Shown piece by piece: positions 1 through 64,000 of a DNA stretch of 64,000 nt. The DNA comes from an uncultured Acidobacteriia bacterium (lineage in GTDB: Bacteria > Acidobacteriota > Terriglobia > Bryobacterales > Bryobacteraceae). Under the pieces are notes generated by a model. It searched no databases and was not told the origin of the DNA. It saw only the letters and a program-made list of their open reading frames with translations. Position 1 is the first letter of the stretch. Each line of letters begins with the position of its first letter. A program made the position numbers and the translations under genes. Where the stretch lies: NCBI GenBank assembly GCA_903828455.1, contig CAIKMJ010000026.1, forward strand, positions 62,001-126,000, read 5' to 3'.

Positions 1-709
1 GCAGTTCGTAGTCGAGCGCATTCATCTCCACCAGCCGCTCGAACACACCCGGCTCGCATTCGCCGCGCAGTCCGGCCATGCGCTCGGCCAGCGTGCTGTC
101 GAGTCCTTTCGATACATTCACCGGCGGCAGAGCGCAGTCGAGCCCAGGAAACGCCGCCCGCAGAAAGTACTCGCCCGCTACTACGCTTGCATCGAACAGA
201 TCGACGACGCCTGGAAACGACGCCTCTTCGATCCGCCGCTTTGCCACCGCCAGATCGGCCCGCGTCGGCTCATCCGAATCGCCCGCCTGGGCCAGAAGGT
301 TCACCTGCACGTTCATCGCATGCAGCGCGTGTTCCGTCACCATGCCCCGAATGAATTCGCCCGGCGTCGCCCGGTTCGCGAGGTCGCTGATCGGATCGCC
401 CGCCGCCGGCCGTTTGCGGAAGTAGTCGTACATTGACCGCACCCGGTCCACCGGATCGCGCAGAAAGCAGATGTCGAAGAACAGCGTGCCCGGCCTCAGC
501 GGCAGCGGATGCCGGATCTGATGACTGGAAAACGCCTGCAGGCGCGGCTGCTCTTCGATCAGCGAGGCCACCTGGTCGGCGTCCACCGTGCCGCTCCGCT
601 CGTCTGTGTCGTACAGGCAGAGGCGCTCGCCAAAGCTGCGGTCGAGCATCTCGATCACCGTCGAACCGGCGTTCTTCAGAATGTGGTAATGGAGGATGAC
701 GAAGCGCAT
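1..709 (-). CDS. Sulfotransferase family protein (C-terminus cut by window edge)
   Basis: This reading frame stays open from an ATG at 709 to the left edge, so about 236 N-terminal residues are visible. Near the N-terminus 'ILKNAGST' resembles the 5'-phosphosulfate-binding loop of PAPS-dependent sulfotransferases. Near residue 80 'FLRDPVDRVRSMY' matches the 3'-phosphate-binding element, with its conserved Arg and Ser. The likely role is transfer of sulfate from PAPS to a glycan or lipid. It overlaps the 3' end of the upstream glycosyltransferase by 34 bp on the same strand, which suggests co-expression and perhaps sulfation of the same sugar product. The acceptor cannot be read from the sequence. 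No strong Shine-Dalgarno precedes the start. Confidence 0.78.
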   Translation of the reverse strand, partial: MRFVILHYHILKNAGSTVIEMLDRSFGERLCLYDTDERSGTVDADQVASLIEEQPRLQAFSSHQIRHPLPLRPGTLFFDICFLRDPVDRVRSMYDYFRKRPAAGDPISDLANRATPGEFIRGMVTEHALHAMNVQVNLLAQAGDSDEPTRADLAVAKRRIEEASFPGVVDLFDASVVAGEYFLRAAFPGLDCALPPVNVSKGLDSTLAERMAGLRGECEPGVFERLVEMNALDYEL

Positions 710-2358
710 TCCCGATATAGCTCAGCCTGCCGGGCCGCAATCGCGTCCCATCCGTATTCTCTCTCGGCGGTGCGGCGCGCGCTGCGTTCCAGCCGCCGCC
801 GTTCGGCCGCGTCGTCGAACAGCCGGTTGATCGCCGCCGCCATCTCGCTGCCGGTCGAGGTAAGAACGAAGTCCTCGCCGGCCGTGAGGTCGAGCCCGTT
901 GACGCCCGCCGCCGTGCTCACCACGGCCTTGCCCATCGCCATCGCCTCCAGTACTTTGATGTTGGTGCCGGCCGACGCAACCAGCGGCACCACGACAGCC
1001 GCGGCCCGTTCATACGCCGGCCGCACGTCGGAGACAAAGCCTTCGACCTCGATGCCCGGCTGCGCCAGATCAGGATGAACGCGGTCGCGATAGAAGTCCA
1101 GATAATACTCGTGCCGCGCGCCGCTGATCACGTGGAGCGTCGCGCCCGCGAGTGCCGGCCACACTTCGCGAAGGAAGAAGCCAAGCGCCATCAGGTTCGG
1201 CAGATGCGCGAAAGATCCGATGAACAGCACGCGGCGCGGCTCCGGTTCACGCAATGACGGGCGGAAGCGTTCGAGATCCACGCCGTTGGCCAGCGTCACC
1301 GGCTCGCCCCTGCTGCCTGTGACTGCCACCAGCCGCCGGTCCTTCTCCGACATGAGCACCACCCGGTCCACGCGCTGCCATGCGTCGTGTTCGAAGCGGC
1401 GCCACAGCGCCAGTTGGCGCCGCACTTCCCACGCTTCGCCGCCGGTGGCAGTCGTCAGCATCTGCTGATACAGATCGAGCGTGACGTCGTGCTCAATGAG
1501 CAGCGTGCGAGCCGGCGCGCAGTCCGCCGCGTACTGCGCCATCTGCGTGAACTCCAGTTGCGCCACCGCGGGCTGCCACTTGCGGACCGCGCCGCGCAGC
1601 GCGTCATGGAACGCCGGCGAATCGAACTCTTCCACCGTATCGGGCCGGCCGCGCGACGGGAGTTCGTGAGTGCCTTCGCGCCGCACCAGGATCACCTCGG
1701 CGCAGATCGCAAGCAACTCCGCGGGCGGCGCTGCGATCTCGTCGGTGAAACAGATCAGGATCAGATCGAATTCGCGCGCGGCGCGCAGCATCAGGTTGTA
1801 CATCCGCACAGCGCCGCCATGCGACAGCGGAAACGGCAGATAAGGGCTGGCCACGAGCACCCGCGGCCGTGCTGCTGCCGGTCGTCCAATAAACACGCTG
1901 ACAGCCGGCGCGGCCGGTGCCGGCGCGCTGACTTCAGCCGCGGGCCGCGCCGCGAACAACGCGCGCACGAAGTTGCCGGTGCGCCAGAGGCAGTGCCGCA
2001 GAATCGCCGGAAGCGACGCCGGCCGCAGCATGAAGTTGTTCAGGTTCTCGTTGAACGCCAGGAAGTGCAGCGGCGCGAGCAGCAGTGCCATCAGCCGCAT
2101 CCTGCGGAACGGCACGTTCGGCACCAGCATCACGCCGGCGAGCCGGATGGTGTTGTCGCCGATCGAAGCCCGCGCGCGGCCCATGTTTTCCGCCAGCGTG
2201 CGGCTGTTGTACCAGGGGATCCACGGCAGCGTCTTGTCTTCCGGCGGGAAGTTGGAAACGACCCAGAGCGGCAGTTCGGGAAAGACTGCACGCATGCGTT
2301 CAACGAGCGCGCTGTTCAGTTCGTCCGTGCCGGATCCGAATGCGACCTTGATCTTCAC
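676..2358 (-). CDS. Glycosyltransferase family 4 protein with N-terminal extension
   Basis: The protein has 560 residues and a GTG start, 6 bp after the stop of the DUF885 gene. Residues from about 165 form a GT-B fold: 'VLVASPYLPFPLSHGG' is the usual N-terminal acceptor-domain entry, and 'GTNIKVLEAMAMGKAVVST' is the C-terminal nucleotide-sugar-binding segment. The first Glu of the classic E-x7-E motif is replaced (Ala-Gly-Thr), as in several GT4 subfamilies. The first 145 residues or so are an extra region I cannot name. It is probably a cytoplasmic enzyme of a polysaccharide or glycolipid pathway. The sulfotransferase gene that overlaps its 3' end may act on the same product. Donor and acceptor are unknown. 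Confidence 0.85.
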   Translation of the reverse strand: MKIKVAFGSGTDELNSALVERMRAVFPELPLWVVSNFPPEDKTLPWIPWYNSRTLAENMGRARASIGDNTIRLAGVMLVPNVPFRRMRLMALLLAPLHFLAFNENLNNFMLRPASLPAILRHCLWRTGNFVRALFAARPAAEVSAPAPAAPAVSVFIGRPAAARPRVLVASPYLPFPLSHGGAVRMYNLMLRAAREFDLILICFTDEIAAPPAELLAICAEVILVRREGTHELPSRGRPDTVEEFDSPAFHDALRGAVRKWQPAVAQLEFTQMAQYAADCAPARTLLIEHDVTLDLYQQMLTTATGGEAWEVRRQLALWRRFEHDAWQRVDRVVLMSEKDRRLVAVTGSRGEPVTLANGVDLERFRPSLREPEPRRVLFIGSFAHLPNLMALGFFLREVWPALAGATLHVISGARHEYYLDFYRDRVHPDLAQPGIEVEGFVSDVRPAYERAAAVVVPLVASAGTNIKVLEAMAMGKAVVSTAAGVNGLDLTAGEDFVLTSTGSEMAAAINRLFDDAAERRRLERSARRTAEREYGWDAIAARQAELYRECASSSSITTF

Positions 2359-2364
2359 GCCGCC

Positions 2365-7050
<4,686 letters not shown>

Positions 7051-7085
7051 ACGTTGCGGGCGCAACGGCCCGCGAACTTCCGGCG

Positions 7086-8669
7086 ATGACGAACTACCGA
7101 CTCATCCGGCTGATCCCGAAATCGTTGGTCTGCGCACTGCTGATTCACGCGGGTGCGGCCGCGGGCTTTGCGCAGCAATCCGCGCCGAACTGCGCGATGG
7201 AGGGCGCGGTGGTGAACGCGCTGACCGGCGAGGTGGTGCCGCGCGCGCGGCTCACGGTGACGACGGGCGGCGCGGCGGTCGAAACCACGGGCGACAACGG
7301 CGGACGGTGGAGCTTTCCGGCGGTGCCGTGCGGAACGGTGCAACTGGTGGTCTCCCGGCCCGGCTTTCTCCCCTACGTGCACGGCCAGCGCCCGGGGCAC
7401 GTGGTGACGCCGATGATGCTGTTTGCCGGAATGCCGCTGCACGATGTGAAAGTCGAACTGGTACCGCAGGCGGTGGTCACGGGTCGCGTGCTGGACGACC
7501 AGGGCGATCCGGTGGTGAATGCCACGGTGAGCGTGCTCTCGTCGCGGGTGACGGACGGACGTTTCGTTTTCCAGCAGGCGGCGGGTGTGAACACGAACGA
7601 CATCGGCGAGTTCCGGCTGGCGAACCTGGCGAAGGGGCGGTACATCATTTGCGCGCGGCGGAACCCATCGAGTTCATCGGCGCGCGAGGCATTGGCGGAT
7701 AGTTGCTGGCCGGGGCCGGTGGAAGGCGGGATGTCGAGCAGCACGGAGATTGCGGCGGGCCGGGACCTGCGCGTCGACTTCAACCTGATCCGCGTGGCCG
7801 CGGTGCACGTGAGAGGGACGGTGAGCGGGCAACCGGCGGGCCGCGGGTTTTCGATCAGCCTGATGCGCCGCCTCGACGCTTCCGGGTATGGCGGCAATTA
7901 CCCGGGAACGGTGCGGCCGGACGGTGCGTTCGATATTGCCGGCGTGCCGCCGGGCGACTACGTGCTCACGGGCAGTCTGTTTGAGAACACGCGACGGCTG
8001 TTTGCGCGGATGCCGGTGAATGTCGGGCAGAGCGATGTGAACGACGTCGCCGTGCACATGGAAGAAGGCTTCGCGCTGACCGCCCGTGTGCGGATCGAAT
8101 CGGCGGCGGACCCGGCGCCGGCGGTGCCGCAGTTCACCGTGAGTCTGCGGCCGGCGGAACAGGGGCTGGCGGGCGGGCAGGTGAAGTGGGCCGAGGATCA
8201 CCGGACGATTGCGTTTGCCGAACTCACGCCGGGCGAGTACCAACTGACGGCGACTGCGCCTGCGCCGTTTTACGTGAAGGCAGCCACCATCGGCGGGCAG
8301 GATATTCTGCGCGGCGCGGCGGCGCTAAGCGCGGGCGGCGGCGAGATCGACATTGTGCTGCGGGATGACGGCGGCAGAATCGAAGGCGATGTTTCCGATG
8401 CGCAGGGCAATCCGCTGAACGGCGCGATCATGGCGGTGCCGCGCGCGGGGCGACCGGTGATCGGGTCGACGATGACCGGCGGATATTTCAAGCTGCAGAA
8501 CCTCGAACCGGGCGACTACACGGTGTACGCGTGGGACGATGCGCAGGCCGTGGCGTGGGCCGACGCGGAGTGGATGCGGCCTTACGCGACGCAGGGCGCG
8601 GCGGTTACGGTGACGGCGGGGCAGAACACGCAGACGAAACTCAAGCGCATCGACCTCGCCGGCCAATAG
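7086..8669 (+). CDS. Exported protein with repeated carboxypeptidase-regulatory-like domains
   Basis: The frame is open from 6819, but the ATG at 7086 is followed by a convincing signal peptide (residues 1-29, ending 'AAGFAQQ'), giving 527 residues. Several beta-sandwich units of the carboxypeptidase-regulatory-like or Cna-B type follow. Examples are 'GAVVNALTGEVVPRARLTV', 'GRVLDDQGDPVVNATVSV' and 'GDVSDAQGNPLNGAIMAV', each with the 'G-x-V-x-D-x-x-G-x-P' signature. Such proteins are abundant in Acidobacteriota and are thought to act at the cell surface. There is no catalytic domain, TonB plug or anchor, so function is unknown. It lies between the lipid kinase gene and dnaE2, with gaps of 35 and 15 bp. 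Confidence 0.8.
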   Translation: MTNYRLIRLIPKSLVCALLIHAGAAAGFAQQSAPNCAMEGAVVNALTGEVVPRARLTVTTGGAAVETTGDNGGRWSFPAVPCGTVQLVVSRPGFLPYVHGQRPGHVVTPMMLFAGMPLHDVKVELVPQAVVTGRVLDDQGDPVVNATVSVLSSRVTDGRFVFQQAAGVNTNDIGEFRLANLAKGRYIICARRNPSSSSAREALADSCWPGPVEGGMSSSTEIAAGRDLRVDFNLIRVAAVHVRGTVSGQPAGRGFSISLMRRLDASGYGGNYPGTVRPDGAFDIAGVPPGDYVLTGSLFENTRRLFARMPVNVGQSDVNDVAVHMEEGFALTARVRIESAADPAPAVPQFTVSLRPAEQGLAGGQVKWAEDHRTIAFAELTPGEYQLTATAPAPFYVKAATIGGQDILRGAAALSAGGGEIDIVLRDDGGRIEGDVSDAQGNPLNGAIMAVPRAGRPVIGSTMTGGYFKLQNLEPGDYTVYAWDDAQAVAWADAEWMRPYATQGAAVTVTAGQNTQTKLKRIDLAGQ

Positions 8670-8684
8670 ACGCACAACTTCGCC

Positions 8685-11600
8685 ATGTCAACCGACTACA
8701 TTGAACTGCACGCGCGGTCGGCGTTCAGCTTCCTGCGCGGGGCGTCGGTGCCGGAGGACTACGCAGCCATCTGCGCGGCGCACGGGATGAACGCGATGGG
8801 CCTCACCGATGCCGATGGCTTTTATGGTTCGCCGCGCTTCCATGGGGCGTGCAAACGGCTCGGGATTACCGCGCACGTGGGGGCGGAAGTGACGGCGGCC
8901 GAGGGCGGACGCTACACGCTGTACGCGGCCACGCGCGCGGGCTATCAGAATCTGTCGCGCCTCATCACGCGGACAAAGCTGCGGGCGGGGACGAAGAATC
9001 CCAAGCACGGCGCAGGAGCCGCGGCTACGCGTGAGGACTTCGGGGAGTTCTCCGGCGGACTGATTTGTCTGACGGGCGGTGATGAAGGTCCGCTGGCCAC
9101 CGGCGGGCGGGAAGCGGTGGAGCGGCTCGTTGAGTTGTTCGGTCGCGAGAATGTCTTCGTCGAACTGCAGCGGCATCTGGATCGCGCGGAGGAGGCGCGG
9201 AATCAGGCGGCCGTGGAGATTGCGCGTTCGCTGCGGCTGCCGCTGGTGGCGACGAACGGGGTGTGCCATGCGGAGGCGAAGCAGCGCGAGATTCTCGATG
9301 TTTTCACGTGTCTGAAGCACAAGACGACGCTGGCGGAAGCGGGCCGGTTGCTGGCGGTGAATTCGGAGCGGCATCTGAAATCGCCTGCCGAGATGGCGCG
9401 GCTGTTTGCCGACCTGCCGGAGGCGATCGCGAATACGCGAGTGGTCTCGTCGCGGCTGGGCTTTACGCTGAGCGATCTGGGCTATCAGTTCCCGGAGTAT
9501 CCGCTGCCGCCCGGTGAAACGGTGTCGTCGTTCCTGTGGAAGCTCACGGATGAAGGCGCGCGCGGGCGCTACCAGCCCTACTACGAGCGCGCCCGGCGGC
9601 AGGTAGAGCGCGAGCTGAAGCTGATTGAAAAGCTGGGACTCGGCGGATATTTTCTGATCGTTTGGGACATTGTGCGCTTCTGCCGCGAGCAGGGCATACT
9701 GTGCCAGGGGCGCGGGTCGGCGGCCAACAGCGCGGTCTGTTATTCGCTGGGAATCACGGCGGTGGATCCGGTGGCGATGGATCTGCTGTTCGAACGGTTT
9801 CTTTCCGAAGAGCGCGGCGAGTGGCCGGATATCGATCTCGATCTGCCGAGCGGTGAGCAGCGCGAGCGCGTGATCCAGTACGTCTACCGGCGCTACGGCG
9901 AGCAGGGCGCGGCGAGGACGGCCAATGTGATCACGTATCGCGGCAAGCTTGCGGCGCGCGAGGCGGGAAAGGTGCTGGGCTTCGACGTGGCCACGCTCGA
10001 CAAGGTGTCGGATCTTTCGCCGCGCTGGGGCTACAGCGAAGAGGGTGTTGCGAAGGAAGAGCGGCTGAAGGAGGCGGGCCTCGATTTCACGAGCCCGCGA
10101 ATCCGGAAGTTTCTGGAGATCGTGAACGGCCTGCAGGATCTGCCGCGGCATCTGGGGCAGCATTCGGGCGGCATGGTGATTGCGCAGGGGCGGCTGGACA
10201 GCGTGGTGCCGCTCGAGCCGGCGTCGATGCCCGGCCGCGTGGTGGTGCAGTGGGACAAGGAGGACTGCGCGGATCTGGGGCTGATCAAGGTCGATCTGCT
10301 GGGCCTCGGGATGATGGCGGTGCTGGAAGACTGCCTGAAACTCGTGCGCCGGCACTGGAAAGAGGAGATCGATCTGGGGCGTCTGCCGGCGGACGATCCG
10401 CTGGTATACGGGGCGCTGCGGAAGGGCGACACGATCGGCATGTTCCAGGTGGAGAGCCGCGCGCAGCAGGCGACACTGCCGCGCCTGCGTCCGGAAAAGT
10501 TTTACGACCTGGTGGTGGAAGTGGCGCTGATCCGGCCGGGGCCGATCACCGGGCAGATGGTGCATCCCTATCTGAACCGGCGGGCGGGCAGGGAACCGGT
10601 GGATCCGCTGCATCCGCTGCTGGAGCCGGTGCTGGCGCGCACGCTGGGAGTGCCGCTGTTTCAGGAACAGCTGCTGCGCATGGCGATGACGGTGGCGAAC
10701 TTCACGGGCGGCGAGGCGGAGGAGCTGCGGCGCGCCATGGGCTTCAAGCGCTCGCAGGCGCGGATGGCGGAGATCGAAGTGCGGCTGCGCGCGGGGATGA
10801 AGAAGAACGGCATTACGGGCGAGGTGGCCGATCGCATCACGGCATCGATCACGTCGTTTGCTCTGTATGGATTTCCCGAATCGCACGCGGCGAGTTTCGC
10901 GCTGCTGGCGTATGCGAGCGCGTGGTTCAAGTGCCACTACCTGGCTGCGTTCACCTGCGCGCTGCTGAACAATCAGCCGATGGGCTTCTATCATCCGGCG
11001 GTGCTGATCAAAGATGCGCAGCGTCACGGGCTGCGCGTGCTGCCGGCCGATGCCAACGAATCCGAGTGGGACTGCACTGTGCGGCAGTTTGCCGAAGGCG
11101 AGGACTTCCATCTGCGGCTTGGGCTGCGCTACATCCGCGGTCTGCGCGCGGCGGCGGGACGGGCGGTGGCGGAACGGCGCCCGTATCGCGATGTGGACGA
11201 TCTGGCGCGCCGCGTGCCGGAACTCAACAAGGACGAGCTGGAAAAGCTGGCCGCGACCGGTGCACTGGCCGCGCTGCAGACGGCGCATCGGAGGGACGCG
11301 TTATGGAAGGCGGGGCGTGCGGGGCGTCCGGCGGGTCCATTGCTGGCGGAAGTGCCGGAAGCCACGTCAGAACTGCCGGCGGCGGGCGATTCCGCAGAGT
11401 GCGATGCAGCAGAGAGCGATGCCGAACACAGCGATGCCGCAGAGAGCGATGCAGCCGCGGCGCTGCCGCAGATGACGACGGCCGAACGCCTGGAGGCCGA
11501 TTACCGCGGCACGGGGCTCACTGTGGGGCGGCATCCGATGTACTATTTACGGCCGGAGCTGAACCGGCGAGGCGTGACGTCGGCGCGCGGGCTGGATTAC

Positions 11601-11888
11601 AAACGCAACGGCGCGCCGGTGAGCGTGGCGGGCAACGTGATTGTGCGGCAGCGGCCGGGGACGGCGAAAGGCATCCTGTTTCTCAGTCTCGAAGACGAGA
11701 CGGGGATTGCGAACGTGGTGGTGATGCCGGACCTGTTTGCGGCCAACCGCCTGCTCCTGCTGCGCGAGCCGTATCTGCTGGTCGAAGGCAGGGTGCAGAA
11801 CGTCGACAACGTGATTCACGTGCTGGCGAAAACGATCGAACGGATCGAGCCGGTGATTCCGGCGGTCGCCTCGCACGACTTTCACTGA
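8685..11888 (+). CDS. dnaE2: Error-prone DNA polymerase III alpha subunit DnaE2 (ImuC)
   Basis: The 1067-residue C-family polymerase is shorter than replicative DnaE1 and carries DnaE2-type signatures such as 'HLGQHSGGMVI' and 'VQWDKEDCADLGLIKVDLLG'. The catalytic Asp residues are intact ('PDIDLDLPSG' and 'KVDLLGLG'). The N-terminal PHP domain looks metal-dead: the usual H-x-H is 'HAR' and the usual 'TDHDG' is 'TDADG', which fits DnaE2 rather than a proofreading PHP. DnaE2 normally works with ImuA and ImuB in damage-induced translesion synthesis, but neither partner is in the window. An acidic repeat linker precedes the OB-fold region, which shows 'VAGNVIVRQRPGTAKG'. Confidence 0.93.
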   Translation: MSTDYIELHARSAFSFLRGASVPEDYAAICAAHGMNAMGLTDADGFYGSPRFHGACKRLGITAHVGAEVTAAEGGRYTLYAATRAGYQNLSRLITRTKLRAGTKNPKHGAGAAATREDFGEFSGGLICLTGGDEGPLATGGREAVERLVELFGRENVFVELQRHLDRAEEARNQAAVEIARSLRLPLVATNGVCHAEAKQREILDVFTCLKHKTTLAEAGRLLAVNSERHLKSPAEMARLFADLPEAIANTRVVSSRLGFTLSDLGYQFPEYPLPPGETVSSFLWKLTDEGARGRYQPYYERARRQVERELKLIEKLGLGGYFLIVWDIVRFCREQGILCQGRGSAANSAVCYSLGITAVDPVAMDLLFERFLSEERGEWPDIDLDLPSGEQRERVIQYVYRRYGEQGAARTANVITYRGKLAAREAGKVLGFDVATLDKVSDLSPRWGYSEEGVAKEERLKEAGLDFTSPRIRKFLEIVNGLQDLPRHLGQHSGGMVIAQGRLDSVVPLEPASMPGRVVVQWDKEDCADLGLIKVDLLGLGMMAVLEDCLKLVRRHWKEEIDLGRLPADDPLVYGALRKGDTIGMFQVESRAQQATLPRLRPEKFYDLVVEVALIRPGPITGQMVHPYLNRRAGREPVDPLHPLLEPVLARTLGVPLFQEQLLRMAMTVANFTGGEAEELRRAMGFKRSQARMAEIEVRLRAGMKKNGITGEVADRITASITSFALYGFPESHAASFALLAYASAWFKCHYLAAFTCALLNNQPMGFYHPAVLIKDAQRHGLRVLPADANESEWDCTVRQFAEGEDFHLRLGLRYIRGLRAAAGRAVAERRPYRDVDDLARRVPELNKDELEKLAATGALAALQTAHRRDALWKAGRAGRPAGPLLAEVPEATSELPAAGDSAECDAAESDAEHSDAAESDAAAALPQMTTAERLEADYRGTGLTVGRHPMYYLRPELNRRGVTSARGLDYKRNGAPVSVAGNVIVRQRPGTAKGILFLSLEDETGIANVVVMPDLFAANRLLLLREPYLLVEGRVQNVDNVIHVLAKTIERIEPVIPAVASHDFH
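11394..11453 (+). repeat. 4 x 15-bp tandem repeat inside dnaE2
   Basis: Four in-frame 15-bp units (consensus GCAGAGAGCGATGCM) encode four copies of a five-residue acidic motif close to A-E-S-D-A. They lie in the linker between the polymerase helix-hairpin-helix region and the OB-fold region, so copy-number change would only lengthen or shorten a flexible linker. Confidence 0.85.
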
Positions 11889-11908
11889 GCGGAATTCGCC
11901 GGCGTCGC

Positions 11909-13303
11909 TTATTTGACTTCGAGATCGAAGGTGCCGGTCTCCACTTTGCCGGCGCGTTTGAGCTGAACGAAGATGCGGTACGAGCCGGGCGCGGGCACGC
12001 CGAACGGGAACGAAACCACGGGGCCAACGGTAGTTTCGTGCATCGCGGCCATCTGTTCGGGAGAGGCCACGGCGACGGAGGCCATCGAAACGGAACCGGT
12101 GGGATGCACGTGGGCGAAGACGGAGCCATCGCGTTTGACGAATTCGGCGTGGCCTCCCATGCCCATGTAGGGCTGGAGATCGCTGACGGGCTTGCCATCG
12201 GGGCCGAGGATGGCGAAGGAGAAGAGCCGGACGCCTTTCGCCGTGACGGGCGTGGCATCGTGCTGCCAGATCATGCGGTAGCCGTGGCCGAGGTCGCTGG
12301 TGGCCGCGCCGCCGGCATCGTCACCGACGAGCGGTTTGCCGCGGAGATCGGGAAGCGTGACCTGACCGACCGCGGTTTCGGCGAAACCATTCTCATGCAC
12401 GATGTCGCCGAAGATGCGGTACTCGCCGGCCGGCAGCGGGGGCAGGTCGAGGTCGAAGAATCCCGTGGCGGTCTGATCGGGATGCAGGTGGAAGACCTGA
12501 TCCATGGCCGGCCAGCGCACGAGGAAGAGATGCATGAGGTGGCCGTGATCGGGGATCAGATCGTCGAGGCGGCGCAGGCGCAGCCAGCCGGGATCGTTGA
12601 GGCGAAATTGGGCATGATCGCCGTCCGTCATTCTGGCCGAGATGCCGAGTGGCTTGAAGAGGCGCTGCTGTGAAACAGCGGCGTCTTCGGCCCACCAGAT
12701 GTTGCCGCGCCAGAGGGCGAAGGCAAGGATAGCCGCGGTGCAGGCCATGGTGAGGAGCGTCTTCGGCGTCCAGCGCGCCGAGGGCTGGCCGGGTTCGAGC
12801 TGCGCTTCGCGGACGGCGGCTCCGGCGATGGAGACGAGGCCGGTGACGAGGAAGACCATCATGCCGAGAAGAAAGTATCCGACGCCGCTGTTCATGGGCC
12901 GGATGCGGGTGGCGACAGCGGGCACGGGCACCACGAGGTCACCGGTGCCGGCGGGGCCGGTGGCATGGATGTGAACGACCCACGAGCCCATCTGCATCAG
13001 CCAGAGCGAGCCTTCGTAGAACTGCGGGTCGGTGGGCGACTGCACGGCGATGTCGGCGATGGGCGGGTGATTGGCTGCTTCTCCGGTCATCGGCGTGGGC
13101 GTCAGCTGAAGCTGCTGCAGGCCGGGGGCAAGCGAGCGGACTTCGATGCGGGCGACGCCGGGGATGACCTCGGGCGGGCGGATTGCAATCAGCAGCGGAT
13201 ACGCACCGGCCTTGCCCTGATAGAACACGTCCGGACTGCCCACATGCGCGAAGGCTGCGCCGCAGCACAGGGCACCGAGCAGAAAAAGCTTAGCGGCGGA
13301 CAC
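11909..13303 (-). CDS. Exported/membrane His- and Met-rich protein, likely metal-associated
   Basis: The frame is open to 13534, but the first residues are unlike protein. A GTG at 13303, overlapping the stop of the upstream gene by 14 bp, gives 464 residues and a clean signal peptide ('LFLLGALCCGAAFA'). Two membrane segments follow ('GYFLLGMMVFLVTGLVSIAG' and 'LLTMACTAAILAFALW'), then an extracytoplasmic part with 'HGHLMHLFLV', 'VFHLHPD' and 'FAHVHP'. These clustered His motifs resemble proteins found near copper genes. I cannot assign a named family with certainty; a YtkA/FixH-like beta-sandwich is possible. It is third in an operon headed by a CusF-like copper protein, which supports periplasmic metal handling. 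Confidence 0.6.
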   Translation of the reverse strand: MSAAKLFLLGALCCGAAFAHVGSPDVFYQGKAGAYPLLIAIRPPEVIPGVARIEVRSLAPGLQQLQLTPTPMTGEAANHPPIADIAVQSPTDPQFYEGSLWLMQMGSWVVHIHATGPAGTGDLVVPVPAVATRIRPMNSGVGYFLLGMMVFLVTGLVSIAGAAVREAQLEPGQPSARWTPKTLLTMACTAAILAFALWRGNIWWAEDAAVSQQRLFKPLGISARMTDGDHAQFRLNDPGWLRLRRLDDLIPDHGHLMHLFLVRWPAMDQVFHLHPDQTATGFFDLDLPPLPAGEYRIFGDIVHENGFAETAVGQVTLPDLRGKPLVGDDAGGAATSDLGHGYRMIWQHDATPVTAKGVRLFSFAILGPDGKPVSDLQPYMGMGGHAEFVKRDGSVFAHVHPTGSVSMASVAVASPEQMAAMHETTVGPVVSFPFGVPAPGSYRIFVQLKRAGKVETGTFDLEVK

Positions 13304-14486
13304 GTCTGAGCCAGTCTCCCGCACCAAGTCCGAGCCAGATGGAAACCACGGCGCAACAGAGCGCGAGCGCCATGCCGGTCCGGAACTCGGCGGGCGATTC
13401 GAACGAAACGAATCGGTAGGTTGCGGCGAAGCTTTTGGGGCTCTGGAAATAGTCGTAGTAAATGCTGCCGAAGAACCAGTTGCGGGCCCACGGCGATTGC
13501 AGGAATGTGCCGAAGTACCACTGGACGGGCACAAAGGCGAGGACGAAAAGCGCGCCGCCGGCGAGGGACAGCTTCCAGTTGCTCCAGCCCGGCACGCGCG
13601 CGCGCAGAAGATCGAGCAGGTAAGCGGGTACGATCAGCAGCAGCGGGAAGCCGGCGGGGATGAACTGTTTCACTTCGTGCATCACCGGACCGAGTTTCGG
13701 CTGCGCCGGGAAGAGCGGCAGAATCCAGAGCAGCGCGAGCAGAAATGCCGAGTAGCAGCCGGCCACGATGGTGGCCGACCAGCGCGAGCGCGTGGAGCGC
13801 CAGGCGATGGCGAGCGTGACGGGCACCAGCATCGAGATGACGCGGTAACAAACGGCCGTATGCAGATAGACGCGGTGCGTGAATTCGAGGACGAGGACCA
13901 TCAGCACCACCAGGATCATGGCGGCCACGTAGAGAAAGAGCAGTTCGAGCCGGTTGCGCAGGCGGTCGGCGGCGCGGTTCATGGCAGCGGCGATCAGCAC
14001 CAGCGCGCCGATCTCGACGCCGACCATGCCAAGCGCGAGGACGACGTGTGGCGGGCTGAGGATCTTGACGTCGAGCCCGTAAGCGTTGTGCCACCAGTCG
14101 TCGAAGGGCGCCGAGGTGATCATGGTGAAGCCGCCCCAGGCGCAGATGAAGGCGCCGAGCGGGGCGCGGAAGCCGAGCACGTTGACGGAAGCCTCGCGCA
14201 GGGCCGAGCGCGTGAAGGTGGTGCCGAGAATCAGCCAGCCGCAGGTAATGCCGGCGATGATGCCGCATAGCTGAATCGCGATGTGGGCCGGAGTCCAGAA
14301 CGTATCGCGTCCGATGGAGCGGTGCCAGGAAATGTCCCAATGGACGCCAATGACGGCGGAGGTCACGCCGGCGACCGAGAGCCAGATGTACCAGGGGATG
14401 CCCGCCGATTCAATCGCCGAGGCCTGCGTACCCGCTTGAGGACCGGTTCGCGGGCGGGAACTCGGGAAGGCGGCGGCAGTGCTCAT
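13290..14486 (-). CDS. Multi-pass membrane protein of unknown function
   Basis: I choose the ATG at 14486 (398 residues) because 'GGAAG' lies 8 nt upstream; an in-frame ATG at 14501 lacks a ribosome-binding site. After a Pro/Thr-rich N-tail there are about ten hydrophobic segments. The loop after the first has 'HWDISWHRSIGRD', and a later loop has 'FDDWWHNAYG', giving several His and Trp residues at membrane edges. I recognise no named family. It lies 42 bp after the CusF-like gene and overlaps the next gene by 14 bp, so the three are probably co-translated. A role in copper or heme-copper oxidase biogenesis is a guess from context. Confidence 0.6.
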   Translation of the reverse strand: MSTAAAFPSSRPRTGPQAGTQASAIESAGIPWYIWLSVAGVTSAVIGVHWDISWHRSIGRDTFWTPAHIAIQLCGIIAGITCGWLILGTTFTRSALREASVNVLGFRAPLGAFICAWGGFTMITSAPFDDWWHNAYGLDVKILSPPHVVLALGMVGVEIGALVLIAAAMNRAADRLRNRLELLFLYVAAMILVVLMVLVLEFTHRVYLHTAVCYRVISMLVPVTLAIAWRSTRSRWSATIVAGCYSAFLLALLWILPLFPAQPKLGPVMHEVKQFIPAGFPLLLIVPAYLLDLLRARVPGWSNWKLSLAGGALFVLAFVPVQWYFGTFLQSPWARNWFFGSIYYDYFQSPKSFAATYRFVSFESPAEFRTGMALALCCAVVSIWLGLGAGDWLRRVRR

Positions 14487-14528
14487 GGCGGTTGCTTCCA
14501 TTATCGCCGCTGCGGCGGAACCGCTGGA

Positions 14529-14867
14529 TTACTTCGTTTCCGGCGGTTGCGGCAGCTTTTGGATGTTGCCCAGGTACATGTCGTCGTCGCTGGCGTAGAC
14601 TGTGGCGGTGATTCGGTCGCCGACGGCGAGTTTGCGGAATTCAGCGGGGTCTTTGACCGGATAGCCCATCGTCATGGCCTTCATGAAATTCGGAATCGCT
14701 TCGTGCCGGATGGTAGCGACGTGCTGCGAGGCGTCGAGGCCCATGATTTCGCCCTTCAACGGGTACTGTTTCATCGCAGCCGGGGCGGGTGCCGGCGAGG
14801 TCGCGCAGGCGGTCAGCAGCAGGGCCGCGAGCAGAAGCGGTGTGAGGAAAAAGTTCGCGATTCGCAT
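14529..14867 (-). CDS. CusF-like periplasmic copper-binding lipoprotein
   Basis: The 112-residue precursor has a lipoprotein signal peptide ending in the lipobox 'LLTAC'. The mature part is a CusF/copper-binding OB-fold domain: 'HEAIPNFMKAMTMGYPVKD' contains the His and the two Met residues (M-T-M) that bind Cu(I) in CusF, and 'LAVGDRITATV' closes the barrel. It probably shuttles or buffers copper in the periplasm. Homologues often accompany SCO1/SenC or Cus efflux genes, but none is visible here; instead two membrane or exported proteins follow. Four 16-bp direct repeats sit just upstream of the ATG and may carry its control site. Confidence 0.85.
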   Translation of the reverse strand: MRIANFFLTPLLLAALLLTACATSPAPAPAAMKQYPLKGEIMGLDASQHVATIRHEAIPNFMKAMTMGYPVKDPAEFRKLAVGDRITATVYASDDDMYLGNIQKLPQPPETK

Positions 14868-14872
14868 GCGCC

Positions 14873-14936
14873 GGTGTACTTTGCTCGGGAGTACTTCAGT
14901 TTCGGTGTACTTCAGTTCCGGTGTACTTCACTTCCG
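14873..14936 (-). repeat. 4 x ~16-bp direct repeats upstream of the CusF-like gene
   Basis: Read on the minus strand, the unit is close to CGGAACTGAAGTACAC. There are four copies at 15-16 bp spacing; the copy nearest the gene is the most diverged. The array ends 6 bp before the ATG, where a promoter, operator or ribosome-binding site is expected. No standard Shine-Dalgarno is present there. Confidence 0.85.
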
Positions 14937-14980
14937 ATTATGCACGGCGAAGGCCGCGGTGCGAACAACAGAGAGGCGGG

Positions 14981-15022
14981 GGAAAAGAAAACGGCGGATC
15001 GCGGTGAGTGCCGCGATCCGCC
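14981..15022 (-). terminator. Intrinsic terminator of the YVTN beta-propeller gene
   Basis: A perfect 12-bp stem (GGCGGATCGCGG pairing with CCGCGATCCGCC) encloses a 6-nt loop at 14993-15022. On the minus strand it is followed by a T-rich tail (GTTTTCTTTTCC). It lies 21 bp past the stop of the beta-propeller gene and separates it from the copper operon. Confidence 0.85.
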
Positions 15023-15043
15023 GCTTTGACTGGCTTTGCCTGA

Positions 15044-16054
15044 TTAGCGGCCGACGACGAGGATGTAGAACGAATCGGGCACGGCGGTTGCTCTCGCGGC
15101 CTTGCCGTCCTTGTCCTTCGCGGCTGCGGGCGCCTGCATTTCAGCGGCCGGCAGATACAGTTTGTGCGCCTTGGCATCGGCGCCGATGGTGCGCGCGCCG
15201 GCGGTGGTCGGAATCGTGGCGACGGGCATGTTGGTGGCGGCATCGACCATCGTGATGTTGGCGTCCTTGCCATTGGCGCTGAATGCGTAGCCGTCATCGA
15301 AGGCCACGCCGTCCGGGCCGGAGCCGATGACCGCCGTGGCGACGACTTTACCGGTGGCCGGATCGCTGATGGCCATGGTCTTGTTGCCGCAGACGGAGAA
15401 GAGGTGCAGGGTCTTCGGGTCGATGGTCAGGCCGCTCGGTCCGTCGCAGGGGGCGATCGAGAAGTGCTTGGTCAGCACGGCCGACTTGGCATCGATTTCG
15501 CCGATCTCGGACTTGTCTTCAATGTTGAAGTAGACGTGACCTTTGCCATCCACCTGAGCGAATTCGGGCTTGCCGCCGACGGGAATGGAGGCCTGCACCA
15601 CTTCACCGGTCTTGGCGTCGAACACCGTGGCATCGTTGCTGCGGCCGTTGAAGGTCAGGACGCGGTGCGTCACGGGCTCATAGATGATGGCGTCGGGGTT
15701 GGTGCCGGTCTTCACCTTGCTGGTGACTTTGAGGGTCTTGAGGTCGAAGACGGAGACGTCATTGTCGGTACCGTCGCTGGTGAAGCCTTTGCCGAGGTCG
15801 GCGGCGATGGCGATGCCGTGCACGCCGTTGGTGTCGGGGATGGTGCCGACAACCTTGTCGGTCGCGGTGTCGACAACTTCGGTCGTGGTGCCGTGCGAGA
15901 CGTACAGGCGATGATTCGCGCTGTCGACGTAAACGTAATCCCAGCGGCCGGCGCCGCCGATCTTGATTTTGCCAGTGACCTTATAGGTGGGAGGCGCGGC
16001 GAGCGCGGCCGTCGCGATGGCCAGAGACAGGGCCAGTGTCGGGAAGAGCTTCAT
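15044..16054 (-). CDS. Exported YVTN-type beta-propeller protein
   Basis: The 336-residue protein has a signal peptide ('LALSLAIATAALA'). It then shows repeated blades of the YncE/40-residue YVTN type: 'VDSANHRLYVSHGTTTEVVD', 'TATDKVVGTIPDTNGVHGIA' and 'DAATNMPVATIPTTAG'. These fold into a periplasmic seven-bladed propeller that binds ligands or partners and is not normally catalytic. 'AAAKDKDGKAA' near the C-terminus is a likely flexible loop. On the minus strand an 'AAGGA' ribosome-binding site precedes the ATG. It has its own strong terminator and appears monocistronic. The biological partner is unknown. Confidence 0.88.
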   Translation of the reverse strand: MKLFPTLALSLAIATAALAAPPTYKVTGKIKIGGAGRWDYVYVDSANHRLYVSHGTTTEVVDTATDKVVGTIPDTNGVHGIAIAADLGKGFTSDGTDNDVSVFDLKTLKVTSKVKTGTNPDAIIYEPVTHRVLTFNGRSNDATVFDAKTGEVVQASIPVGGKPEFAQVDGKGHVYFNIEDKSEIGEIDAKSAVLTKHFSIAPCDGPSGLTIDPKTLHLFSVCGNKTMAISDPATGKVVATAVIGSGPDGVAFDDGYAFSANGKDANITMVDAATNMPVATIPTTAGARTIGADAKAHKLYLPAAEMQAPAAAKDKDGKAARATAVPDSFYILVVGR

Positions 16055-16136
16055 GGTTTGTTCCTTACTTACAGAAATGGATTGGAATATCGGTATCCAG
16101 AATAACGCTATTGCGTCAGCCTGAAAACTGGCTGAA

Positions 16137-16162
16137 AGCCGGCATCCGGGCGCGAGCCGGCT
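16137..16162 (-). terminator. Weak hairpin after the porin gene
   Basis: AGCCGGC and GCCGGCT pair across 12 nt, 10 bp after the porin stop, with a short TTTC tail on the minus strand. A second hairpin (TCAGCC/GGCTGA, 16116-16135) follows. This may end the porin transcript, but the T-run is poor. Confidence 0.35.
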
Positions 16163-16171
16163 GGCGGCGCG

Positions 16172-17518
16172 TCAGTGAGCTTTGCCTTCGACGTGCAGAC
16201 GAAGGGAGTAAGCCCAGAGCGGGCCGCGATCGCGGTTATAAGCGGGGTTGCCGATGTGCTGGGCATCCACCGAGACGTAGAACCCTTTGAACAGGCGGGC
16301 GTTGTAATAGGATTCCCAGATGTTTTCGGTGCCGTAGTTCAGCCGGCCATCGCCGAGCAGAAAGTCGAGGCCGCCGCGGGCAAGGTATTGGGCGTGGACG
16401 GAGGAAATCCCGTTGACCGTGATTTCGCTTCCCGCCGTGTCATCGTGACGATGCCAGCGCCGGCCGGAAAAGGCGACGCCGATGGTTGCGAGGCGATCGA
16501 TGGCGGTGAATTCGAACGATTCCGTCTTGCCGTCATTCCAGCCAAGCCGTCCGAAGAGGCCGACGCCGGGCAGAATCTCCTGCTCGGCATTGATGCCGAA
16601 GCCGTACTTGACTGCGCCGATCTTCCGCGTTGCCGTGACGTCCGGCGTGCTATGCGTGGCAGCGGCGAGTTGCAGGGCCTGGCCGTAGTTGCCGGCGGCG
16701 ACGTGGTTTTCGAATCCCAGCAGCCGCAGTACGCCGGGTCGGCTCCACGGGGCGTGAAGTTCTGCTTCAAAGACATCGCCGCGATCGCGGAAAAGGCGGC
16801 GGTCGAAGCGCAGACCGTTGGCTACCTTCGAGACGGCGCCGCTGCCGTAGCGCAGCGTCCAGTTCTTCGTGTGAAACTCATGGACCCAGCCCCAGGTGTA
16901 ACCGCGCGTATCGGCCGGATAGTCCCAGGCGCCGTTGTACATCACCGCCCAGCCGGTGAACTGCGAGCGGGGGTCGTGCGAGTAAGAGTTGTTGTCGAAA
17001 AAGTCGGTCAGGGTGAAGCGGCCCGCGATGATGGTGTAGCGCGTGGCCGGGCGTGAGCCGCTCAATTGATTGGCGTCGCTCTCCACGTTTTCCTTTTCCT
17101 TGCCGATGGCGAAATCCTGCACCAGATAGAGGCGCGCGAGGTAAGGCTTCGGCGTTGCGCTGGCCACGCGCGGCAGTTCTCCGTTGGGCGCATTGGCAAC
17201 GCCGGTGACGCCGCTGAAGCCGCGGCCTCCGGCTACTTCCGGATCGACATAAAGCTGGGTGTTCGGCGTGAGGCGCAGGCCGAAGAATAAAGTGCTGGTG
17301 AGCGAAACTTCGTGTTCGGGATGGCTGGCGAGGCTGTTTGCGCCGGAGTAAGGCGACGTGAACGAGCCGTGCTGCTGGCCGATGGAAGTCGCCTGATAGT
17401 AGATGTTCCAGCGCTCGGGCTGGTCGGCGGGAAGCGGCGAGGAATCGGCCGGTGCCTGCGCGAACGCAGCCGCGATGGGCAGACACACGAGGAGCGTCAT
17501 GTTGCAAATGCGTTTCAT
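16172..17518 (-). CDS. OprB-type carbohydrate-selective porin
   Basis: I use the ATG at 17518 (448 residues) because it begins a clean signal peptide ('MTLLVCLPIAAAFAQ'); an upstream TTG at 17566 would add 16 odd residues. The body alternates amphipathic strands, with family-like segments such as 'GRFTLTDFFDNNSYSHDPR', 'QFTGWAVMYNGAWDYPADTR' and 'GTENIWESYYNARLFKG', and ends in an aromatic-rich strand. The OprB family forms outer-membrane channels for sugars and other small solutes. It is a single gene divergent from uvrB, with a candidate promoter and direct repeats upstream. The solute is unknown; proximity to copper genes does not establish a metal role. Confidence 0.8.
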   Translation of the reverse strand: MKRICNMTLLVCLPIAAAFAQAPADSSPLPADQPERWNIYYQATSIGQQHGSFTSPYSGANSLASHPEHEVSLTSTLFFGLRLTPNTQLYVDPEVAGGRGFSGVTGVANAPNGELPRVASATPKPYLARLYLVQDFAIGKEKENVESDANQLSGSRPATRYTIIAGRFTLTDFFDNNSYSHDPRSQFTGWAVMYNGAWDYPADTRGYTWGWVHEFHTKNWTLRYGSGAVSKVANGLRFDRRLFRDRGDVFEAELHAPWSRPGVLRLLGFENHVAAGNYGQALQLAAATHSTPDVTATRKIGAVKYGFGINAEQEILPGVGLFGRLGWNDGKTESFEFTAIDRLATIGVAFSGRRWHRHDDTAGSEITVNGISSVHAQYLARGGLDFLLGDGRLNYGTENIWESYYNARLFKGFYVSVDAQHIGNPAYNRDRGPLWAYSLRLHVEGKAH

Positions 17519-17583
17519 TATGCAGGATGGAGACAATCGAGCCGGCCCGTGGAGCCGATCGTGCAAGCGGAATCCTCTTTCAG

Positions 17584-17611
17584 CGTATACCTGCCCGGGT
17601 AGCTATGTAAA
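17584..17611 (-). promoter_or_regulatory. Candidate promoter of the porin gene
   Basis: On the minus strand TTTACA and TATACG are 16 bp apart. Just upstream of the -35 is a tandem GTAACT/GTAACT pair (17610-17621), arranged like OmpR-class activator half-sites. The leader would be about 60 nt. Toward uvrB, 17631-17650 holds a 10-bp direct repeat (AAACGGGCAG/AAACGGGCAT), and a TATACT at 17698-17703 could be the uvrB -10. All are matches by eye. Confidence 0.4.
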
Positions 17612-17715
17612 GTTACAGTTACGTCAAAAAAAACGGGCAGAAACGGGCATTTATTTCACTTCCGCCGCGACGTCGCCGAAGCCTGCGCGGTGCGCCCTAT
17701 ACTGAGAGTTCTCCC

Positions 17716-19716
17716 ATGTCATTTCAGCTGGCCATCCCTTACAGCCCGAAGGGCGACCAGGTAACTGCGATTGCGGAACTGACGCGCGGCCTGCAGGACG
17801 GCGAAAAGCATCAGGTGCTGCTGGGCGTTACCGGCTCGGGCAAAACTTACACGGTCGCCAAAGTGATCGAGAAGATGGGCGTGCCGGCGCTGGTGCTGGC
17901 GCATAACAAGACGCTGGCGGCGCAGCTGTACCACGAATTCAAATCCTTTTTCCCGGGTAACGCTGTCGAATACTTCGTCAGCTATTACGACTACTATCAG
18001 CCCGAAGCGTATATTCCGGCGAGCGGCGTCTACATCGAGAAAGAAGCGACGATCAACGACGAGCTGGACCGGCTGCGGCTTTCCGCCACAAAGTCTTTGT
18101 TCGAGCGGCGCGACTGCATCATCGTGGCCAGCGTGAGCTGCATCTACGGTCTCGGTTCGCCGGAAGCCTATTACGGCATGCTGCTCATGCTGGAAAAAGG
18201 GCAGAAGATCACGCGTAAGGACATTACGTCGAAGCTGGTGGAGATTCTCTACGATCGCAATGAGAGCGATTTCCGCCGCGGCACGTTTCGCGTGCGCGGC
18301 GATGTGATCGAAATCTGGCCGACCTACGATGAGAGCGCCTATCGGATCGAGCTGTGGGGCGACGAGGTGGAGGCGCTCTCGCGCTTCGATCCGCTGACCG
18401 GCGAAGTGAAGCAGACGTACACGCGGCTGCCGATTTATCCCAAGACGCACTACGTGATGTCGAACCTCACGAAGGAAGCGGCGATTGAATCCATCAAGGC
18501 GGAGCTGGAACAGTGGCGGCCGCAACTGGAGGCGCAGGGCAAGATCATCGAGGCGCAGCGCCTGCACCAGCGCACCATGTTCGATCTCGAAATGATGAAG
18601 GAGATCGGCTACTGCCACGGCATCGAGAATTACTCGCGGCATTTCACGGCGCGTCTGCCGGGCGAGGCGCCGCCCACGCTGCTCGATTATCTGCCGCAGG
18701 ATTCGGTGATGTTCATCGACGAAAGCCACCAGACGATTCCGCAGCTGCACGCCATGTATCACGGGGATCGTTCGCGCAAGGAAGTCCTCGTCTCGCACGG
18801 CTTCCGGCTGCCGAGCGCGCTCGATAACCGGCCGCTCACGTTTGAAGAATTCGAGCACCGCGTCAATCAGGTGGTTTATGTGACGGCGACGCCGGGGCCG
18901 TACGAACTGACGAAATCGGCGGGCGTAGTGGTGGAGCAGATTATCCGGCCGACGGGGCTGGTGGATCCGGAGATCGAGATCCGGCCGATTAAGGGCCAGG
19001 TGGACGATCTGCTGAATGAGATTCGCAAACGTGTGGCGCAGAACCAGCGGGTGCTGGTGACGACGCTGACCAAGCGGATGGCGGAGGACCTTTCCGAATA
19101 CTATTCGGAGGTCGGCGTGAAGTGCAATTACCTGCACTCGGAAGTGAGCACGCTGGACCGGATCAAGATTCTGCGCGATCTGCGGCGCGGGGAGTTCGAC
19201 GTGCTGATCGGCATCAATCTGCTGCGCGAAGGTCTGGATCTGCCGGAGGTTTCGCTGGTGGCGATTCTGGATGCGGATAAAGAAGGCTTCCTGCGCTCCA
19301 GCGGTTCGCTGATCCAGACGATCGGCCGCGCGGCCCGCCATCTGGAAGGCCGCGCCATCCTGTATGCCGATGTGATGACGGATTCGATGAAGCGCGCCAT
19401 CGGCGAGACCAACCGCCGGCGGGCGATTCAGGTGCAGTACAACGCCGACAACAACATCACGCCGCAATCGATCATCAAGCCGATCGACATGAGCCTCGTG
19501 CGGATTGCCGAGGGCGATTACGTAACGGTTCCCGATGAGGCGCCGGGCGAGGAGGAAAATCTTTCGCCGGCCGAGCGCGAGAAAGTCCTCGCCGATCTGG
19601 AGGAGCGCATGCGCGATGCCGCACGGCGCTTCGAATTCGAGAAGGCCGCACAGCTTCGCGATAGAATCAAACTCCTGCGGACGAAGGACGTGGCAGGTAT
19701 TGGAATTCCGGCATAA
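17716..19716 (+). CDS. uvrB: Excinuclease ABC subunit B (UvrB)
   Basis: UvrB is the damage-verifying helicase-like subunit of nucleotide excision repair; it receives DNA from UvrA and recruits UvrC. The 666 residues include Walker A '[10 protein letters not shown]', the beta-hairpin region ('[12 protein letters not shown]'), 'FIDESH' (Walker B type), helicase motifs V and VI ('[16 protein letters not shown]' and 'QTIGRAARH'), and the C-terminal UVR coiled coil ('[14 protein letters not shown]') that binds UvrC. It is full length with no missing motif. The next gene overlaps its stop codon by 17 bp. Confidence 0.98.
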
Positions 19717-20524
19717 ATACGGCGTAATTGGCGCGGGCGCGGTGAGCAAATGCCTGATCGGGCGGTTGCCGGCGAAGGCGATTGCCGCGGGCCCGGTGGC
19801 GGCGGTGTCTTACCGGGTGGCGAGCCGCATTGCGAATTCGCTCCGGGGCGGGACGGCTGCGCGGGACGCTTCGTCGCTGAATGACGCGGCCGTGGTGCTG
19901 TTCCATGCGCCGCCCGATCAGCTGGAGGTGCTGCTCGAACTGCTGGGCGAGGCGCAGGTCTCGTGGCCCGGCAGGACGCTGATCTTTTGCGACTGTCAGG
20001 CCGGCTGCGCGATCGTGCAGCGTTTCCGCCACGAAGGGGCAAGTGTGGTGACGGCGCGGAGCTTCGGGCTGGCGGGGCGCGTGTTGCTGGAAGGCGCGGG
20101 CCGCGGGTTGCAGCAGGCGCACAGGATGGTGAAGGAAGCCGGGCTGACGGCGGTGGAAATCCGGCCGGGCTCGTCGGATCTGTTCGACGCGGCCGTGACG
20201 CTCGCGACCGGCGCGATGACGCCGCTGATCGACAAAGCCGCGGCTCTGCTGCGGGCCGCGGGCGTGCGCGAAGCGGATGCTCCCCGTCTGGCGGCGGCGC
20301 TGGTGACGCAGACGGCCGCCGGGTATGCCCACTCGGGGAAACAAAGCTGGGCGTGGCATGCGAGGGTGCCGGAGCTGGATCGGATCCTCGCCGAAGCCGC
20401 CGCTGCACACACGCACGGCCAGCCGGATCTGATCCGCCTGCTGTTGTTGTTCGGACTCGATCTGTTCGAGAAGCACCCCGACCTGGCCGAAGCGCTGCGC
20501 CGGCACGAAGCTAACGCAGAGTAA
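19700..20524 (+). CDS. Rossmann-fold DUF2520-like protein
   Basis: The frame is open from inside uvrB, but protein-like sequence begins at the TTG at 19700 (274 residues): '[17 protein letters not shown]' is a dinucleotide-binding G-x-G-x-x-x loop. '[21 protein letters not shown]' and '[20 protein letters not shown]' follow. The C-terminal half is helical. This layout resembles NADP-dependent oxidoreductase-like proteins of the F420/DUF2520 type, whose substrates are mostly unknown. It overlaps uvrB at its 5' end and converges on the smr gene with a 14-bp 3' overlap. Co-translation with UvrB is likely; a role in repair is not shown. Confidence 0.65.
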
Positions 20525-20798
20525 CGACGGTTGCGCCGCGGCCGCCGGCCTCGAGGGGAGCGTCGCGGAACTGTACGACGAACGGTGTGCGGGCGAGGAT
20601 GCCCCGGACCGTCTCGCGCTGTACGCCGATGCCGCGTCCGTGGATGATGCGGAGCGCGGTGAAGCCGAGGCGGCGGGCTTCGGCAAGGTACTCTTCCACC
20701 ACGGCGCTGACGTCGCGGGGCGCGAACGGGTGCAGGTCGAGCACGTCGGAAATCGGCACCACGACCGGGATGTCGGGATTTTCAGATTCAGGTGTCAT
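20511..20798 (-). CDS. Smr domain protein
   Basis: The 95-residue stand-alone Smr domain is like the C-terminus of MutS2. 'LDLHPFAPRDVSAVVEEYL' carries the D-L-H motif and 'IIHGRGIGVQRETVRGIL' the H-G-x-G motif, both typical of Smr nucleases that nick branched DNA or cleave RNA at stalled ribosomes. No MutS core is attached. The ATG lies directly after the T-run of a terminator hairpin and has no visible Shine-Dalgarno, so a GTG further in might be the true start. Its 3' end overlaps the convergent Rossmann gene. Confidence 0.85.
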   Translation of the reverse strand: MTPESENPDIPVVVPISDVLDLHPFAPRDVSAVVEEYLAEARRLGFTALRIIHGRGIGVQRETVRGILARTPFVVQFRDAPLEAGGRGATVVTLR

Positions 20799-20799
20799 G

Positions 20800-20839
20800 A
20801 AAAAAGCCCGGCCGAAGTGCGACCGGGCTTCCGTTTTTT
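20800..20839. terminator. Intrinsic terminator, usable in both directions
   Basis: AAGCCCGG (20804-20811) pairs with CCGGGCTT (20823-20830) around an 11-nt loop. T-runs lie on both sides: CCGTTTTTT on the plus strand and CTTTTTTC on the minus strand. It would stop minus-strand transcripts from the YdcH-like gene, yet its minus-strand T-run runs straight into the smr ATG. A palindrome CGAATAATTCG lies at 20851-20861. Confidence 0.75.
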
Positions 20840-20877
20840 ATGATGTACGTCGAATAATTCGGCGCGCCTGACGGGCT

Positions 20878-21114
20878 TTAGCTCGTGTGCTGCAGTTTGT
20901 AGTTACTCACGAACTGTTCCATCTCGTCCTTCAGATGGAGTTTCAGCTTTTTCAGACGATGTTCTTCGGCTTCCTCGGCGGCCGACAGCACGGATTTCGA
21001 TTCCAGTGCCTCGACGAGCTGATCGTACTCGTGGTGCTTGCTGAGGAGCTGACGATAGTGCTCATTCGTCTGCATCAGGTGCGCCTTGATGTCTTCCTGC
21101 GTTGTCTGTTCCAT
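20878..21114 (-). CDS. YdcH-like DUF465 protein
   Basis: The small all-helical protein has 78 residues from the ATG at 21114, which has AGGAGAG about 10 nt upstream. An in-frame ATG at 21123 is too close to that site, and the frame is open to 21192. The sequence 'YRQLLSKHHEYDQLVEALES' followed by 'EEHRLKKLKLHLKDEMEQFV' fits the DUF465/YdcH coiled-coil family, typically 70-80 residues of unknown function. It is followed by a good terminator. It may share a transcript with the upstream rimI, 125 bp away. Confidence 0.82.
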   Translation of the reverse strand: MEQTTQEDIKAHLMQTNEHYRQLLSKHHEYDQLVEALESKSVLSAAEEAEEHRLKKLKLHLKDEMEQFVSNYKLQHTS

Positions 21115-21239
21115 ATTCGGCATCTCTCCTGCAGTGGAGTTGCCTTGCCGCCCCGGCGGAAGAACAGCGGCCGGTCCGGCAGGGAGCTTCACTTCGCTTT
21201 GAAGTGCGAACGGTTCGCCGTTCGTCTACCAGGAATTTA

Positions 21240-21779
21240 TCATGAACCTTTCTTCATGACAACTGCGTTTACCGTTCCGTGGTGATAGTAGCCCGGACGG
21301 TACCCGGCGGGGGTCCAGCCAGCCGCCGTGTAGAGGGCGATTGCGCCGTGGTTGTTTTCCGCGACTTCCAGAAACAGCGCGCCGCTGGCCGTGTTGCGCA
21401 GGGCTTCGAGCAGCGCCCGGGCGACGCCGCGGCGGCGAAAGGCAGGGGCGACGCCGAGGTTCAGCAGTTCGGCTTCGTCCGGCGCAGTCTGGCGCCAGGC
21501 GCAGAAACCGGCCGGTGTTTTTTCGAGCAGGGCGAGAAACGTGTTGCAGCCGGAATAGTCGCCGAGCGGCCACTGTGCGGCGTCCGGACACTGCTGCTGG
21601 AGCCGGGCGATGGCCGGAAAGTCGGACTCGCTGGCGACGCGGATGACGATGGCTTCCGGGAGCGGCAATGCCTGGGTCTTTACTTTGACTGCTTGCTTTG
21701 GCTGCGTGCGCGGGTTGCGTGCGAGCGCTGCGCGCCGGCTAGTTCCGGAAGCTGCGGACGGCTTCGCCTTCATCCTCAA
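21240..21779 (-). CDS. rimI: Ribosomal-protein-alanine N-acetyltransferase RimI-like
   Basis: This GNAT acetyltransferase shows 'LNLGVAPAFRRRGVARALLE' (acetyl-CoA pyrophosphate loop, R-R-x-G-x-A) and then 'LFLEVAENNHGAIALYTAAG', the signature that separates RimI from other GNATs. RimI acetylates the N-terminal Ala of ribosomal protein S18. The GNAT fold begins near residue 43, so the ATG at 21779 may be too early; a TTG at 21668 is an alternative without a good ribosome-binding site. With the ATG the gene overlaps the STAS gene by 41 bp. RimI specificity is inferred, and another GNAT substrate is possible. Confidence 0.78.
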   Translation of the reverse strand: MRMKAKPSAASGTSRRAALARNPRTQPKQAVKVKTQALPLPEAIVIRVASESDFPAIARLQQQCPDAAQWPLGDYSGCNTFLALLEKTPAGFCAWRQTAPDEAELLNLGVAPAFRRRGVARALLEALRNTASGALFLEVAENNHGAIALYTAAGWTPAGYRPGYYHHGTVNAVVMKKGS

Positions 21780-22260
21780 ACGACGGAATGAGCGTGCCGA
21801 TGCCCGTCATGTCGAGCAGCTTCTGCACTTCCGCGGTGGGGTTGAGGACTTTGAGCGCGCCGCGGTTCTTTACCAGATGCGAGTAGCAGCTCATCAGCTG
21901 GCCGAGGCCGGCGCTATCGATGCGGGTGACGCGGCTCAGGTCGATGATGACTCGCGTGTCGCTCTGTTCGAGCACCTCCCGACGCAGTTCCTCCAGTTCC
22001 TGTGCCGAGTGAGTCAGTTCCGTATTGACGCGGAACTGGAGAACGGAAACGCCTCCGGACTGTTTCCATTCAAAGCTGGAGACGCGCAGATCGGCCGCGA
22101 GGCGTTCACTGACCCGCAGTTCGTCGAAGCATTCGTCGCAGCCGAGGTAGTGCCCTTCGAATTCTTCCACGGCCTCGGAATCGAGGGACCGCGAAAGGTA
22201 CTTCGCGATTACTGCCTCCCGTTCGATCGGTTCTATCTTGCAGACCATAGCTTCTTCCAC
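21739..22260 (-). CDS. zf-HC2 zinc finger fused to STAS anti-sigma antagonist domain
   Basis: The protein has 173 residues. Residues 20-49 ('AKYLSRSLDSEAVEEFEGHY' then 'LGCDECFDELR') match the anti-sigma zinc finger, with H37, C41 and C44 forming H-x3-C-x2-C. Residues from about 68 form a STAS domain with 'RIDSAGLGQLM', whose Ser116 sits where SpoIIAA/RsbV-type antagonists are phosphorylated. The gene starts 4 bp after the ECF sigma gene. It is probably cytoplasmic, as no membrane segment is present. An anti-sigma module and an anti-anti-sigma module in one chain is unusual; it may bind the neighbouring sigma factor and respond to a kinase or phosphatase. Confidence 0.82.
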   Translation of the reverse strand: MEEAMVCKIEPIEREAVIAKYLSRSLDSEAVEEFEGHYLGCDECFDELRVSERLAADLRVSSFEWKQSGGVSVLQFRVNTELTHSAQELEELRREVLEQSDTRVIIDLSRVTRIDSAGLGQLMSCYSHLVKNRGALKVLNPTAEVQKLLDMTGIGTLIPSFEDEGEAVRSFRN

Positions 22261-22264
22261 CTAC

Positions 22265-22780
22265 CTAGTGCTCGGCGGTGCCGGCTCGTTTCACGTCGGC
22301 GCTATAAACTCGCCGAAAACGTTCTTTGGCGCGGAACAGGACCACGCGGAACTGCGCGTCGGTCATATTCCATTCCTTGCAAATGTCTTCTTTTTCTTTA
22401 CCTTCCAGATAAAGCGAGCGCAGGATCATGCGGTCCCGCTCGGCCAGTTCGGCGAGGCCGTTGTTGATGGCGTCGCGCATTTCGAAGATTTCCGCCTCGG
22501 GCCGGGAGCCGGCGTCGGGGATCGGCATATCGGGTTCCATGACCGGCTCGCGGCGCACGCGGCGGCGGTATTCAAGGATTACGTTGCGGCAGACACCGTT
22601 CAGGAAGGCCCCGAACTCCTCGGTATTGCGGATCTGATTGCGCTGTTCGGCGCGGAAAAAGCGAACCAGCGTCTCCTGCACCAGGTCGTCGACGTCCGCG
22701 CAGCCGTGGCCCACATGGTACAGGACCTTGTAGCGGAGCTTCAGGCGAAGGCGGTCTATTGATGGTTCGTTCAGATCCAT
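22265..22780 (-). CDS. ECF-type RNA polymerase sigma factor
   Basis: The sigma-70 family protein has 171 residues from the ATG at 22780; an upstream ATG at 22810 lies within a palindrome and seems unlikely. Region 2 shows 'CADVDDLVQETLVRFFR' and 'FGAFLNGVCRNVILEYRRR'. Region 4 shows 'LAERDRMILRSLYLEGKEKE' and a recognition helix 'TDAQFRVVLFRAKERFRR'. It directs RNA polymerase to a specific promoter set, probably under control of the zf-HC2/STAS protein encoded 4 bp downstream. The stimulus and regulon are unknown. Palindromes near its promoter hint at extra control. Confidence 0.9.
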   Translation of the reverse strand: MDLNEPSIDRLRLKLRYKVLYHVGHGCADVDDLVQETLVRFFRAEQRNQIRNTEEFGAFLNGVCRNVILEYRRRVRREPVMEPDMPIPDAGSRPEAEIFEMRDAINNGLAELAERDRMILRSLYLEGKEKEDICKEWNMTDAQFRVVLFRAKERFRRVYSADVKRAGTAEH

Positions 22781-22799
22781 GAAAATCCAGGAACGACAT

Positions 22800-22818
22800 C
22801 CCCGAAACATTTCCGGGG
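22800..22818. promoter_or_regulatory. 19-bp near-palindrome upstream of the sigma gene
   Basis: CCCCGAAACATTTCCGGGG is palindromic apart from one mismatched pair and its centre. It lies 20-38 bp before the chosen sigma start, in the probable leader. It could be an operator or a hairpin that limits translation. Confidence 0.45.
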
Positions 22819-22837
22819 TGAATTGGCTACCGCACCT

Positions 22838-22867
22838 ATTCTACACACCCGGACGCCGGGGCACCAA
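22838..22867 (-). promoter_or_regulatory. Candidate promoter of the sigma/anti-sigma operon
   Basis: TTGGTG and TAGAAT lie 18 bp apart on the minus strand. A perfect inverted repeat, CCCGG-ACG-CCGGG (22848-22860), sits inside the spacer, where a repressor would block polymerase. A TTGACA at 22877-22882 is too far from this -10 to pair with it. Confidence 0.4.
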
Positions 22868-22930
22868 CTCGTTCTGTGTCAACGCGGGCCGTTGCGCTCC
22901 CTGTTTCCTTGTGTTCGCAGCTTCACATTT

Positions 22931-22961
22931 GAATCGGGTACCGGTACGGAAAACCCGATTC
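22931..22961. repeat. 9-bp inverted repeat after the zinc-ribbon gene
   Basis: GAATCGGGT and ACCCGATTC are perfect arms around a 13-nt loop, 14 bp past the zinc-ribbon stop. There is no T-run on either strand, so it may be a 3' stem-loop or a weak terminator. Confidence 0.5.
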
Positions 22962-22974
22962 CGGCGGCGCGGGT

Positions 22975-23280
22975 CTAAACCGCCGCGCCCGATGTCCTGC
23001 GCGTCTGGAAACACTCGCGGCAGAATACGGGCCGGCCCTGGGTGGGACGAAACGGCACGGTGGTCTCCCGCCCGCAATGCGAACAGACGGCGGTCGTTTC
23101 CACGCGCCCGGGCGCACCGCGGCCGGAGGCGCCGTCCTGACGCTTCAGCTTACAGGGCTTGCAGCGCCGGGGTTCGTTCTTAAAATCTTTTTCGTGATAG
23201 AACTGCTGCTCGCCCGCGGTGAAGATGAATTCCGCGCCGCAGTCGACACAAGTGAGGGACCGATCCTGAAAATCCGGCAT
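22975..23280 (-). CDS. Small zinc-ribbon protein
   Basis: The protein has 101 residues from the ATG at 23280, which has AGGA about 8 nt upstream; an upstream in-frame ATG at 23301 is the alternative. It has two Cys-pair modules: 'LTCVDCGAEFIFTAGEQ' with 'RRCKPCKLKR', then 'AVCSHCGRETTVPF' with 'VFCRECF'. This is a double zinc ribbon of the type found in many small bacterial proteins of unknown role; the first module resembles the 'probable zinc-ribbon' family. It may bind nucleic acid or a protein partner. It is located 59 bp downstream of rpsU on the same strand. Confidence 0.78.
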   Translation of the reverse strand: MPDFQDRSLTCVDCGAEFIFTAGEQQFYHEKDFKNEPRRCKPCKLKRQDGASGRGAPGRVETTAVCSHCGRETTVPFRPTQGRPVFCRECFQTRRTSGAAV

Positions 23281-23339
23281 AGCACCATCCTGATGGGACA
23301 AAGGCGGAGCGGCATGCCGTTCGCTCCGCCTGTTGAGGG

Positions 23340-23537
23340 TTATTCGACTTCCCGGCGACTTTTCTTCCGGTTACGTTTCCGCGCGAGCGCCTGCTTCACC
23401 CGCAGCTTTTCGCCCGGCTTCAGATAGAAGGAGTGCCGTTTGACCTCTTTAATGATGTCTTCCTGCTGCACCTTCCGCTTGAAGCGTCTGAGGGCGTTTT
23501 CCAGGGTTTCACCTTCCTGGAGTCTTACTTCTGCCAA
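23340..23537 (-). CDS. rpsU: 30S ribosomal protein S21 (bS21)
   Basis: The 65-residue basic protein with 'LENALRRFKRKVQQEDIIKE', then 'FYLKPGEKLRVKQALARKR', matches bS21, which helps the 30S subunit start translation. It begins with TTG at 23537, supported by a perfect AGGAGG 9 nt upstream. A strong promoter (23597-23624) and a leader of about 50 nt with a 13-bp palindrome precede it. Size and composition are normal. Confidence 0.95.
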   Translation of the reverse strand: MAEVRLQEGETLENALRRFKRKVQQEDIIKEVKRHSFYLKPGEKLRVKQALARKRNRKKSRREVE

Positions 23538-23573
23538 ACCAATACACCTCCTGCCCGACCAAAAAATCTACGC

Positions 23574-23586
23574 TGAGCAATGCTCA
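23574..23586. promoter_or_regulatory. 13-bp palindrome in the rpsU leader
   Basis: TGAGCA-A-TGCTCA is a perfect inverted repeat just downstream of the predicted rpsU transcription start and about 37 bp before the TTG. It could be an operator or a leader hairpin. Confidence 0.5.
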
Positions 23587-23596
23587 AGGTATTGAT

Positions 23597-23624
23597 ATCA
23601 TATTTGCTTGAACGGGAATGTCAA
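23597..23624 (-). promoter_or_regulatory. Promoter of rpsU
   Basis: On the minus strand a perfect TTGACA is followed after 16 bp by TATGAT, an excellent housekeeping sigma-70 match and the best promoter in the window. The start would be near 23590, giving a leader of about 50 nt. Confidence 0.8.
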
Positions 23625-23684
23625 GCCCGCCAGCTCTTCCGCCAGCCGATCCGGCCGCAATAAATCCAGCCTGACCAGTTCTGT

Positions 23685-26232
<2,548 letters not shown>

Positions 26233-26238
26233 CCCGCC

Positions 26239-26262
26239 CCGGACGCCGCCCAGGACGCCGCC
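26239..26262 (+). repeat. 2 x 12-bp tandem repeat forming the gpmI leader
   Basis: CCGGACGCCGCC and CAGGACGCCGCC abut and end at the gpmI ATG, filling nearly the whole 30-bp gap after eno. The second copy supplies AGGA 7 nt before the ATG, so the duplication appears to have created the ribosome-binding site. Confidence 0.7.
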
Positions 26263-27801
26263 ATGTCACGCAATAAACCGCTCATCCTCACGATTCTGGA
26301 CGGCTGGGGCTTTTCCCCTGTCGTCCAGGGCAACGCCATCGCGCAGGCACGCAAGCCGACTTACGACATGCTGCTGCGCGAATTCCCCAACACGCTGGTG
26401 AATACTTCCGGGCCCGCCGTGGGGCTGCCCGTGGGGCAGATGGGCAACAGCGAAGTCGGCCATCTGAACATCGGCGCGGGCCGCGTTGTCCATATGGACG
26501 TGACGCGCATCGACAATATGATCGCGTCGGGCGAGTTTTTCGATCAGCCGCTGCTGGTGGAAACGATGCGCCATGCGCGCGCCGGACACCGGCTGCACAT
26601 CATGGGCCTGTGCAGCGACGGCGGCGTGCATTCGTCGCTGGAACATCTTTATGCGCTGCTGCGGATGGCGAAACAGCAGGGCGTGACCGACGTCTTCGTG
26701 CACTGCTTCATGGACGGGCGCGATACGCCGCCCGAGAGCGGCATCGGCTTTATCGGCGCCATCGAAAAGAAGATGCGCGAGATCGGCACGGGGCGCATCG
26801 CAACGGTAGCGGGGCGCTACTACGCGATGGATCGCGACAAGCGGTGGGAGCGGGTGGAGCGGGCTTTCAACGCGATGGTGATCGGCAACGGGCTGAAGTC
26901 CACCGATCCCGCCGATGTGATGAAGCGGTCGTACGAAGCGGGCGTGACCGATGAATTCGTGGAACCGGTCACGATTGTGGATGCGCGCAACGTGCCCGTC
27001 GGGCTGATTCGCGATGACGACGCGTGCATCTTCTTCAACTATCGCGCCGACCGCGGCCGCGAGATGACCGAAGCGCTCACCAGCGCGACGCTCGAGCAGC
27101 CGTCCCGTTCGGCTGTGCCGAAGAACCTGAAGTTCGCCACCATGACGATGTACGATAAGTCGCTCAACGTGCCTTACGTGCTGACGCGCGAGCCGCTCGA
27201 CAACATCCTCGGCAACGTTTTCGCGCAGATCGGCTGGAAGAACCTGCGTTGCGCGGAGACGGAAAAATACGCGCACGTGACGTACTTCTTCAATGGCGGC
27301 CTCGAGAAGCCCTTCGCCGGAGAAGAGCGCGAACTGGTGGCGTCGCCCAAGGTCGCAACCTACGATCTGAAGCCGGAGATGAGCGCGGAAGGGATCACGG
27401 AAGTGATTCTGGACGCAATGGGACGCAAGGATTTCGACGTCATCATCATGAACTTCGCCAACGCGGACATGGTGGGGCACTCGGGTAAGCTGGAACCCAC
27501 GGTGCGCGCGGTGGAGTATGTGGATTCCTGCCTGGGACGCATCTACCAGCGGCTCAAGGAAAAGAACGGGCGCTGGATTATCACGGCCGATCATGGCAAT
27601 GCCGAGATGATGATCGATCCGGTGACCGGCGGGCCGCACACGTATCACACGACCAATCCGGTGCCGCTGATTCTGGTGGATGATTCGGGCGAGAAACTGC
27701 GGCAGGGCGGGGCACTGCAGGACATCGCACCCACGATTCTCGGAGTGCTGGGCGAGAAGCAGCCCAAAGAAATGACCGGCCGCGATCTGCGCATTCTGTA
27801 A
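26263..27801 (+). CDS. gpmI: 2,3-bisphosphoglycerate-independent phosphoglycerate mutase
   Basis: This manganese enzyme interconverts 3- and 2-phosphoglycerate. The 512 residues of the alkaline-phosphatase superfamily include 'ILDGWGFSP', the phosphorylated Ser in '[14 protein letters not shown]', '[12 protein letters not shown]', '[15 protein letters not shown]' and the metal ligands '[12 protein letters not shown]' and '[10 protein letters not shown]'. Length is normal. It follows eno in the same operon, so consecutive steps of lower glycolysis are made together. Confidence 0.97.
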
Positions 27802-27937
27802 ACGCAGCGCCGACCGGCCGTACAACTTAGCCATTCGTTGCCGCCTGCGCCGACGGTCACGCCTGAAGACCGGCGAGGATCGATGCACGCCGTTCCGGGC
27901 TGCGGCAAGCCGGCGCGCCCGCTGCCATGCGCCAGTT

Positions 27938-27978
27938 GTCACTCAAATGGGTGACGAACCTTTTGTCAGTTCACAAAA
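27938..27978. terminator. Hairpins between convergent gpmI and VOC genes
   Basis: The 200-bp gap contains a hairpin, GTCACTC-AAAT-GGGTGAC (27938-27955, one G-T pair), followed on the plus strand by GAACCTTTT. A second AT-rich inverted repeat, TTTTGT/ACAAAA, is at 27961-27978. Together they could end both convergent transcripts. The rest of the gap shows nothing recognisable. Confidence 0.4.
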
Positions 27979-28001
27979 ACCAAGCGCGCTGAGGAACCGC
28001 T

Positions 28002-28817
28002 CTACTTCTCCGGCGTCAGGTTTTCCGTCACTTCGATATACGTCCCCCACGGGTCGGTGAAAAATGCCACGCGGGTCTTCGTGTTCGGCACCTGGCGCGG
28101 CGCGGCGTCGAATTTCAGGCCGGCCGCTTCGAGACGCTTGCTGAACGCATCCAGACTGGTCACGTCGAAGCCGACGTGATCGAGCGAGCGCCCCTTCGTG
28201 CCCTCGGCCGCCGTATCCCGCGCGGTGTAAGACCACGTGATCTCGCCCGGCATGAAGTTGCAGTCGACCCAGCCCGGAGTCGAGATGCGGGGCCGCTGGC
28301 CCGGCGCAAAGCCGAAGACCTTCTGGTACCACGCCTGCGCTTGTTGAATCGTTGCGGCCGGCGCTGAAAGATGCACGTGATCCATGCGCACCGGGACCGT
28401 GAGTTTGGGATCGCCGAAGAATTCGGTACGCACGCCGTCCGGCGCGGTGAAGTAACCCTGCATCGGGTTGCTCATCTGCTCCACCTTCACGCCGGCGGCC
28501 TTCCATTTGGCCAGCATGGCGGGAAGATCGCGGAACGAAAGGCCGAAGTGATCCACGATGGAACCGGCGGGCGGCGCGGTCGGGTCACCCTGCCGCAGCA
28601 TAATGTACGCTCCGGGAAATTCGATCAGCGACAGCGGTCCGTTCTTCACCACCTTGCCGCCGGCCATCTCGACCCAGAACTTCTCCTGCACCGCCACATC
28701 TTTCACCACCAGATGAATGTGGCCGAGCCGGACGCCGGTGTCGTTCGGCGGCGCGAGTTGTCCGAACAGGCAGGCGGCGCTCAGCGCAGCCAGAACGGGA
28801 ATCGAAAAAGCCTTCAT
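28002..28817 (-). CDS. Exported VOC (glyoxalase/dioxygenase fold) family protein
   Basis: The 271-residue protein has two VOC repeats: 'LGHIHLVVKDVAVQEKFWVE' and 'MDHVHLSAPAATIQQAQAWY', each with the paired beta-alpha-beta-beta-beta layout and later 'FFTDPWGTYIEVTEN' with a metal-ligand Glu. His in 'HIHL' and 'HVHL' are further candidate metal ligands. A signal peptide ('LAALSAACLFG') implies export, which is unusual because most VOC enzymes are cytoplasmic, though exported forms are frequent in Solibacter-type genomes. The reaction cannot be assigned. It appears to be a single gene. Confidence 0.85.
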   Translation of the reverse strand: MKAFSIPVLAALSAACLFGQLAPPNDTGVRLGHIHLVVKDVAVQEKFWVEMAGGKVVKNGPLSLIEFPGAYIMLRQGDPTAPPAGSIVDHFGLSFRDLPAMLAKWKAAGVKVEQMSNPMQGYFTAPDGVRTEFFGDPKLTVPVRMDHVHLSAPAATIQQAQAWYQKVFGFAPGQRPRISTPGWVDCNFMPGEITWSYTARDTAAEGTKGRSLDHVGFDVTSLDAFSKRLEAAGLKFDAAPRQVPNTKTRVAFFTDPWGTYIEVTENLTPEK

Positions 28818-28871
28818 GGATGGCTACTTTAGCAGAAGGAATGCGGCCGAAACCCGCCCCCAAACGCAACA

Positions 28872-28892
28872 GCGGCCGGATAAACCGGCCGC
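28872..28892. repeat. Perfect 8-bp inverted repeat upstream of the VOC gene
   Basis: GCGGCCGG-ATAAA-CCGGCCGC forms a strong hairpin between the end of the Cys/HTH gene and the start of the VOC gene. There is no T-run, so it could be a terminator without a U-tract or an operator. Confidence 0.55.
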
Positions 28893-28924
28893 CGCGCGTC
28901 TCTCCACCTGGATTCTGTCTGAGT

Positions 28925-29515
28925 TCAGGCCGCCTTTCGGATCGGCGGCCTGAGTTTGTGCCGGCCGACCGGCATCGGCATCGCCAGCACGTTCCGCGCC
29001 TCCAGGGAAAAGTCTTTCCTCACCGAACCGCCGAAGTATTCGTCCAGCGGGAACAGTGCGTACGGTTCCAGTTCGCGGAATACGCGGCCCAGTTTCTGCT
29101 GGATCCGGTAGATCGAGTGGAAAAATGTGCCGCGGTCGATCTTCAGGCGGCGGCAGCACAGTTTCCAGTCGGCTCCCAGCAGAAAATGGAAACGGAAGAG
29201 CTGGTACTCCACATCATCCAGATATCGCCTGCTGACCAGGCAGAAATCGGCGATGTACTCCTCATCCCGCCGGCCCCAGACCTGCCGCCGCTCCGTCGCG
29301 CCAATGATCTGAATTCGCGCCTGGGTCATATGTTTTTCTTTTTCGATGCAATGTCGAAAGCGGTTATAGCAGGCCCGGAAAATGCCCCGCAGGACGCAGT
29401 TACAGGGCGTGGGCTCCTCTTTCTTCATGTAATTCCGCAATCCTAAACCCTGGCATTGCGTGCAGGACTCTTTCGCCAGCGCGATGGTGTCCGAGCGGCT
29501 CCATTCAGATTTCAC
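28925..29515 (-). CDS. Cys-cluster plus helix-turn-helix protein, unknown function
   Basis: The protein has 196 residues and I cannot name its family. The N-terminus has Cys at 18, 21, 38, 40, 49 and 56 ('CTQCQGLGLRN' and 'PCNCVLRGIFRAC'), suggesting a zinc knuckle. The C-terminal half ('DDVEYQLFRFHFLLGADWKL', then 'CCRRLKIDRGTFFHSIYRIQ') looks like a sigma region-4 or similar helix-turn-helix domain. Many similar proteins occur in Solibacter-type genomes, by memory and unverified. The gene is divergent from an XRE repressor across an AT-rich 219-bp region, which suggests shared control. It may be a DNA-binding regulator. Confidence 0.6.
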   Translation of the reverse strand: MKSEWSRSDTIALAKESCTQCQGLGLRNYMKKEEPTPCNCVLRGIFRACYNRFRHCIEKEKHMTQARIQIIGATERRQVWGRRDEEYIADFCLVSRRYLDDVEYQLFRFHFLLGADWKLCCRRLKIDRGTFFHSIYRIQQKLGRVFRELEPYALFPLDEYFGGSVRKDFSLEARNVLAMPMPVGRHKLRPPIRKAA

Positions 29516-29600
29516 CGATGTTTCCCCTTTCGTTCCAGGGAAACCGGAGTTAGTTTTCCCATGCAGGAAATGTCTCTTAATTTGGCTTTTGCTGCAATAA

Positions 29601-29629
29601 TTGATTGCTCATTTTGCTAAAGTTATATA
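29601..29629 (+). promoter_or_regulatory. Candidate promoter of the XRE repressor gene
   Basis: TTGATT and TATATA lie 17 bp apart on the plus strand. The leader would be about 100 nt and would contain the 17-bp palindrome just before the GTG. Confidence 0.45.
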
Positions 29630-29711
29630 TCTATAGTACTGATAGGACTAACTTTGTATGCCTAAATTGGGTGCCGAAATAATTGCTGCGGACATGTGAA
29701 TTTGCATGACC

Positions 29712-29728
29712 TATTTCCTGAGGAAATA
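29712..29728. promoter_or_regulatory. Perfect 17-bp palindrome over the ribosome-binding site
   Basis: TATTTCCT-G-AGGAAATA is a perfect inverted repeat. Its right arm contains the AGGA that serves as ribosome-binding site 10 nt before the GTG of the XRE gene. A dimeric repressor bound here, or a hairpin in the mRNA, would control that gene. Confidence 0.65.
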
Positions 29729-29734
29729 TAGCCG

Positions 29735-30466
29735 GTGAACTTCCGCGATCTCCAGGGCAGCCTCCTCGACGTGGTCCGCCGCAGGGTCCGCAACGGCCAG
29801 ATTACCGAGCGCGGGCTGGCCCGTCTCAGCGGCATGTCGCAGCCGCACATCCACAACGTGCTGAAGAACGCGCGCACGCTTTCCTTCGAATCGGCCGACC
29901 GGCTCATGGCCTGTCTCGATATCGGCATCGGCGAACTGCTGGGCGCCCCGCCGGCAACGGTTCACGCCGGACAAAATGCGCCGCCGGACGCGGACGAGGA
30001 ATTCACCTTCGCCGCCATTCCGCTGCTGCGCGCCCGCGTCGGTCCCGGAACGCAGCCGGTGTTCAATGCCTTCCGCGGGTACATTCCCGTGCAGCGTTCG
30101 CTGGCTTCGGAACTGGTGGACCCGGTGGCCGCCCGGCTCGCCCCGGACCTGGTGCTGCCACGCCCGTGCGCAGCCGGTGACATCGTTCTGCTCGATCAAA
30201 GTCCGGCGCGGCGCGCGCGCCCGCAGTTCGGTCTCTGGATCGTGGCCGACGATCCCTTCGGCATGCGCGTCCGTTACGCCCGCGTGGCGGGGACTCGCCT
30301 CAACGTCTTTCACGAGGCCAATTTCGGCGATCCGGCAACCTGGGATTCGCGCCCGCTGGGTGGACGGAATATTCTGGATATCGTAAGAGCACGCATTGTT
30401 TGGATTTCGCGCAAACTCGAAGACGAAGCCCCCCGACCGGCTGGACCGGCTGGTCCGGGCCATTGA
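29735..30466 (+). CDS. XRE-family HTH regulator with S24-like C-terminal domain
   Basis: The 243-residue protein begins at GTG. Residues 22-60 form a Cro/cI-type HTH ('ITERGLARLSGMSQPHIHNV'). The C-terminal half resembles the beta-fold of LexA/cI peptidase S24 domains ('GDIVLLDQSPARRARPQFGL'), but I find no convincing catalytic Ser (G-D-S-M) or Lys, so self-cleavage is doubtful and the domain may serve dimerisation or sensing. The palindrome over its own ribosome-binding site suggests autoregulation. The downstream unknown gene overlaps it by 71 bp. A cI-like switch without surrounding phage genes is notable. Confidence 0.75.
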   Translation: MNFRDLQGSLLDVVRRRVRNGQITERGLARLSGMSQPHIHNVLKNARTLSFESADRLMACLDIGIGELLGAPPATVHAGQNAPPDADEEFTFAAIPLLRARVGPGTQPVFNAFRGYIPVQRSLASELVDPVAARLAPDLVLPRPCAAGDIVLLDQSPARRARPQFGLWIVADDPFGMRVRYARVAGTRLNVFHEANFGDPATWDSRPLGGRNILDIVRARIVWISRKLEDEAPRPAGPAGPGH

Positions 30467-30983
30467 AGCGATTGGCGAGCGCGATCGCCGCAGCGTCGCC
30501 GAGGCCGCCGCGGTAGAGCGCCTGCGCGAGCAGGGAGCGCTGGCGCTGCACGGTATCTGCAGCCGGTTCGTCGGCAGCATCAACACGAGGCTTTCGACGC
30601 CGGAACTGATTCTGGATCCCTCCGAAATGGCCGGCAACGATTTCCGGCCGGGCCTGACCTGTTTCTTCCAGATCAACCTGCGCGGCCGGTTGCTGCAGTT
30701 TCAGTTCGCCTCCACCGAGGAACTCACCAGCCGGGACGATTTCCGCCGCCCGTACGTGTTGTCTGGTTCGCTGCGTTCATTCAATCAGGAAGCGCTCAGC
30801 CAGAGCTGCGTGGATGAACAGTTGCTCTTTTATTGCCCTGAGCCGGCCGAGGTGAACGGTGCCGGCGTCGCCGGACCCGACGGCGCGCGCAGCGCTGCCT
30901 GGTATTACTTCGACCCCCGCACCCATCGCAGCGGTCCGGTGGGCGAGGAGTATCTGGCGGAGACCCTCGAGCGCTTGTTGTAA
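30396..30983 (+). CDS. Conserved-looking protein of unknown function
   Basis: The protein has 195 residues from a TTG at 30396; no other ATG, GTG or TTG occurs in frame for the next 60 codons, so the 71-bp overlap with the XRE gene is forced. Features: a charged N-terminal helix ('LVRAIEAIGERDRRSVAEAA'), a central beta-rich part ('CFFQINLRGRLLQFQFASTE') and an acidic C-terminal helix. There is no signal peptide, membrane segment or known motif. Overlap with the regulator gene implies co-translation and perhaps a physical partner. I do not recognise the family. It converges on the ABC exporter gene. Confidence 0.6.
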   Translation: MFGFRANSKTKPPDRLDRLVRAIEAIGERDRRSVAEAAAVERLREQGALALHGICSRFVGSINTRLSTPELILDPSEMAGNDFRPGLTCFFQINLRGRLLQFQFASTEELTSRDDFRRPYVLSGSLRSFNQEALSQSCVDEQLLFYCPEPAEVNGAGVAGPDGARSAAWYYFDPRTHRSGPVGEEYLAETLERLL

Positions 30984-31006
30984 ATTCGAGCGCAGGCTTG
31001 CCACCG

Positions 31007-32764
31007 CTATGCCCCGGCCAGCGCGCGCCCTTCGCCCACCTGCTGACGCCACATGGCGTAGTAGAGCCCCTTCTTCTCCAGCAGTTCGTCGTGGCCGCCA
31101 AATTCGACGATCCGCCCCCGCTCCAGCACGTAGATGCGATCGGCATGCATGACGGTGGAAAGCCGGTGGGCAATCAGGATGGTGATGGCCTCGCGGGCGG
31201 CGCCCAGACTGCGGATCGTATGGCTGATCTCTTCTTCCGTGAGTGAATCGAGCGCCGACGTCGCCTCGTCGAAGACCAGCAACTGCGGCTTCCGCAGCAG
31301 CGCGCGGGCGATGGACAGCCGCTGCTTCTCGCCGCCCGATACCTTCACGCCGCCTTCGCCGATCATCGTGTCGAGGCCCTTTTCCGCGCGCGCGAGGAGG
31401 CTGTCGACCGCCGAGGCGTGCAGCACCGCCATACACTCGGCGTCGCTGGCGCCGGGCCTGACGAACAGCAGATTTTCGCGGATCGATCCGGAGAACAGCT
31501 GCGCGTCCTGCGTCACGAGCCCGATGCGCTCGCGCAGGTCTTCGATCTCGATCTGATCCTCCGGCGTCCCGTTGTAGAGAATGTGGCCGGACTTCGGCCG
31601 GTAGAGCCCGACCAGCAGCTTCACCAGCGTCGTCTTGCCCGAGCCCGACGGCCCCACGAACGCCACCGTTTCGCCGCGCCGCACGCGGAACGAAACATCG
31701 CGCAGTGCCGGCTGCGTTGCCGAGGCATGCTGGAATTCCACGTTTTCGAACAGCATCTCCCGCAAGTCGCCGAGCGCAACGGGGTGCTCGGGTCTTGGCT
31801 CCGGTTCGAGCGCCAGAATGTTTTCGAAGATCTGCAGCGAGGCCTCGGTTTCCCGGTACGTCAGCACCACGTTGCCCAGTTCCTGCAGCGGCCCGAAGAT
31901 GAAGAACGAATAGATGTAGATGGAGAAGAACTGGCCGACCGTGATCCGCTGCGTGAAGATCAGGTACATCAGCAGGAAGAGGATCGAGGTGCGCAGCAGA
32001 TTGACGAAAGTCCCCTGCACGAAGCTGAGGCTGCGCAGGTACTTCACCTTGCTCAGTTCGAGCTTCAAAATGCGCGCGGTGGTGGAGTTCAGCCGGTCGA
32101 TCTCCTGCTGGGCAAGGCCGAGGCTCTTCACCAGTTCGATGTTGCGCAGCGATTCGGTCGTCGACCCGGCCAGCGCGGTAGTCTCGCGCACGATCTTCTT
32201 CTGGACTTCCTTGATCTTGCCGCTGAGCAGATGGCTGAGGCCGCCGAGAAGCGGGATCGTGGCCAGATAAGCCGGTCCGATCGACCAGTGCACGCGGCTG
32301 GCATAAACCATCACGAAGATGACGCCGATCAGCGTCGTGAACAGCAGATTGATCGCCACCGTGATGAGCTTTTCCACGTCCGTCCGCACCTTCTGCAGCT
32401 TGCCCAGCGTTTCGCCGCTGCGCTGATCTTCGAACAAGCCGTATGGCAGTTCGAGCGAATGGCGCACGCCGTCGGCATAAATTCGCGCGCCCACGCGCTG
32501 CGTGATCACGTTGACGAAATAGTCCTGGAAATTTTTTGCCACGCGCGAAACGAAGGCGACGCCCATTGCCGCGCCGAGCAGCAGGGAGACGCCGCGGATG
32601 AACTGCCCCACGGTGTACTCGTGAAAACGCGTGGCATAGGAATCGATGACGTGTCGGAAGATCAGCGGGTCGAGCAGAGAGAAGATCTGGTTGATGGCCG
32701 CCAGCACCAGCGCGGCTGCAACCAGCCGCCAGTAGTCGCGCAGATATCGGTAGAGGGTCGCCAT
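31007..32764 (-). CDS. ABC exporter half-transporter (permease fused to ATPase)
   Basis: The frame is open to 32884, but the ATG at 32764 starts a typical type I exporter of 585 residues. About six membrane helices ('LVAAALVLAAINQIFSLLDP' onward) are followed by a nucleotide-binding domain with Walker A 'GPSGSGKTTL', signature 'VSGGEKQRLSIARALL', Walker B 'LLVFDEATSALD' and H-loop 'IAHRLST'. It should act as a homodimer, or heterodimer with an unlinked partner, exporting lipid, peptide or drug. No substrate gene is adjacent. It is divergent from the Met-rich protein gene; two 21-bp repeats lie in the shared upstream region. Confidence 0.93.
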   Translation of the reverse strand: MATLYRYLRDYWRLVAAALVLAAINQIFSLLDPLIFRHVIDSYATRFHEYTVGQFIRGVSLLLGAAMGVAFVSRVAKNFQDYFVNVITQRVGARIYADGVRHSLELPYGLFEDQRSGETLGKLQKVRTDVEKLITVAINLLFTTLIGVIFVMVYASRVHWSIGPAYLATIPLLGGLSHLLSGKIKEVQKKIVRETTALAGSTTESLRNIELVKSLGLAQQEIDRLNSTTARILKLELSKVKYLRSLSFVQGTFVNLLRTSILFLLMYLIFTQRITVGQFFSIYIYSFFIFGPLQELGNVVLTYRETEASLQIFENILALEPEPRPEHPVALGDLREMLFENVEFQHASATQPALRDVSFRVRRGETVAFVGPSGSGKTTLVKLLVGLYRPKSGHILYNGTPEDQIEIEDLRERIGLVTQDAQLFSGSIRENLLFVRPGASDAECMAVLHASAVDSLLARAEKGLDTMIGEGGVKVSGGEKQRLSIARALLRKPQLLVFDEATSALDSLTEEEISHTIRSLGAAREAITILIAHRLSTVMHADRIYVLERGRIVEFGGHDELLEKKGLYYAMWRQQVGEGRALAGA

Positions 32765-32832
32765 GAGTGTCTTGTTTAACGTTACGGCATGGCCGGCGCG
32801 GAACCGCCGGCGCGGCGCCGCGGCAGGAAGCA

Positions 32833-32874
32833 ACGCCGAACCGCGCCACAGAAACGCCGAACCGGGCCACGGAA
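32833..32874. repeat. 2 x 21-bp direct repeat in a divergent promoter region
   Basis: Two abutting 21-bp copies with the core ACGCCGAACC differ at only two positions. They sit in the 159-bp gap between the ABC exporter and the Met-rich protein gene, just upstream of the latter's candidate -35, so they may be activator sites. Confidence 0.7.
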
Positions 32875-32877
32875 AGG

Positions 32878-32906
32878 ATGACACCGGCGCCCGGTACGTT
32901 TACACT
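32878..32906 (+). promoter_or_regulatory. Candidate promoter of the Met-rich protein gene
   Basis: ATGACA and TACACT are 17 bp apart on the plus strand. AGGAG follows 8 nt before the ATG at 32924, so the leader would be very short. Confidence 0.5.
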
Positions 32907-32923
32907 GGCCGCAGGAGCATTCC

Positions 32924-33841
32924 ATGCGAGCCGTCACGTTACTAACCCTTGCGGCAATCGCCGCCGTCAGCGCCCACGCGGATTTCAGTTACACCAGCAC
33001 AATGAAAGTGACCGGCGGCACCATGGCCGCTTACGCCGGCACCGCCGCCAACCGCACCACGAAGTACTCGCTCAAGGGGCAGAAGATGAAGCTCGACATG
33101 GGCGACATCGCCATGATCATGGACTTCGATGCGCAAACCATCACGACGGTCAACAACACCGCGAAGACCGTGTCGGTGAAGAGCTTCAGCGATGCCGCCG
33201 CCGGCGCCTCCGGCATGGACGTCAAAATCGACGCGAAGGAAACCGGCCAGAAGAAGACCATCAACGGCTTCAGCGCCGGCGAACTGGTGATGACGATGGA
33301 CGTCGACCAGCCCGGCCGCGCCGGCGGCCCGGCGATGAAGATGCAGATGGAGATGGATTCCTGGATCTCGTCCGATCCTCCCGGCACCGGCGAACTCCGC
33401 GCCTTTTACACGAAGAACGCTTCGCGTTTTCCCTACTCGGCGATGTCCGGCGGCGGCGCCAATCAAAGCATGCAGTCCGCCATGGCGGAAATGCAGAAGA
33501 AGCTTGCGGCGATGAACGGCGTCGCGGTGGAGATGATCATTCGCGTGAAGACGCCTTCGGGCGCGGCCGGTGCGCCGGGAATGCCGCAGATGAGCGAGTC
33601 GCAGATGGCTCAGCTCGCCCAGGCCCGCGCCAAACTCGAAGAGATGGCAAAAAGCGGCGGACCCGCGGCAGCCATGGCGCAGCAGCAGCTGGCGCGCATG
33701 CCCGGCGGCGCTCCGGCGGCAAACAGCAACACGCCCCCCGGAGTCATGATGGAAATGACGGTGGACTCCACCGGCTTCTCCACGGCCAGCGTTCCGGACT
33801 CGGCCTTCGACATCCCGGCCGATTACAAAAAAGTCAACTGA
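32924..33841 (+). CDS. Exported Met-rich protein of unknown function
   Basis: The 305-residue protein has a signal peptide ('LLTLAAIAAVSAHA') and an AGGAG ribosome-binding site. The body is strikingly rich in Met ('MGDIAMIMDFDAQT', 'PAMKMQMEMDSWIS', 'MPQMSESQMAQL'). It alternates short strands typical of DUF4412-like or lipoprotein-carrier-like beta sheets, then has a helical Gln/Ala insert near residues 220-265. Met-rich exported proteins can bind Cu(I) or resist oxidation, but there is no defined site here. I cannot assign a family firmly. It lies 72 bp before the polysaccharide operon. Confidence 0.65.
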   Translation: MRAVTLLTLAAIAAVSAHADFSYTSTMKVTGGTMAAYAGTAANRTTKYSLKGQKMKLDMGDIAMIMDFDAQTITTVNNTAKTVSVKSFSDAAAGASGMDVKIDAKETGQKKTINGFSAGELVMTMDVDQPGRAGGPAMKMQMEMDSWISSDPPGTGELRAFYTKNASRFPYSAMSGGGANQSMQSAMAEMQKKLAAMNGVAVEMIIRVKTPSGAAGAPGMPQMSESQMAQLAQARAKLEEMAKSGGPAAAMAQQQLARMPGGAPAANSNTPPGVMMEMTVDSTGFSTASVPDSAFDIPADYKKVN

Positions 33842-33913
33842 AGCGCAGGCGCGCGTCGCCTGTCCAGGCCGGTCGTGAGATACTGTGCCAGGCGCGCATG
33901 CGCGGCTCCTGCG

Positions 33914-35212
33914 ATGAAATTCGGCACTCTCGTTCCCCGCATTCTGATCGCCCTCGCCGCCGTCTGCGCGCTGTGGACTTCCACCGCGCAGGAGCGCGCG
34001 GATTACTACGCCACCAAACGCACGGCAGAGGGCTGGCTGCAGGCAAGCCGGCTGCAGCCGGGCAACGCCGAATATGTCTCGGCGCGCGCCGTCTTTCGTG
34101 CTGTCACCGGCGACCCTTCGCCTGCCGTCGATCACGACCTGCAAACCGCGGTGTCGATGAATCCGGCCGATGCCGAAGCGCTCATGGCGCTCGGTGTGCG
34201 CGCCGAACGGCGCGGCGACGATGCCGCGGCCCGCACGTATCTGGAACGCGCCGCTTCCGTCAGTCTGCTTTTCAAGCCCGCCTGGACGCTGGCGAACTTT
34301 TACTTCCGCACCGGCAATGATGCCGGCTTCTGGCCCATGATCCGGCGCTGCCTTTCGATGATCGAGTCGCATAACCTTGAACCGAGCACGTTCGATCCGG
34401 GCCCGGTCTTCGATCTTGCCTGGCATCAGGATCCGAACGCGGCCCGTATCCGCGCGCTGGTGCCGCGCCGCGCGGCCACGCTGATCCCGTACCTGCGGTA
34501 TCTGCAGTCGACCGATCGCATCGGTCCCGCGATGGAGGTCTGGCCCGACGTTCTCGCCGTGGCCGATCCCTCGATTTCGTCCGACAACGAAGTGCTGCTG
34601 AGTTTTGGCGAATATCTCGTCTCCACAAAATTCGCCGCCGCCCAGGCGGCCTCCGTCTGGAACGACCTCGTGAAGCGCGGTTTCGTTCAGTCCGCCCCCG
34701 TCGACATCGCCGCGGGCGATCCCGTGGAGAATCCCGAATTCATCTACCCGCCGATTTCGCATTTCCTCTCCTGGTATCCGGCGCGCATGGAAGGCGTCTT
34801 CGTTACTTCGTCGCCCCATGCGCTGCGCTTCGAATTTACCGGCAACGAGCCCGACACCTTCGACCTGCTCACCAAAGCGGTTCCGCTCGGTGCGGCCCGC
34901 AACTGGCGGCTGAGCTGGGAGGCCGATGTCTCGCGTCTCGAAACCACCCGCGGCGCTCCTCTCGGACTGGCCTTTCGGGTCGACGATCTGGCTGCGCTGG
35001 CTTCGAACGCCGCGACGCAGGGCGGCCCCGTCCTCTGCCCGTCGTTCGGTTCGGCGGCGAAAGGATCGTGCGCCATCGCGGTGGCGCCATCCACCAGGTT
35101 TCTGCGGTTGACGATCCACTACCAGCGGCCGGTGGGCGCCACGCGCATCAAGGGCGTCTTCGTCCTTTCCGCTGCGCATTTGGAAGCCGTAGCCGCGGGA
35201 AGAGTGCCATGA
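33914..35212 (+). CDS. Exported tetratricopeptide-like protein of the polysaccharide operon
   Basis: The ATG at 33914 begins a signal or anchor segment ('ILIALAAVCALWTSTAQ'); the frame is open from 33875. The 432 residues contain TPR-like helices ('ALMALGVRAERRGDDAAARTYLE') in the first half and a C-terminal beta-rich domain ('WRLSWEADVSRLETTRGAPL') of unknown type. It overlaps the O-antigen ligase start as ATGA. Proteins in this position in similar clusters assist polymer assembly, but this is inference from context. Confidence 0.65.
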   Translation: MKFGTLVPRILIALAAVCALWTSTAQERADYYATKRTAEGWLQASRLQPGNAEYVSARAVFRAVTGDPSPAVDHDLQTAVSMNPADAEALMALGVRAERRGDDAAARTYLERAASVSLLFKPAWTLANFYFRTGNDAGFWPMIRRCLSMIESHNLEPSTFDPGPVFDLAWHQDPNAARIRALVPRRAATLIPYLRYLQSTDRIGPAMEVWPDVLAVADPSISSDNEVLLSFGEYLVSTKFAAAQAASVWNDLVKRGFVQSAPVDIAAGDPVENPEFIYPPISHFLSWYPARMEGVFVTSSPHALRFEFTGNEPDTFDLLTKAVPLGAARNWRLSWEADVSRLETTRGAPLGLAFRVDDLAALASNAATQGGPVLCPSFGSAAKGSCAIAVAPSTRFLRLTIHYQRPVGATRIKGVFVLSAAHLEAVAAGRVP

Positions 35213-36444
35213 CCGATTCCCGTCCCATGTCCGAACACCGGGCGCGCAGTTTCGCCATCGCTCTCGCCGGCGTGCTGATTCTTTCCGTCGCCGTCGGTTT
35301 CCCTCCCGCGTACTGGCCTTCGGCCGTCGCCATCGATGCGATCGCTCTGCTCGGCCTCGTCTGGGCGCTGCGTGCCGACTCCTTCGCGCTGGATGCCTCC
35401 TCGCTGCCCGCCTGCGTTGCCATGGCGCTGATCGCCGTCTGGGGCCCGGCGCAACTGCTCTTCGGTTCGAGCGTGGCGCCGTGGCGCACCGCCCGCGCCT
35501 CCATCGACTGGGTCGCTTACGGGCTCGCGTTCGTCACCGCCTCGCAGATTCTGGCCTCCGAGCGCGCGCGCCATCTTTTTCTCAACATCCTGCTCTGGGC
35601 TGCAACCGTGTTTGCGGTCCTCGCGATGCTGCAGATGTCGACGTCGCCGCCTCTCGCCTACGGGATTTTCCCGGCCGACGACAGTCTCGTCGGCACCTTT
35701 CTCTATAAAAATCAGTTCGCCGCCATGATGGAACTGGCCGCGCCCATCGCCCTGTGGCGCGCGCTGCGCGGGCGCGAATCTCCCGTCGCCGGCTTGATGT
35801 TCTTCGCCGTCCTTTTTGCGGCAACAGTTGCGAGCACCTCGCGGGCCGGCGTCATTCTCCTCGCCGCCGAATTCATCTGCGCGCTGGCGATTGCCCTCTA
35901 CCGCCGCCGCATTCCTCTGCGCACGGCTGCCGTGCTGGCCGGCGGCCTGGTCGCGCTCGCCGCCTTGGCCTCGGTTGTCGCGGGCCCGCAACGAATCATC
36001 GAACATTTTCACGAGCAGCACCCGTACAGCATCCGCTACCAGTTACTGGGATCGACGCTCCGGATGATCGCCGAACGGCCCTGGTTCGGCGCCGGCATGG
36101 GCACCTGGCGCCTGCTTTATCCCCGCTTCGCCACCTTCGACATCGCGCTGGTCGCCAACGAGGCCCACTCCGACTGGGCCCAGTGGGCCGCCGAGGGAGG
36201 CATTCCCTTCGTCTGCTTGATGCTCGTGCTCGTCGTTTCCACGCTGCGGGCCGGCTTTTCCACCACCTGGGGGCTGGGGGTGCTGATGGTGATGATTCAC
36301 AGCCTCATCGACTATCCGACGCGCGCCGCCGCGCCCGGCCTGCTTTGGTTTTCTCTCGCCGGCGCCCTCCTCCATGCCCGCGAACCTTCGCGCTCCGGCC
36401 CCCGCCGCGGACGATCCGGCGGCCCGTCCCGGGGGCTCCCCTGA
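35209..36444 (+). CDS. O-antigen ligase/polymerase family membrane protein
   Basis: The 411-residue protein starts at the ATGA overlap. It has about ten membrane helices and the long periplasmic loop of the Wzy_C/WaaL family. The motif 'NEAHSDWAQWAAEGGIPF' near residue 315 corresponds to the conserved H-(N/S)-x-x-x-Q-x-x-x-E-x-G of O-antigen ligases and polymerases. It joins or polymerises undecaprenyl-linked glycans on the outer face of the inner membrane. Whether it acts as ligase (WaaL) or polymerase (Wzy) cannot be told from sequence. It is followed by export genes. Confidence 0.87.
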   Translation: MTDSRPMSEHRARSFAIALAGVLILSVAVGFPPAYWPSAVAIDAIALLGLVWALRADSFALDASSLPACVAMALIAVWGPAQLLFGSSVAPWRTARASIDWVAYGLAFVTASQILASERARHLFLNILLWAATVFAVLAMLQMSTSPPLAYGIFPADDSLVGTFLYKNQFAAMMELAAPIALWRALRGRESPVAGLMFFAVLFAATVASTSRAGVILLAAEFICALAIALYRRRIPLRTAAVLAGGLVALAALASVVAGPQRIIEHFHEQHPYSIRYQLLGSTLRMIAERPWFGAGMGTWRLLYPRFATFDIALVANEAHSDWAQWAAEGGIPFVCLMLVLVVSTLRAGFSTTWGLGVLMVMIHSLIDYPTRAAAPGLLWFSLAGALLHAREPSRSGPRRGRSGGPSRGLP

Positions 36445-36551
36445 CAAAGCCGTCCGCCGGGACACTACAATGGACTCAAGCCCCTGATTTGTCGCCGGAT
36501 AGTCGGCTATAGGCCGGCGATGCGTGAGATAATATCTCCATCTTCGCCACT

Positions 36552-37535
36552 ATGGCGTTACATATGCAGCATCCGAAACTTTTAGCGTCCGCCTTCGTTT
36601 TCCTCGCCGCCCTGACATGTGCGGCCCAGGAGCAGCGGCAGCTTCCCGCTCCGTTTTCGTCAACGCAGCAGCCTGCGGCGCTGCCATTTCAGCGCATCGG
36701 GGCAGAGGATCTTATCGGGCTGCAGATTTATGATGCTCCCGAATTTACCCGCAGCATCCGTGTTGCCTCCGACGGCACCATCCGCCTCCCCATGCTGAAG
36801 GATCCGATCAAGGTGCAGGGGCTCTTCCCCAATGAAGTCGAAGCGCTGATTTCCGATGCCCTGCAACGGGACAAAATTTTCGTCGATCCGTTCGTGACCG
36901 TCAACGTTCTTGAGTACAAGAGCCGGCCCATCAGCGTGAACGGCTCGGTCAAAGTGCCAGTCATTTTCCAGGCGATCGGTACGGTGACTCTTCTCGATGC
37001 GATCGCCAGGGCTGGCGGCCTTACGGAACTGGCTGGTCCCGAAATTGTCGTGACCCGCCCCAACGGGGATAGTGGCGAGCAGTCCGTTCAGCGCATCCCG
37101 GCCAAGGCGCTGATTGCCGGCGCCGATCCGCAGCTCAACATCAAACTGATCGGCGGCGAGGAAATTCGCGTGCCGGAAGTCGGCAAGATCGTCGTCTGGG
37201 GCAATGTGAACCGGTCGGGCGTGTTCCCGGTTCTGGATGCTGCTTCCATGACGGTCGGCACCGCGATCGCGCAGGCCCAGGGGCTGCAGCGCTACTACTC
37301 GCACGAAGCCTACATTTACCGTTCCGACGACCAGGGCGTCAAACATGAGATCAAGGTCGAACTCAACGACATCCTGCATCGCAAGTCTCCCGACGTGGCG
37401 CTGCAGGCGCGGGACATCCTTTACGTGCCCGACAGCCCGGGCCGCAGGCTGACCGCCACGGCGCTGGATCGCCTGGCCGGCTTTGCCACAGGCGCCGCGG
37501 GCAGCCTGATCTATGTCGCCGAGTCGCCGCATTAG
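36552..37535 (+). CDS. Polysaccharide export protein (Wza/BexD family)
   Basis: The 327-residue protein has a signal peptide ('FVFLAALTCAAQ'). A Poly_export domain ('GAEDLIGLQIYDAPEFTRSI', then 'DGTIRLPMLKDPIKVQGLFP') is followed by two SLBB domains ('VNGSVKVPVIFQAIGTVTLL' and 'VWGNVNRSGVFPVLDAASM'). It forms the outer-membrane/periplasmic exit channel for capsule or exopolysaccharide. No lipobox Cys follows the signal peptide, unlike Wza of E. coli. The tyrosine kinase gene follows 57 bp later. The 107-bp gap upstream contains an AT-rich stretch near 36528-36535 that could be a -10. Confidence 0.92.
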   Translation: MALHMQHPKLLASAFVFLAALTCAAQEQRQLPAPFSSTQQPAALPFQRIGAEDLIGLQIYDAPEFTRSIRVASDGTIRLPMLKDPIKVQGLFPNEVEALISDALQRDKIFVDPFVTVNVLEYKSRPISVNGSVKVPVIFQAIGTVTLLDAIARAGGLTELAGPEIVVTRPNGDSGEQSVQRIPAKALIAGADPQLNIKLIGGEEIRVPEVGKIVVWGNVNRSGVFPVLDAASMTVGTAIAQAQGLQRYYSHEAYIYRSDDQGVKHEIKVELNDILHRKSPDVALQARDILYVPDSPGRRLTATALDRLAGFATGAAGSLIYVAESPH

Positions 37536-37592
37536 TCTCAACCTGGCGACCCAGAACCGATCCGGATATAACCTGAAAATCAATCACCGACG

Positions 37593-39794
37593 ATGGCCGA
37601 TACCACTCAGATTCGCGATTTAGCTCCTTACACCGGCCCGATTTCCGTCGGCCCGCTGGGCGACCCCGAACCCGAAGAAAGATCACTTCCTCTTTCGCAT
37701 TACGTCTGGGTGCTGCGTCGCCACCGCTGGAAGATTCTGCTTTTCATTGCAGCCTGCGTGGTTTCGACGTACCTCGTCTCCAGCCGCCTGACCCCTCTCT
37801 ACGAGGCGACCACCACGATTGACGTCGATCGTCAGGCTCCGTCCAGCAATATCGGTGAGGCATCGGTCGCAAAATCGATCATTTCGCCCTACGAGGCCGA
37901 CCAGTTTCTGGCTACCCAGATCGATATCATCAAGTCGGATTCGGTTCTCCGTCCCGTGGTCGAAAGGCTTCGCCTGAAGGAAGTCGAGCCCTCCTACGGC
38001 CGCACCGTCCGGACACCGGAGCAGCAGAACGCCCCCGTGTTGCTTTCCGGCCTCGACGTAACGCGCCCGCCCAATACGTACCTCCTGCTGATCAAGTACC
38101 GTTCCCCGAGCCCGCAACTGGCCGCCGACGTCGCCAATGCCGTGGCGGATTCGTATCTGGAGCACTCCTACCGGATTCGCATCGATTCCTCGGCCAAACT
38201 CGGCAGCTACATGGAAGTGCAGATGGATCAGCTGCGCGCCAAAATGGAGGCTTCCAGCCAGCGCCTCAACGAATTCGAGCGGGAGATGAACGTCATCAAT
38301 CCCGACCAGAAAACCAGTATCCAGTCCGCCAGCCTCCTGCAGCTGAACACCGATTACAATACCGCCAAGGACGAGCGCACCAAGAAGGAAGCTGCCTACA
38401 ACGCAATCAAGGCCGGTTCCATGGATGCCGCGCTGGCCTCCAGCCAGGGCGATTCGCTGAAAAAACTGATCGAGCAGCTCGACGACGCCAACCAGAAGTT
38501 CGCCCAGGCGAAACTGCATTTCGGCGAGAACCATCCCGATTACCGCCGCGCTCAGGCACAGGTGCTGGAACTGCAGCGCCAGATTGCCGAACGCAAGGAC
38601 AGCATCGTGGAACGCGTGGCCGTCGAGTACCGCCAGGCAGTGGACCGCGAGAGCATGCTGCAGAAGCAGGTCGCCGAAACCCGCGGCGAGTTTGAGCGTC
38701 TGAACGCCAAGTCGGTCGACTATTCGACCCTCAAACAGGACGCCGAATCGGATAAGAAGCTTTACGACGAACTCGTGCGCAAGATCCGCGAGGCCGGCAT
38801 CAATGCCACCTTCCAGGACAATTCCGTCCGCATCGCCGACCGCGCCCGCACCCCGGCGCAGCCTGTCTTCCCGCGTATGTTCCTGAATCTGGGGCTGGCC
38901 TTTGCCATCTCCAGCATGCTGGCGATCTGTGCCGCGATTATCAGCGATCTGGTGGACAACACGATTCGTGATCCCGAGGAAGTCTCGCGCAGTCTTCGCA
39001 CCGAAGTCGTCGGCACACTTCCCGCCGTCCGCTCGCTGAAGGGCCGTCTTGCGCCGTACTCCTCCCCGCTCGATGACACCGGCACCAGCCTCGTTCCCGC
39101 CGAGAAGGAAAAAACAGTTTCCGGTTACGAAGAGGCCGTGCGCACCCTGCGCAATTCCATTCTTCTGACCGACTTCGACCGCCGCCTGCGTTCGGTTCTG
39201 GTGACCAGCGCCTCGCCCGCCGAAGGCAAAAGCACCGTGGCCGCCCATCTTGCCGCCGCTCACGCCGAGCAGCACCACAAGACGCTGCTCATCGACGGCG
39301 ACCTCCGCCGCCCCAGCGCACACAAGTACTTCAATCTGCCCACCACCAAGGGACTTTCCACCGTGCTGACCGGCTCGCTCCCCTGGCGCGAGGCGATTTA
39401 CGACGCTCCCAACTTTCCCGACCTCCACATCATTCCCGCGGGGCCGGCGTCGCGCCGTGCCGCGGATCTGATCGGACGCCAGTTGCCGGACATTATCGAA
39501 GAAGCCATCGGCGAGTACGATCTGGTGATTCTCGATTCTCCGCCGCTGATCGGCTTCCCGGAGCCGCTGCAGATGGCGGCGAACGTGGACGGCGTTCTGA
39601 TCGTCACACGCGCCGGCCATACCAACCGCAAAGCCGTATCGGCCGTGCTCGCCACGCTGAACCGCCTTCGCGCAAACGTTGTCGGTCTGGTGCTGAACGA
39701 AGTCACGCGCGAAATGAGCGACAGCTACTACTATTACGGCTACTACACGCGCTACTATCGTCCCGATTCGAACGGCAAATCCGGCAAGGCATAA
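37593..39794 (+). CDS. Polysaccharide co-polymerase with tyrosine autokinase (Wzc type)
   Basis: The 733-residue protein fuses a Wzz-type periplasmic domain between two membrane helices ('ILLFIAACVVSTYLVSSRL' and 'LGLAFAISSMLAICAAIISD') to a cytoplasmic BY-kinase. The long periplasmic part is coiled-coil. Kinase motifs are Walker A 'SASPAEGKSTVAAHL' (Lys546), Walker A' 'TLLIDGDLRRPSA' and Walker B 'YDLVILDSPPL'. The C-terminus is a tyrosine cluster ('SYYYYGYYTRYY', eight Tyr) that should be autophosphorylated to control polymer length and export. The matching phosphatase (Wzb type) is not in the window. Confidence 0.95.
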   Translation: MADTTQIRDLAPYTGPISVGPLGDPEPEERSLPLSHYVWVLRRHRWKILLFIAACVVSTYLVSSRLTPLYEATTTIDVDRQAPSSNIGEASVAKSIISPYEADQFLATQIDIIKSDSVLRPVVERLRLKEVEPSYGRTVRTPEQQNAPVLLSGLDVTRPPNTYLLLIKYRSPSPQLAADVANAVADSYLEHSYRIRIDSSAKLGSYMEVQMDQLRAKMEASSQRLNEFEREMNVINPDQKTSIQSASLLQLNTDYNTAKDERTKKEAAYNAIKAGSMDAALASSQGDSLKKLIEQLDDANQKFAQAKLHFGENHPDYRRAQAQVLELQRQIAERKDSIVERVAVEYRQAVDRESMLQKQVAETRGEFERLNAKSVDYSTLKQDAESDKKLYDELVRKIREAGINATFQDNSVRIADRARTPAQPVFPRMFLNLGLAFAISSMLAICAAIISDLVDNTIRDPEEVSRSLRTEVVGTLPAVRSLKGRLAPYSSPLDDTGTSLVPAEKEKTVSGYEEAVRTLRNSILLTDFDRRLRSVLVTSASPAEGKSTVAAHLAAAHAEQHHKTLLIDGDLRRPSAHKYFNLPTTKGLSTVLTGSLPWREAIYDAPNFPDLHIIPAGPASRRAADLIGRQLPDIIEEAIGEYDLVILDSPPLIGFPEPLQMAANVDGVLIVTRAGHTNRKAVSAVLATLNRLRANVVGLVLNEVTREMSDSYYYYGYYTRYYRPDSNGKSGKA

Positions 39795-39800
39795 ATTCCG

Positions 39801-40337
39801 ATGGGCGACATGTCTGCGATGCGTGATGCCGCCCCGCCGCACGCGGCCCGAAAACTCAAAGCTCTCGGCGAACTGGTCGAACTGCGCCCCGGATGGCGTG
39901 CCGGCGGCCGCACCGTCGTCTGGACCAACGGCTGCTTCGATCTTCTCCACGCCGGCCACGCCCGCAGTCTCCACGATGCCCGCGCCCTCGGCGATATCCT
40001 CATTGTCGGCATTAACAGCGACGCCTCCGTGCGCGCGCTGAAGGGTCCTTCGCGTCCGCTGATGTGCGAACAGGACCGGGCCGAACTTCTCGCCGCGCTT
40101 GCCGACGTCGATTACGTGACTGTCTTCTCCGAGCCGGATCCCGCCGCTGCCCTCGCCCTGCTGCAGCCCGACATCCACTGCAAGGGAGCCGAGTACGCCG
40201 ATGGTTCGCGCCCCATCCCCGAACGCGCCGTCGTTGAAGCATATGGCGGCGAAGTGCGTTTCCTGCCCCTGCACCCCGGCCGCTCCACCACCGGCCTGAT
40301 CGAACGCCTGCTCGCCGGCCCGGGAGCATCGGCGTGA
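39801..40337 (+). CDS. rfaE2: D-beta-D-heptose 1-phosphate adenylyltransferase (RfaE domain II)
   Basis: The 178-residue stand-alone nucleotidyltransferase begins its domain with 'VVWTNGCFDLLHAGHARSLH', the cytidylyltransferase-like H-x-G-H motif, and later has 'GRSTTGLIERL'. It matches the C-terminal half of HldE, which makes ADP-D-glycero-D-manno-heptose from heptose-1-phosphate and ATP. The kinase half (HldA) is not adjacent. It is followed by gmhB with a GTGA overlap, so two steps of one pathway are coupled. The heptose probably enters the lipopolysaccharide core or the polymer of this cluster. Confidence 0.92.
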   Translation: MGDMSAMRDAAPPHAARKLKALGELVELRPGWRAGGRTVVWTNGCFDLLHAGHARSLHDARALGDILIVGINSDASVRALKGPSRPLMCEQDRAELLAALADVDYVTVFSEPDPAAALALLQPDIHCKGAEYADGSRPIPERAVVEAYGGEVRFLPLHPGRSTTGLIERLLAGPGASA

Positions 40338-40894
40338 ATCGCGCGCTCTTCCTCGACCGTGACGGCACCGTCATGGAGGACACCGGCTACATCGCCGACC
40401 CCGCCCTGGTCCGCCTGCTTCCCGGCGCCGCCGAAGCGCTCGCCGCGCTTGCCGCCGAGGGCTGGAAGCTCTTCATCGTGAGCAACCAGAGCGGTGTTGG
40501 GCGGGGCAAAATCGCGCCCTCCCAAATGGATGCCGTCCACCTGCGCTTCCTCGAATTGCTTGCCGAACAGGGCGTCCGCATCACCCAGTCTTATTTCTGC
40601 CTGCATGCGCCGGATGAAAACTGCGAGTGCCGCAAGCCGTCTCCTTACTTTTTGCAACTCGCCGCGCGGGATCACGGCCTCGATCTCGCCGCTTCCTGCA
40701 TGATCGGCGATCGCGAGGCCGACATCCTCTGCGGCCGCAATGCCGGCTGCTCCTCCATCTGGCTGCGGAACCACGCCTTTTCGGTGCCGCCCGATCTTCC
40801 CTCCGCAATTGCCGAAAGCTGGCACGACATCTACACCCGGCTGTCCGCCGCCGAATCCGCGGCTCCGGCCGGCAACGGAGGCGCGGCGGCATGA
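40334..40894 (+). CDS. gmhB: D-glycero-D-manno-heptose 1,7-bisphosphate 7-phosphatase GmhB
   Basis: The 186-residue HAD-IIIA phosphatase starts at GTG in a GTGA overlap with rfaE2. 'LFLDRDGTVMEDTGYI' is the D-x-D nucleophile motif. 'IVSNQSGVGRG' is motif II. A Cys/His cluster ('CLHAPDENCECRKPSP') is the zinc site typical of GmhB, and 'MIGDREADILCGRNAGC' supplies the Mg-binding Asp. It removes the 7-phosphate so that RfaE2 can adenylate the product. Length is normal. Confidence 0.93.
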   Translation: MNRALFLDRDGTVMEDTGYIADPALVRLLPGAAEALAALAAEGWKLFIVSNQSGVGRGKIAPSQMDAVHLRFLELLAEQGVRITQSYFCLHAPDENCECRKPSPYFLQLAARDHGLDLAASCMIGDREADILCGRNAGCSSIWLRNHAFSVPPDLPSAIAESWHDIYTRLSAAESAAPAGNGGAAA

Positions 40895-42141
40895 GAATCG
40901 TTATCCACGATTATTCCGGCCATCCGTTTCAGATTCAGCTGAGCCGCGAACTGGCCCGCCACGGCCATGACGTGCTGCATCTTTACTTCGAATCTTTCCA
41001 GTCGCCCAAGGGAGCGGTGCAGCGCCGGCCGGGCGACCCGGCGAGTTTTCAGATTGAAGGCATTCGCTTCAGCGAGCCCTTCGCGAAATACGATAACTTC
41101 GTCCGGCGTCGCAGCCATGAGATCCGCTACGGCCGCATGGCCGCGCGCCGCATTGCCGAATTCCGCCCCGACCTGCTGGTCTCCAGCAACGCTCCGCTCG
41201 ACGCACAAAAGATCATCCAGTCGGCCTCCGTCGCCATCGGCGCAAAGTTCGTCTTCTGGCTCCAGGACATCTACAGCATCGCCATCCATTCCATTCTGAA
41301 GAAGCGGAAGTTTCCTTTCGCCGACCTCATCGGCGCGTGGTACACGCGGCTCGAGCGCCGGATGCTGGCCTCGAGCGACGCCGTCGTCATGATCAGCCCC
41401 GATTTCGCGCCCGTGCTGCAACGCTGGGGCGTCTCAGGCAGCCGTCTCCACACCATTGAGAACTGGGCCGTGCGCGACGAAATTCAACCCCGTCCGCAGG
41501 ATAATCCGTGGTCGCGCGAACACGGTCTTGCCGGCCGGTTTGTCTTCCTCTATTCGGGCACGATCGGGATGAAACACAACCCCGGCCTGCTCGTCGATCT
41601 GGCGGAATCGATGCGGCCCTTTCCCGATGTCTCGGTGGTCGTGGTCTCGGAAGGCGTCAATGCCGAGTGGATCCGCTCCGAGATCGCCCGCCGCGGCATC
41701 TCCAATCTCAGCCTTTTCCCCCTGCAGCCCTGGGAGCGTTTGCCGGAAGTCCTGTCGACCGCCAGCGTGCTGACCGCCTTGCTCGGCGAAGAATCGGGCG
41801 AATTCTCCGTGCCTTCGAAGGTCCTCTCTTACCTCTGCGTGGGCCGTCCGCTGCTGCTCTCGGTGCCGGCGCAAAACCTCGCCGCCCGCATCGTAGCCGG
41901 CAAAATGAATGGCCGCCCGGCCGGCGTCGTGGCTTCGCCGGAGGATTCGGCCGCGTTCATCGCCGCCGCGCGGAAACTTTACGAAGACGCCGCAAGCCGC
42001 GAGCAATTCGCCCGCAACGCCCAGGCCTACGCCGACGAAACCTTCGACATCGTCCGCATCGCCGAACGCTTCACAGCCGTCTTCGAAGCCGCCGGAATTC
42101 CCTCCGTCGCCGTGCCGCCCGCCCCGGCTCCCCACGCCTGA
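40891..42141 (+). CDS. Glycosyltransferase family 4 (WbuB-like)
   Basis: The 416-residue protein starts at an ATGA overlap with gmhB; the frame is open from 40627. The N-terminus 'IVIHDYSGHPFQIQLSRELA' is typical of WbuB-like GT4 enzymes, and the C-terminal part has 'FLYSGTIGMKHNPGLLVDLA' and 'SGEFSVPSKVLSYLCVGRPL', the nucleotide-sugar-binding region. It probably adds a sugar to the lipid-linked repeat in the cytoplasm. It is the last gene of the polysaccharide operon; no Wzx flippase or initiating transferase is in the window. Confidence 0.88.
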   Translation: MRIVIHDYSGHPFQIQLSRELARHGHDVLHLYFESFQSPKGAVQRRPGDPASFQIEGIRFSEPFAKYDNFVRRRSHEIRYGRMAARRIAEFRPDLLVSSNAPLDAQKIIQSASVAIGAKFVFWLQDIYSIAIHSILKKRKFPFADLIGAWYTRLERRMLASSDAVVMISPDFAPVLQRWGVSGSRLHTIENWAVRDEIQPRPQDNPWSREHGLAGRFVFLYSGTIGMKHNPGLLVDLAESMRPFPDVSVVVVSEGVNAEWIRSEIARRGISNLSLFPLQPWERLPEVLSTASVLTALLGEESGEFSVPSKVLSYLCVGRPLLLSVPAQNLAARIVAGKMNGRPAGVVASPEDSAAFIAAARKLYEDAASREQFARNAQAYADETFDIVRIAERFTAVFEAAGIPSVAVPPAPAPHA

Positions 42142-42214
42142 CGCCTGCCCTCCGCCCTCGCAGCCATCGCCTGTAACCCGACTGCAATTCGCCGTCCGGT
42201 ACGTATTCTTACTG

Positions 42215-42227
42215 GTCCGATTCGGAC
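42215..42227. promoter_or_regulatory. 13-bp palindrome upstream of the TPR/HTH gene
   Basis: GTCCGA-T-TCGGAC is a perfect inverted repeat 27 bp before the ATG (18 bp before an in-frame GTG at 42245), with a TATCTG/GATACC -10-like stretch right after it. It is a candidate operator. Confidence 0.5.
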
Positions 42228-42253
42228 GATTATCTGATACCATTGTGGCCGCA

Positions 42254-43825
42254 ATGTCTCTTTCCCTCCTCAATGGCCTCCGCGAGGACCTCGGCCAGCG
42301 CCGCATCGGCAGCGGTATGGCCCGCCTCGACGCCTATTGGCGAAAAGCGGGCCGGCTTGACCCACAAGACCCGGACGCCGCGGCCCTGCTCTGCTTCATC
42401 GCGCAATGGGTCGATGCCGGCTGGCGAGACGTCGACGTCGTCCAGGACGGACTCGGCGCATTCCCCAAAGGCCGCCGCGCATCGCTCCCTCTTGCCGACT
42501 ACGCCTTTGTCCTGATGGCGGAAGGCATGGTCTGGGTCGCCGAAGAGCATGTCGATCGCGCCCTCGCCAACTTCGGCCTGGTTCTTTCCTTCCGCAATGA
42601 AGTCACCGATCCCGTCCTTCATTCGCTCGCCCACTTCTGGAGCGCGCGCTGCAACCGCAAAGCCGGCGAGTACGACGCCGCTCTCCACCACGCGGCCGAG
42701 GGCTTCCGGCTCGCCACCGAAGCCGGCTTCGGTCCCATGGCCGCCGCCATGCAGGTTGCCGAAAGCTGGCTGCTCTTCCAGAAGGGCCGCATCAAGGATG
42801 CGCTGAAGCTTCTCGGCGAGGCCGATGCCGTCCTCTCGAAAACCGACGACTTCATCACGCTCGGCAACATTCAGTCCTCCTACGGACGCATGTACCGCCG
42901 CGAGGGCCGCTACGATCTTGCCCTCCGCCACTTCGCCGCCGCCATTGAGGAATACAGCAAGCGCGACGCCGAGCACCGCAACCTCGCCCGCTCACTCGCC
43001 AACATGGGCTACGTGGAACGCCTCATCGCCCTGCAACTGCGCAAGAAGATCGACGCCGACGCCGCCCAGCGCCGCCGCTCCGAACCCGACCTCCGCCGCG
43101 ACTACGAAAACACCCGCGCCGAAGCGCTCGCGCACCTCGATCGAGCCAGCCGCATTTACGAGATCCACTCCAACCACCGCGGCGCCGGCACCGTCTGCGT
43201 CAATCGCGGCCACCTCCACCTCGACTCGGGCGATCTCTACAAAGCCGACGACGAAGCCCGCCGCGCCTATTCGCTCGGCGAGCAGAAGAGCGACTACATC
43301 CTGATGGCGCGCGCCAGGCTTCTGGAATGCATGGTGGAGAACACCAAGCTCGAAGAGGAGATTGAAGATTCCGCCTGGGTCGCGCATCTGGCGCTGGAGG
43401 CCGCGCGCGAAGCCGTCGAGATGGCTCGCCGCACCGAAAATCGCCGCCTGCAGGCCCGTGCCCAGATCTGGCAGGGACTCACGCTTTGCAACACTTCGCC
43501 GGGCAGCCTCGACGCCGCCCGCGAGATGTGCGAACAGGCCGCGCTCCTGCTGAAGAATGAAGTGCAGGATCACATCTGGGAGGATCTGCAGACGCTGAAG
43601 TCGAAAGTCGTGCGCGGCGGCGACCTCGATTCCACCCTGCAGGCGTGGTCGCAGGGAGTCGTCGGCGAGCGCACGTTCCAGCAGCTCACCGAGGACTTCG
43701 CCGATCTCATCATCCCCAAAATCTGGGAGCACGAAGGCCGCAAAGTGGCGCGCGTTTCGCGGCGCTTGTCGGTATCGCCGAAGAAGGTGCGGCGCGTGCT
43801 CTCGCGCCTGGGACTGCACGGGTAG
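42254..43825 (+). CDS. TPR protein with C-terminal Fis-like HTH
   Basis: The frame is open from 41909, but the ATG at 42254 (or the in-frame GTG at 42245) fits best, giving 523 residues. The body is a long array of TPR-like helical hairpins ('ALRHFAAAIEEYSKRDAEHR', 'ALAHLDRASRIYEIHSNHRG'). The last 40 residues ('KIWEHEGRKVARVSRRLSVS', then 'PKKVRRVLSRLGL') look like a Fis/NtrC-type helix-turn-helix. It may therefore be a transcription factor whose TPR part senses a partner. It follows the polysaccharide operon and may control it, which is inference. There is no membrane segment. Confidence 0.75.
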   Translation: MSLSLLNGLREDLGQRRIGSGMARLDAYWRKAGRLDPQDPDAAALLCFIAQWVDAGWRDVDVVQDGLGAFPKGRRASLPLADYAFVLMAEGMVWVAEEHVDRALANFGLVLSFRNEVTDPVLHSLAHFWSARCNRKAGEYDAALHHAAEGFRLATEAGFGPMAAAMQVAESWLLFQKGRIKDALKLLGEADAVLSKTDDFITLGNIQSSYGRMYRREGRYDLALRHFAAAIEEYSKRDAEHRNLARSLANMGYVERLIALQLRKKIDADAAQRRRSEPDLRRDYENTRAEALAHLDRASRIYEIHSNHRGAGTVCVNRGHLHLDSGDLYKADDEARRAYSLGEQKSDYILMARARLLECMVENTKLEEEIEDSAWVAHLALEAAREAVEMARRTENRRLQARAQIWQGLTLCNTSPGSLDAAREMCEQAALLLKNEVQDHIWEDLQTLKSKVVRGGDLDSTLQAWSQGVVGERTFQQLTEDFADLIIPKIWEHEGRKVARVSRRLSVSPKKVRRVLSRLGLHG

Positions 43826-43885
43826 AAACTGACACATCAGTCGGCAACAGATCGGCCGGCAACGCTCGCCCCGGCCACGGCTGAA

Positions 43886-44470
43886 TCAGGCGCGCTGCCC
43901 GGATGCACGCAGTTCGGCCGTCCACGCGCGCAGCCCCACAATACACAGCGCCAGAAAGATCCCGTACAGCACGGCGGTCAGTGCCAGCCCCTTGTAGACA
44001 TACAGCGGGATGTAGATGACATCGACCAGAATCCAGATCCACCAGGACTCCACCAGCTTCCGGCACTGGCCCCAGGTTGCAGCCAGCGACAGTGCCGTGG
44101 TTACGGCGTCCCACCGGGGCACCGTTGAATCCGTGAATCGCGCGAGAAAAAAGGAAAGCCCCAGCGCCGCCATGGCAGTCGCCGGAATCAGCCAGCGCCA
44201 GGTCGCCGCCGCGGTGCGCGCCACGCGCAGTTCGGTGCCGCCGGTGCTGCTGCGCGCCCAGCTCCACCAGCCGTAGATGCCGAGAGTGATGTAGAGAAGC
44301 TGCAGACCCGCATCGCCGTAAAGGCCGGTGCGCCCGAACAGGATCAGATACGCCGCGTTATTCGCCAGCCCGACCGGCCAGTTCCAGACCTTCTGCCGCG
44401 CCAGCAGCCAGACGTTGAGGACGCCGCTGACGAAGCCGAACACTTCGGTCCAGTCGATATGTTGGGGCAT
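43886..44470 (-). CDS. pnuC: Nicotinamide riboside transporter PnuC family
   Basis: The 194-residue membrane protein has about seven helices. 'VLNVWLLARQKVWNWPVGLA' matches the PnuC substrate region (W-N-W-x-x-G), as do 'QLLYITLGIYGWWSWA' and 'SWWIWILVDVIYIPLYVYKG'. PnuC takes up nicotinamide riboside or another B-vitamin precursor by facilitated diffusion. No NAD kinase or NadR gene is adjacent. The 45-bp gap upstream leaves no room for an NAD riboswitch. Confidence 0.9.
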   Translation of the reverse strand: MPQHIDWTEVFGFVSGVLNVWLLARQKVWNWPVGLANNAAYLILFGRTGLYGDAGLQLLYITLGIYGWWSWARSSTGGTELRVARTAAATWRWLIPATAMAALGLSFFLARFTDSTVPRWDAVTTALSLAATWGQCRKLVESWWIWILVDVIYIPLYVYKGLALTAVLYGIFLALCIVGLRAWTAELRASGQRA

Positions 44471-44515
44471 CGGGCGGTCTCAGTATAACCGAGCCGCTGC
44501 TTTTGCCTTCAGCGC

Positions 44516-45772
44516 TTAGGCCTTCAGGAAGCCGCGGAACCTGTCGGCGCTGCCGGTGTAGCCAGGGAAGACGCCGGCAATGTTCGTGTTGCCCAGATGG
44601 CTGGCCACCGCTTCGGAGAGCACATCGCGGAAGTCCGTCGTGACCGCCAGATCGCGCGCTTCGTAGAGTTGCTCCTTCGCGAGGCCTGGCCACTGCCCGT
44701 ACACCTTGCCGCCGCGTACCGGGCCGCCCAGCGCGAACATCACATTGCCGTGCCCGTGATCGGTGCCGCGGTTGCCGTTCTCCTTCGCCGTGCGCCCGAA
44801 CTCGGACATCGTGACCACCACCACATCTTCCATCCGGTCACCCAGATCCTGCGCGAACGCGGCCAGCGACGCGCCGAACTCCGTCAGCACCGTGGCCAGC
44901 GGACCGAGCGAAACCTTCTGCCCCACTTCGTTCAGATGATGATCCCAGCCGCCGATATCGGCAAACGCCACTTCGAGCCCCACATCGGCCTTGATCAGCT
45001 GCGCGATCTGCTGCATGCTCGGGCCGAGCTTGCCCTTCGGATAGGTCACGCCCGCCGCCGGCTTGTAAGGCGTCTTGCGCAGCGAATCCAGCAGGCTCAT
45101 CGCCTGGAACGCGTCCTTGCCGGTGCCGCCCAGCACCTGGTCGCCGGTCATGCCGTACATCGATTCCATCGCCTTCGCCGCCGCCCCGTCGCGCACCGTA
45201 AACGCACTCAGGCTTTCGATCGCCACCGCGCTGTTGGGGCCGCGCATCGCCCGCGCCAGGTTCGGTCCCAGGCTGACGGCGCGCACGGGCGACTTGTTGT
45301 CGCTCTGCGCCGGCAGCGCGCGATTCAGCCAGCCGCCTTCGGTCGACTTCAGGCCCGGCGTGCCCGATTCCATGTAGTCCTGCGCATCGAAGTGCGAGCG
45401 CGTCGGATCGGGCGAGCCCGTCGCGTGAATGATCGCCAGTTGCTGCTGCTGCCAGAACGGCCTGAGCGGAGCCAGCGCCGGATTCAGCCCGAAGTAGCCA
45501 TCCAGATCGATTGCCGACTCGGCGGGCGTTGCCACGGACGGCCGCGGAATCGCAATCGTCGGCCGCATCGCATAATATTGCGGATCGCCGTGCGGCACCA
45601 CGATATTAAGGCCGTCCGCCGCGCCGCGCTGGAAGATCGCCACCAGGATCTTGCGCCTCCTGCCGGCCGTCTCCGCGCCTTTTGCCGCGCGCTCCAGCCA
45701 CAGCGGCAGCGTGCCGGTTCCGGCCATTGCCAGAGCGGAATTGCGAAGGAAGATTCTGCGGTTCTGCAACAT
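44516..45772 (-). CDS. DUF1501 family Tat-exported protein
   Basis: The 418-residue protein has an N-terminus 'NRRIFLRNSALAMAG' that resembles a Tat signal (R-R-x-F-L-R). DUF1501 hallmarks are 'IFQRGAADGLNIVVPHGD', 'ADIGGWDHH', 'VVTMSEFGRT' and 'RGTDHGHGNVMFALGG', with sulfatase/alkaline-phosphatase-like metal residues. The function is unknown, but DUF1501 genes nearly always sit beside DUF1800 in planctomycetes, Acidobacteria and proteobacteria, as here (12 bp apart). AGGAG lies 6 nt before the ATG. It is probably a periplasmic or surface hydrolase complex. Confidence 0.92.
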   Translation of the reverse strand: MLQNRRIFLRNSALAMAGTGTLPLWLERAAKGAETAGRRRKILVAIFQRGAADGLNIVVPHGDPQYYAMRPTIAIPRPSVATPAESAIDLDGYFGLNPALAPLRPFWQQQQLAIIHATGSPDPTRSHFDAQDYMESGTPGLKSTEGGWLNRALPAQSDNKSPVRAVSLGPNLARAMRGPNSAVAIESLSAFTVRDGAAAKAMESMYGMTGDQVLGGTGKDAFQAMSLLDSLRKTPYKPAAGVTYPKGKLGPSMQQIAQLIKADVGLEVAFADIGGWDHHLNEVGQKVSLGPLATVLTEFGASLAAFAQDLGDRMEDVVVVTMSEFGRTAKENGNRGTDHGHGNVMFALGGPVRGGKVYGQWPGLAKEQLYEARDLAVTTDFRDVLSEAVASHLGNTNIAGVFPGYTGSADRFRGFLKA

Positions 45773-45784
45773 GGTGAGCTCCTC

Positions 45785-47683
45785 TTACCGTCTCTGGAAA
45801 TCGGGCGAACCGAGCGTCAGCCCGGCCGCCAGGGCGCCGAAAGTCTGTTGATCGAGCCCGCGCTGAATCGCCACCCGCGCCTCTTCGGAAGGTTCGGTCT
45901 GCAGGATCATGCGCTCCAGCTTCGAAGCGTCCAGCGTGAATTGTGACGTGTCCACCTTGACGCCCGGCACGGTGCCCTTCGCCAGCGCCACCCCGAAGTT
46001 CATGCGCGCGATCAGCGCCGCTGAGTTCATCCATTCCGAACCCTTGTTGGAGTACCCGGTCGGCTCCAGCTTGCGATACAGCGGCTCTCCCATCTGCGTC
46101 ATGAGATTCGCGAGGCCGAACGCATAATCCACATCGCCGTTCACCGCCCGCACCGCGCTCGAAATCAGCTCCAGCGGAGACTTGACCTTCGAGCGGAACT
46201 GCGCCGGATCCCGGAACTCGGGCGAATTGAACATCGTCCGCATCACTTCCGTGAGGTCGCCATCGGTCTCGGTGAACCGCTTCGCCATGCGCTCCACCAG
46301 CGCCGCCGGCGGCTCGTCGGCAACGAACCGGATCGCCAGCGAACGGGAAATGTAGCGCGCCGTCGATGAGTGGTGCGCCAGAATGTCGAGCACCAGCAGG
46401 CCGTCGTTCATCCCGCCGCCCGCCGGAATCGTCACCCCGAGTACGTGCTTTTCGCCATTGTCGTGCGTCTTCGGATTGAAGATGAATGTGCCGCCCTGCA
46501 GCGGTTCTTTGAGCGACCAGCCGGTGAAGCAGCGCGCCACTTCCGTAACATCGGCCTGCGTGTAGCCGCCATCCACGCCCATCGTGTGCAGTTCCATCAG
46601 TTCGCGGCCGTAATTTTCATTCAGCCCGCTCTTGTTCTTGCCCGGCGCCTTCGCATCGGTCCCGACCGACTGCCAGTTGTCCAGATAAAACAGCATCGCC
46701 GGGCTCTTTGCCGTCGCCAGCAGCAGGTCTTTGAATTTTCCGAATACATTCGGCCGGATCACGTCGCGCTCATACGCCGTGATCATGTAGCGGTCCGCGC
46801 CCTTATCCAGGGTCACGTTGAAATGGTTGAACCAGAAATCGGTCAGCACCTCTTCCAGTTGCCGGCTCGAATACACGGCGCGGAACAGGCGGCTTTCGGT
46901 CAGATCCTGATTCACCACCTGCAGCGGCCCGGTGAAAACCTGCACTCTGCGCCGCAGTTCCGGCGTCGGCGCCGCGTTGTAAAGTTTGCGCAGCGTCCCG
47001 ATGGGCAGCGAATCCAGCACATCGGCCTGCTCGGCAACCGGCATGCCCGCGATCAGCGCAACCTGCTCGGCCGGCGTACCGCTCGCCAGAATCTTTTTCT
47101 GGGATTCATCCAGCACCCATTGCGCGGGAACATCCGGCGCGTTGACATCCACATCGTCGCCCTGTCCGGCCTTGGTGGCATTTTCCTTGCGTTCATAGCG
47201 CGCCACCAGTTTGGTAACGATCCCGCGCCGGATCGGATCCTCCGGATACGGCAGCTTCCCTTCGATAATCGCCTTGACCATCTGCGGTGTCGGATAGTGC
47301 CGCACCATATCGGCCGGCGACATCGTCAGCGTGTCGAGCGGGGCGAGTTTGGCTTCGAGCACCGGGTTCTGCGGGATTTCCGCCGGGTGCAGTTGCTGCT
47401 CGATCCAGCGGTCGACCCCCATGCTTTTCACCGCCTCCACCTCGCCCGGCCGCGGCCCGAACGTCAGGCGGTTCAGCACGTGGATCGCCTCCTGATCCGC
47501 CGTCATCCGGGGTACCGGCGGGACCACCGGCGCAGCCTTTGTTGCCGCGGCCGGCGGCGTCTTCTTTTTTGCCAGCAAAACGCCGCCGGAGAGCAGCGAA
47601 AACGCCAGGAAAGCGGCCACCATCCGGGTGGCGGGCATCCATCCCCGACGCCGTAATCCAGCAGAATGTTCCGTATGCCGCAT
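45785..47683 (-). CDS. DUF1800 family exported protein
   Basis: The frame is open to 47830, but the ATG at 47683 has a GGTGAGG ribosome-binding site and a signal sequence ('MVAAFLAFSLLSGGVLLA'), giving 632 residues. DUF1800 features: 'HVLNRLTFGPRPGEVEAV', 'FWFNHFNVTLDKGADRYM', 'NYGRELMELHTMGVDGGYTQ' and 'VARCFTGWSL'. Partner of DUF1501; biochemical role unknown. It is first in the pair and may share a transcript with the transporter gene upstream, 19 bp away. Confidence 0.92.
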   Translation of the reverse strand: MRHTEHSAGLRRRGWMPATRMVAAFLAFSLLSGGVLLAKKKTPPAAATKAAPVVPPVPRMTADQEAIHVLNRLTFGPRPGEVEAVKSMGVDRWIEQQLHPAEIPQNPVLEAKLAPLDTLTMSPADMVRHYPTPQMVKAIIEGKLPYPEDPIRRGIVTKLVARYERKENATKAGQGDDVDVNAPDVPAQWVLDESQKKILASGTPAEQVALIAGMPVAEQADVLDSLPIGTLRKLYNAAPTPELRRRVQVFTGPLQVVNQDLTESRLFRAVYSSRQLEEVLTDFWFNHFNVTLDKGADRYMITAYERDVIRPNVFGKFKDLLLATAKSPAMLFYLDNWQSVGTDAKAPGKNKSGLNENYGRELMELHTMGVDGGYTQADVTEVARCFTGWSLKEPLQGGTFIFNPKTHDNGEKHVLGVTIPAGGGMNDGLLVLDILAHHSSTARYISRSLAIRFVADEPPAALVERMAKRFTETDGDLTEVMRTMFNSPEFRDPAQFRSKVKSPLELISSAVRAVNGDVDYAFGLANLMTQMGEPLYRKLEPTGYSNKGSEWMNSAALIARMNFGVALAKGTVPGVKVDTSQFTLDASKLERMILQTEPSEEARVAIQRGLDQQTFGALAAGLTLGSPDFQRR

Positions 47684-47702
47684 GACCCTCACCTTCCCAC
47701 TA

Positions 47703-48767
47703 TCATGAACTCTTTTCCGGCTCGGAAGTTGCGCCCCATTGCAGAGACTGCGCCTTCCGGAAGCGATGAAAAAGCAGCCGCAGCAGCGCAAGCACCGGAA
47801 TGCTGAGGAAAATTCCCGCCACCCCGCCAATCTCTCCGCCCGCGAAGACGCCGAAAATAACCAGCAGCGGATGCAGTTCCACGCCCTTGCTCATCAGGTG
47901 CGGCGACAGCACGTAGTCCTGAAACAGCCGATAAACCCCGAGGTAGATGACCAGCCAGAGCACGTGGTCGAACCCGCTGGCAACGCTGACGCCCACGATG
48001 ATCAGCGCCGCCGCCAGCGGCCCCACCAGCGGGATAAACTCCAGCAGAAACGCGATCGCCGCCAGCAGAATGGCATACGGCACGCGCAGCGCGCTCAGCA
48101 CGATGCTGAACGAAATGAATGTCGCGCAGCACAGGAACAGCAGCGCGCGCATGTACTGCAGCAGCAGTTCGTGCACGTCGGCCAGCGTCTCTTCCGCCAT
48201 GTGCCGCCGCCGGTCGAACAGGCCGAGAAAGCTCTCCTGAATTTCCCGTCCGTCCTTCAGGATGAAGAAGGCCAGGATGGGGACGATCACAACGTCGATC
48301 AGGCTGCCCGAAGCCGACAGCAGCCGCAGCGTCGCCTGCGGCGCAAAGGAGACCAGTTCGTTGTAGTGCTGGCGCAGTTGACTTTCCAGCATCTGGAAGA
48401 ACTTCTGCCAGACGGTCCCGTTCGGATCGGGGCCCGCATCGGCCGCCGCCCGCAGCCGGTCCAGAAACCCGGGTGCCGACGCGGCCAGCGCATTCGCCTG
48501 TTCCGCCACCACCGTTCCAATGAAACTGATGAACGTGCCGAGAATCAGGATGACGAGCGCAAACGTAATGAACAGCGCCGGCGTGCGCGTGCTGCCCGAC
48601 AGCCGCCTGTCGATGAAGTTCATCAGCGGATACAGCAGATACGCGAACAGCAGCGCAATCACGAAGACGAACAGCGTCTGGCGCACGAAGTACACCAGCG
48701 CGATGCCGAGCAGCACCAGCGCGGCCGTCCACGTCTGCCGCGCCGTTTGCTTATCGAGCCCCAGCAC
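47703..48767 (-). CDS. AI-2E/PerM family transporter
   Basis: The 354-residue protein starts at GTG with GGAG 10 nt upstream, overlapping the CNNM gene by 17 bp. It has the AI-2E exporter layout: three N-terminal helices ('LFVFVIALLFAYLLYPLMNF'), a middle soluble segment, then helices with 'FLLEFIPLVGPLAAALIIVG' and 'VLSPHLMSKGVELHPLLVIF', the family signature. Members include TqsA-type autoinducer-2 exporters and Na+/H+ antiporters, so the substrate cannot be inferred from family alone. Confidence 0.88.
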   Translation of the reverse strand: MLGLDKQTARQTWTAALVLLGIALVYFVRQTLFVFVIALLFAYLLYPLMNFIDRRLSGSTRTPALFITFALVILILGTFISFIGTVVAEQANALAASAPGFLDRLRAAADAGPDPNGTVWQKFFQMLESQLRQHYNELVSFAPQATLRLLSASGSLIDVVIVPILAFFILKDGREIQESFLGLFDRRRHMAEETLADVHELLLQYMRALLFLCCATFISFSIVLSALRVPYAILLAAIAFLLEFIPLVGPLAAALIIVGVSVASGFDHVLWLVIYLGVYRLFQDYVLSPHLMSKGVELHPLLVIFGVFAGGEIGGVAGIFLSIPVLALLRLLFHRFRKAQSLQWGATSEPEKSS

Positions 48768-50160
48768 CTGGCTGTTCTCCCTTCATTTCACCGCCTGCTC
48801 CATTGCCCGAAACGGCCTCGGCCGGATCGCCAAGCCGCGTCACGTGGACGCGCGCAATGCGGTTGCGCTCCATCGCGGTAACGGCAAAGCAGCGGCCTTC
48901 AAACTCCACGGCTTCTCCCGCAACCGGAATGTGCCCGAGGCGGAACAGCATGTATCCGGCGAGCGTCTCAAAGCCCCCATCGGCTGGCAGTTCCACGCCG
49001 TACAGCGAATCGAAGTCGCGGATGCTGATCGAACCGTCCACTTCCATTTCGTTCGCTTCCGGCCGCGGCGTCACCAGCCGTTCGTCGGATTCGTCCTGAA
49101 TCTCGCCGACAATCTGTTCCAGCACATCCTCCACCGTGAGAAGACCCGTCACCGTGCCGAACTCATCCACCACAAGGCCCATATGCAGATGGTTCAGCCG
49201 AAACTCCTCCAGCATCTGCAGCAGCGGCTTGGTCTCCGGGATGATGAGCGGCTTGCGCACCACCCGCGCCACATGAAACGGCGCCACCTGGTGTCCGCCG
49301 CGGATGGCCGCCCGGCGGTCGTGCCAGATCTGCAGCATGTCTTTGAAATAGACCGCGCCGATCATATGCTCCGGGCTGCCCTCCCAGACCGGCAGCCGCG
49401 AATGCTGGCTCTCCACCATGGCGGATAGCACTTCGTCGAGCGAGGCGTTCGCCGCCACCGATACAATGTCGCGCCGCGGAATCATAATCTCGCGCGCCGA
49501 CAGATCTTCCAGATCGAGCACCCGGTGGATGATCGATTCCTGCGTCTCCGGCAGCCGGCCCGCGAACCGGCTCGAACTGACGATCAGCTTCAGTTCCTCC
49601 GCCGAATGTCCGCCCCCCGCGCCATGAGCCGATTTGCCTCCCAGCAGCCGCGTAATGGCGGCCGAGGACAGCTCGATCACGCTGATGAACGGCGCCGCGA
49701 TCCGGTAGAACACCATGAGCGCCGGCGCCACCACAACGGCCAGCCGGTCGGCCTTGTCGATGGCCAGATTCTTGGGCACCACTTCGCCGATGACCACGTG
49801 GCAGTAAGTCATCAGCAGAAACGCGAGCACGAAGCAGACGGCGCGAAGTACCGCCGTCGTTGAAGGCGTAATCACCGGGTGCGCCAGCGCCAGAAACACG
49901 GAAAACAGCGTGTCCTCGCCGGCCCAGCCGAGTCCCAGGCTGGCCAGCGTCACCCCCACCTGGGTGACCGAGAGCAGCTTTTCCGGCCTTGCCAGCAGCG
50001 ACAGCGCCATCTGCGCGCCGGCATTGCCTTCGCCCGCCAGATGCCGCAGCCGCGAGTCCCGCACCGAAAGCAGCGCCACTTCGGCCGCGGCAAAGAAACC
50101 GTTGATGGCAATGATCAGGCCCAGCAGCAGCAGGCGCGGGATGTAGCCGGGTTCAGGCAC
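48751..50160 (-). CDS. CNNM/CorC hemolysin-family membrane protein
   Basis: The 469-residue protein has a DUF21/CNNM membrane domain ('NGFFAAAEVALLSVRDSRLR', 'VIGEVVPKNLAID'), a pair of CBS domains ('MIPRRDIVSVAANASLDEVL', 'LLTVEDVLEQIVGEIQDESD') and a C-terminal CorC_HlyC domain ('ETLAGYMLFRLGHIPVAGEA'). The family effluxes Mg2+ or Co2+, with CBS domains sensing ATP-Mg. The GTG start lies 7 nt after a TACACT and has only AGGG nearby, so the mRNA might be leaderless. It is divergent from the penicillin acylase gene. Confidence 0.9.
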   Translation of the reverse strand: MPEPGYIPRLLLLGLIIAINGFFAAAEVALLSVRDSRLRHLAGEGNAGAQMALSLLARPEKLLSVTQVGVTLASLGLGWAGEDTLFSVFLALAHPVITPSTTAVLRAVCFVLAFLLMTYCHVVIGEVVPKNLAIDKADRLAVVVAPALMVFYRIAAPFISVIELSSAAITRLLGGKSAHGAGGGHSAEELKLIVSSSRFAGRLPETQESIIHRVLDLEDLSAREIMIPRRDIVSVAANASLDEVLSAMVESQHSRLPVWEGSPEHMIGAVYFKDMLQIWHDRRAAIRGGHQVAPFHVARVVRKPLIIPETKPLLQMLEEFRLNHLHMGLVVDEFGTVTGLLTVEDVLEQIVGEIQDESDERLVTPRPEANEMEVDGSISIRDFDSLYGVELPADGGFETLAGYMLFRLGHIPVAGEAVEFEGRCFAVTAMERNRIARVHVTRLGDPAEAVSGNGAGGEMKGEQPGAGAR

Positions 50161-50247
50161 TAACCCTAGTGTAGAGAATCGAAGCCAAAGAAAGAACTTC
50201 GGCCGGGCCCCTCCGGTTGTGCCCGCGCCCGTTTTACAATCGGCTCA
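50161..50247. promoter_or_regulatory. Divergent promoter region, possibly leaderless on both sides
   Basis: In this 87-bp gap TACACT (minus strand, 50168-50173) and TACAAT (plus strand, 50235-50240) each lie exactly 7 nt before a GTG start codon. The acylase side shows no Shine-Dalgarno. Clear -35 hexamers are not seen. A CACTA/TAGTG inverted repeat (50158-50171) covers the CNNM start. Confidence 0.4.
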
Positions 50248-52476
50248 GTGCGCCGTGTCCTTTTTGTTGTCAATATTCTGATCGCCATTGCCATCGTGGC
50301 CGGTCTCGGTGCGTACTACTGGGTCTTCTGGCGCGCTCTGCCGCAGACCTCCGGCACAATTGAGGCGACCGTTTCGCAACCCGTTCGCGTGGACCGCGAC
50401 AAACTCGGCGTCCCCCACATCCACGCCGCCACCGCCGAGGACGCCTGGTTTGCCCAGGGCTACACCACCGCCGAAGACCGCATGTTTCAGATGGATGGTC
50501 TCCGCCGCCGGGCTGCCGGAGAACTCGCCGAGATCGTCGGTTCGGTGGCGCTCGAAGCCGATCGCGAATCCCGCCGCATGCGCATGCGCCGCATCGCCGA
50601 AGCGGCCTACACGCAGCTGTCGGCGGAGGACGCCAAAGCCCTGCAGGCCTACGCGCGCGGCGTCAACGCCTACATCGAGTCCCGTCACGGCCGTTACGGC
50701 ATGGAGTTCACGCTGCTGAACTACGACCCGCGCCCCTGGAGCGTGGTCGATTCGCTGCTCTGCGGTCTCGAAATGTACCGCTCGCTGACCAATAACTGGA
50801 AGAACAAGATCGACAAGGCCCGCATTCTCAGCGGCGGCGAACCGGACAAAGTCGCTTACCTTTTCCCGTATCGCATCGGCTGGGAATTCATGCCGGGCAC
50901 CGAAGGCCACCCCGGGTCGAACGCCTGGGCGGTCGGCGGCGCGCACACCGCCTCGGGCAAACCGCTGCTTTCAAACGACATGCATCTGGAGTTCGGCGTC
51001 CCCGGCATCTGGTTCATGACGCACCTCGAAGCCCCCGGCATGAACGTCTCCGGCGTGGCGCTGCCCGGCCTTCCCGGCATTATTTCGGGCCATAACGACC
51101 GCATCGCCTGGGGCATGACCAATCTCGCCTTCGATGTGCAGGATCTCTACCTCGAACGCATGGATCTCCGCACCGGCGAGTACGTCTTCGACGGCAAAGC
51201 CGAGCGCGCCCGCGCCGAACGCGACGTCATCGTCGTCAAGGGCCGCGGCCTCGAAGAGACCACCAACTGGGTGACGCGTCACGGTCCGGTCTGGCAAACT
51301 TCCGCTGGCACCGTCATGACGCTCAAATGGTCGGCCGCCCAGCCCGGCGCCATTCAGGTCATCCTTCCCGAACTCAACCGCGCCCGCAACTGGGAAGAAT
51401 TCCGTCACGCCCTGACGCGCTGGGCCGGGCCCGGCCAGAACTTCGTTTATGCCGATATCGACGGCAACATCGGCTACCAGGCGGCCGGCCTGCTGCCCAT
51501 CCGCCGCGATTATTACGGCGACGTGCCGGTCGACGGGTCCACCGCCAAAAACGAGTGGGACGGCTTCATTCCTTTCGAAGAACTCCCCAGCGCCTACAAC
51601 CCCTCCGGCGGCCTGATCGTCACCGCCAACCAGAATCCCTTTCCGCCCGATTACAAATATCACGTCGCCGGCCTCTTCGATTCCCCCTACCGCGCGCAGC
51701 AGATTCTCGACCTGCTGCGGGCCACCCCGAAGGTCGCCCCGCAGGATGGCCTGCGCGTGCAGAAGGACGTCTACAGCGGCCTCGGCAAATTCCTCGCCGC
51801 GCAGATCGTGCAGGCCTACGACAAACGCAACGGCGCCGATAAGAAGGTTGCCGACGCCGTCCGCCTGTTGCGCGAATGGAACGGCCAGATGGAGATGGAT
51901 CTCGCCGCCCCCTACATCGTCACCCTGACTTCGCAGTATCTGCGCAAGGCCATTGCCGAGCGCGCCTCGCCGGGTAACGGTGCCGCCTGGGAAACCAAGC
52001 TTTCCTGGTCCCTTGTGGAACGCATCCTGCGTGAACGCCCCAAAGGCTGGTTCGGCGACTGGGACAGCACACTGCTCAGCAGCTTCTCCGATGCCTTCGA
52101 GGAAGCCCAGCGCCGCCAGGGCACCGACCCCAAACACTGGCAGTGGGGACACGCGCTCTTCATCCCGCTGGAAAACCCGGTTGGCGCGCGCATCCCCTGG
52201 ATCGGCTCCTATTTCAACATCGGGCCGGTGCCGATGAGCGGCGGTCCCACAACGGTGAAGCAGACCACACAACTGCTCGGGCCGTCGGTGCGTTTGAACT
52301 CTCTGGCGGGGGACTGGGATGCGTCGCTCGAAAACATCCCGCTGGGGCAATCCGGACACTTCGCGTCGAGCCACTACAAAGACCAGTGGGACGCCTACTA
52401 CAGCGGGACAAGTTTCCCGATGCAGTTCAATCGGGTGGATGTGAAAAATACCGTGACGTTTGTGCCGGCCCGATAG
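50248..52476 (+). CDS. Penicillin acylase (penicillin amidase) family protein
   Basis: The 742-residue Ntn-hydrolase has an N-terminal membrane anchor or signal ('LFVVNILIAIAIVAGLGAYY') and the alpha subunit ('DRDKLGVPHIHAATAEDAWF'). The catalytic Ser is exposed by autocleavage at Ser224 in 'HPGSNAWAVGG', followed by 'GKPLLSNDMHLEF'. The beta-subunit landmark 'GHNDRIAWGMTN' is also present. It hydrolyses amide bonds of N-acylated compounds; besides beta-lactams, relatives cleave acyl-homoserine lactones and cyclic lipopeptides. Natural substrate unknown. It is monocistronic, starting at GTG. Confidence 0.93.
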   Translation: MRRVLFVVNILIAIAIVAGLGAYYWVFWRALPQTSGTIEATVSQPVRVDRDKLGVPHIHAATAEDAWFAQGYTTAEDRMFQMDGLRRRAAGELAEIVGSVALEADRESRRMRMRRIAEAAYTQLSAEDAKALQAYARGVNAYIESRHGRYGMEFTLLNYDPRPWSVVDSLLCGLEMYRSLTNNWKNKIDKARILSGGEPDKVAYLFPYRIGWEFMPGTEGHPGSNAWAVGGAHTASGKPLLSNDMHLEFGVPGIWFMTHLEAPGMNVSGVALPGLPGIISGHNDRIAWGMTNLAFDVQDLYLERMDLRTGEYVFDGKAERARAERDVIVVKGRGLEETTNWVTRHGPVWQTSAGTVMTLKWSAAQPGAIQVILPELNRARNWEEFRHALTRWAGPGQNFVYADIDGNIGYQAAGLLPIRRDYYGDVPVDGSTAKNEWDGFIPFEELPSAYNPSGGLIVTANQNPFPPDYKYHVAGLFDSPYRAQQILDLLRATPKVAPQDGLRVQKDVYSGLGKFLAAQIVQAYDKRNGADKKVADAVRLLREWNGQMEMDLAAPYIVTLTSQYLRKAIAERASPGNGAAWETKLSWSLVERILRERPKGWFGDWDSTLLSSFSDAFEEAQRRQGTDPKHWQWGHALFIPLENPVGARIPWIGSYFNIGPVPMSGGPTTVKQTTQLLGPSVRLNSLAGDWDASLENIPLGQSGHFASSHYKDQWDAYYSGTSFPMQFNRVDVKNTVTFVPAR

Positions 52477-52524
52477 CTTCGGGGAGCTTCCCCTCCTGCG
52501 CCGGGCCGGGCACAAACCGGAGAA

Positions 52525-52587
52525 TTACTTCGCTTTGTCCTTCTTGGGCTTCTTCGTTTCTTTCTTGCGGTCCATACCTTTGGCCAT
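52525..52587 (-). CDS. 20-residue Lys-rich microprotein
   Basis: A 21-codon frame encodes a 20-residue peptide (begins MAKGMDRKKE, ends KKPKKDKAK) in which half the residues are Lys or Arg. GGGAG lies 9 nt before the ATG. From memory, very similar short 'MAKGMD-K/R-K' proteins occur in proteobacteria as unannotated small genes; I have not verified this. It is convergent with the penicillin acylase gene and divergent from fur. It may bind nucleic acid or the ribosome. Function is unknown. Confidence 0.6.
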   Translation of the reverse strand: MAKGMDRKKETKKPKKDKAK

Positions 52588-52666
52588 TTGATGAATCTCC
52601 CTTGTGTTCAGATTAACGCGTTCAGGCCAATCCGACAACGAAAATCCGGCTCGCTCCGCAACCAAA

Positions 52667-52680
52667 CCCGCGGCCGCGGG
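52667..52680. promoter_or_regulatory. 14-bp GC palindrome upstream of the Fur-family gene
   Basis: CCCGCGG-CCGCGGG is a perfect palindrome 21 bp before the chosen Fur start, just upstream of a TAAACT (52684-52689) that could be a -10. It does not resemble an AT-rich Fur or PerR box. Confidence 0.4.
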
Positions 52681-52701
52681 CGCTAAACTGTGTATCAGTC
52701 C

Positions 52702-53289
52702 ATGTCGGTTCACGATTCTTCCAATACCGTGCTGACGCAAAGCGGCAAACGCCTCACGCGCCAGCGCAAAATCCTGCTCGATCTGATCGATCGCACCGGC
52801 GAACATCTCGATGCCGAGCGCCTCTTTCAGATGGCGAAACAGGCCGACCCGAAGTTCAACCGCGTCACCGTCTACCGCACACTGAAGATGCTCAAAGAGG
52901 GCGGCCTCGTCGATGAACTGGACCTCATGCACCAGGCCGGCGAACAGCACTTCTACGAAACGCGCCGCAAGGGCGAGCACGCCCACGTCATCTGCCTCGC
53001 CTGCGGCAAAGTGGAAGAGTATTTCGGCGATCCGCTGACCAAACTGCGCCGCCAGATCGAATCGCACTTCGGCTTTCAGGTGGTGCTGGCAAGGACGGAA
53101 GTCGGCGGCTACTGCTCCCACTGCCAGGCGCTGCGGGCGCGCGAACTCGAGCAGGCCGCCGAACAGGCGCGCGTCAAGCCGCCAGCGGCAAGAAAGCCAG
53201 CCTCGAAAAAGCCAGCCTCGAAAATGCCAGCCTCGAAAATTTCGGCAACGCAGCCGAAAACCACCCCGGCCGGCCGTCCTGCGCGGTGA
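52702..53289 (+). CDS. Fur/PerR-family metal-dependent regulator
   Basis: The protein has 195 residues from the ATG at 52702; a GTG at 52690 is in frame. The winged-helix domain ('LTRQRKILLDLIDRTGEHLD', 'FNRVTVYRTLKMLKEGGLVD') is followed by the metal domain: 'HAHVICLACGKVEEY' and 'GGYCSHCQALRARE' give the two C-x-x-C structural zinc pairs. It represses genes depending on iron, manganese or peroxide; Fur versus PerR cannot be told by eye. The C-terminal tail of about 45 residues beyond the Fur fold is Lys/Ala/Pro-rich and contains three K-P-A-S-K repeats. The next gene overlaps as GTGA. Confidence 0.9.
   Translation: MSVHDSSNTVLTQSGKRLTRQRKILLDLIDRTGEHLDAERLFQMAKQADPKFNRVTVYRTLKMLKEGGLVDELDLMHQAGEQHFYETRRKGEHAHVICLACGKVEEYFGDPLTKLRRQIESHFGFQVVLARTEVGGYCSHCQALRARELEQAAEQARVKPPAARKPASKKPASKMPASKISATQPKTTPAGRPAR
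53194..53238 (+). repeat. 3 x 15-bp tandem repeat in the Fur-family C-terminal tail
   Basis: Three in-frame copies of AAGCCAGCCTCGAAA (the third begins ATG) encode K/M-P-A-S-K units in a basic, disordered tail absent from typical Fur proteins. Confidence 0.88.
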
Positions 53290-54995
53290 TGTCTCATCCC
53301 TCTGAAGTCCCCGTCCTTGTCGTCACCGATCCCAACGGACGACGCACGCGCGTTCCCTTGTCGCCTCTGCCCTTTTGCATGGGGCGCGGGCCGGACAACC
53401 ATCTGATCCTGCGCGATTCGCGCGTGTCCCGCAACCACGCCCGGATCGTCCGCAACGACGGTAACTTAGTCGTGGAGGATCTCGCCAGCCGCCACGGCGT
53501 CTGGGTGAACGGCGCCCGCGCCGACGGCGAACACGCGCTCAAAGATTCCGACTGCATCGAGTTCGGCGTGCCCGACGGCTACCGTCTGCAGTTTGTCGCC
53601 GCCGGCGACACCGAAAATCCCGCCCCCAGGCCCGCGCTGGTCGATACCGTGCGCGCCGCCGCGCCCCATCCCGCCGCTGCCATCCCCGGTGCCGCAAATC
53701 CCGGCGCCTCCAACCTCGAAAAGCTCCGCGCCGTCCTCGAAGTCGCCCGCTCCCTGCAAAGTTCGTTTTCAGTCGACGACGTCCTCAATACCGTTGTCGA
53801 TGCCGCCCTCACCGTCACCGGCGCCGAACGCGGCTTCCTGCTGCTGTTCAACGAAGAGCGCGAACTCCAGGTCCGCAGCGCGCGCTCCAGCCTCGGCGGC
53901 CAGCTTCCGGCCGACGATCTGCGCGTGCCCCGCCGCCTGATTCAGCGCGCGCTCGAAAGCCGCCGCGATCTCTTCTCCATGTCGTTCGATCCCTCGGCCG
54001 CCGGTGAAGATCAGCCAGCCAACACCGTGATGGCGCTCGACCTGCGCGCCGTCGTCTGCGTGCCGCTCGTGCGCATCTCGCTGAGCAGTTCGGCCGGTAC
54101 GCAGATGATGTCGGCATCGCAGTCGAGCGCCGGCCTGCTCTACATGGATTCGCGGCTCGGCGCCGTGGACCTCGCCGGCGGCAACCGCGAACTGCTCCAA
54201 ACGCTCGCCATCGAAGCCTCCACCGTGCTCGAAAATGCGCGCCTGCTCGAAGAGGAGCGCCTCCGTCAGCGCATCGAAGAGGAACTCGACGTGGCGCGTC
54301 ACATCCAGCAGGGCCTGCTGCCGCGCGCGCTGCCCGAATCCGGCTGGTTCCGCGTGGCCGGGTCGAGCGTCGCCTCGCACCAGGTGGGCGGCGATTACTA
54401 TGACGTGGTCCAGGTCGCCCCGGACGTCTGGTCGCTCGTGATTGCCGACGTGGCGGGCAAGGGCGTCAGCTCGGCCCTCCTGGCGAGCTTCCTGCAGGGC
54501 GTTTTTCTCAGCGCTTCCGCCGTCACCGATATCGCCGAGGTCTTCTCGCGCATCAATGCCTTCCTGACCGACCGCGCCGAGCACGGCAAATACGCCACCA
54601 TGTTCTATTCGCGGCTCGACAGCGCAGGCCGACTGACGTACGTCAACGCCGGCCACTGCGCGCCGCTGCTGGTGCGGGCCAGCGGCGAAACCGAAAAGCT
54701 GGAGACCACTTCCATGCCGGTGGGCCTCATGCCCGGTGCCGGTTTCCATCCCGGATCCCGCGATCTGCAGCCGGGCGATCGCCTCGTGCTTTACTCGGAC
54801 GGCGTGACCGAAGCGCAGAATCCGGCCGGCGAATTCTTCAGCCGCCAGCGACTCCGCGAGGCCGTTGCCGGCGCGGCCACCGCCAGCGCCCGCGAAATGC
54901 ACGATGCCATTCAGAAGGCGCTGCTCGATTTCACCGCCGGCGCCGAACAGTCCGATGACGTCACACTGGTCGTGATGGAATACGGCGGGGCCTGA
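53286..54995 (+). CDS. FHA-GAF-PP2C (RsbU/SpoIIE-type) phosphatase
   Basis: The protein has 569 residues from GTG (or ATG at 53289). It starts with an FHA domain binding phospho-Thr ('CMGRGPDNHLILRDSRVSRN', then 'HARIV'). A GAF domain follows ('VLNTVVDAALTVTGAERGFL'), then a short coiled coil ('EEERLRQRIEEELDVARHIQ') and a PP2C-type phosphatase with metal ligands 'GGDYYDVV', 'IADVAGKGVSSALLA', 'LYSDGVTEAQ' and 'SDDVTLVVM'. Such proteins dephosphorylate STAS antagonists and so switch sigma factors. The zf-HC2/STAS protein at 21739-22260 is a conceivable target, which is speculation. Translation is coupled to the fur-like gene. Confidence 0.93.
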   Translation: MMSHPSEVPVLVVTDPNGRRTRVPLSPLPFCMGRGPDNHLILRDSRVSRNHARIVRNDGNLVVEDLASRHGVWVNGARADGEHALKDSDCIEFGVPDGYRLQFVAAGDTENPAPRPALVDTVRAAAPHPAAAIPGAANPGASNLEKLRAVLEVARSLQSSFSVDDVLNTVVDAALTVTGAERGFLLLFNEERELQVRSARSSLGGQLPADDLRVPRRLIQRALESRRDLFSMSFDPSAAGEDQPANTVMALDLRAVVCVPLVRISLSSSAGTQMMSASQSSAGLLYMDSRLGAVDLAGGNRELLQTLAIEASTVLENARLLEEERLRQRIEEELDVARHIQQGLLPRALPESGWFRVAGSSVASHQVGGDYYDVVQVAPDVWSLVIADVAGKGVSSALLASFLQGVFLSASAVTDIAEVFSRINAFLTDRAEHGKYATMFYSRLDSAGRLTYVNAGHCAPLLVRASGETEKLETTSMPVGLMPGAGFHPGSRDLQPGDRLVLYSDGVTEAQNPAGEFFSRQRLREAVAGAATASAREMHDAIQKALLDFTAGAEQSDDVTLVVMEYGGA

Positions 54996-55025
54996 TCCCT
55001 CCGGACCTTTGAACTCCGGACGACT

Positions 55026-56888
55026 TCAGCGCGAAAGCTGATCCAGCACCGCGAGGAAGCCGTTCGCGCTGTCCGGCGTGGGCAGCACTTCGAGCGCCGG
55101 CTTGCGCCCCTCGAGCCGCGCGAAAATGGCGGCGGAGAGGAAGTCGCCCGGCTCGGCAGCGGCTATCTCCTTCCAGACCGGCAATGCGGCCTCGCGCTTG
55201 CCATCCAGCAGCAACGCATATCCCAGCGCAGTACGCCGCAGCCCCTGCATTTGCGGAGCAGGGAACAGGTGTTGCGCTCGCGTCTCCCATTCCGCCACCG
55301 GCGCGGATGGCATCGAAGAAAACGCCGTCAGCAGCGCCGGAATACTCGTGGGCTTGCCTGACGCGGCAACGTCGGCCGCCGCCTTTGCCCGATCGCCGGC
55401 CAGCAGTTCCCATACCGCCAGCTGCGAAAGCGCATTCGCCCGATTCTGCGCCAGCGACGCATCGCCGGGGCCGGAGGGTTCGGCCGCCGCGAGTTTCCGC
55501 AGCATCGCGATGGCCTGCTCTGCCCGGCCCGTCCGATACAGCCACGCCGCCTGCTGCAGCGGCAGCACGGCATCGGGCTGCTTCTGCCGCGCCGTGCTGA
55601 AATCCGCCATCAGCTTATCGGCGCCCGCGCGATCGCCCGCGCGAAACTTCGCCCATGCCGCCTTATACAAATAGCCCTGCCGCTCGAAGTTCGCATCTTT
55701 CTGCCCGGCCTGCGCGTAAGACGCCGCCGCTTCGGCAAATTTTCCGAATTCGTAATGGATGTCGCCCGCCGAATCGAGCGGATTGGCGTCGTTCGGCCGC
55801 AGCTTCGCGTATGCCCCGATCGCCTCCAGCGCGCCCTTGTAGTCGCCCGCGTACGAGCGCGCGTAGCTGAGGCTGTTCCACGCTGCCCAGTCGTCCGGCG
55901 ACTGCGCCGTCACGCGCTGCCAGTCCGCCGCGCCGGCCTTGAACTCGCCCGCCGCAACCTCCGCCTCCGCCACCGACCTCAGCAGCGTGCCATCGGCCGG
56001 GCTCAGGTCCGATACCTTATGCATGGCCGCCAGTCGCTGCTTGCGATCGCCGCTGAGCGCCGATGCTTCCAGTTCCAGTTGCGCCCTGCTGAAGCCGTCC
56101 AGTTTCCGCCGCGCCGCCTGCTCCAGCGTCGCCGTGAAGGCCGCGCGATCCCCGCGGCTCGCGTCCAGAACGGCGCTGGCCACCCATGCGGGACCGAAAT
56201 CCGGATCGGCTTCGAGCGCCTTCCGGAATCCCTGCGCGCCCGCTTCGCCCGGCGACTCCAGCGCGGCCGCGTAATAGCGAACCGCATCCGTCCGGCCCGT
56301 GAAGTATGGACGCGGCCTGGTCGTGAGCCCGCCCGCAAGCGCATTGATCGCGGCTTCAAACGTGCTCCCCGCCGCGGACAGCGTGCGCACGTTCTTACCG
56401 GTCGCCGCGTCTTCCTCCGACGCCGTGATGCGCAGCCGCCCGTTCTCCCGCGTGACGTATCCGGTGATGAGCCGTCCCGCGCCGGCCAGCAATGCCGCCT
56501 GGCGCTCCGCCGAGATGCCCGGAGCCGACGCCATGTGCGCCCCGAGCGACTGTACGCCTCTCGATACCGCGCTGCTCGGCAGCACCGGGCCTTCCATGCC
56601 GGACTCGATCTCCACCGCCAGCACCTCGCTCGCCGCCCGCGCCGTCCACTCCAGCGATGGGTCTCCCGTGAGGTTTTCAAAGCGCAGCACCGCGAAATGC
56701 GGCGGCGGCCCGCCTGCTTTTTCTTTTTGACATCCGGCCAGCCCGAGCGCGGCGAGCGCCAGCACGCCTGCCAAAATCCGGCCGTACGACCGGCTGCACA
56801 GCACGTGCCTTGAGAACAGCCGATTACTTGAGAACAGCCGATTACTTGAGAACAGCCGATTACTTGAGAACAGCCGATTAAAGGACAC
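55026..56888 (-). CDS. TPR lipoprotein with TolB/FlgO-like N-terminal domain
   Basis: The 620-residue protein carries a lipobox 'ALGLAGC'. After it comes a domain like the TolB-type unit of adenylate-cyclase-associated proteins ('FAVLRFENLTGDPSLEWTAR', 'RLITGYVTRENGRLRITASE'), then many TPR-like repeats ('ALEAIGAYAKLRPNDANPLD'). The GTG at 56888 overlaps the upstream TPR gene by 11 bp and has GGAG 4 nt before it. It makes the first 26 residues a repeat (N-R-L-F-S-S x4). A GTG at 56804 (592 residues) would put the repeats in the leader instead. Probably a periplasmic assembly scaffold. Confidence 0.78.
   Translation of the reverse strand: MSFNRLFSSNRLFSSNRLFSSNRLFSRHVLCSRSYGRILAGVLALAALGLAGCQKEKAGGPPPHFAVLRFENLTGDPSLEWTARAASEVLAVEIESGMEGPVLPSSAVSRGVQSLGAHMASAPGISAERQAALLAGAGRLITGYVTRENGRLRITASEEDAATGKNVRTLSAAGSTFEAAINALAGGLTTRPRPYFTGRTDAVRYYAAALESPGEAGAQGFRKALEADPDFGPAWVASAVLDASRGDRAAFTATLEQAARRKLDGFSRAQLELEASALSGDRKQRLAAMHKVSDLSPADGTLLRSVAEAEVAAGEFKAGAADWQRVTAQSPDDWAAWNSLSYARSYAGDYKGALEAIGAYAKLRPNDANPLDSAGDIHYEFGKFAEAAASYAQAGQKDANFERQGYLYKAAWAKFRAGDRAGADKLMADFSTARQKQPDAVLPLQQAAWLYRTGRAEQAIAMLRKLAAAEPSGPGDASLAQNRANALSQLAVWELLAGDRAKAAADVAASGKPTSIPALLTAFSSMPSAPVAEWETRAQHLFPAPQMQGLRRTALGYALLLDGKREAALPVWKEIAAAEPGDFLSAAIFARLEGRKPALEVLPTPDSANGFLAVLDQLSR
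56810..56881 (-). repeat. 4 x 18-bp tandem repeat at the 5' end of the TPR lipoprotein gene
   Basis: Four near-identical copies of an 18-bp unit (plus-strand TTGAGAACAGCCGATTAC) lie between the stop of one TPR gene and the signal sequence of the next. If translated they encode N-R-L-F-S-S repeats. The first copy contains the stop codon of the upstream gene. Confidence 0.92.
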
Positions 56889-57663
56889 GCGGCTCCAGTT
56901 TCATCAGGTCCTGAAATTCATCGGTTCCGCGCAGCGCGGCAAACTCCGGCGCCTGCTGCAGCTTCTCCTTGTCGCGGAAACCTTCTTCAAGAGCCTTGCG
57001 CAGATACTGCAGCGCCAGTTCGTTGTTGCCTGCCTTTGCGTACGTGCGTGCCATTTCGTAGTGGAATCGGGCCCGGTCGCCCACCGATTTCTCCTGCATC
57101 CGGGTGCCTGCCGTACCGCCGCGCTGCTCGAAAACATCTTTGTCGAGCTCCAGTGCTTTCGCATAGGCCTTCGCCATGTCTTCATATTTGCCGCGCGCGA
57201 AATACGCGGTCCCCAGATTGCTCCAGAACGCCGCCGATTCCGGCGACAGCGCGATCGCCTTGCGGTAGCGGTTAATCGCCGTCCGGTAGCGCTTCTCGGC
57301 GTAGTCCAGCGTGCCCAGATTATTCACCGCGTCGGCGTACGTCTTATCGAGCTTCACGGCCTTTTCGTAAGCGCTGCGCGCGGCCTTCAGGTCGCCGAGC
57401 TGGTGCCATGCGATGCCGATCTTGTCCCACGTCAGCGCGTCGTTCGGCCCTTCTTTGTAGGTGTCGATCGCCTCCCGGTACATCTTGCGCGCCATGTAGA
57501 TATCGCCCATTTCCTGAGGGCTCAGCTTCGGCTTGGGCTGAACGGCCGCGGTAGCCGAGGGGCTGTACTGAGAGACCACCGTCGCATCGTTCTGCGCAAA
57601 GCCCGGCGAAAGGCAGAAACAAATGGCCGAAGTAGACAGCATCGCGATTCGAACGGACTGCAC
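56878..57663 (-). CDS. Exported tetratricopeptide-repeat protein
   Basis: The 261-residue protein has a signal peptide ('AMLSTSAICFCLSPGFAQ') and at least four TPR units ('TWDKIGIAWHQLGDLKAARS', 'AVNNLGTLDYAEKRYRTAIN', 'FWSNLGTAYFARGKYEDMAK'). TPRs mediate protein contacts. It is probably periplasmic and acts with the downstream TPR lipoprotein, whose start overlaps its stop. There is no catalytic motif. It lies 57 bp after the PBP gene on the same strand, so a cell-envelope role is plausible. Confidence 0.82.
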   Translation of the reverse strand: MQSVRIAMLSTSAICFCLSPGFAQNDATVVSQYSPSATAAVQPKPKLSPQEMGDIYMARKMYREAIDTYKEGPNDALTWDKIGIAWHQLGDLKAARSAYEKAVKLDKTYADAVNNLGTLDYAEKRYRTAINRYRKAIALSPESAAFWSNLGTAYFARGKYEDMAKAYAKALELDKDVFEQRGGTAGTRMQEKSVGDRARFHYEMARTYAKAGNNELALQYLRKALEEGFRDKEKLQQAPEFAALRGTDEFQDLMKLEPRVL

Positions 57664-57720
57664 GGCGGCGCCTCACTGAGACTCAGGCCGCATAACAAGC
57701 CGCGGCACCTTGCTCCGTCT

Positions 57721-60318
57721 TCATTTCAGCACATCCAGCAGCCTGCCGAAGAAGCTTTTCTTCGGCTGTTGCTCGGTTGCCGTGGCTGGCTTTGGCGCTG
57801 CCGGTGGCGTAGTGGCCCCGGCGGCGTTCTCCTTCTTCGGGCGGCGCGGCGCCGCATTGGCCGCGGCCGCGGGCGCTTCGGCCGCCTCCTGTTTGCCTGC
57901 CGGCAGCGTCCACCCCGAAACCGTCACCTGGTCGCCGCCCTTGCCGCCGTGCAGCGGGCAGGTCCCCACCGGCTCGGTGCCGGAGATAAAGACTTCCGGC
58001 GTCTGCGCCGGGCACGAAGCCGTCGCCGGCATGCCAGATTCCGGGTCGATCGTCACCGTCACCACGCCGTCCGGCGCTTCAAACGGCCGCGCATCGGAAT
58101 AGCGCCGCAACTCGGTGGCCCGCTTCATGAATTCCGCCCAGATGGGCAGCGCCGAATGCGCGCCCTCCACGTCCAGCTCCCGGTTGTCGTCAAAGCCCGT
58201 CCACACGATGCAGAGCAGGTTCGACGTGAAGCCGGCAAACCAGCCGTCATGCGACGTCCCCGTCTTGCCCGCCGCCGGAACCGTGAAACCACGCGCCCGC
58301 ACTCCCGCCGCCGTGCCGGTCCGCATCACCTCTTCCAGCATGTTGACCATCAGATACGTCACGCGCGGGTCCAGCACATCCTTCGGCTGCGGCTTCTGTT
58401 CGTAAAGCAGATGGCCGCCCTGCTCGCGCACCAGCGAAATCAGTTCCGGCTGCACGCGCTTGCCGCCATTGGCGAAAACCGTGTACGCGCCTGCCATTTC
58501 CATCGGCGTTGCGTCGTAGGAACCGATCGCCATCGCGGGCGTGGCCTTCACGTCTTTGCTGATGCCCGCCTTGTGCGCCAGGTTCACCACCGTGCTGTAG
58601 CCAACCATCTCGGCCACCTTGATCGTCGCGATGTTCAGCGATTTCGCCAGCGCCTTCCGCAGCGTCACCGGCCCGAAGTACTCCTTGTCGAAGTTGCCCG
58701 GCGAGTACTCCTGGCCGTCGAAAACAAACGTGGTCGGCTCATCCACCACGATCGTCGCCGGCGTCATCGTCTTCGACCCTCCCGCCACCGCCGTATTCAG
58801 CGCCGCCGCGTAAACAAACGGTTTGAAGATCGAACCCGGCTGCCGCTCCGCCAGCACGCGGTTCAGCTGGCTGACGTTATAGTTGCGCCCGCCCACCAGC
58901 GCCTTGATCTCGCCCGTGTGCGGGTCGAGCGCAATCAGCGCCACCTGCGGCTCCACGAACGGCGCTTTCTTAAACCGCCCCTGCTTGCGCACAATGTCGT
59001 CGAGCTGCTTCATCCCCACGGAAACAGCCTCGTTGGCCGCGCGCTGCAGGTCCAGATCGAGCGTCGTGTAGATCTTATCGGCCCGCGCCTGGAAGTCGTA
59101 GCCGGGGAACCGCTTCTCCAGATCGTCGTTCAGCAGATCCACGAAATACGGCGCGTCGCTCGATTCCGCCGGCCCCTGCACCACCGCCAGCGGCGTCTCC
59201 ACCGCCACCCCGTACTCGCGGTCGTTGATGAAGCCGTTCTGCCGCATCAGCGCCAGAATCGCGTTGCGCCGGTCCTTCACCCGGTCCCCGTGCCGGTACG
59301 GATTGTAAAAGCTCGCGCCGCGCACAATCGCCGCCAGCGACGCCGCCTCGGGCAGCGTGAGCGAGCGAATGTCTTTCCCGAAATAAACCTGCGCCGCCTC
59401 GCCGAACCCGCGAATCGTGAAGCTGCCCCGGTAGCCCAGGTCCACCTGGTTGCAGTACATCTCGAAGATCTGCTGCTTGGTCAGCTTCTGCTCAAGCTGC
59501 AGCGTGATCATCACCTCGGCCGCCTTGCGCCGCCAGTTGCGCGCCGGCGTGAGGAACATATCCCGCGCCAGCTGCATCGAAAGCGTCGAGGCGCCCTGCG
59601 CGCTCTTGCCGCGCCGCAAATCCACCCACGCCGACCGCACCACCCCGATCGGATCGAACCCCGAGTGCGAGAAAAAACGCTTGTCTTCCGCCGACAAAAT
59701 CGCATTCCGCAGCACCGGCGGAATGTCTTCGTAATGCACCACGCGCTGCTTCTGCCGGTTCCGGTCGTACAGATTGGTGATCAGCTGCGGCTCCAGGTCG
59801 TACTGCGGCCGGTCCGTGTTGTCGCGCAGCGAAACAATGCGCGTCACATGCCCCTTGTTGAACTTCACCGTCGCCGGTTCCTGATCGAAGTAGGAATCCG
59901 CGCCGGGGAAAATGTCGATCGAATCGGCGCTCATCGAATACGAACCCACCGGATTCGTCCGGTTCTCGTTGTATCCGGCGTGGCGCAGCGAAGCCGCTAT
60001 ATCCGATGGCGTCGTCGCCTCCCCCACCGCCACCGAACCCGGCGCCGCAAAAATCCGCGCGGTATTGCTGTACGGCCCGCCCTTCAGCCGCTGGTCGATC
60101 ATCGTCGCGTAGTGGTTGTAGTAGTAAACGAATACGCCCGCCCCCGCCAGCATCGCCAGCACCAGCAGCACCACCAGAGCCTTCCCCACCGGATGCAGCA
60201 GGAAGCGCACCAGTCCCGCGTTTTTCGGCACGCGCACGCGGCGCGCCGGCTGACGCCCTGATCCCGGCCCGCTGCCACGTGGCGACCCGGATCCCGGGCG
60301 GTCGTCAACTGCCTTCAT
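57721..60318 (-). CDS. Class A penicillin-binding protein (PBP1B-like)
   Basis: The 865-residue bifunctional peptidoglycan synthase has one membrane anchor ('ALVVLLVLAMLAGAGVFVYY') and a UB2H-like region ('IAASLRHAGYNENRTNPVGS') as in PBP1B. The GT51 glycosyltransferase shows 'AILSAEDKRFFSHSGFDPIG' and 'GASTLSMQLARD'. The transpeptidase has the SxxK Ser near residue 496 ('QPGSIFKPF'), SxN ('KSLNIATIK') and KTG ('GKTGTSHDGWFAGF'). The C-terminal tail is Ala/Pro/Lys-rich and probably disordered. It polymerises and cross-links peptidoglycan. All motifs are intact. Confidence 0.96.
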   Translation of the reverse strand: MKAVDDRPGSGSPRGSGPGSGRQPARRVRVPKNAGLVRFLLHPVGKALVVLLVLAMLAGAGVFVYYYNHYATMIDQRLKGGPYSNTARIFAAPGSVAVGEATTPSDIAASLRHAGYNENRTNPVGSYSMSADSIDIFPGADSYFDQEPATVKFNKGHVTRIVSLRDNTDRPQYDLEPQLITNLYDRNRQKQRVVHYEDIPPVLRNAILSAEDKRFFSHSGFDPIGVVRSAWVDLRRGKSAQGASTLSMQLARDMFLTPARNWRRKAAEVMITLQLEQKLTKQQIFEMYCNQVDLGYRGSFTIRGFGEAAQVYFGKDIRSLTLPEAASLAAIVRGASFYNPYRHGDRVKDRRNAILALMRQNGFINDREYGVAVETPLAVVQGPAESSDAPYFVDLLNDDLEKRFPGYDFQARADKIYTTLDLDLQRAANEAVSVGMKQLDDIVRKQGRFKKAPFVEPQVALIALDPHTGEIKALVGGRNYNVSQLNRVLAERQPGSIFKPFVYAAALNTAVAGGSKTMTPATIVVDEPTTFVFDGQEYSPGNFDKEYFGPVTLRKALAKSLNIATIKVAEMVGYSTVVNLAHKAGISKDVKATPAMAIGSYDATPMEMAGAYTVFANGGKRVQPELISLVREQGGHLLYEQKPQPKDVLDPRVTYLMVNMLEEVMRTGTAAGVRARGFTVPAAGKTGTSHDGWFAGFTSNLLCIVWTGFDDNRELDVEGAHSALPIWAEFMKRATELRRYSDARPFEAPDGVVTVTIDPESGMPATASCPAQTPEVFISGTEPVGTCPLHGGKGGDQVTVSGWTLPAGKQEAAEAPAAAANAAPRRPKKENAAGATTPPAAPKPATATEQQPKKSFFGRLLDVLK

Positions 60319-60394
60319 ATAACTTCAGGATACCGGGTCGCCGGACCGCGCGGCAGGCCATCGGACTCGCCATCGGCGTCGCCGCCACTTACTG

Positions 60395-60400
60395 TATACT
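60395..60400 (+). promoter_or_regulatory. Candidate -10 element of the amidohydrolase gene
   Basis: TATACT lies in the gap to the divergent PBP gene. Transcription would begin at about 60406-60407, exactly where the 11-bp repeats start, so the repeats would form most of an 84-nt leader. No clear -35 is seen. Confidence 0.4.
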
Positions 60401-60406
60401 TCTCCA

Positions 60407-60472
60407 TGCCTGCAGCCTGCATGCAGCTGGCCTGCAGCCGGCCTGCACTCGGCCTGCAAACTGCCTGCGGGC
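60407..60472 (+). repeat. 6 x 11-bp tandem repeat in the amidohydrolase leader
   Basis: Six contiguous 11-bp units with consensus GGCCTGCANNC fill 66 bp between a TATACT and the ribosome-binding site (GGAG at 60479, 7 nt before the ATG). The 11-bp period is close to one DNA helical turn, so every TGCA core faces the same side of the helix. Confidence 0.85.
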
Positions 60473-60489
60473 GGAAACGGAGCGCGCTC

Positions 60490-62168
60490 ATGAACAATCC
60501 GCTGACAACGAACAGGACCGCGGTTCTCTCGTCCGCGCTGCTGCTTGTCGCCGCCGCCGCCTATTCGCAGGGAACCGACACCATCCTCGTGAACGGCAAA
60601 ATCGTTACCGCCGATCCGCGCTTCTCCGTCCGCGAAGCCCTCGCCGTGCACGATGGAAAAATCGCCGCCGTCGGCACCAGCGCCGAAATCCGCAAAGTCG
60701 CCGGCCCGAAAGCGCAGGTCATCGACCTCGGCGGCCGCACCGTCATCCCCGGCCTGATCGACTCTCACCTCCACGCCATCCGCGCCGCCTCTTTCTTCTC
60801 CACCGAGGTCAACTGGGCCGGCGTGCCCACCCTCGCCGAAGCTCTCGACCGCATCAAACAGGCGGCCGCTCGCGAAAAGCCCGGCCAGTGGATCATCGTC
60901 GGCGGCGGCTGGAAGGCCGAACAGTTCCGCGAAAACCGCCCGCCCACGCAGACCGAACTGACCGCCGCGGCCGGCAGCCACCCGGCCTACATCCAGCTCC
61001 TCTACTCCTGGGTCCTCATGAATCAGTTGGGCTTCGATGCCCTGAATATCAAAACGGACGCCGACCTTCCCGGCGGCGGCAAACTCGAGCGCGACGCGGC
61101 CGGCAAGCCCACCGGCGGCATCCGCGGCGGCATCATTCCTTTGTTCGATCGCCTCCCCAGGCCCACGCCCGCCGAGCAGGTGGACGGCACCAGGCTCTTC
61201 TTCCGCGAACTGAACCGCCTCGCCATGACCGGCGTCATCGACCCCTGCGGCAACAACGTCACTCCCGATACCTACAACGCCCTCTTCGAAGTCTGGCGTC
61301 AGCATCAGATGACCGTGCGCGTCGCCTACATGATCTGCGGCTTCACTCCGGGCAAGGAGTTTGACGACTACAAAAAATACCTCGGCCTCATGCCCGAAGG
61401 CTTCGGCGACGACATGCTGCACTTCAACGGCATCGGCGAACAGATCGTCTGGGCCATCAACAATGTTGCGAAGCCGGATGCCGCCGATCTCGAACGCTTC
61501 TACGAAATCGTCAGATGGGCCGCCGGCCGCGGCTACGCGTTGACCTTCCATTGCGGCAGCGAGGCCGCCGTCGACGCCATCCTCACCGTCTTCGAGCGCG
61601 TCAACCGCGAAATCCCCATCGGCAACCTCCGCTGGTCCATCGCCCATCTCAACGATGCCTCGACCGCCAGCCTGCGCCGCATGAAGGCCCTCGGCATGGG
61701 CTGGACCATGCAGGACTCCATGTACTTCCAGGGCGACGAAAGCCTGCCCGCCTCGGCGCCGACGCCGTCCGCCGCATGCCTCCCGTCGAAACCGCGCGCG
61801 AACTGGGCGTCACCGTCGGCGCCGGCTCGGACGCCCATCGCGTTGCCCCCTACAACCCCTTCACCGGACTGCAGTGGCTTCTCGACGGCAAAACGGTGGA
61901 GGGCAAGCCGATCCGCGGTCCCGAAGAAACGCCCTCCCGCGCCACCGCGCTGCGTTTCTATACCCAGGGCAGCGCCTGGTTTTCGCATGACGAAACCGTA
62001 CGCGGCTCGCTCGAAGTCGGCAAACTGGCCGATCTTGCGGTGCTTTCAAAGGACTATCTGACGATGCCCGTCGAACAAATCGGCGCTCTGGAATCGCTGC
62101 TGACCATGGTGGGCGGCAAAGTTGTCTACGCCTCCGGTCCGTTCGCCAAATTTGAGACCGCCCGTTAA
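60490..62168 (+). pseudogene. YtcJ-type exported amidohydrolase, broken by one frameshift
   Basis: The ATG at 60490 has GGAG 7 nt upstream and begins a signal peptide ('AVLSSALLLVAAAAYSQG'). Metal-dependent amidohydrolase features follow: 'GKIVTADPRFSVREALAV', 'VIPGLIDSHLHAIRAASF' (H-x-H) and 'ALTFHCGSEAAVDAI'. The frame breaks near 61747-61749. After that the family sequence continues one frame back: 'VGAGSDAHRVAPYNPFTGLQ', with the catalytic Asp, to a stop at 62168. One extra C in the CCC run would restore a protein of about 559 residues. Either a recent pseudogene or a sequencing or assembly error; unshifted, the frame ends at 62061. Confidence 0.85.
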
Positions 62169-62192
62169 GCCGCCGTCACGCCGCTGCGTGCA

Positions 62193-63194
62193 TCACACGC
62201 CGGGAAGAAAGAGGCGAATCGCGTAGTAGGTGATCGCCGCCACCACCGCGCTGGCCGGAATCGTCAGCACCCACGCCGTTACAATCCCGCCCGCCACGTG
62301 CCAGCGAACGGCCCGCGTCCGCTGAATCGAACCGACGCCCGCAATGGCTCCCGCGATGGCATGCGTGCTGGATACGGGCAGCCCGAGGTAGGTCGCGAAA
62401 AGAATGGAAACAGCCGCTCCGGTCTCCGCGCAAAATCCGCTGCGCGGCTGCAGGCGCGTGAGCCGCGTCCCCATGGTCTTCACGATGCGCCAGCCGCCGC
62501 TCATTGTCCCCAGCCCGATGGCTCCGGCGGATGCGGCAATCACCCACGACGGCACATGGAAGTCTTTCTGCATGCCGCCCGCCACCAGCACCGCCGTGAT
62601 GATGCCCATCGTCTTCTGCGCGTCATTCGTGCCGTGCGCGCAACTGAACAGCGCCGCCGAAACCAGCTGATACCGCCGGAAGTGGCGATCCATCTGCGAT
62701 GGCGTAAATCTGCGGAAGCCCCAGTAGACCCCCACCATCAGCAGATACGCCGCCGCCATGCCGATCAGCGGCGAAAGCACGATGAACGCCACCGTAATTC
62801 CCCACTTGCCGGCCACCAGACCCGCGAAGCCGGCTTTGGCAAATGCCGCGCCCGCATAGCCGCCGATCAGCGCGTGCGACGAACTGGTCGGCAGCGCCAG
62901 ATACCACGTCAGCAGATCCCACAGAATCGCGCCCGCAAGTCCCGCCAGCACCACCCAGGGGGTCACCAGATGGACGTTCACGAACCCGCTGCCCACCGTC
63001 GACGCCACTCCGGTCCCCAGCAGATAAGCGGCGAAAAAATTAAACAGCGCCGCCCAGATCACGGCCACCGTCGGCGTCAGCACTCGGGTCGAAACAACCG
63101 TCGCAATCGAATTCGCCGCATCGTGAAAGCCGTTGATGTAATCGAAAATCAGCGCTACGCCGATGATGAAGACGACCAGATCGAACGTGTTCAT
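62193..63194 (-). CDS. pit: Low-affinity inorganic phosphate transporter (Pit/PiT family)
   Basis: The 333-residue membrane protein has the two PiT signature repeats: 'GFHDAANSIATVVSTRVLTP' near the N-terminus and 'CAHGTNDAQKTMGIITAVL' in the second half, and about ten helices ('LPTSSSHALIGGYAGAAFAK', 'GLPVSSTHAIAGAIAGVG'). It couples phosphate (as metal phosphate) uptake to protons or sodium. It follows the DUF47 gene by 6 bp, the standard pairing. Confidence 0.95.
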   Translation of the reverse strand: MNTFDLVVFIIGVALIFDYINGFHDAANSIATVVSTRVLTPTVAVIWAALFNFFAAYLLGTGVASTVGSGFVNVHLVTPWVVLAGLAGAILWDLLTWYLALPTSSSHALIGGYAGAAFAKAGFAGLVAGKWGITVAFIVLSPLIGMAAAYLLMVGVYWGFRRFTPSQMDRHFRRYQLVSAALFSCAHGTNDAQKTMGIITAVLVAGGMQKDFHVPSWVIAASAGAIGLGTMSGGWRIVKTMGTRLTRLQPRSGFCAETGAAVSILFATYLGLPVSSTHAIAGAIAGVGSIQRTRAVRWHVAGGIVTAWVLTIPASAVVAAITYYAIRLFLPGV

Positions 63195-63200
63195 TGCTGA

Positions 63201-63815
63201 TCAGTTGTTCTTTACCGAAACGTTCTGAATCACATCCGCCACATCTTCGCAGCGGTCCGTCGTCGCCTCCAGCAGTTCGTAGATCTCCTTTTGCCGGATC
63301 AGCGCGATGGCGTCTTTCTCATTGCGGAACAGTTCGGCGAGAAGATTGCGCTCCAGTTTGTCCGCTTCGTTCTCAAGCCGGTTGATCTCGATGCAGAGGT
63401 TCACCACCGGCTTCTTTCTATGCAGCGCCACCAGCGCCTCCGCCAGCAGCGCGCAGCAGGCCGATACCTTTTCGGCGAGCAGCAGCACGGCCGGAGGAAT
63501 CGGCTTCAGCCGGTAGGCCACGATCCGGAACGTGACGTCGTCGATCCCGTCCAGAATATCGTCGAGCGAAGTCGCCAGTGCCTGAATGTCTTCCGGATCG
63601 AAGGGCGTGATGAAGGTGGAGCGCAGCCGCTCGAAGATTTCGTGGACCACATGATCCCCTTCGTCTTCAATCGTGCTGATGTCGTTCTGGATCCGGCACA
63701 CGCCGTCGTAGCCGTCATTCAGACCGCTGATCAGGAGCCTGGAGGCCCGGCACAGGATCTGGGCGTGCCGCTCGAACAGATAAAAAAACTTCTCGTCCTT
63801 CGGTAACAAATTCAT
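63201..63815 (-). CDS. DUF47/PhoU-like Pit accessory protein
   Basis: The 204-residue all-helical protein is a TIGR00153/DUF47 member. 'FFYLFERHAQILCRASRLLI', 'IEDEGDHVVHEIFERL', 'DDILDGIDDVTFRIVAYRL' and 'CEDVADVIQNVSV' contain the conserved E/D-rich metal-binding motifs of PhoU-like bundles. These proteins are encoded beside Pit and regulate its phosphate uptake. It is first gene of the two-gene operon. Confidence 0.93.
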   Translation of the reverse strand: MNLLPKDEKFFYLFERHAQILCRASRLLISGLNDGYDGVCRIQNDISTIEDEGDHVVHEIFERLRSTFITPFDPEDIQALATSLDDILDGIDDVTFRIVAYRLKPIPPAVLLLAEKVSACCALLAEALVALHRKKPVVNLCIEINRLENEADKLERNLLAELFRNEKDAIALIRQKEIYELLEATTDRCEDVADVIQNVSVKNN

Positions 63816-63890
63816 GACAGTCCATCAGTTAGATTAACGGACCGCCAGCCGTGAGTCAGGGTTGCCGTGAATTGCGACTGCTGCCGGCAA

Positions 63891-64000
63891 TTACCGCGCC
63901 GGCTCCGGCGCGCCCGCCGCAATCGTCGCGCTGAAGCCCGGGTGAAAGTGCAGATCCACACGGTACAGCGCCAGATTCATCGCCACCACGTACCGCATCT
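63891..64000 (-). CDS. C-terminal fragment of an unidentified protein
   Basis: A frame on the minus strand enters from the right edge and ends at TAA (63891-63893), showing 36 residues ('MRYVVAMNLALYRVDLHFHP' then 'GFSATIAAG'). Codon use looks coding. It would be the gene upstream of the DUF47 gene, 75 bp away. The fragment is too short to name, and it could be chance. Confidence 0.4.
   Translation of the reverse strand, partial: MRYVVAMNLALYRVDLHFHPGFSATIAAGAPEPAR

Follow-up and report, generated by a model that had tools for sequence, protein, structure and literature searches.

The locus comprises three open reading frames within a 64-kb stretch of acidobacterial DNA, referred to here as the window. 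Gene 1 (28925..29515, minus strand) starts with GTG and encodes a protein of 196 amino acids, in which a four-cysteine N-terminal part is joined to a helix-turn-helix (HTH) domain that is predicted to resemble region 4 of sigma-70. The divergent gene 2 (29735..30466, plus strand, GTG start) encodes a Cro/CI-type (XRE) HTH protein of 243 amino acids, a probable autorepressor. Gene 3 (30396..30983, plus strand) starts with a TTG inside gene 2, shares 71 bp with it and encodes 195 amino acids with no family assigned. All three frames were confirmed at the positions given in the initial annotation, which had seen in them a phage-like regulatory cassette without a phage. Genes 1 and 2 are separated by a divergent spacer of 219 bp (29516..29734) with a GC content of 0.393, compared to a mean of 0.639 over all 219-bp segments of the window. 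Equally low values occur in 33 of these 63,781 segments, no segment has a lower GC content than the spacer, and all segments within 0.02 of its GC content start in a single stretch (29483-29554). This composition bias bears out the earlier description of the spacer as the only clearly AT-rich stretch of the window. Eight neighbouring ORFs (23685 to 36444) were compared with Pfam. Six of them matched (nucleotidyltransferase, enolase, iPGM, glyoxalase, ABC transporter and O-antigen ligase), two had no match and no phage family was among the matches, so that for these eight ORFs the claim that no phage genes lie nearby holds. In a consensus scan of the locus neither gene 1 nor gene 2 showed a clear promoter, an Rfam search of 28000-32000 gave no match, and at E 0.001 neither the gene 1 nor the gene 3 protein of the window matched any family in Pfam, PHROGs or NCBIfam.

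Pfam searches with 22 gene-2 members at E 0.01 matched HTH_3 (14/22), HTH_31 (12/22) and HTH_26 (10/22), and the window protein itself fell just short of the HTH_26 cut-off (21.6 vs 22 bits). The HTH (residues 23-73; 29801..29953, plus strand) contains a conserved GxSQPHxHNVLKGxR recognition stretch, where S35 and Q36 are invariant among 47 proteins and H38 and H40 nearly so. Judged by its sequence, gene 2 is a Cro/CI-type (XRE) HTH protein, and probably an autorepressor. It had been described as a cI-like regulator with a degenerate S24 domain; the HTH part of that description stands, but the S24 part is unsupported and a ‘cI/S24’ label is weak. S24 was matched by one of the 22 proteins (Pfam, E 0.0095), and hhalign against E. 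coli LexA as a single-sequence template aligned only 8 columns (E 0.22) and gave no domain match. The long forms of gene 2 consist of an N-terminal HTH and a C-terminal domain, and 31 of 66 gene-2 frames are shorter than 150 amino acids and lack the C-terminal half.

Alignment of 29 spacers revealed a single conserved palindrome, TATTTC-N5-GAAATA, adjoining the start of gene 2. In the window it reads TATTTC-CTGAG-GAAATA (29712..29728, plus strand), with an extended consensus that starts with CC at 29710. A half-site/gap search in 17 spacers of the window's genus recovered the same palindrome in 16, whereas shuffled spacers reached 3 under sparser sampling (three shuffled sets, 400 half-sites per gap). 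A second palindrome, suspected by eye in the genus spacers, was absent from the results of this search. Among 75 chromosomal loci with at least 450 bp of upstream DNA, the site was present with up to two mismatches in 57 of the 66 loci that carry gene 2 (29 exact) and in none of the nine that lack it; 29 permuted palindromes used as control were found in 2.3 of the 66 loci on average and in 9 at most. Nine of the 66 gene-2 loci had no site within two mismatches. Across the 65 best sites (up to three mismatches) T3 and A15 are invariant. The association of the site with gene 2 points to the palindrome being most likely gene 2's own operator. Autoregulation of gene 2 would be the plainest reading, and the sequence link between gene 2 and the site is strong. 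An RNA hairpin rather than a DNA operator appears less likely; the outer pairs of the palindrome are often mismatched (41/65 and 18/65 sites), although one inner pair shows 13 G-U in 65 sites.

An exact copy of the palindrome is present in 24 of 61 genomes (that of the window and 60 relatives) and lies at the cassette in 22 of the 24 by coordinates. The genome of the window has one exact site, the cassette's, and five one-mismatch sites elsewhere, compared to two for a reversed control pattern; per genome of the genus, 4-23 one-mismatch sites were counted vs 0-7 for the reversed control. No regulon was found for the gene 1 or gene 2 proteins. The operator lies about 200 bp away from gene 1, so that it does not in itself point to control of gene 1 by gene 2, and the single operator found, beside gene 2 only, does not bear out a bistable switch. 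An operator shared with phages, as for superinfection immunity, was rejected: 80 viral loci (1.13 Mb) contained no site with up to one mismatch. Among the viral matches listed, one phage contig (L343, the same contig as the gene-1 phage locus L195) carries one exact site elsewhere, which on reading overlaps a ribosome-binding-site-like stretch and an ATG and was therefore treated as chance.

The 71-bp overlap between genes 2 and 3 had been called forced. Indeed, TTG 30396 is the sole start codon between the upstream in-frame stop, which ends 9 nt before it, and 150 bases downstream. With starts picked automatically, the overlap in 21 other loci was exactly 71 bp in 9, 19-83 bp in 8 and none in 3; in the remaining locus (L124) the gene-3 frame is broken and the overlap value is therefore meaningless. 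Since the overlap is conserved, genes 2 and 3 may be translationally coupled. The predicted structure of the 195-residue protein is confident (mean pLDDT 88.1) and combines a long N-terminal helix with beta-strands, but no convincing relative was found by fold or sequence comparison. Fold comparison gave weak matches to Mediator (7uio_An, Z 6.8, rmsd 3.5 over 99) and ExsC (3kxy_A, Z 4.7, rmsd 3.6 over 91), and a secretion-chaperone-like topology, though considered, is unsupported. Pfam gave no match for the window protein, and for single members of the alignment only weak, unrelated ones (best E 0.018).

Gene 1 is nearly universal in the family of the window. Among 150 family genomes with a completeness of at least 90%, it is present in 148, representing 64 of 64 genera, with one match each in 131 of the 148; gene 2 is present in 124 genomes and 59 of the 64 genera. 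Outside the family, 5 of 24 relatives of the same order or class carry gene 1. A phylum-wide draw of 396 genomes, in which family members were uncounted, yielded three matches, the genome of the window and two others, all of the same family. Named chromosomal gene-1 records are labelled Bryobacterales, Bryobacteraceae, Solibacter, Sulfopaludibacter, Terriglobia, Acidobacteriaceae and Acidobacteria. Of the 61 genomes mentioned above, 40 have gene 1, 39 have gene 2 and 21 have gene 3. Gene 3 occurs in 18 of 19 genomes of the window's genus and in 3 of 42 others, in one of which (G057) gene 3 and the cassette lie on different contigs. The proposed co-occurrence of the three genes therefore holds family-wide for genes 1 and 2, but gene 3 is patchy beyond the genus.

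The surroundings of the pair were compared in 80 of the 189 chromosomal loci found, many of them cut by contig ends. Gene 2 lies upstream of gene 1 and divergent from it in 66 of the 75 loci with at least 450 bp upstream, and in the other nine gene 1 is retained without gene 2 or operator. The fetched DNA of the 80 loci contained genes for a glycosyltransferase (54), glyA (44), tadA (27), proS (21), gene 3 (21) and a sigma-70 gene (8), a few of these matches being weak or distant. The recurring gene order is proS - glyA - glycosyltransferase - (gene 3) - gene 2 / gene 1 - tadA. Gene-1 distances correlate with those of glyA (Mantel r 0.76, n 41), tadA (0.63, n 27), proS (0.61, n 18) and the glycosyltransferase (0.47, n 49), and for none of these four did any of 999 permutations reach as high a value. 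As gene 1 tracks its neighbours in this manner, the locus is most likely an inherited part of the chromosome, and its inheritance looks mainly vertical. Because inheritance looks mainly vertical and the neighbours recur, a prophage remnant or mobile cassette was rejected as the origin of the family's locus. Genes occurring apart among random neighbours in relatives would have spoken against the initial annotation. This was not seen for genes 1 and 2, which lie side by side and divergent, usually in a single recurring neighbourhood, with partial counter-signs in the varied neighbours within the genus and in the loci where gene 1 lacks gene 2 (9/75).

The genome of the window departs from the recurring arrangement. 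Its cassette lies outside the usual glyA/glycosyltransferase neighbourhood, flanked by a glyoxalase gene and an ABC-transporter gene, and the neighbours of the cassette vary within the genus. Window ORFs of at least 100 amino acids starting between 12 and 50 kb were sought in the 80 loci (E 1e-15); outside the cassette none was found except one ABC-transporter ORF, in one of the 80 loci and at 27.5% identity. The differing neighbours within the genus, together with window ORFs that do not recur bar this one weak match, count against rejecting a mobile cassette.

In the gene 1 protein four cysteines, C18, C21, C38 and C40, are invariant across 103 aligned proteins from hosts and phages and form a CxxCxGxG ... 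CxC motif (residues 18-40; 29396..29464, minus strand), which makes gene 1 a probable metal-binding protein. The AlphaFold2 model is confident (mean pLDDT 88.6, pTM 0.79). When residues 72-159 (29039..29302, minus strand) were compared with solved structures using VIA-align, most of the 50 rows were sigma factors (top Z 8.7), among them 3hug_G (Z 8.2, rmsd 2.2 over 74) and the region-4 domains 3vfz_A (Z 8.1, rmsd 1.4 over 62) and 6dxo_A (Z 7.6, rmsd 1.1 over 59). A Z of about 8 is in the middling range according to VIA-align's own note, and the region-4 assignment thus rests on the rows being mostly of one domain kind. Sigma region 4 is a small helical fold, which was counted against the firmness of the assignment. 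Foldseek against the PDB gave E values above 0.3 throughout and none below 0.001, and no PDB chain matched the gene 1 profile at E 1. In a viral structure library, the uncharacterised phage protein A0A6J5LCE3 matched gene 1 well (Foldseek, E 2.2e-11, TMq 0.69); the next fold matches were weak, many of them labelled sigma or DUF1492. Pfam models of sigma region 4 matched two of the 103 gene-1 members, the window protein being without a Pfam family, and sigma-70 region 2 (-10 recognition) matched none of them at E 0.01. PHROGs searches with 30 members gave a family of unknown function at best (E 0.011). Gene 1 is thus predicted to contain a sigma-70 region-4-like domain and, with such a fold, would most likely be a promoter-level transcription factor.

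Relatives of gene 1 are also encoded on 93 viral contigs of uncultured phages, from which 80 loci were examined. Of these, 43 have a same-strand terminase or portal-like gene no farther than 1.5 kb from gene 1; the number rises to 54 at 3 kb and to 62 at 10 kb. In 20 the terminase precedes gene 1 and the portal follows it. The same comparison gave 0 of the 80 chromosomal loci for terminase and portal. A same-strand sigma-70 gene was present within 10 kb in 24 of the viral loci. When 50,697 annotated phage records were searched by tblastn, neither the window protein nor one phage copy gave a match. For gene 2 and gene 3, scans by peptide pattern turned up no viral relatives. In the case of gene 1, with its 93 viral contigs, the link to phages is real. 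The packaging neighbourhood bears on two alternative readings. Since the HTH protein adjoins the large terminase in many phages, it might be a small-terminase-like DNA-packaging protein and the host copy a repurposed packaging-site binder. We assign little probability to this reading, as phage L193 has a separate small terminase (phrog_57 in PHROGs, E 2.2e-23) and the best solved-structure matches of gene 1 are sigma region-4 domains. The test covered 10 phage proteins from 6 loci and also gave a weak small-terminase match upstream in phage L246 (E 0.0043). Alternatively, the cassette might be an ordinary one-component regulator locus of its lineage, with phage copies as incidental cargo that plays no part in late transcription. 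Vertical inheritance, near-universal presence and the one exact operator in the window's genome all agree with such a locus, but incidental cargo fits poorly with phage copies that adjoin terminase or portal genes within 1.5 kb in 43 of 80 loci and keep all four cysteines invariant in the alignment, and we regard it as quite unlikely.

How host and phage copies are related was addressed in a tree of 159 gene-1 proteins, which is unrooted and whose bootstrap had not settled. The host/phage label requires 14 changes on it, at least 5 of them forced by the starred branches. Drawn with a midpoint root, the tree gathers every host copy in one part of 115 rows, and the 44 rows outside it are all viral. 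Most host branches are short, those of the phages long. In a hand-picked subset of 55 rows (37 host, 18 phage) a single host clade was rejected (p-AU 1.6e-81, AU test by a quick method), and the label required 13 changes vs 15.3 for shuffled labels, hosts and phages thus being nearly mixed. In the tree of 159 proteins, one strongly supported group (100/99) joins seven host rows without gene 2 to five phage rows. The tree supports repeated exchange of gene 1 between hosts and phages, probably matched to host lineage, and as phage copies nest in several host subclades, part of this exchange may have run from host to phage.

These data speak to the idea of a domesticated phage switch, according to which one ancient prophage left a late regulator (gene 1) and a CI repressor (gene 2) that the host now uses, for example as the control of a gene transfer agent or a tail-like particle. 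The packaging modules around the phage relatives of gene 1, the confinement of host copies to one 115-row part of the tree with 44 viral rows outside, and the Cro/CI-type HTH of gene 2 would all be expected from such a history. We nevertheless hold it to be unlikely: a single host clade is rejected, the peptide-pattern scans revealed viral relatives of neither gene 2 nor gene 3, and the genomes examined have no conserved HK97 capsid or tested terminase genes. Domestication in the sense of one phage-to-host transfer is not established, given that phage copies nest in several host subclades. HK97 capsid genes were found in 7 of 41 relatives and the one phage terminase used in 1 of 41, and neither gave a match in the genome of the window; conserved particle genes of these types were thus not seen. 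Control of a gene transfer agent is unsupported by the same counts of HK97 capsids and this one terminase, which reveal no conserved, vertically inherited capsid/terminase cluster.

One genome (G004) contains two gene-1 copies, one in the chromosomal cassette and a distant one about 0.5 kb behind a phage-type terminase. Such coexistence, and phage branches that are mostly longer than host branches, would suit an anti-phage decoy, in which host gene 1 mimics the phage late regulator, occupies its promoters or partners and spoils late transcription. This reading deserves hardly any weight, since gene 1 is near-universal and mostly single-copy, which is unusual for defence genes, and a PADLOC search of the three window proteins against defence models (E 0.1) gave no match.

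Taken together, we favour, with moderate confidence, an old transcription-control locus that one acidobacterial family has passed on mainly by vertical inheritance and whose gene 1 has relatives in phages. In this locus gene 2 would act as an XRE repressor that binds the one palindrome adjoining its own start codon and thereby keeps its own operon, which in the window's genus includes gene 3, at a set level. The divergent gene 1 would act at promoter level through its predicted region-4-like domain, and its phage counterparts beside packaging genes would most likely help to turn on late genes. The locus is real and wider than the initial annotation could see. The idea of a domesticated switch holds in part, but a host regulator locus spread across the family, with a key protein that phages share, describes it better, and the gene pair is less likely a leftover phage switch than a control locus inherited from long ago within one family of soil bacteria. 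For this family a near-universal regulator thus comes to light, along with a likely operator and naturally occurring variants in phages, and two questions become testable, namely what use the host makes of gene 1 and if phages depend on copies that match their hosts. The case also cautions that a pair of genes which looks ‘phage-like’, with no phage around it, can be a core gene locus.

Searches by lineage name, largely within literature open without subscription, found no published account of this locus. Proviruses specific to Bryobacterales have been reported (PMC11924767), and the available text of that report contains none of the terms ‘transcriptional regulator’, ‘sigma’ or ‘repressor’; Solibacter is covered in PMC3174227. 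Among known systems, gene 2 resembles Cro/CI-type (XRE) autorepressors in its HTH_3/HTH_26/HTH_31 matches and in the palindrome beside its own start, but neither a Cro partner nor a shared operator of several sites turned up, and 31 of 66 frames are short, HTH-only forms. Its long forms, with an N-terminal HTH and a C-terminal domain, recall the S24 repressors CI and LexA; unlike these, gene 2 has no supported S24 domain and its short forms lack the C-terminal domain.

For gene 1, the closest phage parallels are late regulators such as the Ltr families and RinA, which are described in PMC13123087 as small, encoded beside packaging genes and activating the late operon. Phage gene 1 likewise sits at the packaging module, a terminase or portal gene being no more than 3 kb away in 54 of the 80 viral loci. 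This likeness is one of description, with DUF1492 and sigma-region-4 viral proteins among the weak fold matches to gene 1. In contrast to Ltr and RinA, gene 1 has an invariant four-cysteine part and is also a near-universal host gene, and it lies between an upstream terminase and a downstream portal in 20 of the 80 loci, whereas RinA is described upstream of terS.

On the bacterial side, the WhiB-like (Wbl) proteins of Actinobacteria come closest, and actinophages carry Wbl copies too. Wbl proteins are lineage-restricted small transcription factors with four invariant cysteines and are tied to sigma region 4 (PMC6282962). Gene 1 shares with them the restriction to one lineage, the small size, the four invariant cysteines and, by prediction, a connection to sigma region 4. 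Wbl proteins, however, bind region 4, a fold that gene 1 itself appears to contain in its predicted structure, and the cysteine spacing is different; no homology is claimed. Tentatively, and as a possibility on which we would not insist, gene 1 might be a clade-specific accessory transcription-initiation factor, near-universal in one family and combining a metal-binding four-cysteine part with a region-4-like domain, of which phages repeatedly take their own host lineage's version for late transcription, a Wbl-like arrangement of independent origin in Acidobacteriota.

Eight host chromosomal loci (L156, L159, L162, L165, L168, L173, L185 and L186) carry gene 1 of the cassette (28925-29515, minus strand), which encodes the four-Cys protein, and lack both gene 2 (29735-30466, plus strand) and the candidate operator TATTTC-N5-GAAATA (29712-29728). 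A glycosyltransferase gene lies upstream in all eight of these loci and tadA lies downstream in six of them (L162, L165, L168, L173, L185 and L186). L158 is another locus without gene 2. Homologues of gene 3 (30396-30983, plus strand) were found on contig C58 of genome G019 and contig C36 of genome G057, and in each genome the cassette is located on a different contig; gene 3 can therefore exist separately from gene 2, which encodes the XRE HTH protein.

Within genome G005 the palindrome, with one fixed centre, is repeated near the ends of contigs C10, C11, C23, C37 and C39, and a further copy is present on contig C29. Because fixed-centre copies recur near contig ends, we suggest that the palindrome is also part of a repeated element in that genome.

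The cumulative GC skew of the window peaks near 22-28 kb, climbing up to that region and declining beyond it, as would be expected close to a replication terminus. The cassette sits at this apex (22000-30000).

A sigma-70 family gene is found immediately beyond gene 2 in host loci L140, L144, L147, L151, L154 and L181, and that of L147 contains regions 2, 3 and 4 according to Pfam. A same-strand sigma-70 gene also occurs within 10 kb in 24 of 80 viral loci with gene 1. Phages of the type represented by the viral locus L267 are poorly covered by Pfam and PHROGs. In L267 and similar viral loci, which belong to uncultured phages, the terminase comprises about 580 aa and the portal, of about 720 aa, is weakly SU10-like.
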